Origin: Cumulibacter soli
Lineage (GTDB): Bacteria; Actinomycetota; Actinomycetes; Mycobacteriales; Antricoccaceae
Direction of reading: 5' to 3'
Length of the DNA: 64,000 nt
NCBI RefSeq assembly: GCF_004382795.1
Contig: NZ_SMSG01000004.1
Coordinates: forward strand, 124,001 to 188,000
The notes under the pieces: generated by a model
Database searches by the model: none
Told to the model about the DNA's origin: nothing
Seen by the model: the letters and a program-made list of their open reading frames with translations, nothing else
In this document: positions 1-64,000 of the stretch, in pieces
Numbering within the stretch: position 1 is the first letter of the stretch
Layout of the letters: the number at the start of each line of letters is the position of its first letter
Translations under genes and position numbers: made by a program

Positions 1-191
1 GGGTGCGCGAGGTAGTGCTGCGTCGCACTCACACCGTCGAATTGGTGGTCGCGGGCAAACCGCGCCTGCTCCACCTGCTCCTCAAACCGCGCGGCGGGGT
101 CCTCCCCCACCGGGTACTGGACGGAGATCCCCAGCGTGAGCGCGACCTTACGGCCCGATCGCGGCGCCGGTAATTGCAGTGCACACGTCAT
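1..191 (-). CDS. LLM-class flavin-dependent oxidoreductase, N-terminal fragment (cut by window edge)
   Basis: The reading frame starts at an ATG at 191 on the minus strand and runs open to the window edge, about 63 residues. After a short N-terminal stretch it reads VALTLGISVQYPVGEDP, then ARFEEQVEQARFARD and a GVSATQHYL segment. This is the usual beginning of luciferase-like (FMN or F420) monooxygenase/reductase proteins: first beta strand, first helix, then a His at the second strand. The substrate cannot be told from this fragment. It faces the same way as the catabolic operon ending at 334, but a strong hairpin separates the two, so it is probably a separate unit. Confidence 0.7.
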   Translation of the reverse strand, partial: MTCALQLPAPRSGRKVALTLGISVQYPVGEDPAARFEEQVEQARFARDHQFDGVSATQHYLAH

Positions 192-272
192 TTCACTACC
201 CCTTAGTCAGTGCAGCGCCGACCCGCTGCAGGTCGCGGTGTATCGGTGAAAACCCGCGGGTAGACCAACGAC

Positions 273-313
273 GACCGCGGGGTCGCGCGCGTACTGCTCG
301 CGACCCCGCGGTC
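273..313 (-). terminator. Terminator hairpin after the 334-6071 operon
   Basis: Two perfect 15-nt inverted arms (273-287 and 299-313) are separated by an 11-nt loop, 20 nt beyond the stop of the acyl-CoA dehydrogenase gene. There is no clear T tract. The position fits a transcription stop for the minus-strand operon, and the rest of 192-333 shows nothing else. Confidence 0.65.
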
Positions 314-333
314 AAGATAAATCGTGCCCGGCA

Positions 334-1506
334 CTAGCGGCCGAGGATCGAGTCCGAAATGATCCGTTGCTGGATCTGGCTGGTGCCCTCGAAAATCTTC
401 GTCAGGCGCGCATCACGCCAGTAGCGCTCGATCGCGAAGTCGGTGGTGTATCCCGCTCCGGCATGAATCTGTAGCGCGTCGCTGGTGACCCGCTCGGACA
501 TCTCCGAGGCGTACAACTTCACCATCGACGCCTGGGTGCTCGCGCGACGACCAGCATCAATCTCACGACATACCGCGTACATCAACTGGCGCGACACCTC
601 GATCTTGGTCGCCATGTCGGCGACCATGAACCGCAGCGCCTGGAACTTCTCGATCGGCTCACCGAACACGATGCGGGTCTTCAGGTAGTCGACCGAGTCC
701 TCCATGGCGCCGCGGGCCAGGCCGATGGACCGGGCTGCAGTATGCGCCCGCGCGGTATCTAGGAAGGTCATGATCGTGCGGAACGCCTTCCCTTCCTCAC
801 CTACCAGTGCGTCGGCGGGCAGTACGAAATCGTCGAACGACAATTCCCACGTACTCCATCCGCGGTAGCCAATCTTGCGGACCTTGGTGCCGCTGATCCC
901 TTCTGGGAAGGTGCCGCGCTCCTTCGGGATGAAGAACGCCGACACGCCTTCATGGCGACGCCGCGGATCGGATGCGGGCGAGGTCCGCGCGAACACCTGC
1001 AGGTAGTCCGCGCCATCGGCGAAAGTGCACCACATCTTGGTGCCGTTGATGACCCACTCGTCGCCGCTTTTCGTCGCGCGGCAGGAGATGTTGGCGACGT
1101 CCGAACCAGCCTCAGGCTCCGAGATCGCGGTTGCCCCCAGGAATTCCCCACGCACGGTCATTTCGAGGTACTTCTTGCGCTGGTCTTCCGGCAATCCCAC
1201 CGGCACGCTCTGCCCACGCGCCAGGATGCTCGCCACGCTCATCCAGCCACGCGCGAGTTCCTCGGCGACGATGCAGTACTCCAAAGCGCCCAGGCCCAGG
1301 CCGCCGTACTCCTCGGGCACCATGATCCCGAAGAAGCCGACCTCGGCCATCTTCTCGCGCAGGCTCATCGGGATCTCGCCCTCGACGGGGTCGAGTTCGT
1401 TGGCGACCGGCAGCACCTCGCGCATGGTGAACTCGCGCGCGAGCAACTGCAGTTCGCGCTGCTCCTCGGTTAAGCCTCCGGCCAGAAAGTCATCGTTCGG
1501 CAGCAT
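334..1506 (-). CDS. Acyl-CoA dehydrogenase
   Basis: The 390-residue product is full length for a short/medium-chain acyl-CoA dehydrogenase, a flavoprotein that makes a 2,3-enoyl-CoA. The N-terminal helical domain carries EEYGGLGLG (about 61-69), the central beta domain has AISEPEAGSDV and MWCTFADGADY, and the C-terminal helical domain ends KIFEGTSQIQQRIISDSILG. The Glu in FEGTSQ (about residue 372) is the usual catalytic base. It is the last gene of a six-gene minus-strand operon, 44 nt after the MmgE/PrpD gene. Homologous itaconate-degradation clusters also contain an acyl-CoA dehydrogenase of unclear role, so its true substrate may be a C5 dicarboxyl-CoA or methylsuccinyl-CoA-like compound. 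Confidence 0.9.
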   Translation of the reverse strand: MLPNDDFLAGGLTEEQRELQLLAREFTMREVLPVANELDPVEGEIPMSLREKMAEVGFFGIMVPEEYGGLGLGALEYCIVAEELARGWMSVASILARGQSVPVGLPEDQRKKYLEMTVRGEFLGATAISEPEAGSDVANISCRATKSGDEWVINGTKMWCTFADGADYLQVFARTSPASDPRRRHEGVSAFFIPKERGTFPEGISGTKVRKIGYRGWSTWELSFDDFVLPADALVGEEGKAFRTIMTFLDTARAHTAARSIGLARGAMEDSVDYLKTRIVFGEPIEKFQALRFMVADMATKIEVSRQLMYAVCREIDAGRRASTQASMVKLYASEMSERVTSDALQIHAGAGYTTDFAIERYWRDARLTKIFEGTSQIQQRIISDSILGR

Positions 1507-1550
1507 TCGTTCCTCTTTACTTGTCTTCGGATCGGTTAGTTCGTCAGCCG

Positions 1551-2918
1551 CTAGTGGGATGGTGTCAATGCAGCACCGGCGGCGGCAAGCGCCGCGGTGA
1601 GCTCTGTCGCGGAGCCAAGGTCATCGACGTTGCGCACGGCATCGACCAGCGCATCGACGACGGCGACCTCGAGCAGCGGTTCGGTCAGGGACCGGAACTT
1701 CTGCTCTAAGCGGCCCCATTGGTCCTGCAGTTCGGACATGGGCGCCGGGATCGTCATATCGATGGCTGACGTCAGGGTGCGACCATCGTTCAGTTCGACC
1801 TCGACCTCGGTGGTGCTGAACGGGCGGGCGGGGTCTTCGAGGACTTGCACCCGAGCGGCCATGTCTTGCACCTGTGCATCAGACATCGACGACGGGTGGA
1901 AGTCTGCCTCACCGGCACTTCCCCGAACCCAGGCGAGTCCGCTGGTGAATGCGAGGCTGAATTTGCCCTGTAGTTCGGTACGAGCGTTGGTCTGATCGCA
2001 CATGCCAATGTGCCGCGAGGAGACGCCGAGACGGATGGCTCGGACGTCGGCGTCGCCAGCCTCGCCGCGCAGTCGCCGCAGCGATTCGATACTGGAGTGC
2101 GTTCCGTAGCAGGAGGCGTGGTACTTGAACAACATGCCCAGCGTGCGCCAGTCGTCCGACGGTGCGGCGAGCTGGTCGGCGACGATCGTGGGATCGCCGG
2201 GCACCCGGTGAGTCCGGAGGTAACCTTGCGTGCCATCCAGCCGTGTCCCCGGGCCCGTCGCCCCGGCTTGCGCGAGTTGGGCAGCGATCAGGCCTTCAGC
2301 TGCCGCATGTCCGACCTGCAACGACTTTCCCCACGAGCCGAACGCAGACTTCAGTCCGCTGGAAGATATCGACGCCAGGCTCAGCGTCGTTACGGTTTGC
2401 TCGTGATCGAGGCCGAGCAGCATCGCGCTGGCCGCGGCCGCGCCGAAGATCCCCAACGTCGCGGTCGAATGGAAGCCCACCTCATAGTGGCGCGCACCGA
2501 CCATGTCGCTCACGCGCGATTCGGTCTCGATGCCACCGATGAACGCGCGCAGGAGCGCATCGCCGCTCGCACCATGAACTTCGGCTAGCGCGAGCGCCGC
2601 AGGCAGCACCGGTACCGTCGGATGACCGAAAGAGGAAAGCACGTCGTCGAAATCGAGCACGTGTCCCGCCGTACCGTTCAGCCGAGCAGCCAGCATAGGC
2701 GAGGTACTGCCACCACCAATGAGCGTCGCGTTACCGGGGACCGCGGCGGGATTGAGCACGTCCCGCAGGCCACGCATCGGGTCGCTATGGGCTGCGGCTA
2801 ACGAGACGCCGATCCAGTCGAGCAGGCTGGACTTCGCCACCATTCGCACCTCGTCTGGGATTTCCCCCGTGCGATAGTGCGGCAGCGCCGTCGCCAACAT
2901 CTCCGTCTGATCCTGCAT
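1551..2918 (-). CDS. MmgE/PrpD family protein
   Basis: A 455-residue protein of the MmgE/PrpD family, which includes 2-methylcitrate dehydratase and the cis-aconitate decarboxylase that forms itaconate. Family signs are the early LDWIGVSLAAA helix, HVLDFDD (about residues 85-91) followed by HPTVPVLPAALALAE, and FKYHASCYGTHSSIESL in the lid domain. The N-terminal helical domain and C-terminal alpha/beta domain are both present. It sits between the acyl-CoA dehydrogenase and CoA-transferase genes of the same operon. Its reaction cannot be fixed from sequence; a dehydratase, isomerase or decarboxylase of a C5/C6 tricarboxylic or dicarboxylic acid is plausible. Confidence 0.85.
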   Translation of the reverse strand: MQDQTEMLATALPHYRTGEIPDEVRMVAKSSLLDWIGVSLAAAHSDPMRGLRDVLNPAAVPGNATLIGGGSTSPMLAARLNGTAGHVLDFDDVLSSFGHPTVPVLPAALALAEVHGASGDALLRAFIGGIETESRVSDMVGARHYEVGFHSTATLGIFGAAAASAMLLGLDHEQTVTTLSLASISSSGLKSAFGSWGKSLQVGHAAAEGLIAAQLAQAGATGPGTRLDGTQGYLRTHRVPGDPTIVADQLAAPSDDWRTLGMLFKYHASCYGTHSSIESLRRLRGEAGDADVRAIRLGVSSRHIGMCDQTNARTELQGKFSLAFTSGLAWVRGSAGEADFHPSSMSDAQVQDMAARVQVLEDPARPFSTTEVEVELNDGRTLTSAIDMTIPAPMSELQDQWGRLEQKFRSLTEPLLEVAVVDALVDAVRNVDDLGSATELTAALAAAGAALTPSH

Positions 2919-2951
2919 ACCTCGACACCTTTCGTTATGGCGCTACTGAAT

Positions 2952-4154
2952 TCAGCCTCGTTCGGTCCAGGCCGTCAGGACGTCGTCGTAGTCATGCTCG
3001 CCCAACAACGGTCCGCGATTCGTGATTCGCGCTGGCGTCTGGCTGAACTTGAGCGGTACGCCGGCGACAGTGACGGGTTTATCCGATCCCGGTTGCGGCA
3101 CATCGACGAGCATCTCGCGCGCCGCGACGTGTGGGTCGGCGTAAATGTCGTTCATATGGTTCACCGGGCCGACCGGGACTCGCCCACCAAGTTTCTGCAC
3201 GATCTCGGCGGTCGTCTGAGCCTTGACCCACTCGACCACCACCGGCGCCACCTCGGCTCGGTGCTGCACCCGGTTGATGTTCTCGGCGAACCGTGGGTCG
3301 CTAGCCAATTCGGGGCGGCCCATTTCCTCGCACAGAATCGGCCAGTGACTTGGGCCCTGAGCCGCCATCGCGATCCACCCATCGGACGTCTGGAAGATGT
3401 CGAACGGGAACAACAGCGGGTGCGAGTTGCCGACGGGCTGCGCGACGTGGTCGAGGTACGAGTACTGGTACACCGGTCGCTCGCACAATGCGAGGACGGC
3501 GTCGTACATCGCGATATCGACGAACTGCCCCTCCCCTGTCTGCTCGGCATGCCGAAGCGCGGCCAGGACGCCGAGGGCGAGCAGGGTGCCCGGAAAGATG
3601 TCCCCGACCCCTGGCCCGGACTTGATCGGCTGACCGTCGGCGGTGCCGGTGATTCCCAGAAATCCGCCCATTGCCTGCGCCACGACGTCGAACGCCGGCC
3701 ATTCGGTGTAAGGGCTGCGCCCGGAACGTGGATCGCCGAAACCGCGCAGCGTGCCGTAGACGAGTTCCGGATTGACCTCGTGCAACGTCTCGTAGCCGAG
3801 GCCGAGTCGATCCATCACGCCCGCTGAGTAGTTCTCCAGCAGAATGTCAGCGTTGCGCACCAACTCGAGAAACTGCTCTTTGGTCTGCTCATCACGCAGA
3901 TTCATCACCAGGCTGCGCTTACCGCGGTTCACCGACTGGAAGTACCCAGCCAGGCCCTCGTCGGTATCGCCGGCTCGGTGCGGACCGCTATGCCGAGTGA
4001 CATCGCCTTTCGGCGGCTCGATCTTCACCACGTCAGCGCCAAGGTCGGCCAGGATCATCGTGCCGTAGGGCCCGGCCAGCATCGCCGTCAGATCGAGCAC
4101 CCTCACCCCGCGCAGCGGTCCGGTGGATGCCTTGCCGGTTACTCCAGGCCGCAT
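2952..4154 (-). CDS. CaiB/BaiF (family III) CoA-transferase, possibly itaconate/mesaconate CoA-transferase
   Basis: A 400-residue family III CoA-transferase. It has the N-terminal Rossmann part (LRGVRVLDLTAMLAGPYG, LADLGADVVKIEPP), SVNRGKRSLVMNL, and the catalytic Asp in GVGDIFPG (about D185). These enzymes move CoA between carboxylic acids through a glutamyl/aspartyl-CoA thioester and form interlocked dimers. The start overlaps the CitE-like gene by 16 nt, showing tight cotranscription. With the CitE-like lyase and MaoC hydratase next to it, activation of itaconate, mesaconate or citramalate is the best guess. Succinyl-CoA as donor is an inference from the family. Confidence 0.85.
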   Translation of the reverse strand: MRPGVTGKASTGPLRGVRVLDLTAMLAGPYGTMILADLGADVVKIEPPKGDVTRHSGPHRAGDTDEGLAGYFQSVNRGKRSLVMNLRDEQTKEQFLELVRNADILLENYSAGVMDRLGLGYETLHEVNPELVYGTLRGFGDPRSGRSPYTEWPAFDVVAQAMGGFLGITGTADGQPIKSGPGVGDIFPGTLLALGVLAALRHAEQTGEGQFVDIAMYDAVLALCERPVYQYSYLDHVAQPVGNSHPLLFPFDIFQTSDGWIAMAAQGPSHWPILCEEMGRPELASDPRFAENINRVQHRAEVAPVVVEWVKAQTTAEIVQKLGGRVPVGPVNHMNDIYADPHVAAREMLVDVPQPGSDKPVTVAGVPLKFSQTPARITNRGPLLGEHDYDDVLTAWTERG

Positions 4155-5068
4155 AGCCGGGCCTGCTCCAGCACGGACTCGAAGATGCGCGCGGTAGCGG
4201 CGTCGATCATGACGCCGTTCAAACTAGCAGCACCGTTTCCTGCGGCCTCTGCATCGCGCACCGCTTGTACGACCGCTTTCGCATTATCGATCTCGGCACG
4301 GGTCGGCGCGAATACGTCGTTGGCGATCCCGACCTGGCTCGGGTGGATCGCCCACTTGCCGACCGCTCCGAGCGTGGCAGCCATCGCCGCCTGCGCGCGG
4401 TACCCGTCGGCGTCGCTGATCCCACCGAAGGGGCCGTCAATCGCATCGATGCCGTTCGCGCGGGCGGCCACGATCATCCGGTTGCGAGCGAAGTGCCACA
4501 TGTCGCCGGGGTAAGTGAACGCGCCGCCGGAGCCACTGCCGATGTGCCCGGCACGGATTCCCTGGCTCGCGGATAGATCGCCGACGCCGAGGATCAGCGC
4601 CTCCAGCCGCGGGCTGCACGCGGCGATCTCCTCCACGCAGGAGAGCGCCTCGGTCTCCTCGATCAGCAGCTCCAGGCCGATACGGCCGATCTCAAGGTCG
4701 TTCGCGATCTCGACCTGAGTCAATAGGTCGTCGACGAACCAGACATCGCGCGGCGACTTGACCTTGGGCACGATGATGACGTCAATATTGCGCCCTGCGC
4801 CACTGACTACGTCGATGATGTCTCCGTGGCACCACTGAGTGTGTACGCCGTTGATCCGGTAGGCGCGGGTCTTCTTGCCCCAGTCCTCGTTATTCAGTCC
4901 GGCGACGATGTTGGCGCGCGAGGGCACCTTCTCACTCGGCGCGACGGCATCTTCGAGGTCCAGGAACACGAGGTCAGCATCACTCGCGGCGGCCTTGCTG
5001 ATCATCTTCGGGCTGCTACCAGGAGTCGACAGCTCACTGCGACGAAGACGGTTCGGACGATTTCCCAT
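4139..5068 (-). CDS. CitE-like HpcH/HpaI-fold lyase, probable (3S)-citramalyl-CoA or beta-methylmalyl-CoA lyase
   Basis: A 309-residue TIM-barrel protein of the citrate lyase beta/HpcH-HpaI family. Visible motifs are LFLDLEDAVAP-like (VFLDLEDAVAPSEK, near residue 33), RINGVHTQW, DVIIVPKVKSPRDVW, LLIEETEALSC (metal-binding Glu) and GVGDLSASQG, with KWAIHPSQVGIAN near the end. Members cleave malyl-, methylmalyl- or citramalyl-CoA to acetyl- or propionyl-CoA plus an oxoacid. The ATG overlaps the stop of the upstream MaoC gene by one base (TAATG), so translation is coupled. In the proposed itaconate pathway this is the last step, giving acetyl-CoA and pyruvate. Confidence 0.85.
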   Translation of the reverse strand: MGNRPNRLRRSELSTPGSSPKMISKAAASDADLVFLDLEDAVAPSEKVPSRANIVAGLNNEDWGKKTRAYRINGVHTQWCHGDIIDVVSGAGRNIDVIIVPKVKSPRDVWFVDDLLTQVEIANDLEIGRIGLELLIEETEALSCVEEIAACSPRLEALILGVGDLSASQGIRAGHIGSGSGGAFTYPGDMWHFARNRMIVAARANGIDAIDGPFGGISDADGYRAQAAMAATLGAVGKWAIHPSQVGIANDVFAPTRAEIDNAKAVVQAVRDAEAAGNGAASLNGVMIDAATARIFESVLEQARLCGLE

Positions 5069-5565
5069 TATTTGGTGCCCTTCCAGTGGCTCTTTCGTTT
5101 GATAAGTGCGGTCCGCTCTCCCGAGAACACCATGACGCCATCCTGGCGGACGCCGTAGTGACGGAAGGTGACGATGCCAGCGTCCGCGCGATCGCTGTCG
5201 CGGACGTCGATGACTTCGGAGTACGCGGTAATCGTGTCCATATGGGTGACCGGCGCAGTGAAGCGTAGGTTGGTGTAGCTCAACTCAGCGAGCGCATGCT
5301 CCATCGTGTCGAAGCCAGTCAGGCCCAGCACCAACGAACCGGTGGCGAGCCCGAAGACCAGGCGCCCCTGAGCCAACCCGTTCGGGACGTGCTCGTTCCA
5401 GTGCCCCTCAGCAGTGTTCAGTACCTGCTTGGCAATGCCCGAGCCTTCTAACTCATCTACGGTCGACGAGCGACTATGGCGCATCTTCCGACCGAGCGTG
5501 AAATCCTCGAACCAGCCGAACTCGCTCAAGAGGTGAGACTGGCTGGCGTTCACAGTTGCACTCAT
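5068..5565 (-). CDS. Single-hotdog MaoC-like hydratase subunit
   Basis: The 165-residue protein is about half the length of a double-hotdog hydratase. The hydratase-2 motif D-x4-H appears here as N50-x4-H55 (LNTAEGHWNEH), followed by GRLVFGLATG, the usual glycine-rich turn. The core beta strands match the MaoC family (SYTNLRFTAPVTHMDTI). It overlaps the next MaoC-like gene by 4 nt, so the two products probably pair as a heteromeric hydratase. By context it would hydrate itaconyl-CoA or mesaconyl-CoA. Asn in place of Asp is seen directly; whether this is normal for the subfamily I cannot check. Confidence 0.8.
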   Translation of the reverse strand: MSATVNASQSHLLSEFGWFEDFTLGRKMRHSRSSTVDELEGSGIAKQVLNTAEGHWNEHVPNGLAQGRLVFGLATGSLVLGLTGFDTMEHALAELSYTNLRFTAPVTHMDTITAYSEVIDVRDSDRADAGIVTFRHYGVRQDGVMVFSGERTALIKRKSHWKGTK

Positions 5566-6071
5566 CGCGCAACCTCCGTCCTCGACGCGTCCTTGCTGCG
5601 GATCAGGTTGGATCGCCGGTAGGTCAGCACGATCTCACCGACCGCGTCTCGCACGGTGGTCTTCCACGTGACGATTCCCGACTCGGGTCGGCTGGCTGAT
5701 CGGCGAGTGTCTTCGACGACGGACTGCGCGGTGACAGTGACACCCGGGTAGACGGGTCGATGAAACTCGACGTCATTGACTCCGAGGAAGGGACCACCGC
5801 CCTCGCTGAGATCCTCTACCGAAAGCCCGACGGCCACGCACAGCAGCAATGTCGGATTAACCGGGATATCGGGGTGTCCGTCGGCCTGCGCATACTCCCG
5901 ATTCAGGTATAGCGGGCGCCAGGCACACGTATCGGTACTGAACTTGACCGTGTCGGCTTCGGTAATCGTGCGTCCCCAATGATGGTCGAAGACTTGGTCG
6001 ACGCTGAAGGATTCAAACCTGTTGCCGTGTGGCACCAACTCGAAATCCGTGAAGTCCGGCTGGGTGGTCAA
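5562..6071 (-). CDS. MaoC/FAS1-like dehydratase partner subunit, first gene of the operon
   Basis: A 169-residue single-hotdog protein. The position of the catalytic pair reads A50-x4-Y55 (TCAWRPLYLNREYA), so both acid and His are replaced and the product is probably the structural, substrate-shaping half of a heterodimer with the adjacent 165-residue protein. Conserved hotdog features remain: IPVNPTLLLCVAVGLSVEDL and PFLGVNDVEFHRPVYPGVTVTA. It is the first gene after the divergent promoter region shared with the TetR gene at 6259, and its stop overlaps the start of its partner by 4 nt. Confidence 0.75.
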   Translation of the reverse strand: MTTQPDFTDFELVPHGNRFESFSVDQVFDHHWGRTITEADTVKFSTDTCAWRPLYLNREYAQADGHPDIPVNPTLLLCVAVGLSVEDLSEGGGPFLGVNDVEFHRPVYPGVTVTAQSVVEDTRRSASRPESGIVTWKTTVRDAVGEIVLTYRRSNLIRSKDASRTEVAR

Positions 6072-6191
6072 TCTCGACCTCCAAATTAGTAGGTAGCCAA
6101 CAACCTACCGTCATGGCACATAAAACAACAGGGCGTTATTCGTTCGTTACCTTGGAGCGGCTGACCAACCCCATAGACTAGGCCAACATGT

Positions 6192-6205
6192 ACTGAGCGC
6201 TTACT
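6192..6205. promoter_or_regulatory. Candidate TetR operator (ACTGAGCGCTTACT)
   Basis: An imperfect palindrome in the 187-nt divergent intergenic region between the MaoC-led operon (start 6071) and the TetR gene (start 6259); within the 18 nt 6191-6207 plus one base, most positions mirror. A near-identical sequence, ACTGAGTGCTCACT, lies at 12899-12912 before oppB. The shared motif suggests one regulator for both units and for tetR itself. A half-site ACTGAG at 6883-6888, before the binding-protein gene, may be a degenerate third copy. Confidence 0.5.
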
Positions 6206-6258
6206 ACATTGCCGAGAGCCTTCTGCGGCGCGAAGGCCACAACTAGCTGGGGGACGCT

Positions 6259-6870
6259 ATGACACAGACGCCCGCCCGCCGCGGTCGCCCACCTGAGTCC
6301 GCGACCGGGGACACGCGCAAGCGGATCTTGAACGAGGCCGCGAAGTTATTCGCGCGACAAGGGTTCCATGGAACGAGCGTCTCCGAAATCGGCAAAGCCG
6401 CCGGCGTCCAATCCGGAGCGCTGTACTACCACATCAAATCCAAAGACGAATTGCTGTGGCAGATCCTCATCTCGTACATCGAGGACATGCTTGAAAGCAC
6501 GCTGAAGACGGTCGCCGAACACGACGCCCCCGAGGAACGGGTGCGCGCCATGGTCCACAACCACATCACCCAGATCATTCGATACCGCCGCCACGTGACC
6601 ATCGAACTTCGCGACCGCGCCGCGCTGTCGAAGCCACACAAGGAGCAGTTGCAAGCGGCTCGCGACGAGGTGCAACGCCTGTGGCAACAAGCCATCGACG
6701 ATGGTGCCGCGGCCGGCGTTTTCCGCTCCAACGATCGGGTCATCACCAACGCGCTGATCAGCATGATCAGCCTGGTCTCGCAATGGTTCAAGTTGAGTGG
6801 CGAGCACTCCAGCGACGACGTCGCCGACATACTTGCCGACCTGGTTCTCGACGGTCTGCGAACCCCGTGA
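6259..6870 (+). CDS. TetR/AcrR family regulator
   Basis: A 203-residue TetR-type repressor. The N-terminal helix-turn-helix spans about residues 24-60, with HGTSVSEIGKAAGVQSGALY then YHIKSKDELLW, followed by an all-helical ligand domain resembling fatty-acid/acyl-CoA responsive regulators (AEHDAPEERVRAMVHNHI). It is divergent from the catabolic operon and lies directly before the Opp binding-protein gene. The palindrome at 6192-6205 is the likely autoregulatory and operon operator. A CoA-thioester or free dicarboxylate ligand is an inference from the neighbours. Confidence 0.88.
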   Translation: MTQTPARRGRPPESATGDTRKRILNEAAKLFARQGFHGTSVSEIGKAAGVQSGALYYHIKSKDELLWQILISYIEDMLESTLKTVAEHDAPEERVRAMVHNHITQIIRYRRHVTIELRDRAALSKPHKEQLQAARDEVQRLWQQAIDDGAAAGVFRSNDRVITNALISMISLVSQWFKLSGEHSSDDVADILADLVLDGLRTP

Positions 6871-7003
6871 TCCGACCGAGTTACTGAGGCGTAGATCACG
6901 ACCACTAGACGTCAATGTCAGGTCTCTATTAAATGGATCGACCCATACATTTTCGGGCCGCGAATGCACCCCGAAAACCCAACGATCCACAGAATGAGAC
7001 GGC

Positions 7004-8578
7004 ATGCGACGAGGCCTACAACTCACGACCGCTGCGCTCGCAACGAGCCTGATCCTCGCCGGTTGCGGCGACGCACCAGCAAAGGACACCAAAGAGACGT
7101 CGGACTACCCGACGGGCATTGATCTCGTAGAGGGGTACGACCCCGAAGCCAACTTCACGTTCGCCTACACGGCGTACGCCTCGAGTTGGGACCCGGTCGA
7201 CAGCATCAACGGCGCCGACATCACCTTCTGGTACCCCGTCTACGACACGCTGCTGTACCAAACCCCGGAGGGCGAGATCGTCCCCCGGCTCGCTACCTCG
7301 TTCGAGGCTGCCGACGATCTGTCGTCGATGACGCTGACCTTGCAAGAGGGGTTGACGTACGACGATGGCGCCCCGTTCGACGCGGAGTCGGTGAAGTTCA
7401 ACCTGGACCGTTATCGCGCCGAGGACAGCAAGATCAACGGCGACGTCCACCAGATCGCCAGCGTCGACGTGATCGACGAGCACACCGTGAAGATCAACGT
7501 CGATGGCGGCCTCGGCTCGCTCGCTGTCGCGCTCGCCGCCCGCGCGGGCATGATGACCTCCCCCGAGGCCGTCAAGTCCGGCACGATCAAGAACGAACCG
7601 GTCGGTATCGGCGGTTACAAGGTCACCGAACAGGTCCCCGGCGATCACGTTGACTACGAGAAGGTCGACGGCTACTGGGATCCTGACGCCCAGAAGGTCG
7701 CCACGATGACGTACAAGCTGATTAGCGACGACCAGACCCGCTATAACGCGCTCGCGGCCGGCGAGCTGGACGCCGCACAGGTCAACCCCGATCAGTTGGC
7801 CGCTGCCGAGAAGGCCGGCCTGAACGTCATCGCCAAGCCCAGCGCCGTGTTCTTGTATGTCGCGCTGAACACCCAGACCCCCGGTCTGGACGACCCAGAG
7901 GTCCGCAAGGCGTTGAATATGGCCATCGATCGCGAGGCGATCGCAGAGGGCATGTACGACGGCCACTGCACCCCACAGATCCAGCCGTACTCTGAGGACA
8001 GCCCGGCGTACAGCGAGGAAATCGGTGACGGTCTGGAGGTATTCCCGTACGACCCTGAGGCCGCACAGCAGATCCTCGAGGAGAAGGGCATCACCGACCT
8101 TGAGTTGGTGAACACCACGCCCAACGTCACGATCTACACGAAGTTCGCCGAGGTCGTACAGAGCGAATTCGAGAACATCGGCATCTCGGTCGAGGTCGAG
8201 CCGGTCCCGCCGGCGCAGATGGTCCAGGACTTCTCTCTGGAGAAGACCGCTGACATCGCCAGTTCGGTCTACACCGGTCTGAATGATCCCGACGCCCTGT
8301 TCAGCCGGTACTTGGGCCCAGGTGCGCTGTTCAACCCGGGCGGTTCGGAGGATCCGGAAATCACCAAGTACGCGACCGAGGGAGCCAACTACCTCGATCC
8401 CGAGGAGCGCAGTGCCGCGTACGACAAGATGATGGACGCGTGGGTGGAGAATCCGCCGCACATCATTCCGGTCTGCATGATCCACCTCGCGACCGCGACG
8501 CAGCCTGACGTGTCGAACATCTACCACAAGTCAAGCGGTTCACCCGACCTGCGCGGCGTAGCCGTCGGCAAGGAGTAA
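7004..8578 (+). CDS. Opp/Dpp-type ABC transporter substrate-binding lipoprotein (SBP family 5)
   Basis: A 524-residue extracellular solute-binding protein. The N-terminus is a lipoprotein signal (RR start, hydrophobic core, LAGC lipobox with Cys at about residue 21). The mature part has the family-5 pattern: PVDSINGADITFWYPVYDTL, LTLQEGLTYDDGAPFDAESV, NLDRY, GIGGYKV, and PEVRKALNMAIDREAI. It delivers a peptide-like or other substrate to OppBCDF, encoded convergently at 8812-12752. The transporter is therefore split into two transcription units meeting at paired terminators. Its link to the catabolic operon rests on the shared operator, not on homology. Confidence 0.9.
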   Translation: MRRGLQLTTAALATSLILAGCGDAPAKDTKETSDYPTGIDLVEGYDPEANFTFAYTAYASSWDPVDSINGADITFWYPVYDTLLYQTPEGEIVPRLATSFEAADDLSSMTLTLQEGLTYDDGAPFDAESVKFNLDRYRAEDSKINGDVHQIASVDVIDEHTVKINVDGGLGSLAVALAARAGMMTSPEAVKSGTIKNEPVGIGGYKVTEQVPGDHVDYEKVDGYWDPDAQKVATMTYKLISDDQTRYNALAAGELDAAQVNPDQLAAAEKAGLNVIAKPSAVFLYVALNTQTPGLDDPEVRKALNMAIDREAIAEGMYDGHCTPQIQPYSEDSPAYSEEIGDGLEVFPYDPEAAQQILEEKGITDLELVNTTPNVTIYTKFAEVVQSEFENIGISVEVEPVPPAQMVQDFSLEKTADIASSVYTGLNDPDALFSRYLGPGALFNPGGSEDPEITKYATEGANYLDPEERSAAYDKMMDAWVENPPHIIPVCMIHLATATQPDVSNIYHKSSGSPDLRGVAVGKE

Positions 8579-8598
8579 TACCCGTACCACCTGGTTGC

Positions 8599-8635
8599 GG
8601 CGTGCTTCCCTCATACGCGAGGAGGGAAGCACGCC
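8599..8635 (+). terminator. Terminator after the SBP gene
   Basis: Perfect 14-nt arms (8599-8612 and 8622-8635) with a 9-nt loop, 20 nt past the SBP stop, are followed on the plus strand by GTAACTCTTTTG. Hairpin plus T-rich tail fits an intrinsic terminator. Confidence 0.8.
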
Positions 8636-8761
8636 GTAACTCTTTTGAGCGCCACTCTTTGAGCACCCCTACAGCGGCCATCAACCGAACACGGAGCAGG
8701 TGACGGCCCCGAGGGGCAAGGGAGGGTCCATGCGGATGATCGGCTCCGGGGCAACAAAACG

Positions 8762-8793
8762 ACATCGCCCGCTCCGTTCGGAGCGGGCGATGT
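8762..8793 (-). terminator. Terminator after the oppBCDF operon
   Basis: Perfect 15-nt arms (8762-8776 and 8779-8793) enclose a TT loop. On the minus strand the stem is followed by CGTTTTGTTG, a T-rich tail, 19 nt past the oppF stop. It faces the terminator at 8599-8635, closing two converging units. Confidence 0.8.
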
Positions 8794-8811
8794 GTGTGAG
8801 CAGGTCGAGGA

Positions 8812-9825
8812 TTAGATCCGAGTGTCGTCCTCGATGGCTTTCTCAGCCTCTTCCTCAACGTTGTCAGCCGCTGCGTCCTCCTCAACCGGAAGGCCCTCTT
8901 CGATCTCATTGCGGGCAGTCGGATCGAGGATCTCGTCGACGTTGACGCCTTCGCGCTCCAGTAGCAAGCGACGCTCTTCCCGTCCCTTGAAGCTCACCTC
9001 GGGCACAGCAGCCAGCAGGCGGCGGGTGTACGCCTGGCTGGGGTTCTCGAAGATCGCGTCGGCGTCGCCGTTCTCCACAATCTCGCCGAGATACATGACT
9101 GCGATCCGGTCGGCGACTTGGCGGACCACACCGAGGTCGTGCGTGATGAACAAGAACGACAGGTGACGCTCAGCCTGAATGTCTTTCAACAGGTTCAGGA
9201 TCTGCGCCTGTGTCGACACGTCCAGAGCGGAGACCGCCTCGTCGGCGATGATGATCTCCGGCTGCGCCGCCAGCGCACGCGCGATAGCGATGCGCTGACG
9301 CTGACCGCCGGAGAACTCGTGCGGGTACCGATGCAACGCGGTGGAGGGCAGACCCACCAGATCGAGCAACTCCAGCACCCGCTTGTCGAGGTCGGTTCCA
9401 GAGAGGCCTTCGTGGATGATCAACGGCTCACCGATGTTGAACACGACCATCTTCATCGGGTTCAGCGACGCGAACGGGTCCTGAAAGATCATCTGCAGGT
9501 GACGACGCTTCGAGCGCAAGTCCTTCTTGGACAGCGCCGTCCACTCTTCGCCTAGCACCGTGACCTTGCCGGCGTCCGGCGTCTCGAGGGCGGTGATCAG
9601 CTTCGCCGTCGACGACTTCCCGGAACCCGACTCGCCCACCAGCGCCAATGTCTCACCCGCGTGCAACTTCAGCGAGACGTTGTTGACCGCATGCACATGT
9701 GCCTCGGGTCGACCGATGAAGTTGCGACGAGTAACGAACTTCTTGTCCAGGCCCTCGACGTCGAGCACGAGTTCGCCGCGCTGCGGGGCCGAGCGAGCCG
9801 GGCTCGCCGTGGTCTGGGTGCTCAT
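8812..9825 (-). CDS. oppF: Oligopeptide-type ABC transporter ATPase (OppF-like)
   Basis: A 337-residue ATP-binding subunit. Walker A is GESGSGKS (near residue 64), the Q-loop is in MIFQDPFASLNPM, the signature is FSGGQRQRIAIARAL, Walker B is IIIADEAVSALD, and the switch His is in LFITHDLGVV. The C-terminal OppF/DppF region (YTRRLLAAVPEV) is present. It is followed by an unusual acidic tail rich in Glu and Asp over the last 35 residues or so. The start overlaps the oppD stop by 4 nt. With OppD it powers uptake through OppBC. Confidence 0.9.
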   Translation of the reverse strand: MSTQTTASPARSAPQRGELVLDVEGLDKKFVTRRNFIGRPEAHVHAVNNVSLKLHAGETLALVGESGSGKSSTAKLITALETPDAGKVTVLGEEWTALSKKDLRSKRRHLQMIFQDPFASLNPMKMVVFNIGEPLIIHEGLSGTDLDKRVLELLDLVGLPSTALHRYPHEFSGGQRQRIAIARALAAQPEIIIADEAVSALDVSTQAQILNLLKDIQAERHLSFLFITHDLGVVRQVADRIAVMYLGEIVENGDADAIFENPSQAYTRRLLAAVPEVSFKGREERRLLLEREGVNVDEILDPTARNEIEEGLPVEEDAAADNVEEEAEKAIEDDTRI

Positions 9826-10841
9826 TCGACACCTTCCAGTTCAAGCTCGTGGGAACGGACGCACCGGACGCGGCCGGTCTCGTCGTTCTCCAGCGCCACC
9901 GGCGCATTGCACTTATCCTGCGCGTATTTGCAGCGCGGCGCGAATCGGCATCCGTCAGGCATCTCGTGCAGCATCGGCACCTTGCCGTCGATCGAGGGCA
10001 ACTTCTCCATCTTCACCCGCGTCGAGGGAACCGATTCCAGCAGACCGGCCGTATACGGGTGCTTGGGGCTGGCGATCACACCGCGGGTGGTGCCCGACTC
10101 GATGACCTGTCCGGCGTACATCACCACCAGGTTATCGGTGTACTCGCTGATCACACCCATATCGTGCGTGACCAGCAAGACCGCCATACCTTCGCTGGCC
10201 AACTGCTGCAGCAGGCGCATGATCTGTGCCTGCACCGTCACGTCCAACGCCGTCGTCGGCTCGTCCGCGATCAGCACCTTCGGCTCGCAACTGATCGCCA
10301 TCGCGATCAGCACGCGCTGCAACTGGCCACCGGACATCTGGAACGGATACGCGTTGAACCGCTCTGCCGGATGCGGAATGCCGACCTTCTCGAAGAGTTC
10401 GATCGTCCGCTTCTTCGCCTCCGCCTTGCTGACGCCGGTGTGCCCGCGAATGACCTCACTGATGCTCCATCCGACGGTGAACATCGGATCGAGGCTGGTC
10501 ATTGGCTCCTGGAACACCATCGAGATGTCGTTACCGCGAGAGGCCCGCAGTGCCTTACCGCGCAGCGCCAGCAGGTCGGTGTCACCGAGCATCGCGCGCC
10601 CGTCCTCGACCTTCAGCACCTTCCGCTCGAGCAACTGCATCACCGACAGGGCGGTGACCGTCTTACCCGAACCTGATTCACCGGCCAGGCCGGTGATCAT
10701 GCCCGGGTACAGCTCGAGGGAGACATCTTCGATCACGTTCAGTCGCCCGCGATCGGTCGCCGCCGATACCTTCAAGCCCTCAATCCGCAGGGAGGACCCG
10801 GTGACGTCCATCGTGGTTTCGCTTGTCGCACTACTTGCCAC
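9822..10841 (-). CDS. oppD: Oligopeptide-type ABC transporter ATPase (OppD-like)
   Basis: An ATP-binding subunit of 339 residues from the start chosen here. Walker A is GESGSGKT, signature MSGGQLQRVLIAMAI, Walker B VLIADEPTTALD, switch LVTHDMGVI, and a C-terminal Cys-rich segment (CRFAPRCKYAQDKC) typical of OppD/DppD. I chose the GTG at 10841 because AAGGAG lies 7 nt before it (10848-10854). An ATG 39 nt upstream at 10880 would reach deeper into oppC and lacks such a site. The GTG overlaps the end of oppC by 11 nt, so translation is coupled. Confidence 0.88.
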   Translation of the reverse strand: MASSATSETTMDVTGSSLRIEGLKVSAATDRGRLNVIEDVSLELYPGMITGLAGESGSGKTVTALSVMQLLERKVLKVEDGRAMLGDTDLLALRGKALRASRGNDISMVFQEPMTSLDPMFTVGWSISEVIRGHTGVSKAEAKKRTIELFEKVGIPHPAERFNAYPFQMSGGQLQRVLIAMAISCEPKVLIADEPTTALDVTVQAQIMRLLQQLASEGMAVLLVTHDMGVISEYTDNLVVMYAGQVIESGTTRGVIASPKHPYTAGLLESVPSTRVKMEKLPSIDGKVPMLHEMPDGCRFAPRCKYAQDKCNAPVALENDETGRVRCVRSHELELEGVE

Positions 10842-11802
10842 TGCGAATCTCCTTGCCAAGTGAATCGCGCATACCGTCACCGAGGAACTGCAGCGCGAGA
10901 ATCAGGATCGTGATTGCCAGACCAGGCGGAAGGGACTGGAACGGCAGTTCGTTGATGCTTTCGAACGAGCGCCGAAGCACAACACCCCACGAGGCCTCAG
11001 GTGGCTGCACGCCGATACCGAAGAACGACAGCCCGGCCTCGACGAGCACACCGTAACCGAGCAGCAGGGTGCACTGCACGATGAGCGTCGGCGCGATGTT
11101 CGGCACGATGTGCGAGCGGATGATGCGTCCGGGGGACGCGCCGATCGTCTTTGCCGCGTCGACGTACATGGACGTTCGGACCGCCATGGTTTCACCGCGT
11201 AGAACACGGAAGAAGCGTGGCGCGAACAGGATGCCGACCGCGATCATCGCGTTGACCGTGGATTGACCACGAACGGCCACGATGGCCATCGCCAGGATGA
11301 TGCCGGGGATCGCGAACAGCGCGTCAGCGATACGCGAGCCGAGCCAGTCGACCCAACCGCCGAAGTAGCCAGCCGCTAGGCCGGTGGGGACACCCAGCAA
11401 TAGGCCGACCGCAACCGCGATGACCGGCGCGAGGAGCGTGATAGCGGTGCCATCGATCATCCGGCTCAGCACGTCGCGCCCGAGATCGTCAGTACCGAAG
11501 ATGTGCGCGTTGTGCGGCGGGAGGTTCTTGTCCAGCAGCGATTGCTCGGTCGGGTCGTACGGGACCAACAAGTCGCTGAAGATTGCGACCAGAACCAGGA
11601 AGACCAGGATCGCCAGCGAGATCATCGCCAGCTTCTGCTTCACCAGACGCTTAGCGAACCGCTTCAGCGGGCTGCCTGTCGATTCCTTACCGAGACCCTC
11701 GGCAGCGGAGATCTTGGCGTCCATTTCCGCCTGCGTCAACGTACCGTTCGACGAGTCAGCCACTGCGTCGCCGTTCTGTGGATTCTTTGGATTCTTAGCC
11801 AT
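10831..11802 (-). CDS. oppC: Oligopeptide-type ABC transporter permease (OppC-like)
   Basis: A 323-residue inner-membrane permease of the Opp/Dpp C class. A cytoplasmic N-terminal extension of about 45 residues precedes TM1 (LAMISLAILVFLVLVAIF), then the family sequence PHNAHIFGTDDLGRDVLSRMI and further TM segments. The EAA-like coupling motif is in the AAKTIGASPGRIIRSHIVPN region. The gene lies 5 nt after oppB and overlaps oppD. It forms the pore with OppB. Confidence 0.9.
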   Translation of the reverse strand: MAKNPKNPQNGDAVADSSNGTLTQAEMDAKISAAEGLGKESTGSPLKRFAKRLVKQKLAMISLAILVFLVLVAIFSDLLVPYDPTEQSLLDKNLPPHNAHIFGTDDLGRDVLSRMIDGTAITLLAPVIAVAVGLLLGVPTGLAAGYFGGWVDWLGSRIADALFAIPGIILAMAIVAVRGQSTVNAMIAVGILFAPRFFRVLRGETMAVRTSMYVDAAKTIGASPGRIIRSHIVPNIAPTLIVQCTLLLGYGVLVEAGLSFFGIGVQPPEASWGVVLRRSFESINELPFQSLPPGLAITILILALQFLGDGMRDSLGKEIRSGK

Positions 11803-11807
11803 ATCCG

Positions 11808-12752
11808 TTACCGCTTCCGAAGCTTCGGGTTAATCCAGGCGTAGGACAGGTCCACGATCAGGTTGGTCACGATGACGACCGAAGCCACCAGGATGACCAC
11901 ACCTTGAATCGCCGGGATGTCCTGCGATTGCACCGAGGTCAGCGCCAAGTCACCAATACCCGGCATCGCGAACAACAGCTCGACGACAACCGCGGCGCCG
12001 AGCAAACGCTCGACCTGCAGACCAGTAATCGTGGCGACCGAGACACCCGCGTTGCGCAGGGTGTGACGCAGTGTGATCGAACCCGACTTCACACCCATGG
12101 CCCGGTTGGTTCGGATGAAGTCCTGCCCGACGACCGTCACCACGGAGGATCGAGTCTGACGTGCGATATCGGCTGCGGATGTCGCCGCGACAGCGAGGCC
12201 CGGTAGCAACATCGAGTAGATCCAGCCGCCGAACCCTTCAGATATCGGCGTATAGCCAGTGGCGTTGAACCACCCAAGTTCGATGGCGAAGATCGAGATC
12301 ATCACCATCGCCAGCCAGAAGGCGGGGACGGAAATGCCGAGCGTGGTAATACCGGTCACCAGGCGGTCGGTCAGACTGCCAGGCCGCATACCGGCGATCA
12401 GGCCGGCGGGGATGCCGATCAGGATGGCGAAGAACAGACCGACCACGATGATCGAGAGCGTGACGCCGATGCGGTGGGTCAGTAACTCGGTCACTGGAAC
12501 GCCGTAGTGGAACGAACGGCCAAGGTCACCCGAGAGCGCCGAACCGCCCCAGTCGAAGAACTGGACGAAGAACGCCCGGTCAAGACCCATCTCGTGCCGC
12601 ACGGCCGCGATCTGCTCTGCGGTGGCGCCATCACCGGCCATCGTGGCCGCCGGGTCACCCGGCATCAGGTACACGAGGCCGAACGTGATGCACGCCACGA
12701 TCACAATGATCGGGAGCGCCACCAACAAGCGCCGAATTATGTATCCGATCAT
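11808..12752 (-). CDS. oppB: Oligopeptide-type ABC transporter permease (OppB-like)
   Basis: A 314-residue permease beginning MIGYIIRRLLVALPIIVIV, the standard OppB/DppB N-terminal TM. LVYLMPGDPAA and GLDRAFFVQFFDW follow, and the coupling motif is in FIRTNRAMGVKSGSITLRHTLRN. A GTG lies 6 nt further upstream, but the ATG at 12752 is 8 nt from the GGGGGG site and is preferred. First gene of the minus-strand transporter operon; the palindrome at 12899-12912 lies in its promoter region. Confidence 0.9.
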   Translation of the reverse strand: MIGYIIRRLLVALPIIVIVACITFGLVYLMPGDPAATMAGDGATAEQIAAVRHEMGLDRAFFVQFFDWGGSALSGDLGRSFHYGVPVTELLTHRIGVTLSIIVVGLFFAILIGIPAGLIAGMRPGSLTDRLVTGITTLGISVPAFWLAMVMISIFAIELGWFNATGYTPISEGFGGWIYSMLLPGLAVAATSAADIARQTRSSVVTVVGQDFIRTNRAMGVKSGSITLRHTLRNAGVSVATITGLQVERLLGAAVVVELLFAMPGIGDLALTSVQSQDIPAIQGVVILVASVVIVTNLIVDLSYAWINPKLRKR

Positions 12753-12898
12753 CGGCACGTCCCCCCAATTCCGTTCATCCAGAAACCCTTCCGATAACGC
12801 CGCAAGTCGTCGACGTGCTGGCCACGGTCAAAAGTGTTAGCTTTCGCCCACGCCGCCATGGCGCGCGTCACTAACAGCACCCGACTATCCGACTATTT

Positions 12899-12912
12899 AC
12901 TGAGTGCTCACT
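12899..12912. promoter_or_regulatory. Candidate TetR operator before oppB (ACTGAGTGCTCACT)
   Basis: This palindromic site lies about 150 nt upstream of oppB in the 222-nt gap 12753-12974. It matches the site at 6192-6205 at 12 of 14 positions, with both differences C/T. No other repeat of this motif was noticed in the window. Confidence 0.5.
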
Positions 12913-12950
12913 CAATAGGTAGCGAGCGACCGTGATACTTTTGTAACCAT

Positions 12951-12969
12951 CGTCAGCGATCAGCTGACG
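12951..12969 (-). terminator. Weak terminator candidate after the ThDP-enzyme gene
   Basis: Seven-nt inverted arms CGTCAGC/GCTGACG with a 5-nt loop lie just past the stop at 12975. There is no T tract, so this is only a candidate. Confidence 0.35.
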
Positions 12970-12974
12970 GCCGA

Positions 12975-14579
12975 CTATTCGGCAGTGTTGATCGAGGGGT
13001 CCAGCCGGATATCAATTGCGACCGGACCTTCCTCGTCCAGTAGCGCGGGGACCTTGTCGAGATCATCGAGCGAGTGCACACGCAGGACGCGGGCGCCCAG
13101 CGATTCACACACCCCTGCCAAGTCGGGGAAATGAGTCAGCGAGTAACTGGGATCGACCCCATAGTCCTCGAGTTTGTAGTACTCAGCGCCGTACGCCCCG
13201 TCATTGAGAATGACCAGTGCGAGCTTGGCGCGCTGCCGGACGGCGCTGGCTAGTTCGGTCGGGTTCATCATGAATCCCCCGTCGCCCACCACGCCGACGA
13301 TGAAGTCATCGGGGTGTGCGCCAATCGCACCGATTACGCCGCCAAGCCCGAGGCCGATCGAACCGAATGCGCCCATGTTGATGAACTTGCGCGGATCCGC
13401 CACCTCTAGGTAGGGCCATGCCGCGACAACGAAGCGTCCGATGTCGTTGACGACGACGCGGTCCTTGGGCAGCAACCGATTGAGTTTGACCATGGCCGAA
13501 CGCGGGTCGACCGTGTCAGTACCCGAATGATCTGTGAACTCGTCCTCGGGCTTCCACTCGGCCAGCTTGGCGGCGATCTGATCGCCCCACTGTTGCCCGC
13601 CGGTGTGATCGGCCTCTACGAGTAGCGCCAAGATCGCTTCTGCGCTGAGTTTTGCGTCAGCGACAACCGGCGCGTCGACCTGGGTAAACCGCCCGAACCG
13701 CGAGGGGTCCTCGTCAACCTGGATGACGGTCTTGTCCTTGGTGAGCCCGCCGCCGTCCGAGGTGTACACGTTCAGGGAGGCGCCGAATGCGATCACGCAA
13801 TCTGCCTCGCCGAGCGCACCCGAAGCCACCGAATGCGACAAGGTCCCGTGAATGCCGACATTGCGTGGATGTCCGCTGAACATGCCCTTGGCCTGCAGCG
13901 TGGTCGCCAGCGGGGCACCGAGCCGATCCGCGAGCGCAATCAGCGCCTCTTTAGCGCCGGAGTCGACCGCACCGCGCCCAGCCAGGACAACCGGACGACG
14001 GGCACCTACGAGCGCTCCGACGGCGACGTCGAGTTGATCTTCGGTGGGCGCTGCGGGGCTGGCCTTCACCGGCAACGGAATTCCGGACGGCTCGGGAACC
14101 GTCACCTTGAGCATGCTGAACGGAATGTCGAGCACGATCGGTCGACGCTCCCCCACAGCACGCTGCATCGCGCGAGCCATATCGCGTAGTGCGCTGCCAG
14201 GACGATAGATGGTCTCGAAGCCAGCGCCGGCTGCCTGAGCTACGGCGGCGATGTCGACCTTCTGGAAGTGTGTCGCCTCCAGCGGGGTCTCACCGGCGAG
14301 CAACACCACGCTGCTGCGGGCACGTACCGCCTCGACCAGAGAGGTCATCGTGTTGGTCAGGGCGGGGCCATGGGTCACCGAAGCGATCCCCGTCTTCCCG
14401 GTGAGCCGGTAGTAAGCGTCGGCTGCACCTACCGAACTGCCTTCGAACGACACCGGCAAGTAACGGTGCCCCTTGTTCTGGTAGGTCGCAAGGTACAGCA
14501 TGTTGGCGTCCCCCATCAGGCCGAACACCGGCGAACCCTGTGCGCCCAGGAAGTCCGCAACCAGTTCGTGCAGCTCCAT
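12975..14579 (-). CDS. ThDP-dependent enzyme, acetolactate-synthase-like
   Basis: A 534-residue thiamine-diphosphate enzyme with the three usual domains. The N-terminal PYR domain holds the conserved Glu (PVSFEGSSVGAADAYY), a central TPP_enzyme_M domain follows, and the C-terminal PP domain carries the cofactor motif VGDGGFMMN followed by LVILNDGAYG. I chose the ATG at 14579 because AAGGGG lies 6 nt upstream; a GTG at 14594 is also in frame. The family includes acetolactate synthase, oxalyl-CoA decarboxylase and benzoylformate decarboxylase. No substrate-defining residues allow a choice and no small regulatory subunit gene is adjacent. It lies upstream of oppB in the same direction but with its own gap. 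Confidence 0.8.
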   Translation of the reverse strand: MELHELVADFLGAQGSPVFGLMGDANMLYLATYQNKGHRYLPVSFEGSSVGAADAYYRLTGKTGIASVTHGPALTNTMTSLVEAVRARSSVVLLAGETPLEATHFQKVDIAAVAQAAGAGFETIYRPGSALRDMARAMQRAVGERRPIVLDIPFSMLKVTVPEPSGIPLPVKASPAAPTEDQLDVAVGALVGARRPVVLAGRGAVDSGAKEALIALADRLGAPLATTLQAKGMFSGHPRNVGIHGTLSHSVASGALGEADCVIAFGASLNVYTSDGGGLTKDKTVIQVDEDPSRFGRFTQVDAPVVADAKLSAEAILALLVEADHTGGQQWGDQIAAKLAEWKPEDEFTDHSGTDTVDPRSAMVKLNRLLPKDRVVVNDIGRFVVAAWPYLEVADPRKFINMGAFGSIGLGLGGVIGAIGAHPDDFIVGVVGDGGFMMNPTELASAVRQRAKLALVILNDGAYGAEYYKLEDYGVDPSYSLTHFPDLAGVCESLGARVLRVHSLDDLDKVPALLDEEGPVAIDIRLDPSINTAE

Positions 14580-14779
14580 CGCCGTCCCCTTCACTACCTC
14601 ATCCGACTGCGGTACATGTATGTAGCAGTCACTCTAAATGCGTGTGGCGCACATTACCTCACCCAGGTGACGGTAGGGAGTTGCCGGGGTCTTGTCCACA
14701 GCTCCCGCGGAACCGACCGACCCCGTCCCTTTGGTCACCTGACCCCCTACTCTCCAGTACGCCTGCGAGCACCTTGGCA

Positions 14780-15739
14780 TCACGCCGATCGCGCGGCGAC
14801 CCGCTCGTCGAGAGCGAAGTGAGCGCGCACCTCCGTGCCTGACGTTTCTGTCCGCGCACGTACCTGAAGCTGGCCACCATGCCGAGCCGCCCGCGAGTGC
14901 ATACCGCGCAGTCCAGAGCGACTGTTATCCGCGACTGATGGCATAAAGCCGACACCGTCATCAACCACGGTGACGACGAGCGCACGCCGGTTGTGCTCGA
15001 TCGTCAATTCGACCGCGATGCAGCGGGCGCGCGCATGCTTCACCACGTTATTCATGGCTTCCTGCACCAGTCGATACGCATCGGCGGCAACTTCGGTTGG
15101 CAGACGAGTCAGATCCGATTCCGCGTGGACCGCGATTTCTAGACCCGACTGCCGGGACAGCTCGTTCGCGTGCACCTCGAGCGCTCCGCGCAAATCGTGC
15201 CGATCCAGCGCTTCGGGCTGGTCGAGGTAGGTCGCCTCACGCAGCGCAGCCACCGATCGGGCAGCCATTCGTTGCACATCTGCCAACCGCTGCCGCAAAC
15301 TCTCGACATCGTCGTGCGCGGCCAGCGCGGCTTCAACCTGCAGGTTCAGCGAGAACAACTGTTGCGACAGCCCATCGTGCACGTCCTGGCGCATTCGACC
15401 CCGAGCGGCGTCGGCGGCCTCCTTCGCGATTCTATCGAAGTTGTTGGCCGTGTCGACCGCAGTCCCGACTACCTCGCCGAGTCTGAGCAGTAACGCGGCG
15501 TCCAGTTCAGTCGAATCCGAAAACCCCGCTCCGAGCACCCCGACGCAGCGCGACTCGGCCATGAGTGGCACCGCGGCCCACACGCTTCGATCCTGACCGC
15601 GCCGCACTACATCCCACAATTGCGCCCAACGATCGTCCGTCCCGATCTCATGCCGCACCTGCGGCATCACGGCGAGGCGCCGCTTATGAAAGGCGACCCG
15701 CATTGGCGAAGGAGCGCCGCGCTTGAGGCAGGCGTTCAA
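14780..15739 (-). CDS. NarL-type sensor histidine kinase with shortened GAF domain, no adjacent response regulator
   Basis: The frame gives up to 319 residues. Residues about 11-100 match only the C-terminal half of a GAF domain (WAAVPLM, CVGVLGAGFS, LLLRLGEVVGTAVD). A HisKA_3 dimerisation helix follows with phosphoacceptor His in RQDVHDGLSQQLFSL (about H121), then an ATPase domain with N box LVQEAMNNVVKHA and G box VDDGVGFMP...GLRGMHSRA. The start is uncertain: the longest frame uses TTG at 15739, an ATG lies at 15703, and neither has a good ribosome site. A stop precedes the TTG by a few codons. The missing half-GAF and lack of a response-regulator gene suggest 5' truncation or an orphan cytoplasmic kinase. 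Confidence 0.75.
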   Translation of the reverse strand: MNACLKRGAPSPMRVAFHKRRLAVMPQVRHEIGTDDRWAQLWDVVRRGQDRSVWAAVPLMAESRCVGVLGAGFSDSTELDAALLLRLGEVVGTAVDTANNFDRIAKEAADAARGRMRQDVHDGLSQQLFSLNLQVEAALAAHDDVESLRQRLADVQRMAARSVAALREATYLDQPEALDRHDLRGALEVHANELSRQSGLEIAVHAESDLTRLPTEVAADAYRLVQEAMNNVVKHARARCIAVELTIEHNRRALVVTVVDDGVGFMPSVADNSRSGLRGMHSRAARHGGQLQVRARTETSGTEVRAHFALDERVAARSA

Positions 15740-15862
15740 GCATGTTCGTCACGCGGTCTCACAGTTCTATCGGTCTCATGCTTGAGTTCTAGTCAAGTCC
15801 GACCAGCTCAATACCGACAGCGCTGTTTGTTGCGATCAGTCGCGACAAATGTCGCGTACTGG

Positions 15863-15905
15863 GTCGGCCACGACAAGCGACGATCTGACGTCTGTCGTGG
15901 CCGAC
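15863..15905 (-). terminator. Hairpin after the esterase gene, with a second small hairpin beyond
   Basis: Perfect 13-nt arms (15863-15875 and 15893-15905) with a 17-nt loop lie 7 nt beyond the esterase stop. A second palindrome, CGCGAC/GTCGCG with AAAT loop, follows at 15841-15856. No T tract. Likely end of the six-gene operon 15912-23199; it could also bind a regulator for the kinase gene. Confidence 0.55.
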
Positions 15906-15911
15906 GCGGGA

Positions 15912-16844
15912 CTACCCCTCTCGGCAGCGGCTACGTACATAACGGGCAACCGACTCGAGTGCCCGGCGCCCCTCGGGCAATCGCGATTCGAAGAACGGCA
16001 GTACATGTAGCCCGTACGGCCAGACGTCCAGATCGACGCGCACCCCCGCCTCGCGCATGGCTCGCGCGATCAGTAGTGAGTCATTCAGCAGGACCTCATC
16101 GGCACCCACCTGCACATGCATCGGTGGTAGTCCGCTCAGATCGGCGTACACCGGCGACGCGCGAGGGTCGGTCGGGTCCCCGCCGTCAAGGTACGCCGTC
16201 GCATACCTACGCGCGGCCGCCAGCGACACAATCGGATCGTCGTCGGCCCGCGTCAGGTACGAGCCACCGCCGACGGAAAGGTTGGTCATCGGCGAGATGA
16301 GGACCCCGCACGATGGCTCCCGCAAGCCGGCGTTGGCCGCTCCCAGAATCGTAGCGAGGGCGAGCCCGCCGCCAGCCGAATCCCCCGCCACGATGACATG
16401 CTTGTCCGCCAACGGTGATTCGGTCAGGGCTTGATAAGCGGCGAGCGCATCGTGGTACGCGGCGGGAAACGGGTGTTCCGGCGCAAGCCGGTAGTCGACC
16501 GCGATGACCGTGACCTCAGCAGCTTCCGCGAGCGCACCGCACATACTGCGGTGGGTCGCCAGCGAACCGATACAGTACCCACCCCCATGGAAATAGAGCA
16601 TGACATCGCCGTCCGACCTGACGTCCGGTTCATGGATCTCCACCGGGATCGCGCCAAGCAGATCCGATCGGACCGACACGTCGAGGTCCCGATTACTCAT
16701 GGCCTGTGCATGTGCTTCGTAGCCACTGCGTACGGCTTCCATGCTCGCTGACGGATCGCTCGGCCGCTGCAGCAGCCGTTCTCGAAACGAGACGTATTCG
16801 CTGCTGGCCGTCACCGCCGCATTCGGTTCATCCGATCTCGTCAT
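15912..16844 (-). CDS. Alpha/beta hydrolase, hormone-sensitive-lipase type esterase
   Basis: A 310-residue esterase/lipase. It shows the oxyanion-hole motif HGGGYCIGS (about residues 89-97), the nucleophile elbow GDSAGGGLA (Ser about 159), a late Asp in PMHVQVGADEVLLND and the His in WPYGLHVLPFF. These hallmarks of the HSL family are all intact. The start overlaps the ligase stop by 4 nt. In this operon it would hydrolyse the ester or lactone made by the Baeyer-Villiger monooxygenase; that role is inferred from context. Confidence 0.88.
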   Translation of the reverse strand: MTRSDEPNAAVTASSEYVSFRERLLQRPSDPSASMEAVRSGYEAHAQAMSNRDLDVSVRSDLLGAIPVEIHEPDVRSDGDVMLYFHGGGYCIGSLATHRSMCGALAEAAEVTVIAVDYRLAPEHPFPAAYHDALAAYQALTESPLADKHVIVAGDSAGGGLALATILGAANAGLREPSCGVLISPMTNLSVGGGSYLTRADDDPIVSLAAARRYATAYLDGGDPTDPRASPVYADLSGLPPMHVQVGADEVLLNDSLLIARAMREAGVRVDLDVWPYGLHVLPFFESRLPEGRRALESVARYVRSRCREG

Positions 16845-18343
16845 TCTCGCCCCTCATCACCGTGCTGCCTCAGTTCGCGTTTGAGTAGCTTGCCCGTTGT
16901 GTTGCGCGGCAGTGGTTCGGACCGAAAATCGACACGTTCGGGCAGCTTGAACTTCGCTAGGCCGCTCGCCAGGAACTGCAGCAGCGAGTCCGCGTCAACG
17001 TCGAAGGCCGGCTTGAGTACGACGACCGCACGTACACGTTCACCCAATCGCTCATCGGGATAACCGACGACCGCAACCTCCGCCACGGCTTCGTGTTGCA
17101 TGATGGCGTTCTCGACCTCGGATGAGTAGATGTTCTCCCCGCCGCGGATGATCATGTCTTTAACTCGGTCCACGACGTAGAGTCGACCGTCCTCGTCCAT
17201 CCGAACCATGTCTCCGGTACGGAGCCAGGGACCATCGAACGAGTCGGTTGCGCCCTCGGAGGCCCAGTATCGCCGGGAGACATGTGGTCCACGGACGAGG
17301 AGTTCGCCCACTTGTCCCTCCGGCGCCTCAATCCGAATGTCGGTGCACACATTGAGATAGCCCACCGAGGCGGGGTGAGCAACAGCGTCCGCATCTGGGA
17401 GGTATGTCGCGTTCCCGTACTCAGTCATTCCGTACCCATTTCCCAGACGCGCGCCGGGATATCCGGCGGCCAGCGCCGGCGGCAGCGTCGTGGGTACGGG
17501 CGTGGAGCCATACAGCACGGTGCGCACGGAGGACCGGTCTGTGGATTCAAAGTCGGGGTGCGCCAGCACCGCGAAGTGAATGGTAGGGACGGCCAGCAGC
17601 GAGTTGACCCGATACTTCTCGATGCAGGCCAGATAGTCGCTGGCATCGAATCCGGTACGGATGACGCAACTGCCACGCGAGCGGAAGGTGGTCAGCAGTT
17701 GCGTCACCAACCCCGCCGCGTGGAACAGCGGCATCGCGACGAGCGATACGAACCCGGTGGGCACACTGTCGTCGATCTCGAGGGCACGGCTGAACGCTTC
17801 GGTACTCGAGAGCAGGTTCGTGTGCGTCAGCACCGCGCCCTTGGGAAATCCGGTCGTACCGCTGGTGTAGCAAATAGCCGCGACGTCGCCCGCAGCCACT
17901 TCCTCGTCGTAGTATCCCGACCCGCGAGGAACGTCGGACCCCGCGCGCAACGTCAGCACGGCAGTGCAGTTTTCGACGATGTAGGCCAGTTCACGCTCGG
18001 TGAGTTTGGGATTCACTGGAACCGCGATGGCCCCCGCCAGCAGTATTCCAAAGAAGCTCTCGATCCACGGCAGTCCATTTCCCAGATATAGAACCACTCT
18101 GTCGCCATGGACGACTCCGCGATCTCGCAATCCACCCGCCACCTCACGGGCGGCCTGGTACAACGAGGCGAATGTATGCACCGATTCGTCCGGGCCGACG
18201 AGGGCGGTCTTGTCGCCGCTGTCCGCTGCGGCGTCTCTCAGGAACGCCAACAGCGTGGGCGGGATGTCGGTGAAGTGCCGAATCCCCTCTGCGTCGACTT
18301 CGGTCCCGGTGAGCGCCAATGCGGTTCGCAGTGGGTTATCCAT
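16841..18343 (-). CDS. Class I adenylate-forming enzyme, acyl-CoA ligase
   Basis: An AMP-dependent acyl-CoA synthetase of about 500 residues. The P-loop is AICYTSGTTGFPKGAVLTHTN, the A5 region NGYGMTEYGN, then WLRTGDMVRMDEDG, and near the end the hinge and catalytic Lys region PRNTTGKLLKREL. The ATG at 18343 has AAGGA 8 nt upstream and overlaps the monooxygenase stop by 8 nt. In-frame starts up to 18373 are less likely. It probably activates the carboxylic acid released after ester cleavage, feeding beta-oxidation. Confidence 0.88.
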   Translation of the reverse strand: MDNPLRTALALTGTEVDAEGIRHFTDIPPTLLAFLRDAAADSGDKTALVGPDESVHTFASLYQAAREVAGGLRDRGVVHGDRVVLYLGNGLPWIESFFGILLAGAIAVPVNPKLTERELAYIVENCTAVLTLRAGSDVPRGSGYYDEEVAAGDVAAICYTSGTTGFPKGAVLTHTNLLSSTEAFSRALEIDDSVPTGFVSLVAMPLFHAAGLVTQLLTTFRSRGSCVIRTGFDASDYLACIEKYRVNSLLAVPTIHFAVLAHPDFESTDRSSVRTVLYGSTPVPTTLPPALAAGYPGARLGNGYGMTEYGNATYLPDADAVAHPASVGYLNVCTDIRIEAPEGQVGELLVRGPHVSRRYWASEGATDSFDGPWLRTGDMVRMDEDGRLYVVDRVKDMIIRGGENIYSSEVENAIMQHEAVAEVAVVGYPDERLGERVRAVVVLKPAFDVDADSLLQFLASGLAKFKLPERVDFRSEPLPRNTTGKLLKRELRQHGDEGRE

Positions 18344-20303
18344 GATCGACATCCTTCGCGGAGCTCTTGGCAATCACATAGTCCTCAAATCGAGGTCGCT
18401 CGGTCATCCGCCAGTAGTCAACACCGCGGAACGGTGTGTTGATGGTGACCCGTCCAGACGAGTTCCGATACCAGTTCGTCGCACCGGGGTGGGTCCAGAT
18501 CAGCGATTCGTGCTCTCTATCTACCTCAGCGTTGTACTGCTCGGTAATGTCCGCACGCGGCTCGATTGACCACCACTGTTCCTCGATCATCCGAACGAGT
18601 ATCTGGGCGATATACGCGGCCGCACACTCCGCTGGGTAGATCGCGCTGCCGCCGTGTCCGATCGCGGTGTGTGGGCCGCCCACCATAAACAGATTCGGGA
18701 ATTCAGGTACGCCAATGCCCAGGTACGCCGATGCATTGTCATCACCCCAGACGTCTCTGAGCGAGCGGCCGCGCGCGCCGACGATGTCCATTGGCCACAG
18801 CATCCGGTGGCTGTGAAAGCCGGTGGCGAACACGACCAGATCGACGCGATGCCGCGCGCCATCGTCGGTGATGACACCGTCCTGATACAGCGCAGACACG
18901 GCGTTGGACACCAGGTGTACGTCGGGTCGTTGAATCGTCTGTAGCCAGTTATTGTCCATCAGAATCCGCTTGAGGTATGGCGGATAAGCAGGAACTGTCT
19001 GCGCGATCAGATCGGGATGCGCGTCGAGCTGGGTAGTGATGTGCTGCGTAAACGCCTCTCGGATTCGGTCGTTTCTCGCGTTGATGGATCGGTCCTGATG
19101 CGGCCATTGCGGATCGCGGTGCAGGGTCGAAAGGAGCTTGTCCTGGAGCAGCCAGGTGAGCCGAAGCCGATAGAACGCCGCGTAATAGGGCATCTGCGAC
19201 ATGAGCGTCTGAGATCCGCGCGTGAGATCACGGTGATAGTTCGAGCTGGGCACCACCCATTGCGGCGTGCGCTGGAATACGAACACGTCGGCTGCGGTGC
19301 CGGCTAAAGCGGGCACGATCTGCATAGCGCTCGCGCCGGTACCGATTACTGCAACGCGCTTGCCGACGTGATCGACCGAGTGGTCCCACCGCGCCGAGTG
19401 AAATGCCGGAATCCTGAGATCGTCCATTCCCTCGTACGGCGGAACCGACGGCTGATTCAAGATCCCGACGCAGGAGATCACGGCGTTGTACCGTTCGTGC
19501 GACTCGGTTCCGTTCTCACGCAGCACGACATCCCACATGGCATCCTGCGCATCCCAGTGGGCGCTAATTACTTCGCACCCGAACCTGCAGTTGTTCCGAA
19601 CTCCGGTGTCGTCGGCCACGTCTCGGATATAGGCCAGGATCTCCGGCTGTTTGGCGTAGTAGCGGCTCCACTGCGGGTTCGGCGCGAACGAGTAAGAGTA
19701 CAGGTGACTGGGCGTGTCCACCCCTGCGCCGGGGTAAGTGTTCTCCCACCAGACGCCGCCGACATCGGCGTGCTTATCCACCTGCTCGTACTCGATTCCA
19801 AGCTGCGCCAGGTTCCGGGCCATCGCGATGCCCGCTAGTCCCGCGCCAATCACCAAGGCACGGAACGATTCAGCCGAGGATGGGCGGCCGTCACGCCAGC
19901 GGATATCGCGCGCTTGAAAGCCAGCCTCCTGCGCCATCGTCGTCGCGTAGTCGTCCGGAACCGTCTCCCGCAGCGACAGCGACAGCAGCCGGAGCGCCTC
20001 GTCAGGAGTGGGCGGTGCGGGAATCTGCCGCTGCCCATCCCGCACCTCTGTCAAGACATTGAGCGCGGCCGTCCGCGCCTCCCGTTGTGCGGCCGGCGAC
20101 AAACCTCCGCTGTCGTTGTCATCGAGCGGGGCCGATCGGGTGGGCTGAAACTCGCCATGCAACCACTTGTCTTCGCCGGTGAGGTGTGCGAGCGCGGCTA
20201 GCAAGGTGGGCAGGTTCGCATCCTCTAGGGCATCGCGCAGTTCGTCATCGCCGGCGATTACCGGTTGAGAAGCGCGCAGCGCCGTCACTTCTGCGTTCAG
20301 CAC
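18336..20303 (-). CDS. Flavoprotein Baeyer-Villiger monooxygenase, 4-hydroxyacetophenone-monooxygenase-like
   Basis: A 655-residue NADPH/FAD monooxygenase. The FAD motif VIGAGLAGIAMA sits at about residues 151-161, after an N-terminal extension of about 145 residues like that of HAPMO enzymes. VGGVWWENTYPGAGVDTPSH and YSYSFAPNPQWS follow, then a second Rossmann motif VAVIGTGASAM. The BVMO fingerprint F-x-G-x3-H-x3-W-D reads LRIPAFHSARWDH: His and Trp-Asp are kept but the first F-x-G is changed. The GTG start overlaps the SDR stop. It would turn a ketone into an ester or lactone for the esterase two genes downstream. Confidence 0.88.
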   Translation of the reverse strand: MLNAEVTALRASQPVIAGDDELRDALEDANLPTLLAALAHLTGEDKWLHGEFQPTRSAPLDDNDSGGLSPAAQREARTAALNVLTEVRDGQRQIPAPPTPDEALRLLSLSLRETVPDDYATTMAQEAGFQARDIRWRDGRPSSAESFRALVIGAGLAGIAMARNLAQLGIEYEQVDKHADVGGVWWENTYPGAGVDTPSHLYSYSFAPNPQWSRYYAKQPEILAYIRDVADDTGVRNNCRFGCEVISAHWDAQDAMWDVVLRENGTESHERYNAVISCVGILNQPSVPPYEGMDDLRIPAFHSARWDHSVDHVGKRVAVIGTGASAMQIVPALAGTAADVFVFQRTPQWVVPSSNYHRDLTRGSQTLMSQMPYYAAFYRLRLTWLLQDKLLSTLHRDPQWPHQDRSINARNDRIREAFTQHITTQLDAHPDLIAQTVPAYPPYLKRILMDNNWLQTIQRPDVHLVSNAVSALYQDGVITDDGARHRVDLVVFATGFHSHRMLWPMDIVGARGRSLRDVWGDDNASAYLGIGVPEFPNLFMVGGPHTAIGHGGSAIYPAECAAAYIAQILVRMIEEQWWSIEPRADITEQYNAEVDREHESLIWTHPGATNWYRNSSGRVTINTPFRGVDYWRMTERPRFEDYVIAKSSAKDVDHG

Positions 20304-21076
20304 GCGAAGCCACCATCCACGGCGAGGCTTTGGCCGGTAATCCAGCTCGCGCGCGTCGACATCAAAAACGCGACTGCTTCGGCCACTTCATCTGCGGTGC
20401 CGAGCCGCCGCAACGGGAGCGCCTTCCGTGCCGCATCGATAATCTCGTCGGTATATTCTCCCCGCTCCCAGAACGACTGCCACATGCCCTCACCTTCGAG
20501 CATTCCCACGTCGACCGTGTTCGCGCGAATCCCGAAGCGCCCTTCCTCGGAGGCAATTCCCCGGATCAGCGCCCGGATCGCTGCCTTCGGCGCAGATGAC
20601 AGCACATCGCGCTTATAGTGTCGATCGATTGCCGGAGTACCGACGGCAACAACGGCACCGCCACGCTCCCGAAGGTGTTTGAGCGCCGGCCGCACCAGGT
20701 TGAAGCACGCGATGGCATCGTTCTCGATCACCCGTCGAAACTCGGTCGGTTTCAGATCTGCGATGAACCGGAAGTCAAAGTCTGGTCCGGCTGCGTACAC
20801 GACACCGGATAGGTCGTGGCCGTCGGCAAATTCATCAATGCCGCTCTCGAGCTGATCGGCATCGGTGAAGTCGAGCTGGATCAGCCGACCCTGTCGACCC
20901 GCCGCTTCGACCTGCTGTAGCACCTGCTGCGCGCGCTCGATCCGACTGCGGTACACAACCGCGACGTCCCATCCGTCGGCGGCGAGCGCCCGGCATGACG
21001 CCGCGCCCACCCCGCCGGACGCTCCTCCCACGATGACCCAGCCACGAGCGGGCTGCTGTTGACTATCTGAACTCAT
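20297..21076 (-). CDS. Short-chain dehydrogenase/reductase (SDR)
   Basis: A 259-residue SDR from the ATG at 21076, which has GGGGA upstream. The cofactor motif is IVGGASGGVGAASCRALA, VVYAAGPD replaces the usual NNAG, and the catalytic region reads AVVAVGTPAIDRHYKRDVLSSAPKAAIRAL. The usual Ser before Tyr reads GTPAIDRHY and the YxxxK element is irregular (a Lys follows in APKAA), so the active site is atypical. The end IRANTVDVGMLEGEG and WITGQSLAVDGGFAC is standard. A partner alcohol/ketone oxidoreductase role is likely, with lower certainty than for the next gene. Confidence 0.78.
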   Translation of the reverse strand: MSSDSQQQPARGWVIVGGASGGVGAASCRALAADGWDVAVVYRSRIERAQQVLQQVEAAGRQGRLIQLDFTDADQLESGIDEFADGHDLSGVVYAAGPDFDFRFIADLKPTEFRRVIENDAIACFNLVRPALKHLRERGGAVVAVGTPAIDRHYKRDVLSSAPKAAIRALIRGIASEEGRFGIRANTVDVGMLEGEGMWQSFWERGEYTDEIIDAARKALPLRRLGTADEVAEAVAFLMSTRASWITGQSLAVDGGFAC

Positions 21077-21125
21077 GTGATTCCCCAAGTCGTCATTCTT
21101 TTCGCTACACCGAACTGCGGATGTC

Positions 21126-21923
21126 CTATGGCATCCAGAATCCGCCGCTGACCGATACAAGTTGGCCGGTTACCTGCCGGGCAGCCCGCGCTGACGAGAA
21201 CCACAGCACCGCGTCGGCTATGTCCTGCCCGCTGGTAAGTCGGCCTAACGGAATTGTGCGGAGCAGATCGCTCTCGTCCGCACCACCGAATACCTCCTGC
21301 ACGCCTGCTCGCCAGAGGCTTCCCTCGCCGATTTCGACCTCGGACTGCGGGATGACGAAGCCCGGGCATACGACGTTCGATCGAATTCCGTGACGGCCGT
21401 GTTCGCGCGCGACCGTACGCGCGAGGGCCACGACCCCGGCCTTGGCTGCGCCGTAGATGCCGTGTCGCGCCTGACCATCGGCAGCGTCGCTGGCAATAAA
21501 TACAATGCTGCCCTCGCCGGCATCCTTCATCCTCGGCAATACCGCCTGTGTCATGGCGATTGTGGTGAACAGGTTCAGGTCGACAGTCCGTTGCCATACG
21601 CCGCGGTCAGTATCGTTCAGGAACTTAGTCGGCTGCGCCCAGCCCACGTTGTTGACCAGGACGTCGACTCGTCCCCACCGGTCGATCGCGGCACCCACAA
21701 CCTCCTCGGCCTGAGAATCAGCCACGAGATCACCGATATGCGTAGCGACATCCTGCGCACCAGCATTCCGCGCCTCATCAGCCACGCGCGAACTCTGAGG
21801 TCCATCTATATCTGCGATCAGTAAGTTTGCGCCCTCGGCAGCGAAGCCCAGCGCGATGGCGCGCCCGATATTAGACGCGCCACCTGTGACAACAACGACG
21901 GCATCCTTCAGCCCCAAATCCAT
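21126..21923 (-). CDS. Short-chain dehydrogenase/reductase (SDR)
   Basis: A classical 265-residue SDR. The cofactor motif VTGGASNIGRAIALGF, then ADIDG (Asp favours NAD), NNVGWA, catalytic Ser in IVFIASDAADGQARHGIYGAAKAGV with Y-x3-K, and VTGQLVSVSGGFWMP at the end are all present. The gene starts within 8 nt of the preceding binding-protein stop. It probably oxidises a secondary alcohol to the ketone substrate of the monooxygenase, or acts on the alcohol released later. Confidence 0.85.
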   Translation of the reverse strand: MDLGLKDAVVVVTGGASNIGRAIALGFAAEGANLLIADIDGPQSSRVADEARNAGAQDVATHIGDLVADSQAEEVVGAAIDRWGRVDVLVNNVGWAQPTKFLNDTDRGVWQRTVDLNLFTTIAMTQAVLPRMKDAGEGSIVFIASDAADGQARHGIYGAAKAGVVALARTVAREHGRHGIRSNVVCPGFVIPQSEVEIGEGSLWRAGVQEVFGGADESDLLRTIPLGRLTSGQDIADAVLWFSSARAARQVTGQLVSVSGGFWMP

Positions 21924-21930
21924 ATTCAAC

Positions 21931-23199
21931 TCACTTCTCGTGCGGCGCCTTATAGGCAGCAGTTTCGTCGTATTCGTTCAGCTCGGCGATTACCGAAAGA
22001 CCACCTGTGTCGATCACCGATGCATCCGGGGCGAGCATGAACGTCTCGCGCGTGGTCGGGACTCGATAGTCGGAAAGATCGAAGGTCCCCGACAGCCCGC
22101 CAGTGTCGAGTTCGGTGATGTTCTCTTTCGCCTTCAGCACACCCTCCCTGGTGAGGTCTCCGGCGTCGCAAGCCTCCTCCAGTACGGCCTGCCAGGTCAG
22201 TCCGTAGACATATCCCGCATTAAGCGCGAACGACGTCGGTTCGTCATACTCCTCTTCATACGCAGATTCGATCGTCTGGGAGAGGTCACCCTCGGCGCCC
22301 ACGGGCGCCCATCCGCTGGCGAGGACGACGTTCTTCATCGCTTCGACCATCGCAGGGTCATTCAGCAGATTCGGCGCGAACGATGAACTGTTGGCGATGA
22401 TGGGTAGATCCAGACCCTGCGCCGAGTTTTGCAGCACAACAGATCCGGCCCCAGCGGCGGCGGTCGATAGCGCGATGAGGTCAGCGCCATCGCTCTTGAT
22501 CTTCGTGACGATGGCGGTCATATCAGTGTCGGTCGCGCCGACCGGGATGCCGATGAGATTCAGGTCGTGTTGTTCGGCGTAGTAGGTGCTTCCTTGCAGA
22601 CTGTTCTGCCCGAATTCAGCGTCCAGGTAGACGTGCGCGACGGTGTCGCCGTCCTTCAGTTTGCCTTCGGCCTGCATATAGGCCAGCCCGTTGAGCATCT
22701 CGATGTCATTGGTCGCGCTCAGCACCTGGATGGTCGGATCGTCCATATTGGTGGACGACACTGCCGCCGCGATGGTGAATAGACCATCGCTGGCAATCTT
22801 GCTCTTGAGCGCGGCGATGATGTGCGAGCCCACGAGCTGCGTGTAGCCCAGGACCGTCGACTTCTGCTGTTCGTACAGCGCCATCGCGTTCTCGGGCTTG
22901 TAGCCAGCGTCCTTGATGTCGAGCACGATCTCGCGCCCGCAAACTCCTCCGTCGGCATTCGCCTGCTCGGCCCAAAGCTCGTTCCCCGCCGTCATGGCGA
23001 GCCCGTTCGCCTTGAAGGCACCGGATAGGTCAGTCAGGACGCCAATGGTGATGGCGTCGTCGGTGACACCGACATCTGTTTTGACCCCGTCGCCGGACCC
23101 GGCTCCCGAACTCCCATCGTCGGCCTTAGTTGAGCACCCGCCCAGCAGCACGCACAGCCCGAGCCCGCTTGCGGTCAGAACCATCGATCCACGCCTCAT
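21931..23199 (-). CDS. Branched-chain-amino-acid-type ABC substrate-binding lipoprotein (LivK-like)
   Basis: A 422-residue periplasmic-binding fold protein with a lipoprotein signal (MRRG start, LLGGC lipobox with Cys about 22), then the SBP family 6 opening IGVLTDLSGAFKANGLAMTAG and VLDIKDAGYKPENAM. No permease or ATPase genes of the Liv type lie in the window, so it either uses a transporter encoded elsewhere or acts as an orphan receptor. It is the first gene of the operon behind the 28-bp palindrome. Homologues of this type often bind aromatic or cyclic carboxylates and related compounds, not only amino acids. Confidence 0.85.
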   Translation of the reverse strand: MRRGSMVLTASGLGLCVLLGGCSTKADDGSSGAGSGDGVKTDVGVTDDAITIGVLTDLSGAFKANGLAMTAGNELWAEQANADGGVCGREIVLDIKDAGYKPENAMALYEQQKSTVLGYTQLVGSHIIAALKSKIASDGLFTIAAAVSSTNMDDPTIQVLSATNDIEMLNGLAYMQAEGKLKDGDTVAHVYLDAEFGQNSLQGSTYYAEQHDLNLIGIPVGATDTDMTAIVTKIKSDGADLIALSTAAAGAGSVVLQNSAQGLDLPIIANSSSFAPNLLNDPAMVEAMKNVVLASGWAPVGAEGDLSQTIESAYEEEYDEPTSFALNAGYVYGLTWQAVLEEACDAGDLTREGVLKAKENITELDTGGLSGTFDLSDYRVPTTRETFMLAPDASVIDTGGLSVIAELNEYDETAAYKAPHEK

Positions 23200-23213
23200 A
23201 GCGCACCTCCGCG

Positions 23214-23241
23214 TTAATTAATCAATCGATTGATAAATTAA
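23214..23241. promoter_or_regulatory. 28-bp near-perfect palindrome, operator between the BVMO operon and its TetR gene
   Basis: The core ATCAATCGATTGAT (23221-23234) is a perfect palindrome. The flanks mirror over six more bases on each side after a single A/A mismatch, giving an AT-rich 28-bp symmetrical element in otherwise GC-rich DNA. It sits 15 nt from the start of the minus operon and about 100 nt from the divergent TetR gene. This is the typical form and place of a TetR operator. Confidence 0.75.
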
Positions 23242-23342
23242 GGCCGACCGGGAATACTGTCAATAGGTCCGGACGAGTTCGGTCGGCGTGGAGGACTACC
23301 GTTAGGTGCCGGCTACACACACAGAAGCGAAATGGATGGCAG

Positions 23343-23975
23343 TTGCTCAGCGAACGGAAGCAATCGCGGCCAGGTCGACCGCCGAAGGCCGTCGACCTTC
23401 AGGCCGAGCGAAACCTCCGCGAGGCGGCCACCCGCGCCTTCGCCGAGAAGGGTTTCGACGGGGTCTCGATCCGCGAACTTGCCGACCGGGCAGGGTTGAG
23501 CCTGTCGATGCTCTATTACTACTACCGTAGTAAGCAGGACCTGCTGCGCACGATCCTGATCGACAGCATCGAACAGTACTTCGCTCAGCATGAGGCGCTG
23601 ATGAGTCAAGCATCCAGCGATCCGGTTGACCGGCTCGCGAAATTCGTCGAGGGCAGCGTTCGCTACCGGATCGACTCACAGGTTGAGAGTCGACTGATGC
23701 TGACCGCAACCCGTAATCTCGGCGCCGAATGGGAGCAGTACGACGAACAAGTCACGTCAAGAACAAACCGTGACCTCGGCGGAATCATTGAGCTCGGGAT
23801 AGCCGAGCAACTATTCAGCACGCCGTATCCATCCGAAGCGCGACGCTCGATCATCGCGACGTGTAACAGCATCGCCTTCTGGTATCAGGCAGGTCGGGAA
23901 CTGTCCGCCGACGATATCGTGCAACGCCACATCCGGTTGGCGTTGAACGCGGTCGAGTACGTCGGGGAATACTAG
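23343..23975 (+). CDS. TetR family regulator of the BVMO operon
   Basis: A 210-residue TetR protein with its helix-turn-helix at about residues 40-70 ([20 protein letters not shown] then [15 protein letters not shown]) and a helical ligand domain. The frame begins with TTG at 23343; no strong ribosome site decides the start, so the first 15 residues are uncertain. It diverges from the six-gene operon across the palindrome at 23214-23241. Its stop shares the four bases CTAG with the purC stop on the other strand. Confidence 0.85.
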
Positions 23976-24856
23976 CCTGCGAAGTGCGCCAGCCAATCAG
24001 CAAAGCGCAGTCCGGTAATTCGCTCGTACGCCTCGACGTACTTCGCGCGCGTCGCTGCCACGACGACCTCCGGCAACGCGGGCGGCTGCGAGGCACCGTC
24101 CCAGCCGGATGGTCCCGTCAGCCAGTCGCGCACGTACTGCTTGTCGTACGACGGCTGAGACCGTCCCGGCTCGTACTGGCTTGCCGGCCAGAACCGGGAC
24201 GAGTCAGGAGTCAGCACCTCATCGGCCAGCACGAGACGGCCCTGGCTGTCGTGGCCGAACTCGAGTTTGGTGTCAGCCACGATCACGCCGTTGCGGCGAG
24301 CGATCTGCAACCCGCGTTCGTACACTCGCAGCGTGACGTCGCGCAACTCGGACGCGAGCGCCTCGCCGTGCACACTTGCCACGTGCTCGAACGAGACATT
24401 CTCGTCGTGATCGCCGATCTCGGCCTTCGTAGCAGGAGTGAAAATCGGTTGCGGCAGTTCGCTTCCGTCCACAAGTCCGGCCGGCAACGGCACACCGCAC
24501 ACATTGCCTGCCGCGTTGTATTCCTTGAGCCCCGAGCCAGTCAGGTAGCCGCGCGCAACACACTCAACCGGGACCATCGACAGCCGGCGCACCAGCATCG
24601 AGCGTCCGCGCACCGAAACAGGGATGCGCTCGTCATCGACGGCGACGAGGTGGTTCGGGACGACGTCCGCCAACTGTTCAAACCACCAGGTCGACAGGGC
24701 GGTCAGCACTGCTCCCTTGTCCGGTATCGGGGTATCCAGAATGTAGTCGTACGCCGAGATCCGGTCGCTGGTCACGAACAGCAGGTGCTCGTCGTCCACC
24801 TCATAGATATCGCGGACCTTGCCGGACGCGATGTGTTTCAGATCCAGCTCACTCAT
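23972..24856 (-). CDS. purC: Phosphoribosylaminoimidazole-succinocarboxamide synthase
   Basis: A 294-residue SAICAR synthase, joining aspartate to CAIR with ATP in purine synthesis. Clear motifs are [64 protein letters not shown] and [29 protein letters not shown]. The length is that of the longer, yeast-like form usual in actinobacteria. It converges with the TetR gene, with overlapping stop codons. Confidence 0.96.
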
Positions 24857-25005
24857 TGGTTACTCCTCCACCGGAACCCCTGTACGCCACCACGCTATCG
24901 GCCGACGGATGACCCTAACGTGCGCCCCTGCACGATGCGAACCCGGTGCGTTCCGCAGCGCTATCCGGTGCCAACGCGTCCGCTGCGGCCGGATGGACGA
25001 TTCTG

Positions 25006-25053
25006 CCGCATCTGAGTTCAACCGCATCTGAGTTCGGCCGCATCTGATCACGG
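25006..25053. repeat. Three 16-nt tandem repeats in the purC/ADH gap
   Basis: Units at 25006-25021, 25022-25037 and 25038-25053 all start CCGCATCTGA; the first two share CCGCATCTGAGTTC and the third drifts. The rest of the 247-nt gap 24857-25103 shows only the purC promoter region and no gene. Confidence 0.6.
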
Positions 25054-25103
25054 TCGACCTCGCCGCGGCCAGACCTGAATTGCGGCCAGAGTTCAATAGT
25101 GGC

Positions 25104-26132
25104 TCACGGAATCAGCACGGCGCGGCCCGTGACCGCACCAGCTTCTAGGTCGGCGAACGCCTGCAACCCATCGGCGAGCGCATATCGTTCGGTTCGCACC
25201 GCGATTCGGCCGGCACGCGCCAAGTCCAGCACTTGACGCTGGTCGGCGCGCGTACCGCCGTACGAGCACCGCACATCCACGCCCCACGGCAATACATCGG
25301 TCGCGGCGCTCGCGCTGTAGGTGAAACTGCCCGCGCCCAGGCCGACAAACCGCAGCGCCCCGTCTGGGGCGATGAGGCCGGTAGCGAGGTCCACGGTCGG
25401 CTGGATACCCACGAAGTCGAACACGGCGTCCGCCCCGTAGCCGCCTGTCAGTTCCAGTACTTCCTCCGCGGCGTCCGCGCTGAGGACCCTCTCATCCGCG
25501 CCGTGCGCGAGGTCAAGTTTCTGCTGGTCGACGTCCACGGCCACGATCCGGACATCACTGGTGGCCCGCAATATCTGCAAGCCCATATGCCCAAGGCCGC
25601 CCAGGCCGATGATCACCGCGGTGGAGCCGGAGGTGAGCCGGTGCCAAGCCCCGTTGATCGCGTGCATCGGGGTTAATCCGGCGTCAGCGAGCGGCGCGGC
25701 GGTGACGGCATCCAGCCCGTCGAGCGGTTCAAGGAAGCGTGCCTTTGCCTTGATGTACTCGGCCATCCCACCGTCTGGGCCGAGTCCGGGGCACGGCGGC
25801 ATCCCATGTCGCCCGCCGGTCGTGATGCACACATTGTCGCGGCCGGCAACGCACTGGCGGCACCGACCACACGCCCAGACCAGATACACCAGAACGGCAT
25901 CGCCCGCGGTGAAGCCGTCGACGGCTGCGCCTGTTGCTGCCACGTGACCGGCAGTCTCGTGGCCGAGCGTCAGCGGGATGGCTGGATACGCCGGATGATG
26001 TAGTACGTGCAGGTCCGAATGGCACAGGCCGGCGCCGGCCACCTTGACCAAAACCTCGTCAGGCTCGATCTCGGGTACGGGTACGTCGTTGATGTCAATA
26101 TGGCCGGGGGATGTGAGCTGCAGCGCCTTCAT
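25104..26132 (-). CDS. Zinc-dependent alcohol dehydrogenase (MDR family)
   Basis: A 342-residue medium-chain dehydrogenase. Catalytic zinc ligands appear in GLCHSDLHV and LGHETAGHV, the structural-zinc Cys set in CGRCRQCVAGRDNVC, and the NAD(P) fold GLGGLGHMGLQIL with VAVDVDQQKLDLA, where the Asp favours NAD. The ATG at 26132 is preferred over the adjacent TTG. It stands alone between purC and the glutaminase gene, so the substrate is unknown; primary or aromatic alcohols are usual for such proteins. Confidence 0.88.
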   Translation of the reverse strand: MKALQLTSPGHIDINDVPVPEIEPDEVLVKVAGAGLCHSDLHVLHHPAYPAIPLTLGHETAGHVAATGAAVDGFTAGDAVLVYLVWACGRCRQCVAGRDNVCITTGGRHGMPPCPGLGPDGGMAEYIKAKARFLEPLDGLDAVTAAPLADAGLTPMHAINGAWHRLTSGSTAVIIGLGGLGHMGLQILRATSDVRIVAVDVDQQKLDLAHGADERVLSADAAEEVLELTGGYGADAVFDFVGIQPTVDLATGLIAPDGALRFVGLGAGSFTYSASAATDVLPWGVDVRCSYGGTRADQRQVLDLARAGRIAVRTERYALADGLQAFADLEAGAVTGRAVLIP

Positions 26133-26267
26133 CAACCGACCCTAGCGAGCCCGACGCATCCGCCGCGAGTACCCGCCGCGCTCTACTATCGACTGCTCAC
26201 GGACACCGGCGGCAATACGTCAACTCCGCTGCGCTCGCACCGCACTCAACTCGATGACCGGGTGGTA

Positions 26268-27554
26268 CTAGGACAAGCGCGCGAGGCTACGCAGATCGCC
26301 CAGGTCGCGCAACACCGTCGGCTCACCCGCGGACGACAGGTCGGTCATGAACCGCTCCGGGTCGACCAGCACGATGCCGATTCCATCGAGCGCGAACCGG
26401 CGCATCCCCTCGGCCAGCATCCGCTGCGCGACGTCGTTCAACGACGACACCCGACGTAGATCGAGCACCAGCTGCTCGTGCTTGTCGTGATCGTCGGCGA
26501 GCAACCGCAATACCCGTTCGGCGCCACTGAACTGGATCGCACCCTGCAAACTGCACACCCGGATCGTGCCGCCACGCGGCGAGCGCAACACCCGATCGCG
26601 TCGTACGACCGCCCGCGCCGGTTCGGCGCCCTCCATAATGTGCATACCCATATCGCGCGACATCCGGTCACACAATCGAACGCCGCGAAGACTATTGCCG
26701 TGCTCATCGAGTCGCGGGGAAAGTGTCGCGATGCCGACCTGCCCGGGCAGGACGCCGAGGATGCCGCCAGCCACGCCGCTCTTCGCCGGGAAGCCCACAT
26801 TGGACATCCAATCACCGGCTGCGTCATACATTCCGCAGGTCATCATCACGCTGAGTACCTGACGCACCACCGATGGCGCGACGACCTGCTCGCCGGTGAC
26901 CGGCTGTACGCCGCCGTTGGCGAACGTAGCGCCCATCAGCGCCAGATCGCGCAGCGTGACGTTGATCGAACATTGCCGCGTGTAGCCCTCGACGATCTGC
27001 AACGGGTCAACTGTGAATACGTCGTAACTGCGCAGCATGTTGGCGATCGCGCGGTTGCGGTAGGCCTCACTGAGCTCGGACCGGTACACCGCCTCGTCGA
27101 CCTCGAGGTTTCGCCCCGCGAATGCCGACAGCCCGCGGTGCACCTTCTCGAACCGTTCGGTCGGTGAATCGGCGGGTCCACCGATCAGCGAGTGCGTGGT
27201 CAACGCGCCAGCGTTGATCATCGGATTCAGCGGACGCCCAGATCCCTTCTCCAGCGACAATTCATTGAACGCCTCACCGCTGGGCTCGACCCCGACGCTG
27301 CGCAGCACGTAGTCGAGCCCGTGCTCGTCGATCGCGAGCGCATAGACAAACGCCTTCGAGATCGACTGGATCGAGAACGGCAAGTCGGTGTCGCCCGCGC
27401 CGTACACCACACCATCGATGGTCGACACACAGACACCCAGCCGATCGGAGTCAGCGTTGGCGAGTTCCGGGATATAAGCGGCATTCGCTCCAGGATTGTC
27501 TGCACCACAGTCATGCAGGATCTCGGTGAGGTAGTCGGTGACAGGGGTCTGCAT
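26268..27554 (-). CDS. glsA: Glutaminase with C-terminal STAS domain
   Basis: A 428-residue protein. The first approximately 305 residues are a serine-dependent beta-lactamase-fold glutaminase (glutamine to glutamate plus ammonia), with the S-x-x-K motif in FSIQSISKAF, NPMINAGAL, CSINVTLRDLALMGATFANGG and KSGVAGGI. The last 110 or so form a STAS domain (CSLQGAIQFSGAERVLRLL, LVLDLRRVSSLNDVAQRML), a fusion seen in actinobacterial glutaminases. It is a single gene upstream of the ADH gene. Confidence 0.92.
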   Translation of the reverse strand: MQTPVTDYLTEILHDCGADNPGANAAYIPELANADSDRLGVCVSTIDGVVYGAGDTDLPFSIQSISKAFVYALAIDEHGLDYVLRSVGVEPSGEAFNELSLEKGSGRPLNPMINAGALTTHSLIGGPADSPTERFEKVHRGLSAFAGRNLEVDEAVYRSELSEAYRNRAIANMLRSYDVFTVDPLQIVEGYTRQCSINVTLRDLALMGATFANGGVQPVTGEQVVAPSVVRQVLSVMMTCGMYDAAGDWMSNVGFPAKSGVAGGILGVLPGQVGIATLSPRLDEHGNSLRGVRLCDRMSRDMGMHIMEGAEPARAVVRRDRVLRSPRGGTIRVCSLQGAIQFSGAERVLRLLADDHDKHEQLVLDLRRVSSLNDVAQRMLAEGMRRFALDGIGIVLVDPERFMTDLSSAGEPTVLRDLGDLRSLARLS

Positions 27555-27637
27555 CAAGAACTCCAGCCGGGTCGCGGGATGTGCGGTGGACTATCAATCA
27601 CGCCGAATCAGCGCCAGGGGCGCTCATACGTCAGGCT

Positions 27638-28432
27638 TCAGGACCCGGCGACTCGCTGTTCGTACGGCACCTCATGCATAGTCACCTGCACCTCGTCGCC
27701 GACGCGGATCGTGCCCTCGGTACGTGGGATCGAGTTGACCGCGAACATGATCTCTCGCCCGCCGCCGATCTGCGGCAGCGCTCGTCGCTGGCCGAGCGCG
27801 TGCAACGGCTGCTTGCCCTTGTCCAAACTCTCCGGGTCGATCGTGATCATCACACACCGCCCGGATAGTTTCACCAAGTCGATCACCACGTCGCCGATCT
27901 GAATCATCGCGATGTCGTCCTCGACGAACGGTCCGGGGAGCCCGTCGAGCACGATCGAGGGCCGGAAGCGTTCCATCCCGACCGGCTGGTCCAGCCACCG
28001 GTTTACCTCTGCTAAAGACTGCGTCGAGGCGACCGTGAGCGGATACCCGTCGGCGTACATCGTCTGCCCGCCGCCGAAACCGGTGGCGCGGCGATGTTTA
28101 CGCGGGAAGCGCACGACCCGCACCTCACGCCCGACAACCTCACTGACGATCGCCGCTGCCGCATCACCCTGGTCTTCCCCAAGGCCCTGCCAGGAGAACA
28201 CATTCGCCGGCCGGATATCGCCCGTCGGTTCACAGGCCGCGACGACGCGAGCAGAGTTCACGAGCATCAGCGGCGGGACTTCACGCGCGGTGACCAGCGT
28301 GCCGTCCGGATCGATCACCATGTATTCACGGTCTCCGCGGATCCCGTTGGCGAGGACATCCGCCTCGGTCATCTCAATCCGCCGCCCCGACTTCAGCGGG
28401 TAGCGGAACAGTGCCGAGACCGTGACCGTCAC
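27638..28432 (-). CDS. MOSC domain protein with N-terminal MOSC_N beta-barrel
   Basis: A 264-residue protein. The N-terminal MOSC_N domain is recognisable from VSALFRYPLKSGRRIEM and GDREYMVIDPDG. The MOSC domain follows with RFRPSIVLDGLPGPFVEDD, VVIDLVKLSGRCVMITIDPES with the conserved Cys that carries sulfur or molybdenum, and a C-terminal KPLHALGQRRALPQIG-like segment. Such proteins are molybdenum/sulfur-related carriers or reductases (mARC-like). The GTG start overlaps the purB stop by 4 nt, so it is translated with purB. Confidence 0.85.
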   Translation of the reverse strand: MTVTVSALFRYPLKSGRRIEMTEADVLANGIRGDREYMVIDPDGTLVTAREVPPLMLVNSARVVAACEPTGDIRPANVFSWQGLGEDQGDAAAAIVSEVVGREVRVVRFPRKHRRATGFGGGQTMYADGYPLTVASTQSLAEVNRWLDQPVGMERFRPSIVLDGLPGPFVEDDIAMIQIGDVVIDLVKLSGRCVMITIDPESLDKGKQPLHALGQRRALPQIGGGREIMFAVNSIPRTEGTIRVGDEVQVTMHEVPYEQRVAGS

Positions 28433-29736
28433 GACAGCTCCGCGAGCCGCTCGAACGTGCCGGCGAGACGATCGACGTACCGCTGCGGTTCGCAGACTTT
28501 ATCGAGGCGGGCCTCGTCAAGCGTCTTGCCCGCCACCGACGCCGCCGTACGCAAGGTCTCGCGGAACGGTGTACCGGTGTTCCAGGTCTCCATGGCTGCC
28601 CCCTGCACCAGAGCGTACGCGTCTTCGCGCGACATTCCGGCGTCAACGAGTTCCAGCAGTACGACGGAGGTGTAGATCAGCCCGCCGGATGATTCCAGGT
28701 TCGCGATCATCCGATCGCGGTTCACGATCAGGCCCGAGGCCAGGCGCGTGGCGATGTTCAGCATGTAATCGACCGTGATTGATGCGTCCGGCAACGCGAT
28801 GCGCTCGACCGAGGAGTGCGAAATATCGCGTTCGTGCCATAACGGGATGCCCTCCATCACCGGCGTGGTGTAGCCGCGCACCAGTCGAGCCAGGCCAGCC
28901 AAGCGTTCGGAGATGATCGGGTTCTTCTTATGCGGCATCGCCGACGAACCCTTCTGCCCCTTACCGAATGGCTCCTGCAGTTCGCGGACCTCGGTGCGCT
29001 GACCGTGCCGCACCTCCAGGGCGAATGTCTCCAGCACGGTTGCGATGATCGCCAGCGCGTTCACCCATTCGGCGATTCCGTCGCGGATGATCACCTGGGT
29101 AGAAACCGGGCTCGGCTTCAGTCCGAGATTCTCCGCGACCTGCTTCTCGATATCCGGATCGATGTTCGAGTAGGTGCCGACCGCACCGGAGATCGCAACC
29201 ACGCCGACCGCCTCGCGAGCGCGCAGTAGCCGGTCTCGCGAACGCGCCAAGGCGAACGTGATGTCGGCGACCCGATGGCCCCACGTGTCCGGTTCGGCAT
29301 GGATGCCGTGGGTGCGTCCGACCTTGATCGCGTCCTTATGTTCCAGCGCGTGATCACGCAGAACGCCGATCAGGTTGTTGAGTTTGCTGAGGATCTCATC
29401 GGTGGCCTCGGTGAGGACGACGGCGAGCGCGGTATCGAGCAGATCCGAACTGGTCATGCCGAAGTGCACGTAGGCAGCGGCCTCGCGTGGCGTGGTGTTG
29501 TCCGCCCACGCGGTCAGGAACGCGATCACGTCGTGCTGCGTGGTCTTCTCGATCTCGTCGACGTCCTTCGCGTTCGGCGGCGGCGCGTTACGGACCGGCT
29601 CCACGCTGTCGGCGGGCACGGTACCGGCGGCGGCGTGCGCAGCGAGGACCTCCACCTCGACCTTGCACCACACCTCATACTTGTGCGCATCGCTCCAGAT
29701 CCGGCCCATTTCGGGGAGGGTGTAGCGCTCAATCAC
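28429..29736 (-). CDS. purB: Adenylosuccinate lyase
   Basis: A 435-residue member of the fumarase/aspartase superfamily acting twice in purine synthesis. Motifs: RYTLPEMGRIW at the start (GTG codon), YVHFGMTSSDLLDTA, KVGRTHGIHAEPDTWGHRV with the catalytic His, and the signature loop GSSAMPHKKNPI. First gene of the purB-MOSC unit. The other pur genes nearby (23972, 35821, 39723) are not in the same operon. Confidence 0.96.
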   Translation of the reverse strand: MIERYTLPEMGRIWSDAHKYEVWCKVEVEVLAAHAAAGTVPADSVEPVRNAPPPNAKDVDEIEKTTQHDVIAFLTAWADNTTPREAAAYVHFGMTSSDLLDTALAVVLTEATDEILSKLNNLIGVLRDHALEHKDAIKVGRTHGIHAEPDTWGHRVADITFALARSRDRLLRAREAVGVVAISGAVGTYSNIDPDIEKQVAENLGLKPSPVSTQVIIRDGIAEWVNALAIIATVLETFALEVRHGQRTEVRELQEPFGKGQKGSSAMPHKKNPIISERLAGLARLVRGYTTPVMEGIPLWHERDISHSSVERIALPDASITVDYMLNIATRLASGLIVNRDRMIANLESSGGLIYTSVVLLELVDAGMSREDAYALVQGAAMETWNTGTPFRETLRTAASVAGKTLDEARLDKVCEPQRYVDRLAGTFERLAELS

Positions 29737-29949
29737 GCGGGGCTCCTTCGTCGTACGGTCGCGGCCTCCTGCGATTCTTCCCTATCGGCGCCACCCTCGG
29801 CAGACCCGGTCGGCGCGGAGGAGATACCGCCGTTGTGCGGCGGCCGTCTGCGCCGTACGCCGCGTCTTCGACCGCGCGGCATCGCCCTCGGACGCGGCGC
29901 GCCCATAGACTTCGGAAGGGTCATGCCCATCGAGGACGGGAGTCGCAAA

Positions 29950-31155
29950 GTGCCACGTTCGAACGACGCGCCGGAGGGCGCGGGTCCCCCCGCGCCGAAG
30001 GGCGAGGCTCGCCCCAAGCCGGCGGCCAATCCCGTGCACCTTCCGTGGCCCAAGCGCAACTCCGACCTCGTCACGCCCAGCCTGAATGCCATGGCCAACT
30101 GGGCCTGGCGCTTCCTGCTCGTCGTCGCCGCATTGTGGGTGCTTGCCTACATCCTCGGATTCCTCTCCACCGTCACGATCCCGCTGGCCATCGCGGTGCT
30201 GCTAGCGGCCTTGCTGATGCCGGCGAAGAACTGGCTCCTGCGGCACCGGATGAATCCGATGTTGGCCACGATCGTGGTCTTCGTCGGCGGACTGGTACTG
30301 GTCATCGGCTTGATCACGTTGGTAATCCAGCAGTTCGTGCAAGGCGCACCAATGCTCGCCGAACAGGCAACGGGAGGCCTGGACCAGGTCCGCGAATGGT
30401 TGGCCGGTCTCGGCTGGCAGATCAGCGACGCCCAACTCAACGGTTGGTTCGACACCGCTACGGACTGGATCGGCGACAACTCCGACATGATCACGTCGGG
30501 GGCGCTGAATACGGCAATCTCCGCCGGGCACTTTTTAGCAGGGTTCCTGCTCGCACTATTCAGCTTGTTCTTCTTCCTGAAGGACGGCGCGAAGATCTGG
30601 GCGTGGCTGCTGAAGTTCGTTCCCGCCCAGTCCCGGGGGGCTGTCGACGGCGCTGCCGAACGGTCCTGGGCGACACTGGGCGGTTATGTCAAAGCCACAG
30701 CGCTCGTAGCACTGGTCGACGCGGTCGGTATCGGTATCGGTTTGCTCATCCTGCAAGTTCCGCTGGTCGTCCCACTCGCTGCGCTGGTCTTCTTGAGCGC
30801 GTTTATTCCGATGATCGGCGCGACGCTGTCCGGCGCGGTCGCGGTGCTGATCGCACTGGTCACGGTGAACCCGCTGACGGCACTCCTCACCCTCGGTGTC
30901 GTAGTCCTGGTGCAGCAGCTCGAGTCAAACTTCCTGCAGCCGCTACTGCTCGGTAAGGCCGTTAAAGTACACCCGCTGGCGGTCATTCTGTCGATCGCGG
31001 CAGGCGCACTGATCGCTGGGGTCATCGGCGCCTTGCTCGCGGTGCCCGTCGCTGCAGCCGCAAACGCCGCACTCAAATTCTTGCGTCAGGAGCCAACCCC
31101 TATCGACACCGAGAAGACACCCCACACATCCACAGACGCCGCGCCGGATCTGTAG
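29950..31155 (+). CDS. AI-2E family transporter (UPF0118 membrane protein)
   Basis: About 401 residues with an N-terminal Pro-rich cytosolic stretch and roughly eight TM segments. Examples are WAWRFLLVVAALWVLAYILG, ATIVVFVGGLVLVIGLITLV, FLLALFSLFFFLKDGAKIW and TALVALVDAVGIGIGLLIL, then a long periplasmic/linker domain and a C-terminal QPLLLGKAVKVHPLAVIL typical of the family. I chose the GTG at 29950 with GGGAG 7 nt upstream; an ATG at 29923 has its purine tract only 2 nt away. Longer open sequence back to 29275 lies over purB and is not coding. Substrate unknown. Confidence 0.85.
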   Translation: MPRSNDAPEGAGPPAPKGEARPKPAANPVHLPWPKRNSDLVTPSLNAMANWAWRFLLVVAALWVLAYILGFLSTVTIPLAIAVLLAALLMPAKNWLLRHRMNPMLATIVVFVGGLVLVIGLITLVIQQFVQGAPMLAEQATGGLDQVREWLAGLGWQISDAQLNGWFDTATDWIGDNSDMITSGALNTAISAGHFLAGFLLALFSLFFFLKDGAKIWAWLLKFVPAQSRGAVDGAAERSWATLGGYVKATALVALVDAVGIGIGLLILQVPLVVPLAALVFLSAFIPMIGATLSGAVAVLIALVTVNPLTALLTLGVVVLVQQLESNFLQPLLLGKAVKVHPLAVILSIAAGALIAGVIGALLAVPVAAAANAALKFLRQEPTPIDTEKTPHTSTDAAPDL

Positions 31156-31217
31156 TAGACAGGACACCACAGAGATCGATCGACGCTGATGACGCGTGCC
31201 GAGTCGAGGAGGCTCAC

Positions 31218-31685
31218 GTGGCGCATTCACAGTTCAAACTGAGCCTGCCATCGACCTGGACAACGATCGACGCCGTCGGTGACAGCGTGACCGAAGCGAT
31301 CCGTTACGGCACCGACCTACGTCGGGACGCAGTACTGCGACTGGAAAGCCGGACTTTCTCTGGACATCTCTCGGCCAGTGACGCTGCGGACCTCACCATT
31401 GGCCGACTGTGCGCGCAGAACCCGCACATGCAGGTCTCGCAGACCATCAACCACGACTACGGCACCAGCAGCCAGGCGGTCCGCATCGTCGTCGACGGCT
31501 CACAAGATCCGCCGATCGCGACCGCCTACGTGATGATCGCCGAGAAGCCCGAAAATGTGCGACATCGCGTCGTACCCACCGTGATTATTCAATGGGCCGC
31601 CCCGGACGCCGGAACGCTAGGGCCGGAGTTTGATCACGTCATCAGCTCGTTTAGGTTCACCCCGCGCGCACCTTTGGGCGAGTAG
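31218..31685 (+). CDS. Small conserved protein, possibly LpqN/PsbP-like fold
   Basis: A 155-residue protein from a GTG with a strong GAGGAGG site. The beginning FKLSLPSTWTTID, then YVMIAEKPENVRHRVVPTVIIQW and a final FDHVISSFRF, gives an alternating beta pattern like LpqN/LpqT and PsbP/Mog1-type proteins. That is a resemblance by pattern only. It has no signal peptide or lipobox, unlike LpqN. It lies 62 nt after the AI-2E transporter and 52 nt before sixA, so it is perhaps cotranscribed with both. Confidence 0.6.
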   Translation: MAHSQFKLSLPSTWTTIDAVGDSVTEAIRYGTDLRRDAVLRLESRTFSGHLSASDAADLTIGRLCAQNPHMQVSQTINHDYGTSSQAVRIVVDGSQDPPIATAYVMIAEKPENVRHRVVPTVIIQWAAPDAGTLGPEFDHVISSFRFTPRAPLGE

Positions 31686-31737
31686 GCAATAATCACGGCC
31701 GTCGAGGCACCGGGCCCGGCGCTGATGAGGAGACTGA

Positions 31738-32244
31738 GTGAAGCAACTGATCATCCTGCGGCACGCCAAGACCGAGGCGACGGCCGCAGACGATTGGCAC
31801 CGCAACCTGACCGATCGTGGCCGCGCGCAAGCGCAGTCGCTCGCACCGACGATCGCCGCGCTGAACCTGAACGGTCTCGTGGTGTACACCTCGACCGCGC
31901 TACGCGCGATGCAGACGTGGGAAGAGATCGCGCCGGCGCTCGGTAGCGATGTCGACGTGCGGCCGACGAATGACCTGTACGTCTTCGACGCCGAAGACGT
32001 GCTCCAAGTGATCAGAGAGGTCGACGACAGCGTCAACAGCCTGATGATCGTCGGCCATAACCCCGGTTTGAGTTACCTGACGTCGATGGTGTGCGGCGAA
32101 GGCCTGCCCAATGACCGGGCGGTGGCCAAGAACGGCGAACTGCGCACCTGCCGCGGCGTCCTGCTCGAGTACGACGGCCAGTGGAGCGAGTTGTACTTGG
32201 AGGACTGCGGCGTGGCCGCCTATCTCTCGCCAACCGTCGACTAG
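31738..32244 (+). CDS. sixA: SixA-type phosphohistidine phosphatase
   Basis: A 168-residue histidine-phosphatase-superfamily protein. The catalytic motif is LIILRHAKTEA (His about residue 8), then LTDRGRAQAQSL and VYTSTALRAMQTWEEI. The second catalytic His is in LMIVGHNPGLSYLTSMV. Length and the RHAK form match SixA rather than a phosphoglycerate mutase. The GTG start follows GAGGAG by 5 nt. It probably removes phosphate from histidine of a phosphorelay or carrier protein; the partner is unknown. Confidence 0.85.
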   Translation: MKQLIILRHAKTEATAADDWHRNLTDRGRAQAQSLAPTIAALNLNGLVVYTSTALRAMQTWEEIAPALGSDVDVRPTNDLYVFDAEDVLQVIREVDDSVNSLMIVGHNPGLSYLTSMVCGEGLPNDRAVAKNGELRTCRGVLLEYDGQWSELYLEDCGVAAYLSPTVD

Positions 32245-32301
32245 CCAGTTGCCTTCTGCGGTCTCGCCATCCCACCGCTGCCCGACCAGCCCACAGATCG
32301 C

Positions 32302-32319
32302 CGGACCCCATCGGGTCCG
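32302..32319. terminator. Hairpin between convergent sixA and acyl-CoA ligase genes
   Basis: CGGACCC and GGGTCCG (7-nt arms, 4-nt loop) lie near the middle of the 131-nt convergent gap. Symmetry means it could act in both directions; there is no T tract. Confidence 0.5.
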
Positions 32320-32375
32320 ATCATCTATGGGGCCATCCGCTTGCCGTCGCAGAGCTGGCGCCAGGCAGCAGGTGG

Positions 32376-34130
32376 CTAGGCGCCGGGGATTTCCTCGTTG
32401 GCAGCCTTGCGTAACTTGTGCTTCTCGATCTTGTTCGTGGGAGTTTTCGGCAGTTCCTCGATCAGCCGGTACTGCCACGGTCGCATGAACTTTGGCATGT
32501 TCGCTTCGGCGTACGCCCGTAAGGACTCGTCGCTGGGCTGCTCGCCCGGCGCGGGCTGGATGAACGCGACGATCTCGTCCTCGTCCGAGCGCGGGCTTGG
32601 CACCGCGACAACTGCCGCGACCTCGACCTGCGAATGACCAGACAGAATCTCCTCGACGTGCACGCTGGAGATGTTCTCGCCACGCACTCGGATCCGGTCC
32701 CCGAGCCGGTCCAGGAAGAAGTAGTACCCCTCGTCGTCCTGCACCGCCGAATCGCCTGTGTGGAACCACTGGTTACGGTTCGCTTCCAGCGTCTTATCCG
32801 GTTTGCCGAGATACTCGTCGTACAACAGGTACGGCAGTTTCTGCCGAATCGCCCAGTGCCCGGCCACACCCGGCGCACAGGGCTGATCATCCTCATCGAG
32901 CACAGCGCACTCAAAAAACGGCACCGGCAGCCCCATCGCGGCCTTGCGGCTGACCTTCTCAGCGGGCAGCACACATATCCCGTGCGCCTGAGCTTCGCTC
33001 CGCAACTGGGCCTGGGTCTTACCGCGGAACAGCTCGTCGGGTGTGCCCGCACCGGGCGCGCACTCCTCCAAGATGACAACGCACGGACACCCAGACTCGG
33101 TCTGCCCGAATCCGGCGCTGACCGAGTCGATACCAAACCGCGTCGCGAACTCCCGATGACGCACCGGCAACGGTTGCATATGCGCCTTGTTCAGCGTGTT
33201 GCGTCGATCGTCGGAACTCACTGGGTTCGCCAGCAGCCAAGGGATCATCACGTCCAGGATGATCGCGCTGGTGCACGACTGCGCAGCGATGCGCGACCAG
33301 AACTCCGACGGTGAGAACCTATCCCACAGCGCAACCGATGCCCCGGCCCACAACGCCATCGCGACGTTCGCGTACGCACCCCCGACGTGATACATCGGCA
33401 AATCGTTGTAGACAACGTCCTGCGGGGTCAGCCGGCTGCGCATTACCCAGGTGTACTGGTTGATCCAGCGGTGCGGATGAAGCACGCCCTTCGACGGACC
33501 GGTCGTACCCGAGGTGTAGATCAGACTGCACGGCGTCCGAAACGTGATCTCGACCTCCGGACGGGCCGCGGGCTGCTCGAGTATCGCGGCGCCGTCAGCC
33601 GGCATCGGCAAACCGTCCGGCGCCGCACCGGAGATCAGCACCTGCGGGCGTACGGCGAGACCGTCCCACACGGCCGCAACCCGATCGATCAGCGAATCTT
33701 GGCATAGGAGCATTACCGGCTTGGCATCATCGAGGGAGTACGACAACAACTGACCGGCATACTGGAAGTTGATTGGCCCGTAGATCGCGGCGGCCTTCCA
33801 GATCCCGAACATCCACACCGTCGCCGCGAACGGATCGGTAGCCAGCACACTCACCACGTCACCCGGTTCGACCCCGCGAGCGCGCAGATTGCCGGCGATC
33901 GCGTCCGAACGCGCGGCCAGTTCGCGATAGGTCAGCCGCGCACCAGTCGGGCCGTAGATGACCGCCGGTGCGTCCGGTCGCTGCTCAGCATGCCGATCCA
34001 GCGCCTCGATGATCGTGGCGCCGTCCGATTCCAGCATCGCCGTCAGTTCAGCGGTCTGCATCGCGGTCGGGCTTACAGCGTCCACGCTTGAGGCGGTCGA
34101 CCTAGCAGCGCCCACGTTCGAATCGGTCAT
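32376..34130 (-). CDS. AMP-dependent acyl-CoA ligase, CaiC-like
   Basis: A 584-residue adenylate-forming enzyme. The P-loop is SLIYTSGTTGPSKGVLHPHRW, then PMYHVGGAYANVAMAL, SAGFGQTESGCP, WFHTGDSAVQDDEGYY, DRIRVRGENISSVHVEE, and the C-terminal PKTPTNKIEKHKLR with the catalytic Lys. The ordering and the HVGG region resemble crotonobetaine/carnitine-CoA ligases. It is translationally coupled (4-nt overlap) to the carboxyltransferase gene upstream. The two could activate an acid and then carboxylate its CoA ester. Confidence 0.87.
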   Translation of the reverse strand: MTDSNVGAARSTASSVDAVSPTAMQTAELTAMLESDGATIIEALDRHAEQRPDAPAVIYGPTGARLTYRELAARSDAIAGNLRARGVEPGDVVSVLATDPFAATVWMFGIWKAAAIYGPINFQYAGQLLSYSLDDAKPVMLLCQDSLIDRVAAVWDGLAVRPQVLISGAAPDGLPMPADGAAILEQPAARPEVEITFRTPCSLIYTSGTTGPSKGVLHPHRWINQYTWVMRSRLTPQDVVYNDLPMYHVGGAYANVAMALWAGASVALWDRFSPSEFWSRIAAQSCTSAIILDVMIPWLLANPVSSDDRRNTLNKAHMQPLPVRHREFATRFGIDSVSAGFGQTESGCPCVVILEECAPGAGTPDELFRGKTQAQLRSEAQAHGICVLPAEKVSRKAAMGLPVPFFECAVLDEDDQPCAPGVAGHWAIRQKLPYLLYDEYLGKPDKTLEANRNQWFHTGDSAVQDDEGYYFFLDRLGDRIRVRGENISSVHVEEILSGHSQVEVAAVVAVPSPRSDEDEIVAFIQPAPGEQPSDESLRAYAEANMPKFMRPWQYRLIEELPKTPTNKIEKHKLRKAANEEIPGA

Positions 34131-35686
34131 GGCCGAGCTCCGAAATTCGGCCGCCCCACCAAACGAGGCAACACCTTGTAGGCGTCAAGCACCCAATCGC
34201 ATAGCAGCGCGCGAGTCTCTCGTGGATCGATCACATCGTCCACTCCGAACCGCTCGGCGGTGCGCAGCGGCGTACGGATCTTCTCCAGCCGCTCGTTGAT
34301 GTCGGCCAGCAGCGCGACCGGGTCATCGGAGGCCTCGAGTTCAGCGCGGTACGCCGCCTCGACACCACCTTCGACCGGCAACGATCCCCAGTCACCCGAC
34401 GGCCACGCCCACTGCGTGATGTGTCCGTGCCGGTTGACCTGGCCGGCCCCGCCAACCCCGAACACGCGGCGTACGACGACCTCCGCGACTGGAACATTTG
34501 CCTGGTACGCCGCCGTAATCGCGCGCGCACCATCGCGGATCGCCCCGGTCTGCTCGGCGGCCAGGCCAATCGCCAAGCCGGCCTGGTCGGTCAGCGAGAC
34601 GACCGGCAGGTGGAACGTGGTGCATAGATCGAACAGGCGCGTCATCGCCTTCGCGCCGGTCGCGGTGACCGCGGCTCCCTTGTATGGGTCAGTCGCGACG
34701 ACGCCCACAGGGTGACCGTCAAGTCGAGCGAGCCCGGTCCACACCGAGCCGCCGTACTCGGCGTAGGTGAACACCGAACCCGCGTCGAAGACGCCGTCCA
34801 GCAGCGTCTTCACCTTGTAGACCTTGCGGCGATCACGCGGGACCAGCGACAGCAGCGCCTCGTCCGCACGATCGACCGGGTCATCGTTATCGATGACTGG
34901 CGGCACTTCGTAGACGGACGACGGAAGGTACGACAGGAACCGACGAATTTCGGTGAACGCTTCCTCCTCCGAGGACACCCACCGTTCGATCGCGCCGTTT
35001 CGGGCGTGCACCGCGTACCCGCCGAGTTCTTCTTTATTTAGGTCGGCGCCAGTCGCGTGCAGCACAACTGGGGGCCCGGCGACGAAGAGCTGCGCCTGCT
35101 TCTTGACGAAGATGGCCAGGTGCGACATCGCCATCCGGCCGGCCCCGAGGCCCGCGACGGGACCGCCGCCGTACGCGACAACGGGTATGACCGACAGGTT
35201 ATCGACGACGAGGTCCCACCCGGGGTTGGCCGGTACGTACGTGTAACCGTCGGTCTCCAGAACCTTGACCGAACCGCCCCCGCCGGTACCCTCGATCAGC
35301 CGCACAATCGGCAGTTGCATCGCATTCGCGATCCGCTCGGCGTGAATCTGCTTGCCTTTGATTCCCGCGTCAGACGCGCCACCTCGCACGGTGAAGTCGT
35401 CGCCGCCGACGACAACCTTGCGACCGTCGATGCGGATCGTGCCGAGCACGAAGTTGCTCGAGCGCAGGTCGATGAGGTTGCCGTCCTCGTCGTACTCGCT
35501 GAAGCCTGATGTCGCGCCCACCTCTTTGAAGGTGCCTTCGTCGGCGAGCGCCTCGATCCGCTGCCGCACGTTCAGGCGGCCGTTATCGGCCTGGCGCTTG
35601 ACCTTGACCTCGCCGCCCATCCGCTGGACGAGCTTCTTGCGCTCGGCGATCTGCTCTACTTCACTGGACCAATCGGCACTCGACAC
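34127..35686 (-). CDS. Acyl-CoA carboxylase, carboxyltransferase (beta) subunit
   Basis: A 519-residue carboxyltransferase of the propionyl/methylcrotonyl/geranyl-CoA carboxylase family, with two crotonase-like halves. Seen: RLNVRQRIEALADEGTF, FTVRGGASDAGIKGKQIHAERIA, RLIEGTGGGGSVKV, GYAVHARNGAIERWVSSEEEAF, then in the second half VGVVATDPYKGAAVTATGAKAMTRLFDLC. No biotin carboxylase/biotin carrier gene is adjacent, so it must borrow an alpha subunit encoded elsewhere. It is first in a two-gene unit with the acyl-CoA ligase; the intended acyl-CoA is not evident. Confidence 0.88.
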   Translation of the reverse strand: MSSADWSSEVEQIAERKKLVQRMGGEVKVKRQADNGRLNVRQRIEALADEGTFKEVGATSGFSEYDEDGNLIDLRSSNFVLGTIRIDGRKVVVGGDDFTVRGGASDAGIKGKQIHAERIANAMQLPIVRLIEGTGGGGSVKVLETDGYTYVPANPGWDLVVDNLSVIPVVAYGGGPVAGLGAGRMAMSHLAIFVKKQAQLFVAGPPVVLHATGADLNKEELGGYAVHARNGAIERWVSSEEEAFTEIRRFLSYLPSSVYEVPPVIDNDDPVDRADEALLSLVPRDRRKVYKVKTLLDGVFDAGSVFTYAEYGGSVWTGLARLDGHPVGVVATDPYKGAAVTATGAKAMTRLFDLCTTFHLPVVSLTDQAGLAIGLAAEQTGAIRDGARAITAAYQANVPVAEVVVRRVFGVGGAGQVNRHGHITQWAWPSGDWGSLPVEGGVEAAYRAELEASDDPVALLADINERLEKIRTPLRTAERFGVDDVIDPRETRALLCDWVLDAYKVLPRLVGRPNFGARP

Positions 35687-35820
35687 ACGGACTCCCTCAT
35701 CAGGCGAATGATTTCCCTGGGCTCAAGTGATACCAGAGCGGAGTCAGATTGACGTGGTGTCGACCACGACGCGGGATACATCCGAGGGACTTCCCTCACG
35801 CGCGAGGACCGTGTTGCCAC

Positions 35821-37086
35821 TTAGGGGACGGTGATGTCGCCTCGTTCGGCCTTCGCTGCGATATCTCGGCGGTAGTGCGAGCCGGGGAGGTGGATCGAGT
35901 CAAGCTGACGGTACGCGCGGGCCCGGGCATCAGCGAGATCTTGGCCCACAGATACGACGCTCAGTACGCGGCCACCGGCAGAGAGCACCTGATCGCCATT
36001 GGTTTTGGTACCTGCGTGCAGGATCAGCGTGCCGGGTACCGGACCGCCCTCGACCACGATCGGGTCGCCGGCGCGCGGTGCCGACGGGTATCCGTCCGCG
36101 GCCAGTACGACGGTCACGCTGGCGCCGTCGCGCCACGTCAACGGCGGTCGCTCGCCAAGTCGACCGTGCGCTGCAGCATTCAGCAACTCGCCCAGCGGTG
36201 AGGTCAGCATCGCCAACACGGACTGGGTCTCCGGGTCACCGAAGCGGGCATTGAACTCAACCACGCGAGTCCCCTTCGAGGTCAACGCCAGTCCGACGTA
36301 CAGAACACCGACGAACGGAGTGCCGCGGCGACGCATCTCGTCGATCGTCGGCTGGGCGATGTCGCGGACGACCTCCTCGGTGAGGTTCGGCGGCGCCCAG
36401 TCCAGCGGTGTGTACGCGCCCATGCCGCCCGTGTTGGGACCTTCGTCGTTCTCACCGACACGTTTGAAATCCTGCGCGGGACGCAGCGGCACCACCGTGG
36501 TGCCATCGGTGATGCAGAACAACGACACCTCCGGACCATCGAGGTACTCCTCAACCAGGACCCTCGATCGGGCGTTAATGCAGGCTGTCGCGTGCGCGAG
36601 CGCTGCATCGCGGTCGTTGGTGACGATGACGCCCTTCCCGGCAGCCAGTCCGTCGTCCTTGACGACATGCGGCGCGCCGAGTTCATCCAGCGCTGCCGCG
36701 ACAGCGTCGAGATCATCGCAACTGTGCGCGGCTGCGGTAGCAACGTTTGCGGCCGCCATGATCTCCTTCGCGAACGCCTTTGACCCCTCCAGTCGCGCGG
36801 CCGCGGCGGAAGGTCCGAAGCAGGCGACCCCGGCCTCGGCGAGCGCATCGGCCGCGCCGGCAACTAGCGGTACCTCCGGACCGATCACGACCAGGTCGAC
36901 GCCGAGGCGCTGCGCGAGGGCGGCGATCGCTGCCGGGTCGCTGACGTCCACGGGTTCAGTCGCGGTATCAACCGCGATACCAGCGTTCCCGGGCGCGCAG
37001 CACAAGCCGTCGACCGACGGATCGCGCTCCAGTGCGGCGACGAGCGCGTGCTCACGGGCTCCTGAACCAATAACTAGAACGTCCAC
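35821..37086 (-). CDS. purD: Phosphoribosylamine-glycine ligase
   Basis: A 421-residue ATP-grasp enzyme forming GAR in purine synthesis. The N-terminal domain starts VLVIGSGAREHALVAAL, and CAPGNAGIA and VVIGPEVPLVAGAADAL follow. The ATP-grasp part has APHVVKDDGLAAGKGVIVTND, EYLDGPEVSLFCITDG, and EFNARFGDPETQSVLAML, with a C-terminal VVLAADGYPSAP domain. All usual motifs are present at normal length. Confidence 0.96.
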   Translation of the reverse strand: MDVLVIGSGAREHALVAALERDPSVDGLCCAPGNAGIAVDTATEPVDVSDPAAIAALAQRLGVDLVVIGPEVPLVAGAADALAEAGVACFGPSAAAARLEGSKAFAKEIMAAANVATAAAHSCDDLDAVAAALDELGAPHVVKDDGLAAGKGVIVTNDRDAALAHATACINARSRVLVEEYLDGPEVSLFCITDGTTVVPLRPAQDFKRVGENDEGPNTGGMGAYTPLDWAPPNLTEEVVRDIAQPTIDEMRRRGTPFVGVLYVGLALTSKGTRVVEFNARFGDPETQSVLAMLTSPLGELLNAAAHGRLGERPPLTWRDGASVTVVLAADGYPSAPRAGDPIVVEGGPVPGTLILHAGTKTNGDQVLSAGGRVLSVVSVGQDLADARARAYRQLDSIHLPGSHYRRDIAAKAERGDITVP

Positions 37087-37186
37087 ACACTCAGCCTACT
37101 GGTTGCAATCTGGCTGAATCGAGTCACCGTCGCGCTGCTTATCGCGCTCAAAAGTGCCTTTCGCGCACTTCTCCGCCACGCCTGGT

Positions 37187-37267
37187 CTGCAAATAACGCA
37201 GCGAAAACCGCTAGGCATCGTTCTATACGCGATGCCTGCCTATTTTCGCTGCGTTTTTTGCGGCGGA
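37187..37267. repeat. Long-hairpin intergenic repeat, copy A
   Basis: Outer 13-nt arms AACGCAGCGAAAA (37195-37207) and its complement (37243-37255) enclose inner 8-nt arms AGGCATCG/CGATGCCT (37213-37220, 37230-37237), with a 5x5 internal loop, a 9-nt apical loop and a T6 run at 37254-37259. A second copy with compensating differences is at 60923-61001 in the same orientation. Just upstream a smaller hairpin AAGTGC/GCACTT lies at 37152-37170. It may act as a terminator or be a REP/MITE-like mobile hairpin. Confidence 0.7.
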
Positions 37268-37351
37268 GGCAGGATGCGGCGGTGTCTCCGACGCCGCGGC
37301 ACAGGCGCTCGCAGCGCAGCGAACCATCCTGACGGCGCAGTAGGCGGATGT

Positions 37352-37525
37352 GGGCGAGCGCGAGGCGCAGGCCGGGCCCGGAACGAACACGACGGTGTAG
37401 GCCGGGTTCGGAGCGAACACGAGGCTCAGACCGGTGCGGGTCAACACGAAGATGTAGACCCGATTTGGGGCGAGCGCGACGGTGAAGGCCGCCTCCGGAG
37501 CGAACGCAGGCGCAAGCGAGACCGG
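37352..37525. repeat. Six degenerate tandem repeats of 28-30 nt
   Basis: Units begin at 37352, 37380, 37410, 37438, 37468 and 37497. They share the pattern GGAGCGAACACGACGGTGTA followed by GGCCGGGTTC, with many substitutions. They fill the space between the hairpin repeat and the csp terminator in the 493-nt gap 37087-37579. Open frames across it follow from the repeat and GC bias; I do not consider them genes. Confidence 0.65.
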
Positions 37526-37532
37526 AAACGGC

Positions 37533-37566
37533 AGCGGGCCCCTTCCGAAATCGGAAGGGGCCCGCT
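37533..37566 (-). terminator. Terminator after the cold-shock gene
   Basis: Perfect 16-nt arms (37533-37548, 37551-37566) with a 2-nt loop lie 14 nt past the csp stop on the minus strand. The minus-strand tail is GCCGTTTCC, weakly T-rich. Confidence 0.8.
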
Positions 37567-37579
37567 TACTAGCTAGGTG

Positions 37580-37786
37580 CTAGTTGATGACCGTGATGTT
37601 CGAAGCCTGCAGACCCTTCGGGCCCTGCTCGACGTCGTACTCAACTTTGTCGTTGTCGTTCAGCGAGCGGTAGCCGTTAGCGTTGATCGCCGAGAAGTGC
37701 GCGAACACATCGGCCGAGCCATCGTCGGGCTGGATGAAGCCGAAGCCCTTGTCAGCGTTGAACCACTTGACGGTGCCAGTAGCCAT
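37580..37786 (-). CDS. Cold-shock protein, CspA family
   Basis: A 68-residue single cold-shock domain with [18 protein letters not shown] (RNP1 KGFGFI) and DVFAHFSAI (RNP2), ending [12 protein letters not shown]. It binds single-stranded RNA/DNA and melts RNA secondary structure. The ATG at 37786 has AGGA just upstream; in-frame codons up to 37813 do not belong to the family. The 251-nt gap 37787-38037 to the divergent hydrolase gene leaves room for the long 5' leader usual for csp mRNAs. Its proximal part is unusually rich in T/G runs on the minus strand. Confidence 0.95.
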
Positions 37787-38037
37787 TCTTTCCTGTCTTC
37801 CTTGGACGTGCACGGCCCGCTTTTCGGACCGCTGGAGCAGCTGTGATGCTTAGGACGTCTTGCCAGGACAACAGGAGGGCAACCGCCGTACCGCTGCAAC
37901 AACAAAACCAAAACCTCAACAACTACCCTGAACGCTACCTGTCAACAGCCCGCTATGCCAATGCCCTCGTTCCTGGTGCCTGAGGTCACACCCACGTCGT
38001 AGGCTGTTGGGATGCCCAACGCGAGAGGGAGATACCG

Positions 38038-38808
38038 ATGGCAAATCCACTTCTAGCGTGGTCCGAGGACGGCGCTGCGGACGGTCCTCCCGTGCTGTTG
38101 GGCTCCTCATTAGGCGCCACCCGCGCCATGTGGGAACCCGGCCTGGGCGCGCTCAACGCGATGCGCGTGATCCGATTCGATCACCTCGGGCACGGAGCCT
38201 CAGCAGTGCCGTCGGGCCCGTACTCCATGCAGCAACTTGCCGATGCCGTCCTGCAGTTGATGGATCATCTGGGCATCGAGCGTGCCTCGTATGCCGGACT
38301 GTCCCTCGGCGGGGCGCTTGGCCAATATTTGGCGATCCATCATCCCGAACGCATCGAGCGGTTGGCCCTGCTCGCCACGGCAGCACATTTCCCCGACGAA
38401 GCAAGTTGGCGTGAGCGCGCCGCCACAGTGCGTCGCGACGGCACCGCGGCTGTCGCGGACGGCGCGATGCCCCGCTGGTTCCCGGAGCCCTATCGCGCCC
38501 AACGACCCGGGGAGATCGCGCAGTGGCTGGAGATGATTCGCAGCATTGACGCCGAGGGGTACGCCGGATGCTGTGAGGCACTCTCGGGGTTCGACGCCCG
38601 CGACGAGTTGGGCACGATCACCGCGCCGACGATCGCCATCGCCGGCACGGACGATCCGTCCACGACTCCTGAGGCGATGCGGGTGTTTGCAGATGGGATT
38701 CCTGGCGCACGGCTAGAGGTTATCGACGATGCTGCGCACCTGGTGAACGTCGCTCAGCCAGAGCAGGTCGGTGCTCTGTTGGCTGCTCACCTGAATCCAG
38801 GGCAGTGA
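38038..38808 (+). CDS. Alpha/beta hydrolase, 3-oxoadipate enol-lactonase-like
   Basis: A 256-residue hydrolase. The fold markers are VLLGSSLGATRAMW, RVIRFDHLGHGASAVP, nucleophile GLSLGGALGQ, acid in IAIAGTDDPSTTPEAM and base in DDAAHLVNVAQPEQV. The pattern is that of PcaD, which hydrolyses beta-ketoadipate enol-lactone in protocatechuate catabolism. The rest of the pca pathway is not in the window. GGGAG sits 6 nt before the ATG. The downstream IclR gene overlaps by 4 nt. Confidence 0.8.
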   Translation: MANPLLAWSEDGAADGPPVLLGSSLGATRAMWEPGLGALNAMRVIRFDHLGHGASAVPSGPYSMQQLADAVLQLMDHLGIERASYAGLSLGGALGQYLAIHHPERIERLALLATAAHFPDEASWRERAATVRRDGTAAVADGAMPRWFPEPYRAQRPGEIAQWLEMIRSIDAEGYAGCCEALSGFDARDELGTITAPTIAIAGTDDPSTTPEAMRVFADGIPGARLEVIDDAAHLVNVAQPEQVGALLAAHLNPGQ

Positions 38809-39584
38809 CCGAGGGCCGTCCCCGCGACTTCGTACAGTCGCTCGCCAAAGGCCTGGAAGTGATCGCCTCTTTCACAGCCGAACGTCGCCGGCAGACGCTC
38901 AGCGAAGTTGCTCGCAATGCGGGTATGACTCGGGCGTCCGCGCGACGTTTTCTGCTGACTCTTACCGATCTCGGGTACGTCGAACGCGACGGTGACCGGT
39001 TCTCGTTGCGCCCGACCGTGCTGCAGATCGGCCGCGCGTACCTTTCGATGCTCACGATGCCCGATATCGCCGAGCCACACATGCGGTCATTGGCCTCGAG
39101 AATCGGGCATGATGTCGCGCTGGTCGTGCTCGACGGGATGGACGGCGTCGTTGTCGTGGAGTCCGAACCAGGACGATCCGCGGACAACTTTGTGCGGGTC
39201 GGCGAACGGGTACCGGCACTGTCCTCGGCGTCCGGTCGGGTGTTGTTGGCGCAATTGTCCGAGGAGGACTTGGCGATCCGTACCCGCGGTCAGCACGTAC
39301 CGCAGCTGACCTCGCACACGCAGCGCGACTTAACCGCGGTTCTGGAAGACGTGCGCGCGGCCCGCCGCCGCGGGTACACGATCGTCGACGATGAGTTCCG
39401 ATCCGGCGTGCAATCGCTGGCGATGCCGGTATACGCCGGGATCAATCAGCATCCAGCGGCGCTGGTCATATCCGTGCGCTCGGGCAGAGTCAGCCGCGAA
39501 GAGCTCGTGAATCGGATGCTGCCCCTGCTGCAGCACACCACCCACCGCATCGAAGCTGATTACACGCGAACGGTGACCGGTTAA
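38805..39584 (+). CDS. IclR family regulator, PcaR/PobR-like
   Basis: A 259-residue regulator. The N-terminal winged helix has RDFVQSLAKGLEVIASF then QTLSEVARNAGMTRASARRFLLTL and LGYVERDGDRFSLRPTVLQIG, the pattern of PcaR/PcaU proteins. The effector domain includes ASRIGHDVALVVLDGMDGVVV and ALSSASGRVLLAQL, ending in the conserved VQSLAMPVYAGINQHPAALVISV. The GTG start overlaps the hydrolase stop (GTGA). Coupling to a PcaD-like gene suggests beta-ketoadipate control, though structural pca genes must be elsewhere. Confidence 0.85.
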   Translation: MTEGRPRDFVQSLAKGLEVIASFTAERRRQTLSEVARNAGMTRASARRFLLTLTDLGYVERDGDRFSLRPTVLQIGRAYLSMLTMPDIAEPHMRSLASRIGHDVALVVLDGMDGVVVVESEPGRSADNFVRVGERVPALSSASGRVLLAQLSEEDLAIRTRGQHVPQLTSHTQRDLTAVLEDVRAARRRGYTIVDDEFRSGVQSLAMPVYAGINQHPAALVISVRSGRVSREELVNRMLPLLQHTTHRIEADYTRTVTG

Positions 39585-39722
39585 GGAACCGCGTCCGGGC
39601 GTTCTCGCTGCTGACCGGCCAGCACGTGGCTTCGTATAGCGAGGCGAGCATCTAGTACTGCCCAGGCCGCCGTCAGGCCGCGGTCTTCAGCGATCTATCG
39701 CGCGATATGGTACGGCGCGCGG

Positions 39723-41018
<1,296 letters not shown>

Positions 41019-41130
41019 TCATTACTCGCCGTCGAGTACGGCGCTTGTCGCACCGCACAACCGTCGTACAGCCTACGGCAGGCGAATTGTAGGTTGAGGC
41101 AATATCGATCATTCAAAGGAGCAGCCAGTC

Positions 41131-41883
41131 ATGGTCACCGTCATCGAGGACGCCTCAGCGCCGTCCCGAGGCTGGGCACAGCACGGGTTCGCGGTGCGCG
41201 CGCGTTGGGCCGCGGTTCCGTCGCGAGACGATGTGCGCGCTGCCCTACGCGAGATCGACGAGGACGGCGTTCTGGTGTGCGGCACGGTGGCAACGCTCAA
41301 TATCGTCGTGGACGGGCTGCGTCGCTCGGACAGCCTCGGTACGCCGATCGGGTTCCTGCCGTCGATTCCGGCCTCCGGTTCGCACGCTCACGAAGTCGAC
41401 GCGACACTGGAGTTCACCGAGCGGTTCACGCTGCCACAGGGGATCGAGGCGACGTTAGCCGCCGAGCCCGTACCGCTGACGTTGGCGCGTAACGACATCG
41501 GCGGGGTGCTGCTGGGCGAATGCATATTTGAACGGCCGAAGCTGGCGAAGTTCGGCGCCCAGACCTACCACGACGACACGATGATCGCGGACGGACTGAT
41601 TCGTGGATTGTCGGTACGTCCTGAGTACGGCGACGCTTTGACGTTGCGCGCGTCCGTCACGCCGGCCAGTGGTCGCAAACGCAGCACTACGACGTATGGC
41701 CGAGCGGTGCAGACCGCCAGCGATCCGGTGCCGATGTGGGTGGACGGCCGCGACATGGGTGAGGTCACCGGCCGCACTTGGTACGTCGACGATCGCGAAC
41801 ATTGGCTGCTGCGCGGTGCGCGCCGCGAAGCCCCCACCCCACCCGAGCGACGCGGATTCTTCGAGCGGATGCGGCGACGGTAG
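41131..41883 (+). CDS. Conserved hypothetical protein divergent from purA
   Basis: A 250-residue soluble protein I do not recognise. It begins with VRARWAAVPSRDDVRAALREIDEDGVLVCGTVATLNIVVDGL, has alternating strands and no TM, signal or Cys cluster, and ends in a basic tail FFERMRRR. No kinase glycine loop or other catalytic motif is visible. It starts 121 nt from purA in the opposite direction and is followed 47 nt later by another unknown gene. Confidence 0.7.
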   Translation: MVTVIEDASAPSRGWAQHGFAVRARWAAVPSRDDVRAALREIDEDGVLVCGTVATLNIVVDGLRRSDSLGTPIGFLPSIPASGSHAHEVDATLEFTERFTLPQGIEATLAAEPVPLTLARNDIGGVLLGECIFERPKLAKFGAQTYHDDTMIADGLIRGLSVRPEYGDALTLRASVTPASGRKRSTTTYGRAVQTASDPVPMWVDGRDMGEVTGRTWYVDDREHWLLRGARREAPTPPERRGFFERMRRR

Positions 41884-41930
41884 CGGACAACGCGTTGCTA
41901 TCTTGAGGCGATCGCAACGGGAGGACGCCG

Positions 41931-42494
41931 ATGAGCGCCGGACAACGCATGCTGCAGATAATTCCCGAGCCGATCAGGGGCATGCTGATGCCAGGCGAAA
42001 TGCCGCTGACGTACGAACTCGCGCAACAGTTCGGTCAGTCCGATGCGATCGGACGCGAGGCGCCGACGCTGCGCAACTCGGTGAGCTGGTCATTCCAGGC
42101 CGTGCTCGACCCGTTCGGCGGCCCGCTGGAATTCAACTCCGATTACATCGGCGCCAAAGTCGCCGGGTTGACTGCCGGGGGCGCACATGGCTCGGTCGGG
42201 CACCGGTTCACAGTTGCGCTCGAAGCGCCGGGGGCGACTCATCTGCTGCTGACCACGCATCGCTTAGCGGTCGTCGGCACTGAATTCGAGAAGCTGCTCT
42301 CCATGAAGCAACGCGACCTGATCTATTTCAGCGTCGAGCGGGCGGCTGTCGGCTCCATCCAACTGGCACCCCGGCTGTTTCAACGTGCCCGGGTACGGAT
42401 CGAGTTCACCGACGGCTCGTGGGCGATGGCCATGATGGGGATGTTCTTTACCCGCGCCGCCAACCGGTTCATCGCTGCCCACCAGCAACGGTGA
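41931..42494 (+). CDS. Hypothetical protein
   Basis: A 187-residue protein with no motif I can name. The C-terminal half (HLLLTTHRLAVVGTEFEKLL, LIYFSVERAAVGSIQLAPRLFQRARVRIEF, DGSWAMAMMG) has the strand pattern and phrasing of bacterial PH-like domains; this is a guess from pattern. GGGAGG lies 7 nt before the ATG. It lies in the same direction between the preceding hypothetical gene and the CYTH-CHAD gene. Confidence 0.65.
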   Translation: MSAGQRMLQIIPEPIRGMLMPGEMPLTYELAQQFGQSDAIGREAPTLRNSVSWSFQAVLDPFGGPLEFNSDYIGAKVAGLTAGGAHGSVGHRFTVALEAPGATHLLLTTHRLAVVGTEFEKLLSMKQRDLIYFSVERAAVGSIQLAPRLFQRARVRIEFTDGSWAMAMMGMFFTRAANRFIAAHQQR

Positions 42495-42563
42495 CGACGG
42501 CGACCGATCGTCACGAACTTCCTGTTCGTGGCCGTTTTCGGCACTGCGGGGCAAGATAATCGC

Positions 42564-44078
42564 ATGTGCACATCGGAGACGCGGGAGATCGAGCGTAAGT
42601 ACGCCGTCCCCGACGACGCCCCCGTTCCCTCGACCGCCAGTGTCGACGGCGTTGGCCACGTCGTCGTCCGAGACACCGTCGTCCTCGACGCGCGGTACTT
42701 CGATACTCCCGACCTCGCGCTACTGCAGCACAAGATCACATTGCGGAAGCGCCTCGGCGGCAGCGACGAAGGATGGCATCTGAAACTGCCGGGGGATGGC
42801 TTCCGGCGCGAGATCCAGCACCGGATCACCGCCTCGGACGTCGTACCGCCCGAGCTCATGGTGCATCTGCACGCGGTGTTGCGTGGGCGCGACGTTAACC
42901 CGGTGGTGCAGCTGACCACTTCCCGCACGATTCACGAACTACGCGCCGCCGACGCTGCTCTACTGGCCGAACTTTGCGATGACGCGGTTACCTCGACGCC
43001 GAGCATCGCCGACGTTCCGCAGGCATCCTGGCGCGAGTGGGAGGTCGAACTACACGACGGATCGCCGGAACTGCTGGACGACGTGGAGGCGATCCTGGTG
43101 CGCGCCGGCGCGAGCACGGACGTTGGCCCGTCGAAACTCGCCCGCGCGCTGGGACCCGCGTTGCCGTCGTCCGCACCCGCGCCGACCTGGCCTGGGTCTC
43201 CGCGTATCGGAGACGTCGCTCGGCGGTACCTGGTGCGCGAAAGCGCACGACTGATGGACCACGACTCCGGTGTGCGGCTGCACACCGACGACGCGATCCA
43301 CCAAATGCGGGTCGCGGCCCGCCGACTGCGCTCGGTGCTGTCCTCCTACCGCTCGCTGTTCGCGGGCCAGGACGGGCAGGAGTTGCGTATCGAACTCAAG
43401 GCTCTCGCGGACAGCCTCGGCGAGGCGCGTGACAGCGAGGTCATGTTGGCCCGGTTGCACGCTCTGCTCGATGAGCAGCCCGAAGACCTAGTCCGCGGTC
43501 CGGTGCGAGAGCGAATCACCGAAGCGCTCACCGAGCGCTACCACCAAGCACATGCCCAAGCCCTGGTGTTCATGTCCTCGCCCCGCTACTACACACTGCT
43601 GGACAGGTTGGACGGCTTACGGACGGTCGAGTTCACCGACGCCGCCGAAGTGGGCGCCGCCGACGGGCTCGCTGCGGTGTTCGATCGGGACTGGAAGCGG
43701 GTACGCCGCGCGGCGCGCATCGCCGAATCGACCAGCGGCGCCGCCCACGAGGAGGCGCTGCATGACGTGCGCAAAGCCGCCAAACGGCTGCGTTACGGTC
43801 TGGATTCCGTCAGCGACGTACTCGGCAAGCCGGCACGGCGCGCGGCGAAAGCAGCATCGGCGGTGACCGAGATCCTCGGAGATCACAATGACAGCGTGAT
43901 CACCTCCGAAGCGATCGCTTCCTTGGCGCTGGAGGCGCACGCGCGCGGCGAGGATACGTTCACGTACGGGCGGATGCAGGGCATCGAGTCGTCGCGCGCA
44001 TCGCTGTCTCGAGACGACTACGCCACCGCCCTGCACACGTTGAACGGGCTACGTCTGGAAGGCTGGTCCCGGCTCTAG
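42564..44078 (+). CDS. CYTH and CHAD domain protein
   Basis: A 504-residue protein from the ATG at 42564. The N-terminal CYTH domain (about 1-190) starts with the diagnostic EIERKY and has LRKRLGGSDEGWHLKLPG and EWEVELHDGSPELLDDVEAILV, the triphosphate tunnel fold. The C-terminal CHAD domain has conserved His and Arg helices (HQMRVAARRLRSVLSSYRSLF, LGEARDSEVMLARL, LHDVRKAAKRLRYGLD). Such fusions bind or hydrolyse inorganic polyphosphate or triphosphate. An upstream in-frame codon at 42528 adds 12 residues before EIERKY that do not fit the family. Confidence 0.9.
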   Translation: MCTSETREIERKYAVPDDAPVPSTASVDGVGHVVVRDTVVLDARYFDTPDLALLQHKITLRKRLGGSDEGWHLKLPGDGFRREIQHRITASDVVPPELMVHLHAVLRGRDVNPVVQLTTSRTIHELRAADAALLAELCDDAVTSTPSIADVPQASWREWEVELHDGSPELLDDVEAILVRAGASTDVGPSKLARALGPALPSSAPAPTWPGSPRIGDVARRYLVRESARLMDHDSGVRLHTDDAIHQMRVAARRLRSVLSSYRSLFAGQDGQELRIELKALADSLGEARDSEVMLARLHALLDEQPEDLVRGPVRERITEALTERYHQAHAQALVFMSSPRYYTLLDRLDGLRTVEFTDAAEVGAADGLAAVFDRDWKRVRRAARIAESTSGAAHEEALHDVRKAAKRLRYGLDSVSDVLGKPARRAAKAASAVTEILGDHNDSVITSEAIASLALEAHARGEDTFTYGRMQGIESSRASLSRDDYATALHTLNGLRLEGWSRL

Positions 44079-44094
44079 AACCGGAGCCACACAA

Positions 44095-44508
44095 TCAGGC
44101 GAGATGGCCGCGGGCCTGCGGGTCCGAGTCGTCGATCAAGGTGTTCAATCGCTCGACCTCGTCGCTCTCGCCAATCAGTTCGGCGGCCTGGGCGAGGTAG
44201 TAGAAGCAGCGCAGAACGCCGCGGTTGGGCTCATGCGCCCACGGCACACTCCCCCAGCCCTTCCAGCCGTTGCGGCGTAGCGCATCAAGGCCGCGGTGAT
44301 AGCCCGTACGCGCGTAGGCGTACGCCGCGATGCTCTGCTTCTGCTCAAGCGCGGCCTGGGCGAGATCGGCCCACGCGGCCGAATCCGTGGGGTGCGCGGC
44401 GGCGATCTGCTCGGCGCTCGCACCGTCCGCCCGCATCTGTTCTGCGGCGTCGTTCCGCGGCAGCGTGGTGGCGGGCGGCTGGGCCATAAGATCTTCACCG
44501 ATTGACAT
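44095..44508 (-). CDS. DUF3151 family protein
   Basis: A 137-residue actinobacterial protein of unknown function. DUF3151 signs are HPTDSAAWADLAQAALE, AYAYARTGYHRGLDALRRNGWKGWGSVPW and NRGVLRCFYYLAQAAELIGE, a helical repeat-like arrangement with many Trp/Tyr. It converges with the CYTH-CHAD gene, 16 nt apart. Confidence 0.85.
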   Translation of the reverse strand: MSIGEDLMAQPPATTLPRNDAAEQMRADGASAEQIAAAHPTDSAAWADLAQAALEQKQSIAAYAYARTGYHRGLDALRRNGWKGWGSVPWAHEPNRGVLRCFYYLAQAAELIGESDEVERLNTLIDDSDPQARGHLA

Positions 44509-44614
44509 ACTGCGATCCTGCCACGGTGTCGCAATCGGGCGCCGCTATCGGGCTCACCACGCGAGCGGCATCACGTTCAACTATGCGTTGAGCCAGTTCC
44601 ACGATGCGCTGGTG

Positions 44615-44667
44615 GGCCCGAGGCGTAACGCCATCAACGAGGCCCGAGGCGTAGCGCCCATGAACGA
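44615..44667. repeat. Two 26-27-nt tandem repeats upstream of DUF3151
   Basis: Units 44615-44640 and 44641-44667 share GGCCCGAGGCGTA and GCC...AACGA. They lie in the 239-nt gap between the DUF3151 start and the HU stop. Confidence 0.55.
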
Positions 44668-44730
44668 GACGAGGCCAGCCCGTCACCATCGTCGTGTTGC
44701 CACGACATGATCGGACTGACCTCGTACTAC

Positions 44731-44756
44731 GAAAACTGTGGAAAGGACTACTTTCC
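44731..44756 (-). terminator. Terminator overlapping the HU stop codon
   Basis: On the minus strand the arms GGAAAG and CTTTCC with a 5-nt loop include the TAG stop, and ACAGTTTTCG follows. The short stem plus T4 is a compact intrinsic terminator candidate. Confidence 0.5.
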
Positions 44757-45026
44757 AGCGACCTCGTTCTTGAAGGCAGTGGCTGCCTTGAAACCGGGAA
44801 CGGTGGTCGCGGCGATCTGGATCTCTTCACCGGTCTGCGGGTTGCGTCCCGTACGGGCCGAACGCTCGCGGGGCTCGAAGGTGCCGAGGCCCTGGATCTG
44901 GACCTTAGCTCCACCGGCGACGGCGCCACGGATGGCAACCCCGACGGCCTTGATGGCGCGATCGGCGTCCGCCTGGCTCAGCCCGGACTCAGACGCGACC
45001 TTGGCGACGAGTTCGTCTTTGTTCAT
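44748..45026 (-). CDS. hup: HU family histone-like DNA-binding protein
   Basis: A 92-residue HU protein: MNKDELVAKVASESGLSQAD dimerisation helices, VQIQGLGTFEPRERSARTGRNP with the beta arm, then ATTVPGFKAATAFKN. It has no Lys/Ala-rich C-terminal tail, unlike mycobacterial HupB, so it is the short bacterial form. The ATG at 45026 follows GAGGTGA; a GTG 9 nt upstream is also in frame. Confidence 0.95.
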   Translation of the reverse strand: MNKDELVAKVASESGLSQADADRAIKAVGVAIRGAVAGGAKVQIQGLGTFEPRERSARTGRNPQTGEEIQIAATTVPGFKAATAFKNEVAGK

Positions 45027-45330
45027 TTCTTTCACCTCAGGTTCATCGGGGATACGTGGCCACGCTAACGCCTAGCACGGCAGATCGTGCGGATATCGCG
45101 CGCTACGGCCGCGGATGTGTCAAGCGCCATGCAGCGAGCCACACAAAGGACCCCAGAGCGCGATAGCTTCCTCGTCTACCGCGTCCTGGGGAGTAGACAA
45201 AGGGTACTGGACAGTTGGTCACCGCCAGAAGTCCGGTCGGCAGACCAAGTTTGTGATATTCGCGACCACCAACCGGCACGGGTCCTAATCTACAAAATAC
45301 GGGCACTACCAGGAAAAAGGGTTGCCGCGT
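45027..45330. other. 304-nt gene-free stretch between HU and the MaoC-like gene
   Basis: It holds the HU promoter region and, near the MaoC-like stop, a minus-strand T5 run (A5 on plus, 45314-45318) without a strong stem before it. I see no gene or clear repeat. Confidence 0.5.
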
Positions 45331-46170
45331 CTAATCAGTTCGGTAGTTGCCCTTGAGTACCACGTCGCGATCAGCCGCTCGCCAAACCAAATAATCGCCG
45401 CCGTCTGAACGATCGCTCACCGCGATTTCTAGATCGTCGCCAGGAAAAACGGGGCCGACAAATCGCGCAGTAAATTCCTTCAACCTTCCGGCATCACCGT
45501 CCAGTAGACACGCGATAATTTCACGCACCACAAAACCCGAGGTACATCTACCATGCAGGATCGGTATGCGATGTCCCGCGGCGGCGGAGACTTTCGGGTC
45601 TGAATGCAACGGATTACGGCCCGCAGTCAGCCGATACAGCAGCGCCTGGTTCAGCGGGATCGAGAACTGCCAAACCTGCGCACCAGCCGGTACAGCGGCG
45701 GGACGTACGTCCCGACCGCCCTTGCGTGGCCGATCTCGAGTGAGGACCAATGTTCGGGCCGTCGTCCGGCATAACGGTCCGTTGTCGCCCACGGCAGTGT
45801 TCACCAGTTCAACCGTGAGCCCCCGGATATGCTCGCTTACTGCCCCCACCTTGTGTTCGACACGTACCTGCCCCGAGAGCGGAACCGTGCCGAACAGCTC
45901 GAGCGTCTCGGAGACCAACAACACGTCTTCCGGACGCACGCCGGCGGGCGCAAGCAACTCTGGGCCGCCGCCGCACAAGATGATGCCGTAAGTCGGGATT
46001 GCCTGCGTCTCAACACCGCTGCTGTTTTCCGTAGTGAACGCAAGCTCTGCGGTCGGATCGCCGCTACCTGCGCCGACGCCGAGCGCATACAGCAGAAGAG
46101 CATCGACGTCCCATCTACGGTTGGTGTCAGGGGGATCCAGTCGGCGCAGATCTCGTTCGGTAACACTCAT
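45331..46170 (-). CDS. MaoC/hydratase-2-like protein with altered active site
   Basis: A 279-residue double-hotdog protein similar to the hydratase part of peroxisomal multifunctional enzyme type 2 (DALLLYALGVGAGSGDP, ETQAIPTYGIILCGGG). The motif normally GDWNPLHID reads AGRNPLHSD, so the catalytic Asp is Gly while the His remains; PILHGRCTSGF follows where HGLCT is usual. The ATG at 46170 is chosen because longer starts run into the SBP gene. Last gene of the operon behind the 53254 leader. It may not be a classical hydratase. Confidence 0.8.
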   Translation of the reverse strand: MSVTERDLRRLDPPDTNRRWDVDALLLYALGVGAGSGDPTAELAFTTENSSGVETQAIPTYGIILCGGGPELLAPAGVRPEDVLLVSETLELFGTVPLSGQVRVEHKVGAVSEHIRGLTVELVNTAVGDNGPLCRTTARTLVLTRDRPRKGGRDVRPAAVPAGAQVWQFSIPLNQALLYRLTAGRNPLHSDPKVSAAAGHRIPILHGRCTSGFVVREIIACLLDGDAGRLKEFTARFVGPVFPGDDLEIAVSDRSDGGDYLVWRAADRDVVLKGNYRTD

Positions 46171-46195
46171 GTCGTCGTCACCCTCAGATCGCACC

Positions 46196-47284
46196 TCATG
46201 GTTTCCAATCAGTCGCTTCCTGCTTAATTGCATCGACATCAAAGGCATTCGCGTCGACCGACGGTGATAAGTCGACGATGTCCTCCGCCTTCAACTGTTC
46301 GTCGATGATTCCGTACTCGTACATGAAGTCGATGGACTTCTGCACTTCCTCAATACTCACGTCACCGATTACGCCGGAGTCATCGGTTTCAACGGCACCT
46401 TCGAAGCGCTCTTCAACTGTCGGGACGGTCGCATCAAGCGCCTCCTGGAGGTCGCCATCCGGCTTCTGTTCCGGATTCTCTGCCCAGTGGATCTGCAAGG
46501 CGGCGGACGGGTTGGTGGCCGCGAAGACGGCGCCTTTGTAATACCCCTGAAGGAACTCGACCACCGCGTCGCGATTGTCGGCCAGAAAGTCCTTCGTGGT
46601 CGCGATTCCGCTCAGGCCAGGAATTTCGTCGAGCGGGGTCGGCAGATCAACAAGTTCTTCACCCATCACAGATGCGACGACGGCGTTCGGTCCGGTGTAG
46701 GTGGCATACGCTACGACCGTGCCATCGTTGAGCGCCTGCGCCGCCTGGCTGCCCACGCCGGTGGGAATCCACTCGACGTCCTTATCCGGATCCACTCCCG
46801 AAGCGGCCAGGGCAGCGCGACCGAATAGATAAGACGCTGAGCTCAGCGACTGGACCCCAAGCTTCTTTCCTTTGAGATCAGCAATCTCAGTGATGTCACT
46901 ATCCGCTGGTACCGAAATTTGCCAGACGTTCTTGGGCTGCAGCGACACGATCCGTAGGTCTGGATTCGCGATGGCCGCTTGGTACATCGACGATGTACCG
47001 CCGTTGCTAATATCCGCCTTACCAGCCATGAGCAACTGCATCGACGCGGTCGCGCCTTGAGTCGGCTCGACCTCGACCGACATGCCCTCGTCCTCCCAGT
47101 ACCCTTGGGTGACCGGAACCGTGGTGTACGGCGCAGTCGAATCGATCAGCACCGGTGCACCGACAGCGAACGTAACGGAAGAACCGTCGCCCGACTCGTC
47201 CTCGGATGAACCGCACGCCGCTAACGCACTAATGAGAGTCATGGCAGCGACAACGCTGACCGAACGACGAAGACTGAGATTCAT
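46196..47284 (-). CDS. ABC substrate-binding lipoprotein (SsuA/TauA/NMT1 type), paralogue 2
   Basis: A 362-residue binding lipoprotein (signal ending LAACGSS, Cys about 24). The mature part starts VTFAVGAPVLIDSTAPYTTV and has DISNGGTSSMYQAAI, LKGKKLGVQSLSSASYLFGRAAL and ATYTGPNAVVASV, the pattern of nitrate/sulfonate/taurine/thiamine-precursor binding proteins. It is a close paralogue of the adjacent product of 47330-48427, by eye about two-thirds identical, pointing to tandem duplication. It serves the permease and ATPase encoded at 51421-53066. Confidence 0.87.
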   Translation of the reverse strand: MNLSLRRSVSVVAAMTLISALAACGSSEDESGDGSSVTFAVGAPVLIDSTAPYTTVPVTQGYWEDEGMSVEVEPTQGATASMQLLMAGKADISNGGTSSMYQAAIANPDLRIVSLQPKNVWQISVPADSDITEIADLKGKKLGVQSLSSASYLFGRAALAASGVDPDKDVEWIPTGVGSQAAQALNDGTVVAYATYTGPNAVVASVMGEELVDLPTPLDEIPGLSGIATTKDFLADNRDAVVEFLQGYYKGAVFAATNPSAALQIHWAENPEQKPDGDLQEALDATVPTVEERFEGAVETDDSGVIGDVSIEEVQKSIDFMYEYGIIDEQLKAEDIVDLSPSVDANAFDVDAIKQEATDWKP

Positions 47285-47329
47285 GCAGATTGGCCTTTCG
47301 CAGTAGTACCGGGGATTTCTCTGGCGCGC

Positions 47330-48427
47330 CTACGGCGTCCAGTTCTCGGCTTCCTCTTTAACCGCGTCGATATCGAAGTTGTTCGCATCGATCGACGGCG
47401 ACAAGTCGACAACATCCTCCGCATTCAACTGCTCGTCGATGACGCCGTTCTCGTACATGAAATCGATCGCCTCCTGGGCATCGTCCATGCTCACTGCGCC
47501 GAGATTACCGTCTGGACCCGGCTCCACCGGATACCCGAACCGCTCTTCGACTGTCGGTACCGTCGCGTCGATCGCCTCCTGCAGGTCACCGTCCGGTTTC
47601 TGCTCGGGGTACGCCTGCCAGTGAATCTGCAGCGCGGCTGCCGGATTCGCGTCGGCAAAAACCGCGCCCTTGTAGAAACCGCTGAGGAAACCGACAACCT
47701 CATCGCGGTTGCTCTCCAAGTAGTCTTTGGTCGTCGCCAAACCCGCCAAACCGGGTATCTCATCCAACGGCGTCGGCAGGTCGACTAACGGGTCATCGAG
47801 GAAGTTGTTCACGATGGCATTCGGTCCGCTGTACGTCGCATATGCATCGACCGTGCCCTCTTGAATCGCTTGTGCAGCCTGACTAGCGACCCCAATCGCG
47901 ATCCACTCGACGTCAGCATCAGGATCCAGTCCGGACGCCGACACCGCGGCACGTCCGAACAGGTACGACGCCGAACTCAGCGACTGGACCCCGATCTTCT
48001 TCCCTTTGAGATCGGCGATCTGATTTATCGAACTGCTGGAGGGAACATCGATTTTCCACTGGTTCGCCTTTTGCAGCGAGATCACGCGCACATCAGGATC
48101 CTCAACCGCCGCCTGATACATAGAGGACGTGCCGCCGTTACTAATCTCGGCTTGGCCTGCAAGCACCAGTTGCAGTGCAGCAGTCGCCCCCTGTGTCCCC
48201 TGCGGTTCGACACTCAGTCCTTCATCAGACCAGTAGCCCATCTCCAGCGGAACGCTCGAGTAGGGCGCTGTCGAATCGATCAGTACCGGCGCGCCGATCG
48301 CGAACGCGACCGGTGTGCCGCCGGATGTTTCGTCGTCAGAGGAGCCACATGCCGTGAGCGACGCAATGAGCGCGACACCTATGACAGCTCCTACGACGCG
48401 GTGGTTATGCCGAAACAATGACCTCAT
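47330..48427 (-). CDS. ABC substrate-binding lipoprotein (SsuA/TauA/NMT1 type), paralogue 1
   Basis: A 365-residue lipoprotein (LTACGSS, Cys about 27) with VAFAIGAPVLIDSTAPYSSV, EISNGGTSSMYQAAV, LKGKKIGVQSLSSASYLFG and TYSGPNAIVNNFL. It shares long stretches with its neighbour but differs around the ligand cleft, for example QKANQWKIDVPSSSS against QPKNVWQISVPADSD. It starts 8 nt after the crotonase stop, inside the operon. Two receptors for one permease suggest uptake of two related substrates. Confidence 0.87.
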   Translation of the reverse strand: MRSLFRHNHRVVGAVIGVALIASLTACGSSDDETSGGTPVAFAIGAPVLIDSTAPYSSVPLEMGYWSDEGLSVEPQGTQGATAALQLVLAGQAEISNGGTSSMYQAAVEDPDVRVISLQKANQWKIDVPSSSSINQIADLKGKKIGVQSLSSASYLFGRAAVSASGLDPDADVEWIAIGVASQAAQAIQEGTVDAYATYSGPNAIVNNFLDDPLVDLPTPLDEIPGLAGLATTKDYLESNRDEVVGFLSGFYKGAVFADANPAAALQIHWQAYPEQKPDGDLQEAIDATVPTVEERFGYPVEPGPDGNLGAVSMDDAQEAIDFMYENGVIDEQLNAEDVVDLSPSIDANNFDIDAVKEEAENWTP

Positions 48428-48435
48428 AATGTGGT

Positions 48436-49176
48436 CTACTTTCCCGTGAAATTGGGCTTGCGTTTCTGCGCGAAGGACTCGCGGCCCTCCAGCGCATCGG
48501 CGCTCTGGTTGGTGGCGAACAGCCGTGCGCGAGTGATTGCGGCTTGCTCTGCAGGCGACTGCGCGACCACTTGTTCGCCAAATCCTTTGATGGTCGCTAC
48601 AACGAGCGGTGCGCTCGCGGCGAGCGTGCGCGCCATCTGCAGCGCGACCTCCTCTTGCTGCCCATCAGGGACGACGCGGTTGACCATGCCGACCTCATAA
48701 GCGCGCTGCGCGCTCAATGGCTCCCCAAGTAACAGGAACTCAGCAGCAATCTTGGCGGGTACACGAGCGTAGGTGCCTGCGCACAGACCGCCGGTAATAC
48801 CCACGCGCGCCTCGGGATAGGAAAACACAGCCGACGACGACGCCACTGCAAGATCGGAGTGCTGCACCAGGATGTAGCCACCGCCGACGCAGTGGCCAGT
48901 GATCGCGGCGACGACGGGTTTGCTCAATGCGACGCCCACGTTCGGTACCGCCCGCGACATATCGTCTGGCGGGTTCGTCAGGTCGGCGCCGACGCAGAAT
49001 GCCCGATCCCCCGCGGCAGCCAGAACGGCGGCCCGATCATCGGATTCTTCGAACCGAATCCACACGGCGTGCAGTTCGCGAACGAGGTCGTCGGTCAACG
49101 CATTCATTTTCTCAGGCCGGTTGAGCCGAATCGTCGCGACTCGGTGTTCGGACTGGTACTCGACGAGGTCACCCAT
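48436..49176 (-). CDS. Enoyl-CoA hydratase/isomerase (crotonase) family protein with one catalytic Glu
   Basis: A 246-residue crotonase. The oxyanion-hole parts are AFCVGADLTN and ITGHCVGGGYILVQHSDLA. Compared gap-free with rat enoyl-CoA hydratase (GGGCELA...QPEILLG), the first catalytic Glu is Ile here (GGGYILV) and the second is kept (YPEARVG). One-Glu members of the family are isomerases, hydrolases, lyases or others rather than hydratases. The gene lies between the CoA-transferase pair and the binding-protein pair, 24 nt after the CoA-transferase gene. Confidence 0.85.
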   Translation of the reverse strand: MGDLVEYQSEHRVATIRLNRPEKMNALTDDLVRELHAVWIRFEESDDRAAVLAAAGDRAFCVGADLTNPPDDMSRAVPNVGVALSKPVVAAITGHCVGGGYILVQHSDLAVASSSAVFSYPEARVGITGGLCAGTYARVPAKIAAEFLLLGEPLSAQRAYEVGMVNRVVPDGQQEEVALQMARTLAASAPLVVATIKGFGEQVVAQSPAEQAAITRARLFATNQSADALEGRESFAQKRKPNFTGK

Positions 49177-49200
49177 GTGATGCCTTCTTTCGTGATCGAA

Positions 49201-50454
49201 TTAACGCGCTTCGCGGCAGATGCCGGAAGCGATGAGTTCATCGATGCACGGGTCATCGAGACCAAGCACCTCGGCGAGCACCTCGCGGGTGTCCTGCCCG
49301 TACAGGGGGGCGGGCGTTCTGCCGCCGACACGCTGCCCACCGATGACGGTCGGCAGGCTTTGGTACCGGTGCGTGCCGACCGCCGGGTGCTCCATTTCGA
49401 CCAGAACACCGTGCGAACGCAGGTGTTCATCCTCGACCAGCCGACGCGCGCCCGCCACCGGTGCTGCCGGGATGCCGTGCTGTTGTAGTGCTTGTGTCTC
49501 GGCATCGGTATCGGTGATGGACGAGGCGTACGTCTTCATCGCATCCGAGATCCGATCGCTATTCTGGCGGCGTTCGGGAAGCGTCCAGCTCGCTTCAAGA
49601 CCTCGCACCTCGACGCCCTGTTCGACGAGCCACGCGTGTAGCGCACGCCATTGCTCATCGGTTCGCGCGCTCAGGGCGATCCATTCGCCGTCGCCTGTCC
49701 GGTAGATGCCATGCGGCTCGGCACGCCGGTCCGCGTTGAGGTCCTCGACGATCGGCTCGCCCACGCTCTCTGCGAGGAAGTACTCCCCCAGCAACGGCAT
49801 CATGGCCTCTGACTGCGCGAGCATAATATGCGCACCTTCGCCCGTTTTGCGCGCTCGGATCAGCGCCGCGATGGCGGCAGAAGCCGCATTCAGCCCGCCG
49901 ACCGGGTCACCGATTGCGAAACCGGTCAGCAGCGGCGCAGTAGGGCTTCCGGTGAGGTTCGCCGAACCCGATTGGGCATCGAACTGAGCGCCGAACGCGG
50001 GTGCGGAGGCGAGCCGGCTGTCCGGCGGGTAGCCGGGCATTTCGACCAGCACGATTCGCGGATTGAGTTCGCTCAGCGCAGCGAAGCCCAGACCCATTCG
50101 CTCCAGCACGCCCGGACGGTAGTTCGCGATGACGAGGTCGGCGTGGCGAACCAACTGGTGTGCGATCTCGAGGCCGCGCGAGCTCTTGAGATCGAGGACG
50201 ACGTCCCGTTTATCGACATTTTGCGTGTTGAACCATGCGTTGCGGTTGATCGAATCTTCACCCGGTTCGAAGTCCGGGTAGCGCGAACGGATATCTCCCG
50301 CATTTCCGCGCAACGTGTCGGGCTTGGCGGGGCTCTCCAACTTGATCACCTCAGCGCCGAGTCCTGCCAAGACCCTGGTGCCCATCGGGCCGGACCACAC
50401 ATGGGTCAGATCCACGACGCGTATACCTCGCAGCGGCTGTGACATCTCAAGCAT
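49201..50454 (-). CDS. CaiB/BaiF CoA-transferase, catalytic member of a tandem pair
   Basis: A 417-residue family III CoA-transferase (IRVVDLTHVWSGPMGTRVLA, LGAEVIKLESP, NVDKRDVVLDL, NYRPGVLERMGLG). The catalytic Asp is about D183 in GFAIGDPVGG. The ATG at 50454 has GGGAGGG 5 nt upstream and overlaps the stop of the other CaiB-like gene by 8 nt; a longer frame to 50859 lies inside that gene. The pair may form a heteromeric CoA-transferase as reported for benzylsuccinate CoA-transferase BbsEF. Confidence 0.87.
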   Translation of the reverse strand: MLEMSQPLRGIRVVDLTHVWSGPMGTRVLAGLGAEVIKLESPAKPDTLRGNAGDIRSRYPDFEPGEDSINRNAWFNTQNVDKRDVVLDLKSSRGLEIAHQLVRHADLVIANYRPGVLERMGLGFAALSELNPRIVLVEMPGYPPDSRLASAPAFGAQFDAQSGSANLTGSPTAPLLTGFAIGDPVGGLNAASAAIAALIRARKTGEGAHIMLAQSEAMMPLLGEYFLAESVGEPIVEDLNADRRAEPHGIYRTGDGEWIALSARTDEQWRALHAWLVEQGVEVRGLEASWTLPERRQNSDRISDAMKTYASSITDTDAETQALQQHGIPAAPVAGARRLVEDEHLRSHGVLVEMEHPAVGTHRYQSLPTVIGGQRVGGRTPAPLYGQDTREVLAEVLGLDDPCIDELIASGICREAR

Positions 50455-51424
50455 CGCGTCCCTCCCGCGAGCGGTGCCCGTTGACGGTGTACGGGATCGC
50501 CGGCACCAAACCTTCGCCTGAGCGATCCAAAGTGAAGACACCGCGGCGCAACAGATCCTCGTCACGTAATGCTTCGGCGGCCGGACGAACGGGCGTGACA
50601 GCAACGTTGTGCGTCTTACCCTCGTTGCACGCCTGCTCAACGGTGCGCGCAGCCGCCCAATCATCAAAGACCTCGCCGAGCTCAGCGACGTGCCTGAACC
50701 GAGCGTCGTTCTCAACGAAACGTTCGTCGGTGAGCAGATCATCACGGCCGATCGTGGCCGCGATCGGATCCCATGCAAATCCGGCGTAGATGACCACGAA
50801 TCCGTCGCTGCATCTGCTGACGAACCGCGGCCCGGACTGCTCAAGTACGGATTCGTCACCGTTGTACTGGTACTGCGTCGTCGGGTACGGCAGCGTGGTT
50901 ACCACGGTCTCAAAATTCGAGACCTCCACCAACGGGGCCGCTCCAGTCGCACTCTCGGGATCGATGAGTCGCTGCAGGTACGACGCGGTCACGCCCTGGA
51001 ACAAGTGCTGCCCGGCCAAGTACTGGTAACGATCGCCGTATCCGTACGCCGGAACACCCTCGCGGCTCACCGTGTATCCGCTCGCACCACCTAGCGACGA
51101 GTAGACGAGTTCGTTACCAGTCCAGTCTGCGTAGGGCCCCGTCGGACGGAACGGGTACACGGTGCCGGTAATAACTTTGGCGGGAACGCTTTCCCAGTCA
51201 TAATCTGGATCAGCGATCACAATGTCGACGTGCACCGTGTCATCGGCATATGACTTACCCGAATCGAGAAAGTCAGTCGAGTAACGGTCTGAACTCTCCT
51301 GCGGTGTCCGGCAGAAGACCGTCGCACCATTGGCCGCAAGCATCCAGCCGCAGAAGCGGACGGCGGGTTCGTCCCCGGATTCGAGCACCGAGACCCCGTC
51401 GAGCAGCCCTTTGAACTCGCTCAT
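50447..51424 (-). CDS. Short, probably inactive CaiB/BaiF-family protein
   Basis: A 325-residue protein, about 80 residues shorter than normal family III CoA-transferases. The first part is reduced (LLDGVSVLESGDEPAVRFCGWMLAANGATVFCRTP). Family features remain in FRPTGPYADWTGNELVYSSLGG and RFVSRCSDGFVVIYAGF. At the site aligned to GDPVGG of the partner it reads GQHLFQG, so the catalytic Asp is replaced by His (about H140). This suggests a structural or binding subunit for the neighbouring CoA-transferase. It overlaps the permease gene by 4 nt. Confidence 0.8.
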   Translation of the reverse strand: MSEFKGLLDGVSVLESGDEPAVRFCGWMLAANGATVFCRTPQESSDRYSTDFLDSGKSYADDTVHVDIVIADPDYDWESVPAKVITGTVYPFRPTGPYADWTGNELVYSSLGGASGYTVSREGVPAYGYGDRYQYLAGQHLFQGVTASYLQRLIDPESATGAAPLVEVSNFETVVTTLPYPTTQYQYNGDESVLEQSGPRFVSRCSDGFVVIYAGFAWDPIAATIGRDDLLTDERFVENDARFRHVAELGEVFDDWAAARTVEQACNEGKTHNVAVTPVRPAAEALRDEDLLRRGVFTLDRSGEGLVPAIPYTVNGHRSREGRDA

Positions 51425-52266
51425 CTGGACTCCTCCCGAGGTTTAGGAACAACACTTTCCGGTAGCACCTTCTGGACGACCGCGATCAGCACGTGCAGGA
51501 GAGCGCCAAGTGCGGCTAGCACGATCAGCAACCCATACATCCCAGCGACGTCGCCGTACGCTTGACCTTGCGACAACAGATATCCGAGGCCCGACTGCGC
51601 ACCAACGAGTTCTGCAGCGACGGCGCCCAGCAGAGCGCCGATCAACGCCACGTCGAAGGACGGGAACACGTACGACATCGCGTTCGGCAACCTGAGGTAA
51701 CGCAGTTCCTGCCAGCGTGAGGCCTGCATCGCGCGCATCAAGTTCAATTCGTCGGGATCGACCGCCGACAGACCGGCGGTCGCGGCGGTCATCACTGGGA
51801 AGAAGGCGAGCATCGTCGCGATGATCACCTTCGGTGTCAGATCGTACCCGAACGCCACGATCAGCAGCGGCGCGATCGCGATCTTGGGCAAACTCATCAG
51901 CGCGATGACGTACGGATAAAACGCGGTACGGAGAATCTTCACGAACGCGAATAACGCGCCGACCACGAGCCCCAACAGTGATCCGATCACGAATCCGAGA
52001 CCGGTCTCGGTCAGCGTGACGCCGATATCGCCCCACCATCCGCCGTTATCATTCGATTCCAGCAGGCCGGATTGCAGCGACTCGAGGACATTGAGCGGCT
52101 CCGGCAACAGCAGCGGAGTGACCCATTCGTTTGCGGCGGCGAAATACCACAGCGCTATGAGCAGCACCAGCACGAGGAGTTGCAGGCCCAGGTTTCGCAG
52201 GCGGTTACGCCCTCGACCTTTGGTCGCCTTGGAGATGGTCTGCTCCTCGGTCGGGCCCGCGCTCAT
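51421..52266 (-). CDS. ABC transporter permease, SsuC/TauC type
   Basis: A 281-residue permease. After a charged N-terminal segment comes TM1 (LGLQLLVLVLLIALWYFAA). LGFVIGSLLGLVVGALFAF, PKIAIAPLLIVAFGYDLTPKVIIATMLAFFPV and the EAA-type coupling motif in MRAMQASRWQELRYLRLPNAMSYVF follow. This is the BPD_transp_1 pattern of nitrate/sulfonate/taurine permeases. It overlaps the ATPase gene by 4 nt and the CaiB-like gene by 4 nt. Confidence 0.9.
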   Translation of the reverse strand: MSAGPTEEQTISKATKGRGRNRLRNLGLQLLVLVLLIALWYFAAANEWVTPLLLPEPLNVLESLQSGLLESNDNGGWWGDIGVTLTETGLGFVIGSLLGLVVGALFAFVKILRTAFYPYVIALMSLPKIAIAPLLIVAFGYDLTPKVIIATMLAFFPVMTAATAGLSAVDPDELNLMRAMQASRWQELRYLRLPNAMSYVFPSFDVALIGALLGAVAAELVGAQSGLGYLLSQGQAYGDVAGMYGLLIVLAALGALLHVLIAVVQKVLPESVVPKPREESR

Positions 52267-53066
52267 GCCGATGCCTCATAGCTAGTGGGGTCGTTGTCGA
52301 CTGAGATTCCACCGGTGGGACCGATGAGCGCACGTAGCCGGCTGACATACTCGTAGAACTCGGGAGTTGAGCGCAACTCGAGGCCGCGCGGACGCGGCAA
52401 CTCGATCGGCACGATCTCGCGCAGCCGGCCCGGGCGGGCTTGCATCACCCCGACGCGGTCAGAGAGGTATACAGCCTCGGCGATGTTGTGCGTAATGAAC
52501 AGGACGGTCTTCGGGGTTTCGGTCCACAAACGCAGCAACTCATCGTTCAATGACTCGCGCGTGAACTCATCGAGTGCGGAGAAAGGCTCGTCCATCAGCA
52601 GGACATCGGGCTCGTTGACCAGCGCTCGCACGATGGCGGCTCGTTGCTGCATGCCGCCGGATAATTCGGCCGGGTAGCGCCTTCGGAAGTCTTTCAGGCC
52701 GGTTAGTTCAAGCAGATGACTTGCCATCTCGCGTCGTTCGTTGGTGACAGCGCCTCCGACCTTCGACGGCAGCAGCACATTCTTCTCGATCGTCAGCCAT
52801 CTCAGCAGTGTCGCCCGCTGAAACACGATCCCCGTGCTGCGGCGCGGTCCGCGAACGGTCTCGTCGGCGACGCGTAACTCGCCCGTGGTCGGCTCAAGCA
52901 AACCAGCCACCATGTTCAGGATTGTCGATTTTCCGCAGCCGGACGGGCCGACGAGACTAAAGAATTCGCCGTGCCTGAGCTCGAGGTCTGTCGTACTCAG
53001 CGCATGCACTGGGGGCGCGCCTGGACGCTCGTACGTCTTGCTGACCGAAGCAAGCTGAATTGTCAT
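52263..53066 (-). CDS. ABC transporter ATPase, SsuB/TauB type
   Basis: A 267-residue ATPase: Walker A GPSGCGKS, Q-loop GIVFQRATLLRWLTI, signature LSGGMQQRAAIVRAL, Walker B VLLMDEPFSALDEFTRE and switch LFITHNIAEAVYLSDR. This is the sulfonate/nitrate/taurine type. First gene of the operon, 187 nt after the leader peptide stop, with GAGGGA before its ATG. Confidence 0.92.
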   Translation of the reverse strand: MTIQLASVSKTYERPGAPPVHALSTTDLELRHGEFFSLVGPSGCGKSTILNMVAGLLEPTTGELRVADETVRGPRRSTGIVFQRATLLRWLTIEKNVLLPSKVGGAVTNERREMASHLLELTGLKDFRRRYPAELSGGMQQRAAIVRALVNEPDVLLMDEPFSALDEFTRESLNDELLRLWTETPKTVLFITHNIAEAVYLSDRVGVMQARPGRLREIVPIELPRPRGLELRSTPEFYEYVSRLRALIGPTGGISVDNDPTSYEASA

Positions 53067-53214
53067 GGAGTTCCCTCTCAGGATCCTGCTGGTGATACGC
53101 CGCGGCGGGAGGTGACCAAACGCGAGATGGCGATCGCTACAACGAAACTGCTCGAACTACGCGCCGCTACGAACACCCTCAAATCGGGGATCGGTGGACC
53201 TAGGTCGATACGCC

Positions 53215-53229
53215 ACGGTCAATGACCGT
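53215..53229. promoter_or_regulatory. Palindrome ACGGTCA-A-TGACCGT in the leader region
   Basis: Perfect 7-nt arms with a single central base, 25 nt downstream of the leader stop on the minus strand. It may be a protein binding site or part of RNA folding before the ATPase gene. Its function is unknown. Confidence 0.4.
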
Positions 53230-53253
53230 CAGCGCCGAGCCGCGCGAACGAAT

Positions 53254-53331
53254 CTAGTAGCGACAGAGGCTACTAGCCGTCATCATCAGATCAATAGGGA
53301 AACGGCGAACCGCGAAGAAAGACTCCGACAC
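53254..53331 (-). CDS. Cysteine-containing leader peptide 1 (attenuator of the 53066-45331 operon)
   Basis: A 25-codon ORF from GTG at 53331 (AAGGGG 7 nt upstream) to TAG at 53254-53256; an in-frame ATG at 53337 is also possible. The peptide contains FFAVRRFPIDLMMTAS then SLCRY and stop. The same pattern occurs in leader 2 (58092-58163). The codons around Leu-Cys-Arg form a hairpin with perfect 8-nt arms CTAGTAGC/GCTACTAG (53254-53261, 53269-53276) and the Cys codon at the loop. It resembles RR..DL..LC-type leader peptides known before actinobacterial sulfur genes. Expected role: ribosome behaviour at the Cys codon sets expression of the transporter operon. No protein function is implied. Confidence 0.8.
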   Translation of the reverse strand: MSESFFAVRRFPIDLMMTASSLCRY

Positions 53332-53559
53332 GCTCATCCCCCTTCTGCCGATGTACACGTTTACCGAGATCGTCGGCCTATTCATCCCGGGCCACCTGCG
53401 CACCGCAGGCTCGCCCTCCAGTAAACCGGGTCCGCACGCTGGAACTCAGGACCACGGTCAACAACCATAGGCCAGCACAAACCTTGCGACTAGAGGCGCA
53501 TGCGCTTCACATTCGTGTCGTCGATCACGCGCATTTAACCCAACCAGAGACCCGCAGTT
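53332..53559. other. 228-nt intergenic region upstream of leader 1
   Basis: It must hold the leader-1 promoter (minus) and the end of the upstream SsuABC operon. I see no strong terminator stem and no gene; short open frames on the plus strand have no supporting features. Confidence 0.5.
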
Positions 53560-54375
53560 CTACGCGCCGAGCGATTCTTCGCGGCGTTGTCGCGGCGTAC
53601 GCAAGATCCACCGCGCAACCACATCGATCGCCAACCCCAGGACGCCGATCACCACGATCAGCGCTGTGATGTGGTGGTAGGCGAGCTGATCCTTCGCGTT
53701 GAGAATCTGGTATCCGAGCCCGCTGGTCACACCAAGCATCTCGGCGGGGACAAGCACGACCCAGCCCAACGCGACAGCGGACCGGATACCGCTGAGCGCA
53801 TGTGGCCGGACGGTCGGCAGCACCACGGTCCGCAACGCCTCGATCCTGCTCGCGCCGAGCGCACGCGCGACCGCACGATGGCCGGGGTCGACGGACCGTA
53901 CGCCGGCCGAGGTAGCGAGCAGAATCGGCCACACCGTGGTCAGCGCGACGAGCACGATCACCGGTAGGTCACCGATGCCGACCAGCACGATCACCAGCGG
54001 CGCCCAGGACAGCGGCGACACCATCCGCAGGAAACCGACCGCTGGCTGCGTCGCTCGCTCCAGCCAACCCACCGTGCCTACCGTCAATCCAGCCACGACG
54101 CCGATCACTACGGCAATCAGCAGACCGACGACCAGCCGCATTACCGAGGCCGACGCATCGTCAAGCAGTACTCCGGACTCCCACAGTTCCGACAACCCGG
54201 CCCAGGTACGCGCAGGTGAGAAGTCACGCACCAGTGGTCGATTGCCAAAGATGACCTCGGTCAGCAGGTACCAGATCGCGACGGCACCGATGATCCCCGC
54301 GATCGGGACCAGCAGACTTTCGGTACGGCGAGCCGTCGTGGACGCGACGCGCGGCGCGTCAGTCACCGTGCTCAC
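53560..54375 (-). CDS. ABC transporter permease, SsuC/TauC type
   Basis: A 271-residue permease with TM1 LLVPIAGIIGAVAIWYLL, GLLIAVVIGVVAGLTVG and VSPLSWAPLVIVLVGIGDLPVIVLVALTTVWPI. The coupling motif is VARALGASRIEALRTVVLPTVRPH, then SAVALGWVVLVPAEMLG. It clearly belongs to the sulfonate/nitrate/taurine type. It is the last gene of the operon behind leader 2 and overlaps the binding-protein gene by 4 nt. Confidence 0.9.
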   Translation of the reverse strand: MSTVTDAPRVASTTARRTESLLVPIAGIIGAVAIWYLLTEVIFGNRPLVRDFSPARTWAGLSELWESGVLLDDASASVMRLVVGLLIAVVIGVVAGLTVGTVGWLERATQPAVGFLRMVSPLSWAPLVIVLVGIGDLPVIVLVALTTVWPILLATSAGVRSVDPGHRAVARALGASRIEALRTVVLPTVRPHALSGIRSAVALGWVVLVPAEMLGVTSGLGYQILNAKDQLAYHHITALIVVIGVLGLAIDVVARWILRTPRQRREESLGA

Positions 54376-55550
54376 GGCTCGATCAACTCCTGCCGATCCG
54401 TCTTGCCCGAAGGCAATGCGTCCCCGCCGAGCGCGGCACGCGCGAACCTGTCATCGACCAGCCCGCCGTGCACAGCGTCACCGTCGGCGTCATCCAAGAA
54501 AGCCGTATCGCCGTCGATCGTCGTGGTGCGCATCTGTTCGACCAGTGCTTCGGTGTAACTGGCCATCGGGAAAGCGCTGAAGCCCAGGCGTTCGCCATGC
54601 CACTGCTCGTGCGTGGTGACATCGGCGTACGCCGCGGCATCACGAGTGAACACCTCACCTACCGCGGGCGTCGGCTGCGGGAGATACCCGCCCTCGGTCA
54701 GCAACGCGCCCATCTGCGGCCGATTCTCGTCGATCCACTGCTGCGCCTGCACGATCGCGGTGGTCAGCCCCTGCACCACATCGGGATCCTCGTTGATCAA
54801 CTCTTCGCGCACGACGATCGCGCAGCATGCGTGCTCTTTCCACACATCACCTAGAAAGCGCTCCACCCGGCCGATCCCCTGCTTCTCCGCGACAACACTG
54901 AACGGGTCGGCAACGACGTACCCACCGACCGTGCCGCCGGCGAGTGCGGCGACCATATCCGCCGGCGCCATGACGGCCAGCTGCACCGTTCCCTCGGATA
55001 CCGATGGCTGCTGACGTATCACCGGGGTCAGCCCTTCGGCGGCGAACATCCGCTGTAGCAGGATGTTGTGCACCGACCACCAATACGGGATCGCTACCGT
55101 GGTCCCCGCCAGCTGCGACAGATCACCGATATCGTTCGATACCGTCAACGCAGATCCGTTCACATGCCCCCAGGCGATCACCTTCAACGGCGTCTTCTTC
55201 GCCAACTTCAACTGAATCGCCAGCGGCATGAGCAAATGGACCGCGTCGACCTCGCCGATAGCGAAAGCCTGAGCGAGGGACTCCCAGCTACGAAAAAGCA
55301 CCGGCTCCGGAGCGTCGATTCCTTGCTTGGCAAGGAACCCGCCGTCGTACGCCGTCAACAGCGCCGCCGCGTCGGTGACCGGTAGATAACCGATGCGGAT
55401 GGCGCGCTTCGAACTGCCGGCGAGCGCGGGTGCCACGGCGTTCCAGGCGCCATAGCCGGCGAGCCCGCCAACGACCCCGGCGGCGGCCACGCGACTACCC
55501 AGCACCAGTGCGCGCCGCCGCGTCAGCAGGCGCCCGCGCAGCTCAGGCAT
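54372..55550 (-). CDS. ABC substrate-binding protein, NrtA/SsuA type, with Tat-like signal
   Basis: A 392-residue binding protein from the ATG at 55550, which overlaps the ATPase stop by 8 nt. The N-terminus LLTRRRALVLGSRVAAAG is a twin-arginine-like signal with Arg at about 11-13, followed by a hydrophobic stretch and ALAGSS. The mature part IRIGYLPVTDAAALLTAYDGGFLAKQG, FAIGEVDAVHLLMPLAIQL and AGTTVAIPYWWSVHNIL is the NrtA/CmpA-like form. A folded, perhaps cofactor- or metal-bound receptor exported by Tat is possible. The frame extends to 55703, but that part lies within the ATPase gene. Confidence 0.88.
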   Translation of the reverse strand: MPELRGRLLTRRRALVLGSRVAAAGVVGGLAGYGAWNAVAPALAGSSKRAIRIGYLPVTDAAALLTAYDGGFLAKQGIDAPEPVLFRSWESLAQAFAIGEVDAVHLLMPLAIQLKLAKKTPLKVIAWGHVNGSALTVSNDIGDLSQLAGTTVAIPYWWSVHNILLQRMFAAEGLTPVIRQQPSVSEGTVQLAVMAPADMVAALAGGTVGGYVVADPFSVVAEKQGIGRVERFLGDVWKEHACCAIVVREELINEDPDVVQGLTTAIVQAQQWIDENRPQMGALLTEGGYLPQPTPAVGEVFTRDAAAYADVTTHEQWHGERLGFSAFPMASYTEALVEQMRTTTIDGDTAFLDDADGDAVHGGLVDDRFARAALGGDALPSGKTDRQELIEP

Positions 55551-56268
55551 CGATGAGCACCTGCTCACGATCCCCCACACCAAAGGCATCGCGAATCTCG
55601 GCGCGCTGACGGTCGCGTTGGGCCTTATCCACACTCCAACGCCGCTCGATTGCACCGTCCGACAACAGCACGATCTCGTCGGCGAGCAGCAGCGCCTCAT
55701 CAATATCGTGCGTGACGATCACCGAGGTGAGTCCCTCATTGCGGCTCTCGACGCGAATCCACTCCTGCAGCGAGGATCGCGTCGCCGGATCAAGCGCGCT
55801 GAACGGCTCATCGAGCAACAGCAAGTCAGGCTGCACGGCCAGCGCGCGCCCGAACGAGACGCGCTGCGCTTGTCCGCCAGAAAGCTGGTCGGGATACCGA
55901 TCACGCAGATCACCGATCCCGAGCAGTTCCAGCAACTCATCAACCCTCGCCCGGTCGACGCCGTGGTTGCGGCGATACCCGAGTCCGAGAGCCACGTTTT
56001 GTCGCACGGTTAACCAGTCGAACAACAGCGGGCGCTGGTACACGACCGCGCGGCGATAGTCGCCGTGCTCACTGGTGAGCTCGACGGCGCCCGCATCGGG
56101 CGCCAGCTCGCCGTCCAGCACCCGAAGCAGGGTCGACTTTCCGGCGCCACTGCGCCCCAACACCACGGTCTGGGACCCCTGCTGAAGGTCGAGGCTGAGC
56201 CCGCGCAGCACCTGCTCGCCGCCGAGCACCAGGTGAACGTCTACGAGTCGAGCGACGCTAGCTCCCAT
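55543..56268 (-). CDS. ABC transporter ATPase, SsuB type
   Basis: A 241-residue ATPase: Walker A GRSGAGKSTLL, Q-loop VVYQRPLLFDWLTV, signature LSGGQAQRVSFGRAL, Walker B LLLLDEPFSALDPATR, switch VIVTHDIDEALLLADE. The ATG at 56268 has GGAAGGA 8 nt upstream and overlaps the flavoprotein gene by 28 nt. In-frame sequence up to 56478 lies inside that gene and is not used. Confidence 0.9.
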   Translation of the reverse strand: MGASVARLVDVHLVLGGEQVLRGLSLDLQQGSQTVVLGRSGAGKSTLLRVLDGELAPDAGAVELTSEHGDYRRAVVYQRPLLFDWLTVRQNVALGLGYRRNHGVDRARVDELLELLGIGDLRDRYPDQLSGGQAQRVSFGRALAVQPDLLLLDEPFSALDPATRSSLQEWIRVESRNEGLTSVIVTHDIDEALLLADEIVLLSDGAIERRWSVDKAQRDRQRAEIRDAFGVGDREQVLIDA

Positions 56269-57335
56269 CGAAGCTGTCCTTCCGAGGGCGATTGCACGGG
56301 TAAGAACGCGGCTTCGCGGAATCGGCGCGATGTGCCGCTCGCAGCGACGTATCCGCGCCCACCGGCGAGGGTCGCCTCGAGCCGAGTCGCCTCGCCAGCG
56401 ACAACGCTCGCATCCAGACGCAACTGCACGAAGTCGCGCGGCGTCGCAGAGCCCAGCGCTGTGCTGAGTTGCCGCCACCGCTGCTCGATTTCGGCGACCT
56501 GCGCGCAGACCGCTTCGTATCGCGGCACCAGTCCCTCGTTGCCGGCGCGTTCGATGAGGACCTCGGCCTCACGCGCGGAGCGCCGGGAGATTCCGACGCA
56601 GAACGCCGACTGCAGCACCATGAAGGTCGGTCGGTACGCCCGCGCCGAATCGGCGAACGTCCAACTGAGCACCGCATCGGCCGGAATACGCACTCCACTC
56701 AGACTGACCGACCCGGACGCGGTGGCGTTCAACGCAAGCAGGCCCTCGACGTACCGCACGTCGACGCCGAGATCACCGACGCGGACCCACAGCACCACCC
56801 GACGGCCGTCGTCCAATGCAACAGGCAACACGACGACCGCGCCCGGGACCAGATTCGACGCCCAACGGATCTGCCCGTCGATCACGATCTCGGCGCCCTC
56901 GACGCGTCCGGTGATTCCGAGCGGTTCGATACCCGCCAGCGCCTTCATACCGGCAGCCATCGCGCTCGAGCCGATGATCTCGCCCGATCGCAACCCTGCC
57001 AGCGTGGCGTCGTTCAGCGCGTTGCGCTGCCCACGGGCAAAGAAATCGAGCACCATCCGATGCGCCCACAGACTGAACGCACTACTCATGCACTCCTCGG
57101 CCAGCAGCGCAATCAGCTCAGCGCTACCGGTCACGTCCGCCTCGGCAGACAACGGGTCGGCGATCGAATCGATGCCGAGATCCAGCAAGCCACGCCCGCC
57201 CAGGTCAGCGAGCCGCTCAGTCGTCTGAGCGTCTCCGCTGTCAATCCGGGCCACCGATTCGGCGAGCACCGCGCGCAGGTCGTCAGCGGCGTGACGCACC
57301 CGCGCGAGGCCCTCCGACGTCGTCGTCACGCTCAT
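56241..57335 (-). CDS. Acyl-CoA-dehydrogenase-fold flavoprotein linked to sulfonate transport
   Basis: A 364-residue member of the acyl-CoA dehydrogenase fold. Recognisable parts are LAEECMSSAFSLWAHRMV (helical N-domain), GSSAMAAGMKALAG, VDGQIRWASNLVPGAVVVLP-like beta domain, SGVRIPADAVLSW, and the C-terminal GGRGYVAASGTSRRFREAAFLPVQSPSEG. The usual FEGT(S/N)xxQ Glu is absent. It lies in an operon with SsuABC-like genes and a sulfur-type leader. Flavin monooxygenases of this fold (DszC/SfnC-like) cleave or oxidise organosulfur compounds, so a monooxygenase role is a fair guess. Confidence 0.75.
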   Translation of the reverse strand: MSVTTTSEGLARVRHAADDLRAVLAESVARIDSGDAQTTERLADLGGRGLLDLGIDSIADPLSAEADVTGSAELIALLAEECMSSAFSLWAHRMVLDFFARGQRNALNDATLAGLRSGEIIGSSAMAAGMKALAGIEPLGITGRVEGAEIVIDGQIRWASNLVPGAVVVLPVALDDGRRVVLWVRVGDLGVDVRYVEGLLALNATASGSVSLSGVRIPADAVLSWTFADSARAYRPTFMVLQSAFCVGISRRSAREAEVLIERAGNEGLVPRYEAVCAQVAEIEQRWRQLSTALGSATPRDFVQLRLDASVVAGEATRLEATLAGGRGYVAASGTSRRFREAAFLPVQSPSEGQLRWELASLDS

Positions 57336-57889
57336 GGCGCACTCGGCGCAGGAACGTTCGAGTTCAATGCGTGCAGCCGGTCGATGGGCGTGGAGACGAT
57401 CTCACGGGCGCGTACCACGGCGTCCGCGTCCGGCGCGTTGTAGAGGCACAAGCACTTATCGACGTCCTCCCGCACGTAGGTACGCAGGAACGAAACCTCC
57501 GGGATCTCGGCGTACAACGGCGACTTCTCCTTCTTGCGCGCCAGGTAGGTGTCCATGTCGATGCCGTCCGGGATATCCCATTCGACGAGGTAACCGGCCT
57601 CGGGGCGGCTCGCCTTGAGGTCGGCGAGATCGGCTCCGACCAGCCGGACCGAATCGGGCCCGGTGACCTCAGTGGTGCCGTCGATGCTCAGCACCTCAGC
57701 ACCGAGCGAGGTGAGGTCCGGCGCCTCGAAAACGATGAACACCCGGTCGGCGCTCGCGGTCACCTCGGCTTCGATCAATTCGGCATTAGCGGCTGCCGCG
57801 CGCACCGCGGCCTGCTCGATGATCTTGCGAGCCGCGTCGGGCGTCTGGGTAGCGGGGACGATCTCGACGAGGGCGAGCGAGCTGGGCAT
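57332..57889 (-). CDS. DUF4242 domain protein
   Basis: A 185-residue protein from the ATG at 57889 with AAGGAG 6 nt upstream; in-frame sequence to 58003 is rejected. The second half, EIPEVSFLRTYVREDVDKCLCLYNAPD with ADAVVRAREIVSTPIDRL, matches DUF4242, small ferredoxin-fold proteins of unknown function. The first half has a similar alternating pattern (MPSSLALVEIVPATQTPDAA), so it may be an internal duplication. It is the first structural gene after leader 2, overlapping the flavoprotein gene by 4 nt. It has a Cys pair, C-L-C. Confidence 0.75.
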   Translation of the reverse strand: MPSSLALVEIVPATQTPDAARKIIEQAAVRAAAANAELIEAEVTASADRVFIVFEAPDLTSLGAEVLSIDGTTEVTGPDSVRLVGADLADLKASRPEAGYLVEWDIPDGIDMDTYLARKKEKSPLYAEIPEVSFLRTYVREDVDKCLCLYNAPDADAVVRAREIVSTPIDRLHALNSNVPAPSAP

Positions 57890-57921
57890 GGACTTCTCCT
57901 TGGATAGAGGGGGTGTTCTTT

Positions 57922-58112
57922 GGCTAGCGGTGTTACGTGGCGGCGTTGAGGTATCGCAGACAGCGACCTCGAAGGCCTGTTGAGGTGGCAGTACTACGCG
58001 CAATAACGGTGATTGGACCGGTCCGGGGACGCGACCTATCGCGGGCGGTGCGCTGCAGAAATGGTGCCGAGGGGCTAGGCAGCCTCAACGGCTAGCGACA
58101 GAGGTCGCTAGC
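57922..58112 (-). promoter_or_regulatory. Leader-2 attenuation region with mutually exclusive pairings
   Basis: The leader end forms a 9-nt-arm hairpin GCTAGCGAC/GTCGCTAGC (58091-58099, 58104-58112). Just past the stop, GTTGAGG (minus strand, 58083-58089) can pair with CCTCAAC copies corresponding to plus-strand GTTGAGG at 57979-57985 and 57945-57951. A further copy of GGCTAGCG lies at 57922-57929, close to the ribosome site of the DUF4242 gene, and can pair with the leader hairpin arm. These alternatives fit attenuation. Confidence 0.5.
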
Positions 58113-58163
58113 GGTGAGCAGGAGATCGACGGTGAAGCGGCGTACGGCGACGAAAGACTTCAT
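58092..58163 (-). CDS. Cysteine-containing leader peptide 2 (attenuator of the 57889-53560 operon)
   Basis: A 23-codon ORF from ATG at 58163 to TAG at 58092-58094. The peptide begins MKSFVAVRRFTVDL and ends with TASDLCR. It aligns with leader 1 at S-F, AVRRF, DL, TAS and LCR, with no gap across the core. GGGGAG is 11 nt before the ATG. The Leu-Cys-Arg-stop codons are inside a 9-nt-arm hairpin with a 4-nt loop. It is followed 202 nt later by the DUF4242 gene. Cys as the last-but-one residue suits a sensor of charged Cys-tRNA. Confidence 0.82.
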   Translation of the reverse strand: MKSFVAVRRFTVDLLLTASDLCR

Positions 58164-58381
58164 GTCGACGGCCACTCCCCTCGCTCGGCGGGGTTATCGC
58201 TGGACCCCGAAAGACGTACCAAATAGTGTATGCGGACAGCCAAGACAGCGACAAGAATCGTTCCTTGAATCACCCCAACCGTGAGCCCGAACCGAAAACC
58301 GAATACGATTCGGTCTTAGGGCGCGAAGCGCGGCGCGTGCGCCCGTCACACCAAACGAGTCCAGACTCAGGAGCCAATTCC
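58164..58381. other. Divergent promoter region between leader 2 and the FadE pair
   Basis: This 218-nt stretch must hold promoters for both directions. I see no convincing operator palindrome. In-frame sequence upstream of 58382 is open but lacks acyl-CoA dehydrogenase similarity. Confidence 0.5.
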
Positions 58382-59575
58382 ATGGACCAGCTGTACAGCA
58401 AGGAAGAGCGCGAGTTCGCCGAGCAGATGCGTGAGTTCTACCGCACGAAGATTCCGAAGGAAATTCGTGAGATGAACGCGCGCGGTGAGATCAATGGCAA
58501 GGAGCCGATCGTCACCACCCAGAAGATCCTGAATGAGCACGGCTACGCCGTGCCCAACTGGCCCGTCGAATGGGGCGGTCAGGACTGGACCCCGGTGCAG
58601 CGGCACATTTGGCTCCAGGAGATGGAGCTCGCGAACGTCCCGCAGCCACTGGCCTTCAACGCGTCCATGGTCGGCCCAGTGATCGCACAGTTCGGGTCAC
58701 AGGAGATCAAGGAGCGGTTCCTGCCGAAGACCGCGAACCTCGACATCTGGTGGTCGCAGGGCTTCTCCGAGCCGGACGCCGGTTCGGACCTCGCCGGGCT
58801 GAAGACCACCGCCGTCCGCGACGGCGACAAGTACATCGTCAATGGCCAGAAGACCTGGACCACGCTCGGCCAGTACGGCGACTGGATCTTCATGTTGGTC
58901 CGCACCAACCCGGATGTGAAGAAGCAGCTCGGTATCTCGTTCTTGCTGATCGATATGAAGTCGCCGGGCGTCACCGTTCGCCCGATTCAGCTGATCGACG
59001 GCGGCCATGAAGTCAACGAAGTCTTCTTCGACAACGTCGAGGTCCCCGTGGAGAACCTCGTCGGCGAGGAAAACGCCGGCTGGTCGTACGCGAAATTCCT
59101 GCTGGGCAACGAGCGCACCGGCATCGCCCGCGTCGGTACCTCCAAGACCCGCATCGCGCGCCTGAAGCAGTACGCCGCCAACACCCGCACCAAGCGCGGC
59201 ACGCTGCTGGACGAGCCGCTGTTCGCAGAGCGCCTGACCAAGGTCGAGGTGGAACTGCAGGCACTGGAAATGACCCAGCTGCGCATCCTGTCGACGCAGG
59301 CCGCCGGCGCCGACAAGCCGGACCCGCGTTCCTCGGTGCTGAAGCTCGTCGGCTCGCGTTTGCAGCAGAACATCACCGAGCTCCTGGTAGATGTCGTCGG
59401 CCCTGACGCCCTCTACTTCCGCGACAGCTACGACGCCCCGGACGGCTTCTCGGCCGTTCCCGAGGGCGCCGTCGACGCGCTCCCGACGTACTTCAACTTC
59501 CGCAAGGTCACCATCTACGGCGGTTCGTCCGAGGTGCAGCGCGGAATCATCTCCAAGGCCATCCTGGGCCTCTAG
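58382..59575 (+). CDS. Acyl-CoA dehydrogenase, FadE type (first of a pair)
   Basis: A 397-residue flavoprotein from the ATG at 58382 (AGGAG 8 nt upstream). Seen: WPVEWGGQDWTPVQRHIW, WSQGFSEPDAGSDLAGL, GQKTWTTLGQYGDWIFMLVRT, LLGNERTGIARVGTSK, and the end TIYGGSSEVQRGIISKAILGL. The usual catalytic Glu of EGTSE is Gly here, as in many FadE subunits whose base lies elsewhere. It is followed 34 nt later by a second FadE gene. Such adjacent genes encode alpha2beta2 acyl-CoA dehydrogenases in actinobacterial sterol/fatty acid catabolism. Confidence 0.9.
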   Translation: MDQLYSKEEREFAEQMREFYRTKIPKEIREMNARGEINGKEPIVTTQKILNEHGYAVPNWPVEWGGQDWTPVQRHIWLQEMELANVPQPLAFNASMVGPVIAQFGSQEIKERFLPKTANLDIWWSQGFSEPDAGSDLAGLKTTAVRDGDKYIVNGQKTWTTLGQYGDWIFMLVRTNPDVKKQLGISFLLIDMKSPGVTVRPIQLIDGGHEVNEVFFDNVEVPVENLVGEENAGWSYAKFLLGNERTGIARVGTSKTRIARLKQYAANTRTKRGTLLDEPLFAERLTKVEVELQALEMTQLRILSTQAAGADKPDPRSSVLKLVGSRLQQNITELLVDVVGPDALYFRDSYDAPDGFSAVPEGAVDALPTYFNFRKVTIYGGSSEVQRGIISKAILGL

Positions 59576-59609
59576 CCGACTGACTTAGAAGAAACTAGGA
59601 GCTTTCAAA

Positions 59610-60737
59610 GTGGATCTCGAACTCACTGATGAGCAGCGCGAACTCGCGCAGACCGTCGGTCGCATGATGAAGGAGCACTACGACGCCGAGAAGCGCGACG
59701 TAGTGCTGAAGTCCGAGTTGGGCTACAGCGACGAAATGTGGGGACGGTACGCCGAACTCGGCGCCCTCGCATTGCCATTCGCCGAGGAAGTCGGCGGCGC
59801 AGGGATGGGCTTCGGCGAGGTTGCCGTCGTCCTCGAAGAGTTCGGCAAGGCGCTCGCGCTCGAGCCGTACATCTCCACCGTTCTGCTGGCCGGCGGGCTG
59901 ATCGACGCCGCCGGCAGCGACGAGCAGAAGGCCGAACTACTCGGCGGTATCGGCGAAGGATCGCGCAAGGTTGCTTTCGCGGCACAGGAGCCCGGCAGCC
60001 GTTATGACGTCAGCGCCCCGCAGACCAAGGCCTCCGGCTCGGGTGAGGCCTACACCGTCTCCGGCGAGAAGCAGGGCGTACTCGGAGGCGACAGCGCCGA
60101 CACGCTGATCGTGTCGGCCGCGGTGGACGGCGAAGTCGGCCTATTCATCGTGGACGCGAACGGCGCCGGGGTCACCAAGTCCGCGCTGAAGCAGGCCGAT
60201 GGTTTCGGTGCGGCGAATGTGCTACTTAGCGACGCCCCAGCCCAGCGCCTCGGTTCCGGTGACGCCTCGGCGATCATCACCAAGGCCGTCGATGTCGCTA
60301 CCGCCGGTCTGTGCGCGGAGGCAGTCGGCGCGATGGAGTCGGCACTGACCATGACCGCGGGCTACTTGAATACCCGCGTGCAGTTCGGTCGTCCGATCGG
60401 CGTGAACCAGGCACTGCAGCACCGCGCCTCGGATATGTACGCTTCGCTCGAACTGGCGAAGTCGATGGCGCTGTTCGCGCGCCTCGCGGCCACGTCGTAC
60501 GGCGAGAACAGCCACCGCGACATCGTCGCGGCGAAGATCCAGATCAACGAATGCGCGAAGCACATCGCGGAGGAGTCGATCCAGATGCACGGCGGTATCG
60601 GTATGACGATGGAATACCCGATCGGCCACTTCGCCAAGCGGCTGACTGTCATCGCGCGCTCGTTCAACGATCAGGATGGCTTGATCGAAGAACTGGCGTC
60701 CGCCGGCGGCCTCCTGGCGGCTTCCGCCGAGGTCTAG
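59610..60737 (+). CDS. Acyl-CoA dehydrogenase, FadE type (second of a pair)
   Basis: A 375-residue partner. The opening MDLELTDEQRELAQTVGRMMKEHYDAEKRD, the loop VGGAGMGFGEVAVVLEEFGKAL, a divergent beta domain (AAQEPGSRYDVSAPQT) and the C-terminal RVQFGRPIGVNQALQHRASDMY and IQMHGGIGMTMEYPIGHFAKR are typical of the smaller, less conserved subunit in FadE heterotetramers. The GTG start follows AGGAG. A strong terminator ends the pair at 60753-60786. Confidence 0.88.
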   Translation: MDLELTDEQRELAQTVGRMMKEHYDAEKRDVVLKSELGYSDEMWGRYAELGALALPFAEEVGGAGMGFGEVAVVLEEFGKALALEPYISTVLLAGGLIDAAGSDEQKAELLGGIGEGSRKVAFAAQEPGSRYDVSAPQTKASGSGEAYTVSGEKQGVLGGDSADTLIVSAAVDGEVGLFIVDANGAGVTKSALKQADGFGAANVLLSDAPAQRLGSGDASAIITKAVDVATAGLCAEAVGAMESALTMTAGYLNTRVQFGRPIGVNQALQHRASDMYASLELAKSMALFARLAATSYGENSHRDIVAAKIQINECAKHIAEESIQMHGGIGMTMEYPIGHFAKRLTVIARSFNDQDGLIEELASAGGLLAASAEV

Positions 60738-60752
60738 TCCGGTAGTCATCAA

Positions 60753-60786
60753 CGGCCCCGGTTCCGCCACTGCGGAACCGGGGCCG
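60753..60786 (+). terminator. Terminator after the FadE pair
   Basis: Perfect 15-nt arms (60753-60767, 60772-60786) with loop CACT lie 15 nt past the stop. The tail CTGTGTGT is only weakly T-rich. Confidence 0.75.
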
Positions 60787-60800
60787 CTGTGTGTCCGGGT

Positions 60801-60922
60801 CTACAAGAGATTGGGTCCGCCTCGGTTCTGCAGAGATTGCTGCCTCGGTTCAACACAGGCTTTGCTTTGGTTCCGCACAGACCTTGCTGCCTCGCTTCCG
60901 CACAGATCTTGCTCGCTCGGCT
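60801..60922. repeat. Five degenerate tandem repeats of 22-27 nt
   Basis: Units start at 60801, 60828, 60851, 60873 and 60898. The clearest two begin CCGCACAGA.CTTGCT; others keep CAGA.TTGCTGCCTCGGTT. They lead straight into hairpin copy B. No gene in the 376-nt gap 60738-61113. Confidence 0.6.
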
Positions 60923-61001
60923 CTGCAAAAGACGCAGGAAAATCGAGTAGGCATCGCGCAGAGGCGGATGCCTAGCCATTTTCTCTGCGTTTTTGGTGGC
61001 G
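60923..61001. repeat. Long-hairpin intergenic repeat, copy B
   Basis: Outer arms ACGCAGGAAAAT (60932-60943) pair with ATTTTCTCTGCGT (60978-60990, one bulge), and inner arms AGGCATC/GATGCCT (60949-60955, 60967-60973). A T5 run (60990-60994) ends it. It matches copy A at 37187-37267 in order, spacing and most bases. A 28-nt pair of direct repeats follows at 60991-61018 and 61021-61048 (TTTTGG.GGCGCTAC and CGAAG.TCG). Confidence 0.7.
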
Positions 61002-61113
61002 CTACGCCGCGAAGCTCGTTTTTTGGCGGCGCTACTCGGCGAAGTTCGGGGGCCCGCAGACGTACGCCGCACGCGATACGCTGCCGAGAACTTTCGATAA
61101 GCCTGGAGGCACC

Positions 61114-62319
61114 GTGACGGAACTCTTGTTCAGCGGACTGCGCGTGATCGATTGCGGCAGTTACATCGCGGCCCCCGCAGCCACGACGGTCATGGCCGAG
61201 TACGGCGCGGACGTCATCAAGATCGAGGCACCCACCGGCGACGCTTATCGACAAGTCTCTTCCCTGCCAGGGATGCCGCAGGCCGAGATCGAGTACGGCG
61301 CCCTGATGGACAACCGCAATAAACGCGGTCTCGCCATCGACCTGACCACCGACGCGGGGCAAAGCGTCGTACATCGACTCGTCGCGGACGCCGATGTCTT
61401 CGTTACCAATCTTCCGCTGAAAGCCCGCGAGAAACTCGCTGTCGACCACGCGACACTGTCGGCGCTGAATAGCCGGCTGATCTACGGCTCGTTCACCGCA
61501 TTCGGCGAACTCGGCGAGGAGGCCACCAAGCCCGGATTCGACAGTACGGCGTACTGGGCGCGCTCCGGGCTGATGGACCAGGTGCGGGTCAGCGCAGCCG
61601 ATGAGCCGGCCAAATCGGTGTCTGGGCAGGGCGATCACCCGTCCGCGATGGCGCTGTACGCCGCGATCGTAACCGCGCTGTATCAGCGCGAACGCACCGG
61701 CCAGGGCGCCCTCGTACGCTCATCCTTACTGGCCAACGGCCTCTGGGCCAACGGGTACTACGCGACGGCGGCGTTGAACGGCGCGCAATTCGTGCCGCGT
61801 CCGCCTCGGCGCCAGTCGCTGAACGCGTTGACCGCGCCGTACCAGTGCGCGGACGATCGGTGGCTCGCCTTAGGAATCCTGAACGAAGACCGGCATTGGC
61901 CGACGTTATGTGCGTGCCTCGGCCTCGATGCACTGGTTACTGATCCACGGTTCTCGGCAAAGAAGTACCGCCAGCAGAATTCGACGGCACTGTTCGAGCA
62001 GGTGCAGGCGGCGTTCGAGCAACACGACCGCGACTACTGGCAGCGCTCGCTCTTGGCAGCTGGGATCGTGTTCGAGGTAATCGCCACGCCCGAGGACATT
62101 GCCAACGATGAACACGCGCGCGTCAACGGTTTCACCGTGCCATTTCAGGACGCTCCCGACCTTCGCGCGGTGAGCACACCGTTCAGCATGGACCTCGCCG
62201 AGAAGGCACCGCTGCGACTACCGCCGAGCGTCGGGGAGCACACAGACGCCGTACTCGCCGAGGCCGGTTACGGTCCGACCGAGATCGCCGCGCTACGCGC
62301 TGACGGCGTCATCCCTTAA
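61114..62319 (+). CDS. CaiB/BaiF CoA-transferase
   Basis: A 401-residue family III CoA-transferase from a GTG with GGAGG upstream. It has LRVIDCGSYIAAPAATTVMAEYGADVIKIEAP, DNRNKRGLAIDL, LPLKAREKLAVDHATLSALN and the catalytic Asp in SGQGDHPSAMALYAAI. Complete length. It is separated from the FadE pair by a terminator and repeats, so probably its own unit, converging with the ferredoxin oxidoreductase gene. Substrate unknown. Confidence 0.88.
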   Translation: MTELLFSGLRVIDCGSYIAAPAATTVMAEYGADVIKIEAPTGDAYRQVSSLPGMPQAEIEYGALMDNRNKRGLAIDLTTDAGQSVVHRLVADADVFVTNLPLKAREKLAVDHATLSALNSRLIYGSFTAFGELGEEATKPGFDSTAYWARSGLMDQVRVSAADEPAKSVSGQGDHPSAMALYAAIVTALYQRERTGQGALVRSSLLANGLWANGYYATAALNGAQFVPRPPRRQSLNALTAPYQCADDRWLALGILNEDRHWPTLCACLGLDALVTDPRFSAKKYRQQNSTALFEQVQAAFEQHDRDYWQRSLLAAGIVFEVIATPEDIANDEHARVNGFTVPFQDAPDLRAVSTPFSMDLAEKAPLRLPPSVGEHTDAVLAEAGYGPTEIAALRADGVIP

Positions 62320-62438
62320 CTTTCCTGCAACGGCAGGAGCGCTAGGTCTGCCCGCCTTGGGGACACTTAGCCGCTCCGTCTGTGTTCTTGGCGCTCCAGC
62401 TGTGCACTAATCGCTCGGGCCCGTCGGCGCGGCCTGGG

Positions 62439-64000
62439 TCAGTCCGAGCCCTGGCCCTGCGCGACGAGTTCATCGATTCGGCGGGCACGCGGCACGTCCA
62501 GCGCCACCTTCGACGCGATACGCCGGATCCGGTCCTGGTATTCCGCGACGTTGCGCAACTTCACTTCCTCGTACCCACGGATCACCTCGGCGCAGCCGAC
62601 CAGCTCAACCATGTCGGCGTAATTGCCAGAGTTGATCGCCTCCGCAGCAGCAGTGACCAACTCCCGGCAGTGCGCAACCAACTCGCGTTCGAGGCGGCGT
62701 ACGGCGGCGCGGCCGAACGGATCGGCGAACGTACCGCGCAGCGCCTTCGTACCGCGCAACGCGGTGAATGCCGGCTTAAACCACTGCCCCACCTTGATCT
62801 TGCGATCCAGACCGAACAGATTCAGCGTCGGCGGCTGCAGATTCCACGACACCTGCGCACCGGTACCGAACGTCGACTCCACCTGCATCCGCGAGGATTC
62901 CAGCAGGTGCAGGCGCGCCACCTCGTATTCGTCCTTGTACGCCATCAACCGGTGCGCCTGAGTTGCCACAGCGATTGCGAACGAGCCATCGCCGCCGACC
63001 CGCGCATCCGCACGAGCGGCCTCGGCCACAAGGTCTGCGTAACTGCGGGCGTACTTCACGTTCTGATATCCGATCAGATCCGGAATCCGGATCGAAAGGA
63101 TATCGGCGAGTTCGCCTTCCGCGCCGATTTTTGCTATGAGTTCACGCGAGGTGGCATCCAGCAGGTCCTGCTTGTCTGCGGCAGTCTCGTTGCTGAGGCC
63201 GGCCAACAATTGGGGATCGGCGACCAGCGCACGGCCCCACCGGAACGCCTTCACATTCTGCTCGACGGCGATTCCGTCATTTCGGATCGCCTGCTCGATG
63301 CTGTCGGCCGCCATCGGGATCGCTCCGCGTTGGTAGGCAACCCCCAGCAACAGCGCGTTACCGGCCATGTGATTGCCGAACAGCGCATCGGCGACATGCT
63401 CCACGTCGAGGTAGGCGTTGTGATCGGCGCGAGTGACCGCGTCGATCTGCTCCCGCAGCTCGGACAGTGCCGGATAGGACACCTTCGAGTCAATCGCCAT
63501 ATCTGCCGTCGGTACGGCGCTCGTCGAGGCCACCAGCACGGTGCGGTTCGCGGCCGAGGACACGAGGTTGTCGGGTGCGACCGCCGTCAGCAGGTCGAAT
63601 GCGATGTACAGGTCGGCCGAGCCCGCGTCGATCTTCGACGGCGCCTCGGTGTCCGTGTCGCGCACGTGAATGTGCGACACCACCGGCCCCGCCTTGATCG
63701 TCGAGCCGGTCAGGTCGAGAGCGCGAGCCTGCCGTCCCTCGATCGCCGCCGCAGCCGCGATCACGCGACTCACTGACACCACACCGGTGCCGCCGATGCC
63801 TGCGAGCTGCACGTTGAACTCCGAGCCGCGCACCAACTTCGTCGGTTCACCGACCGTCGGCGGTTCCGGCGCCTGCGCCTTCTGCGGCAACACGGCATCC
63901 GTCACATCCACCGTGACGAACGACGGACAGTTTCCCTTCACACAAGAGAAATCAAGGTTGCAGCTGGACTGGTGAATGGTGTTCTTTCGCCCGAACGGCG
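62439..64000 (-). CDS. Indolepyruvate:ferredoxin oxidoreductase family protein, C-terminal part (cut by window edge)
   Basis: Open from the window edge to a stop at 62439, giving 519 residues of what should be a protein of about 1150. It begins in the Cys-rich iron-sulfur segment (SSCNLDFSCVKGNCPSF), then the gamma-type domain with VQLAGIGGTGVVSVSRVIAAAA, and a C-terminal helical region (YEVARLHLL, LRNVAEYQDRIRRI). The ThDP-binding and pyruvate-ferredoxin domains lie beyond the edge. Such fused proteins oxidise aryl- or branched 2-oxoacids to acyl-CoA with ferredoxin. An internal GTG at 63941 is not the start. Confidence 0.85.
   Translation of the reverse strand, partial: PFGRKNTIHQSSCNLDFSCVKGNCPSFVTVDVTDAVLPQKAQAPEPPTVGEPTKLVRGSEFNVQLAGIGGTGVVSVSRVIAAAAAIEGRQARALDLTGSTIKAGPVVSHIHVRDTDTEAPSKIDAGSADLYIAFDLLTAVAPDNLVSSAANRTVLVASTSAVPTADMAIDSKVSYPALSELREQIDAVTRADHNAYLDVEHVADALFGNHMAGNALLLGVAYQRGAIPMAADSIEQAIRNDGIAVEQNVKAFRWGRALVADPQLLAGLSNETAADKQDLLDATSRELIAKIGAEGELADILSIRIPDLIGYQNVKYARSYADLVAEAARADARVGGDGSFAIAVATQAHRLMAYKDEYEVARLHLLESSRMQVESTFGTGAQVSWNLQPPTLNLFGLDRKIKVGQWFKPAFTALRGTKALRGTFADPFGRAAVRRLERELVAHCRELVTAAAEAINSGNYADMVELVGCAEVIRGYEEVKLRNVAEYQDRIRRIASKVALDVPRARRIDELVAQGQGSD

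What the first reader, a model, noticed from the sequence alone, without database searches (positions are those of the whole stretch)
53254..58163. Two related Cys-containing leader ORFs control two adjacent SsuABC-type operons
Seen: minus-strand ORFs of 25 and 23 codons at 53254-53331 and 58092-58163 share S-F, AVRRF, DL, TAS, LCR and a stop within one codon of the end. Each is the first open frame before an operon with a sulfonate/nitrate-type ABC transporter, 187-202 nt upstream of the first gene. Known: actinobacteria use short RR..DL..LC or Cys-rich leader peptides before sulfur genes. Inferred: both operons respond to cysteine supply and the transporters carry organosulfur compounds, not nitrate.
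Basis: partly seen in the sequence, partly recalled or inferred. Interest (0 to 1): 0.82.

Follow-up and report, generated by a model that had tools for sequence, protein, structure and literature searches.

The report
Cysteine leader peptides before sulfur operons
Two very short genes in front of two likely sulfur-uptake operons look like cysteine sensors, and in some related bacteria such sensors sit directly behind a second RNA sensor, for the sulfur compound SAM, which suggests a two-signal switch.

Summary
The two minus-strand mini-ORFs are real and very probably translated leader peptides: 15 of 22 aligned codons encode the same residue, 6 of these 15 with silent changes. Leader 2 is conserved at the same place, before an intact operon 2, in both congeners held. 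In two other families this operon has leaders of the known actinobacterial consensus (NF042934) there. The window peptides are divergent single-Cys relatives, not matched by that family's model. Best model: cysteine-responsive attenuation of organosulfur uptake.

Directly upstream of leader 1 lies the genome's best SAM-IV riboswitch match (29.2 bits, under the gathering score, core changed: decayed or altered). In congener G001 an intact SAM-IV (110 bits) sits 24 nt before the operon-2 leader. SAM-IV plus leader recurs: 10 of 40 sampled SAM-IV loci (7 of 14 in one genus, 3 of 26 elsewhere), but 0 of the 30 best-scoring ones; reverse-strand control 0 of 101. My paper searches found no description of the pair. 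Proposed logic: SAM gates leader translation; the leader then reads cysteine.

Cysteine response, termination step and cargo are inferred; there are no expression data. New variant of a known kind.

The parts
53352..53453 (-). SAM-IV-like riboswitch element, decayed or altered
   Evidence: RF00634, 29.2 bits (gathering score 38); E 0.0057 for the whole genome, best of the 150 candidates scored out of 742 of the first look; departs at several nearly invariant core positions
53254..53331 (-). Leader peptide 1, VSESFFAVRRFPIDLMMTASSLCRY* (alternative in-frame ATG at 53337)
   Evidence: 10.0 bits with a profile built from other leaders
53254..53276 (-). Hairpin CTAGTAGC-CTCTGTC-GCTACTAG over the end of leader 1, Cys and stop codons included
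   Evidence: 1 of 3000 synonymous recodings of the last 8 codons is as stable
53067..53253 (-). Spacer from leader 1 to gene 1 (187 nt), not C-rich
52263..53066 (-). Operon 1: ABC ATPase (Sao/Ntr/Tau type)
51421..52266 (-). Operon 1: ABC permease
50447..51424 (-). Operon 1: CoA-transferase family III
49201..50517 (-). Operon 1: CoA-transferase family III (start uncertain)
48436..49176 (-). Operon 1: enoyl-CoA hydratase/isomerase
47330..48427 (-). Operon 1: NMT1/SsuA-type binding protein
46196..47284 (-). Operon 1: second NMT1/SsuA-type binding protein
45331..46248 (-). Operon 1: MaoC-like hydratase (start uncertain)
58092..58163 (-). Leader peptide 2, MKSFVAVRRFTVDLLLTASDLCR*
   Evidence: conserved before the same operon in G001 and G002; leaders of the known consensus there in G155 and G288
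58091..58112 (-). Hairpin GCTAGCGAC-CTCT-GTCGCTAGC over the Cys and stop codons of leader 2
57890..58091 (-). C-rich, G-poor spacer from leader 2 to gene 1 (202 nt); candidate Rho loading region
57332..57889 (-). Operon 2: SCO4226-like protein
56241..57335 (-). Operon 2: SfnB-like oxidoreductase, weak match
   Evidence: no Pfam hit at 1e-5
55543..56310 (-). Operon 2: ABC ATPase (start uncertain)
54372..55547 (-). Operon 2: SsuA/NMT1-type binding protein (start uncertain)
53560..54375 (-). Operon 2: ABC permease

Best explanation
Both mini-ORFs are translated leader peptides that attenuate the operon behind them in response to cysteine supply; they are divergent single-Cys relatives of the actinobacterial NF042934 leaders. 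When Cys-tRNA is short the ribosome stalls at the UGU codon, with one or two codons left before the stop, and so keeps the following RNA from being closed or attacked: the operon is read. When cysteine is plentiful the ribosome finishes and leaves, the hairpin at the leader's end can form, and the operon is shut, by Rho acting on the untranslated spacer or by occlusion of the first gene's ribosome site. In the form seen in congener G001 a SAM-IV riboswitch stands just before the leader, so that SAM would gate translation of the leader and the leader would then read cysteine: transport on only when both are low. In this genome leader 2 has no SAM-IV element and leader 1 has only a decayed or altered one. 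Shown: the ORFs, the conservation of leader 2, the positions, the SAM-IV elements and their recurrence before such leaders. Inferred: translation, stalling, the cysteine and SAM responses, the shut-off step and the organosulfur cargo.
For: Residues kept with silent codon changes. A leader at the same site in G001 (VATTFYAVRRFTIDYGRLRTTCS*) and G002 (VPTSFYAVRRFTVDHVMTDSALCR*), before an operon conserved in all five genes (oxidoreductase 66-68%). In G155 and G288, of other families, the same operon is preceded by ...VRRRHVDLRRVASACCR* and ...LTRRLHVDLVRVAGAACCHIPR* (36.6 and 27.3 bits with my own profile; the curated model was not run on them). NF042934 occurs in 141 of 150 genomes of the order at E<=0.01, 127 over its cut-off, and includes LTKRRAVDLCRVAGCCCC-type leaders; a review says that M. 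smegmatis leaders with contiguous Cys codons act by attenuation that depends on cysteine availability (PMC9031893, passages). The own genome has one such leader before a cysE-like gene (gene read by eye). Intact SAM-IV, 110.1 bits, 24 nt before the G001 leader. SAM-IV plus leader in 10 of 40 sampled loci; reverse-strand control 0 of 101 entries. Genes behind ten such pairs read mostly as organosulfur uptake or use. Spacers after leaders have more C than G in 24 of 25 cases.
Against: One Cys codon each, a weak sensor compared with poly-Cys leaders. Neither peptide is found with the NF042934 model; with my own profile leader 2 scores 3.6 bits, inside the range of control ORFs (best control 4.6), so it rests on synteny and on the congeners. 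The spacer of leader 1 is not C-rich (C 0.31, G 0.31), that of the G001 leader hardly (0.37, 0.36). No intrinsic-terminator-like site on the minus strand in either spacer. The stop-codon hairpin is not more stable than chance in G001, G002 or the own cysE leader and is not a family trait (mean z +1.15 over 40 leaders). Operon 1 in G003 has no adjacent leader that my scan could see. None of the 30 best-scoring SAM-IV loci has a leader. No expression or ribosome data.
Confidence: 0.72

Rival explanations
1. The leaders act mainly through the nascent peptide (an arrest peptide with the RR..DL motif that senses cysteine or another sulfur compound), not through slow decoding of Cys codons.
For: One Cys codon only, yet RR..DL..C is conserved well beyond the Cys codon across the order.
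Against: Many family members carry Cys runs, and very short poly-Cys ORFs such as MSRCCC* stand behind SAM-IV elements (read by eye), which fits codon starvation.
Confidence: 0.2
2. The short ORFs are not translated; the conserved stretch is a structured RNA element (hairpin over the stop codon).
For: Both window copies have perfect hairpins of 8 and 9 base pairs that few synonymous recodings reach.
Against: Codon differences are silent where residues agree; the hairpin is missing in G001, G002 and the wider family while the reading frame is kept.
Confidence: 0.06
3. Shut-off is translational (occlusion of the first gene's ribosome site) rather than Rho-dependent termination.
For: A paper on M. 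tuberculosis counts the M. smegmatis cysteine leaders as translation attenuation and describes SD occlusion in such systems (PMC13236596, passages). The spacer of leader 1 is not C-rich.
Against: Long and mostly C-rich spacers (24 of 25 with C above G) favour Rho; folds of the two 5' regions gave no signal over shuffles (z 0.31 and -1.13).
Confidence: 0.4
4. The SAM-IV-like element before leader 1 is a dead remnant or a chance match, so that only cysteine matters in this genome.
For: 29.2 bits, under the gathering score; core positions changed; no SAM-IV over the cut-off among the candidates scored in this genome.
Against: Genome-wide E 0.0057, and it lies exactly where G001 and others have an intact one before a leader.
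Confidence: 0.5

Closest known systems
NF042934 cis_reg_atten (NCBIfam leader-peptide family)
   Same: Short actinobacterial ORF, RR-x-x-DL, Cys next to the stop, before sulfur genes; leaders of this consensus stand at the same operon in two other families
   Different: F for the usual H or A after RR, the usual R after DL-x missing, one Cys only; not found with the curated model
Cysteine-responsive poly-Cys leaderless sORFs of M. smegmatis (Canestrari et al. 2020; paper not held; known here from citing passages and from recall)
   Same: Cys codons in a short leader ORF before sulfur operons
   Different: No Cys run here; transcription starts are unknown, but the SAM-IV element before the G001 leader implies that the leader there is not leaderless
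cys-operon leader peptides of Seliverstov et al. 2005 (PMC1262725; abstract and cysteine section read)
   Same: Cys codons near the stop, no conserved terminator hairpin, Rho suggested
   Different: Runs of Cys codons before cys operons; the section read does not mention a SAM-IV element
SAM-IV riboswitch (RF00634)
   Same: The element before leader 1 aligns over the full model; intact copy before the G001 leader
   Different: The window copy is under the gathering score with core changes; the ORF under control would be a leader peptide, not a gene
SAM-I riboswitch that also senses uncharged initiator tRNA in Xanthomonas (PMC7270179, start of abstract in a search listing only)
   Same: Two related signals read by one 5' region
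   Different: There one riboswitch does both; here two modules in series, aptamer and leader peptide

Membership tests
NF042934 cis_reg_atten | Curated cut-off 27 bits for the family model | tested here: not met
   No match in hmmscan and not among the own-genome hits at E<=10; no score was reported, and filters may drop so short a peptide. Own profile: 10.0 and 3.6 bits
NF042934 cis_reg_atten | RR-x-x-DL, then Cys at the end of a mini-ORF | tested here: met
NF042934 cis_reg_atten | Same operon elsewhere is preceded by a leader of the family consensus | tested here: met
   Operon 2 in G155 and G288 (own profile, curated model not run on them); not seen for operon 1 in G003
Poly-Cys cysteine attenuators | Run of Cys codons | tested here: not met
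   One Cys each
Poly-Cys cysteine attenuators | Expression responds to cysteine | not testable with these tools
   No expression data
SAM-IV riboswitch | Gathering score 38 bits (window element) | tested here: not met
   29.2 bits
SAM-IV riboswitch | Core stretches GGTCA.GAG, GGCAACC, GGGGTGC as in the relatives (window element) | tested here: not met
   The window reads GGTCCTGAG, GGCGAGCC, GGTGGC
SAM-IV riboswitch | Gathering score met by the element before the G001 leader | tested here: met
   110.1 bits
Aliphatic sulfonate (Ssu) transporter | Cut-off of the binding-protein family TIGR01728 (163.5 bits) | tested here: not met
   90.6, 75.1 and 85.4 bits

The most novel reading that the evidence does not exclude
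Some actinobacteria use a two-stage RNA switch for sulfur scavenging: a SAM-IV riboswitch whose regulated ORF is itself a cysteine-sensing leader peptide, so that uptake of cystine, sulfonates and other organosulfur turns on only when both SAM and cysteine are low, while methionine-pathway genes tend to keep SAM-IV alone. The window shows the module coming apart: one leader without the riboswitch, and one with a riboswitch that is decayed or has changed its ligand.
Probability: 0.5. Interest if true: 0.75.

Novelty: new variant of a known kind. Interest (0 to 1): 0.6.

Why it matters
Leader peptides and riboswitches are usually treated as separate ways to sense a nutrient. A recurrent series of the two, each reading a different end product of one pathway, would be a natural two-input gate. 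It would also explain SAM-IV elements that stand well away from the first gene, and would help to name sulfur-uptake operons whose cargo is unknown. It is directly testable with reporters in harmless soil actinobacteria.

Tried and rejected
AVRRF core as a genome-wide marker: rejected, 22 DNA matches, none of the 20 outside the window a leader. A hairpin over the stop codon as a family trait: rejected. Intrinsic terminators in the spacers: none on the minus strand; the scan's five sites are elsewhere or on the plus strand. Folds of the two whole 5' regions: no signal over shuffles. The one genome-contig scan (80 loci kept) gave relatives at 42-56% identity, and my leader pattern found nothing convincing in them. 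SAM-IV with leader among the 30 best-scoring SAM-IV loci: 0 of 30; told because it limits the claim. Rows dropped or doubled: L251 (I fetched only the aptamer) and L150 (a wrong stretch); 12 of 52 leader loci (L150 among them) gave no leader to my pattern; L245-L250 repeat loci of the family set; sets A and C share L227 and L235, so the 101 entries are 99 loci. In the family set the leaders of L263, L266 and L268 (regular expression) and the poly-Cys ones of L272-L274 (by eye) stay under 10 bits with my profile. Two further loci were not scanned for families (L256 no gene found, L258 short).
Full report
Observation. Of 22 aligned codons 15 encode the same residue, and 6 of these 15 differ silently, as expected if the peptide, not only the DNA, is kept.

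Conservation. A profile of the two peptides was run over 397 genomes of the order. Outside the own genome the only strong match is G002, same genus (39.1 bits, 4.5e-9). The other congener, G001, matches weakly (E 0.0046, behind G266 at 8.4e-4 and G077 at 0.00278). Both congener matches lie just upstream of operon 2, which is conserved in all five genes in both: G001 reads VATTFYAVRRFTIDYGRLRTTCS* and G002 VPTSFYAVRRFTVDHVMTDSALCR*. The oxidoreductase passes E 1e-60 in 6 of 397 genomes. Of the three outside the genus, G155 and G288, of two other families, have the whole operon, and there the first gene is preceded by ...VRRRHVDLRRVASACCR* and ...LTRRLHVDLVRVAGAACCHIPR*; G324 has only the oxidoreductase in the 11 kb fetched. 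Operon 1 is found in G003 (ATPase and permease 72-73%), and my pattern scan saw no leader beside it, so leader 1 has no support from synteny.

Family. NCBIfam holds a 19-position model for such leaders, NF042934 cis_reg_atten; I recalled the accession and the tool confirmed it. It is found in 141 of 150 genomes of the order at E<=0.01, 127 over the cut-off, and in 0 of 14 control genomes. Its members include LTKRRAVDLCRVAGCCCC-type leaders and single-Cys forms such as LTSRRHVDLLRTSSATCR*. The own genome has one over the cut-off before a gene that I read as cysE (serine acetyltransferase) and one at 24.1 bits before a gene that I read as an ABC binding protein. The window leaders were not found with this model. 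With a profile built from 27 distinct leaders, leader 1 scores 10.0 bits, above every control ORF (best control 4.6), and leader 2 scores 3.6, not above them. I therefore call them divergent relatives and do not file them as members.

The second element. An Rfam scan placed SAM-IV (RF00634) at 53352-53453(-), ending 20 nt before the GTG of leader 1 (14 nt before the alternative ATG). The score, 29.2 bits, is under the gathering score of 38, but it is the best match in the genome (E 0.0057; 150 of 742 first-look candidates were scored). Aligned with eleven SAM-IV elements from G001-G004 it departs at otherwise nearly invariant positions, so it is decayed or altered. In G001 an intact SAM-IV (110.1 bits) lies 24 nt before the operon-2 leader. 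No SAM-IV was reported before the operon-2 leader in the window or in G002.

Recurrence. SAM-IV passes its cut-off in 125 of 200 genomes of the order. Coordinates set against one search showed a leader behind SAM-IV in G042, G065, G072 and G086 (loci L241-L244). I then scored short ORFs within 400 nt after SAM-IV elements with the leader profile, counting loci over 10 bits. Set A, the 30 best-scoring loci: 0 of 30. Set B, 40 further loci from the listed part, chosen without sight of what follows them but not at random: 10 of 40, namely 7 of 14 in the genus g5 already known to have pairs and 3 of 26 elsewhere (families f15 and f16). Set D, 13 other loci: 8, of which 4 had been picked for the coincidence (4 of the other 9). 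Set C, the 18 elements over the cut-off in the own family: 1. On the reverse strand of all 101 entries (99 loci) no ORF passed 5 bits. In set C three more divergent leaders (L263, L266, L268, regular expression) and three short poly-Cys ORFs (L272-L274, by eye) follow SAM-IV, 7 of 18 in all.

Genes behind the pairs. The first genes behind ten pairs were scanned (gaps 95 to 438 nt). Four hit the cystine ABC permease best, all below its cut-off. The others hit SsuA (below cut-off), SsuE (over it), a DmoA/NtaA-type monooxygenase (below), MetQ (below), an MFS carrier and an aminotransferase/MocR-type protein. So eight of ten read as organosulfur uptake or use. Of the ten hits of set B, seven gave a readable first gene: by eye five cystine-type ABC parts, one SsuA-like protein and one GNAT-like protein.

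Mechanism. In these leaders the Cys codon stands next to the stop; I infer stalling there when Cys-tRNA is short. The 150 nt after the leader have more C than G in 24 of 25 loci (mean 0.41 against 0.275). Two limits apply: short spacers run into the gene, and the only background used was tiles of the window's minus strand. No intrinsic-terminator-like site lies on the minus strand in either spacer. This fits Rho-dependent attenuation, which Seliverstov et al. raised, as a weak prediction, for cys leaders (PMC1262725). Leader 1 is the exception, so occlusion of the ribosome site remains open. The aptamer ends 20 nt (window) and 24 nt (G001) before the leader, so it most simply controls leader translation: SAM would switch the leader off, and cysteine would switch the operon off behind it.

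Hairpins. Both window leaders carry perfect hairpins over the Cys and stop codons. For the last 8 codons 0.03% (leader 1) and 0.87% (leader 2) of 3000 synonymous recodings are as stable; an earlier run of 2000 gave 0 and 0.3%. G001, G002 and the own cysE leader do not differ from chance, nor do 40 other leaders, whose mean z is +1.15. I treat the hairpins as a local feature of unknown weight.

Literature. Nine searches were made. Those aimed at SAM riboswitches together with leader peptides or short ORFs listed no paper that by title, start of abstract or the passages I opened describes the pairing. Two of the four papers (PMC3890552, PMC2704369) were not opened. The library lacks most subscription papers, Canestrari et al. 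2020 included, so this is no proof of novelty.

Noticed in passing
G000 whole genome: No SAM-IV element over the gathering score was found in this genome (150 of 742 candidates scored), although its four relatives of the family have 3 to 6 each over it; how its methionine genes are controlled is open.
   Followed up: no
window 58298-58314: The palindrome ACCGAATCGTATTCGGT between leader 2 and the plus-strand acyl-CoA dehydrogenase gene is also present at the same place in G001 and G002; it looks like an operator of a TetR-type repressor (recalled, not tested).
   Followed up: no
L109 1453-1551 (G000:C11) and L110 1387-1569 (G000:C1): Two further leaders in the same genome: FSRRHVDLLRVSSALCC* before a cysE-like gene and LTKRRCIDLCRVSACRCRAI* before an ABC binding protein (genes read by eye).
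   Followed up: partly
L258 (G121:C26): Two leader-like ORFs in series behind one SAM-IV element...VRRRVIDLHRVDSSICSG* and MTPTPVTRRHIDLLRTASACC*.
   Followed up: no
L273 (G003:C6), L272 (G001:C1), L274 (G004:C1): Very short poly-Cys ORFs close behind SAM-IV (read by eye), the smallest MSRCCC*, before an MFS carrier (L273), a MetQ-type lipoprotein (L272) and a lipoprotein not scanned (L274).
   Followed up: partly
L205 6102-6169, L206 7330-7397: Rfam ASdes (a TB sRNA family) matches over its gathering score near operon 2 in both congeners.
   Followed up: no
window 45331-53066: Operon 1 joins an SsuABC-type transporter to two family III CoA-transferases, an enoyl-CoA hydratase and a MaoC-like hydratase, which would fit uptake and CoA-dependent breakdown of a sulfur-containing acid (cargo is a guess).
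   Followed up: partly
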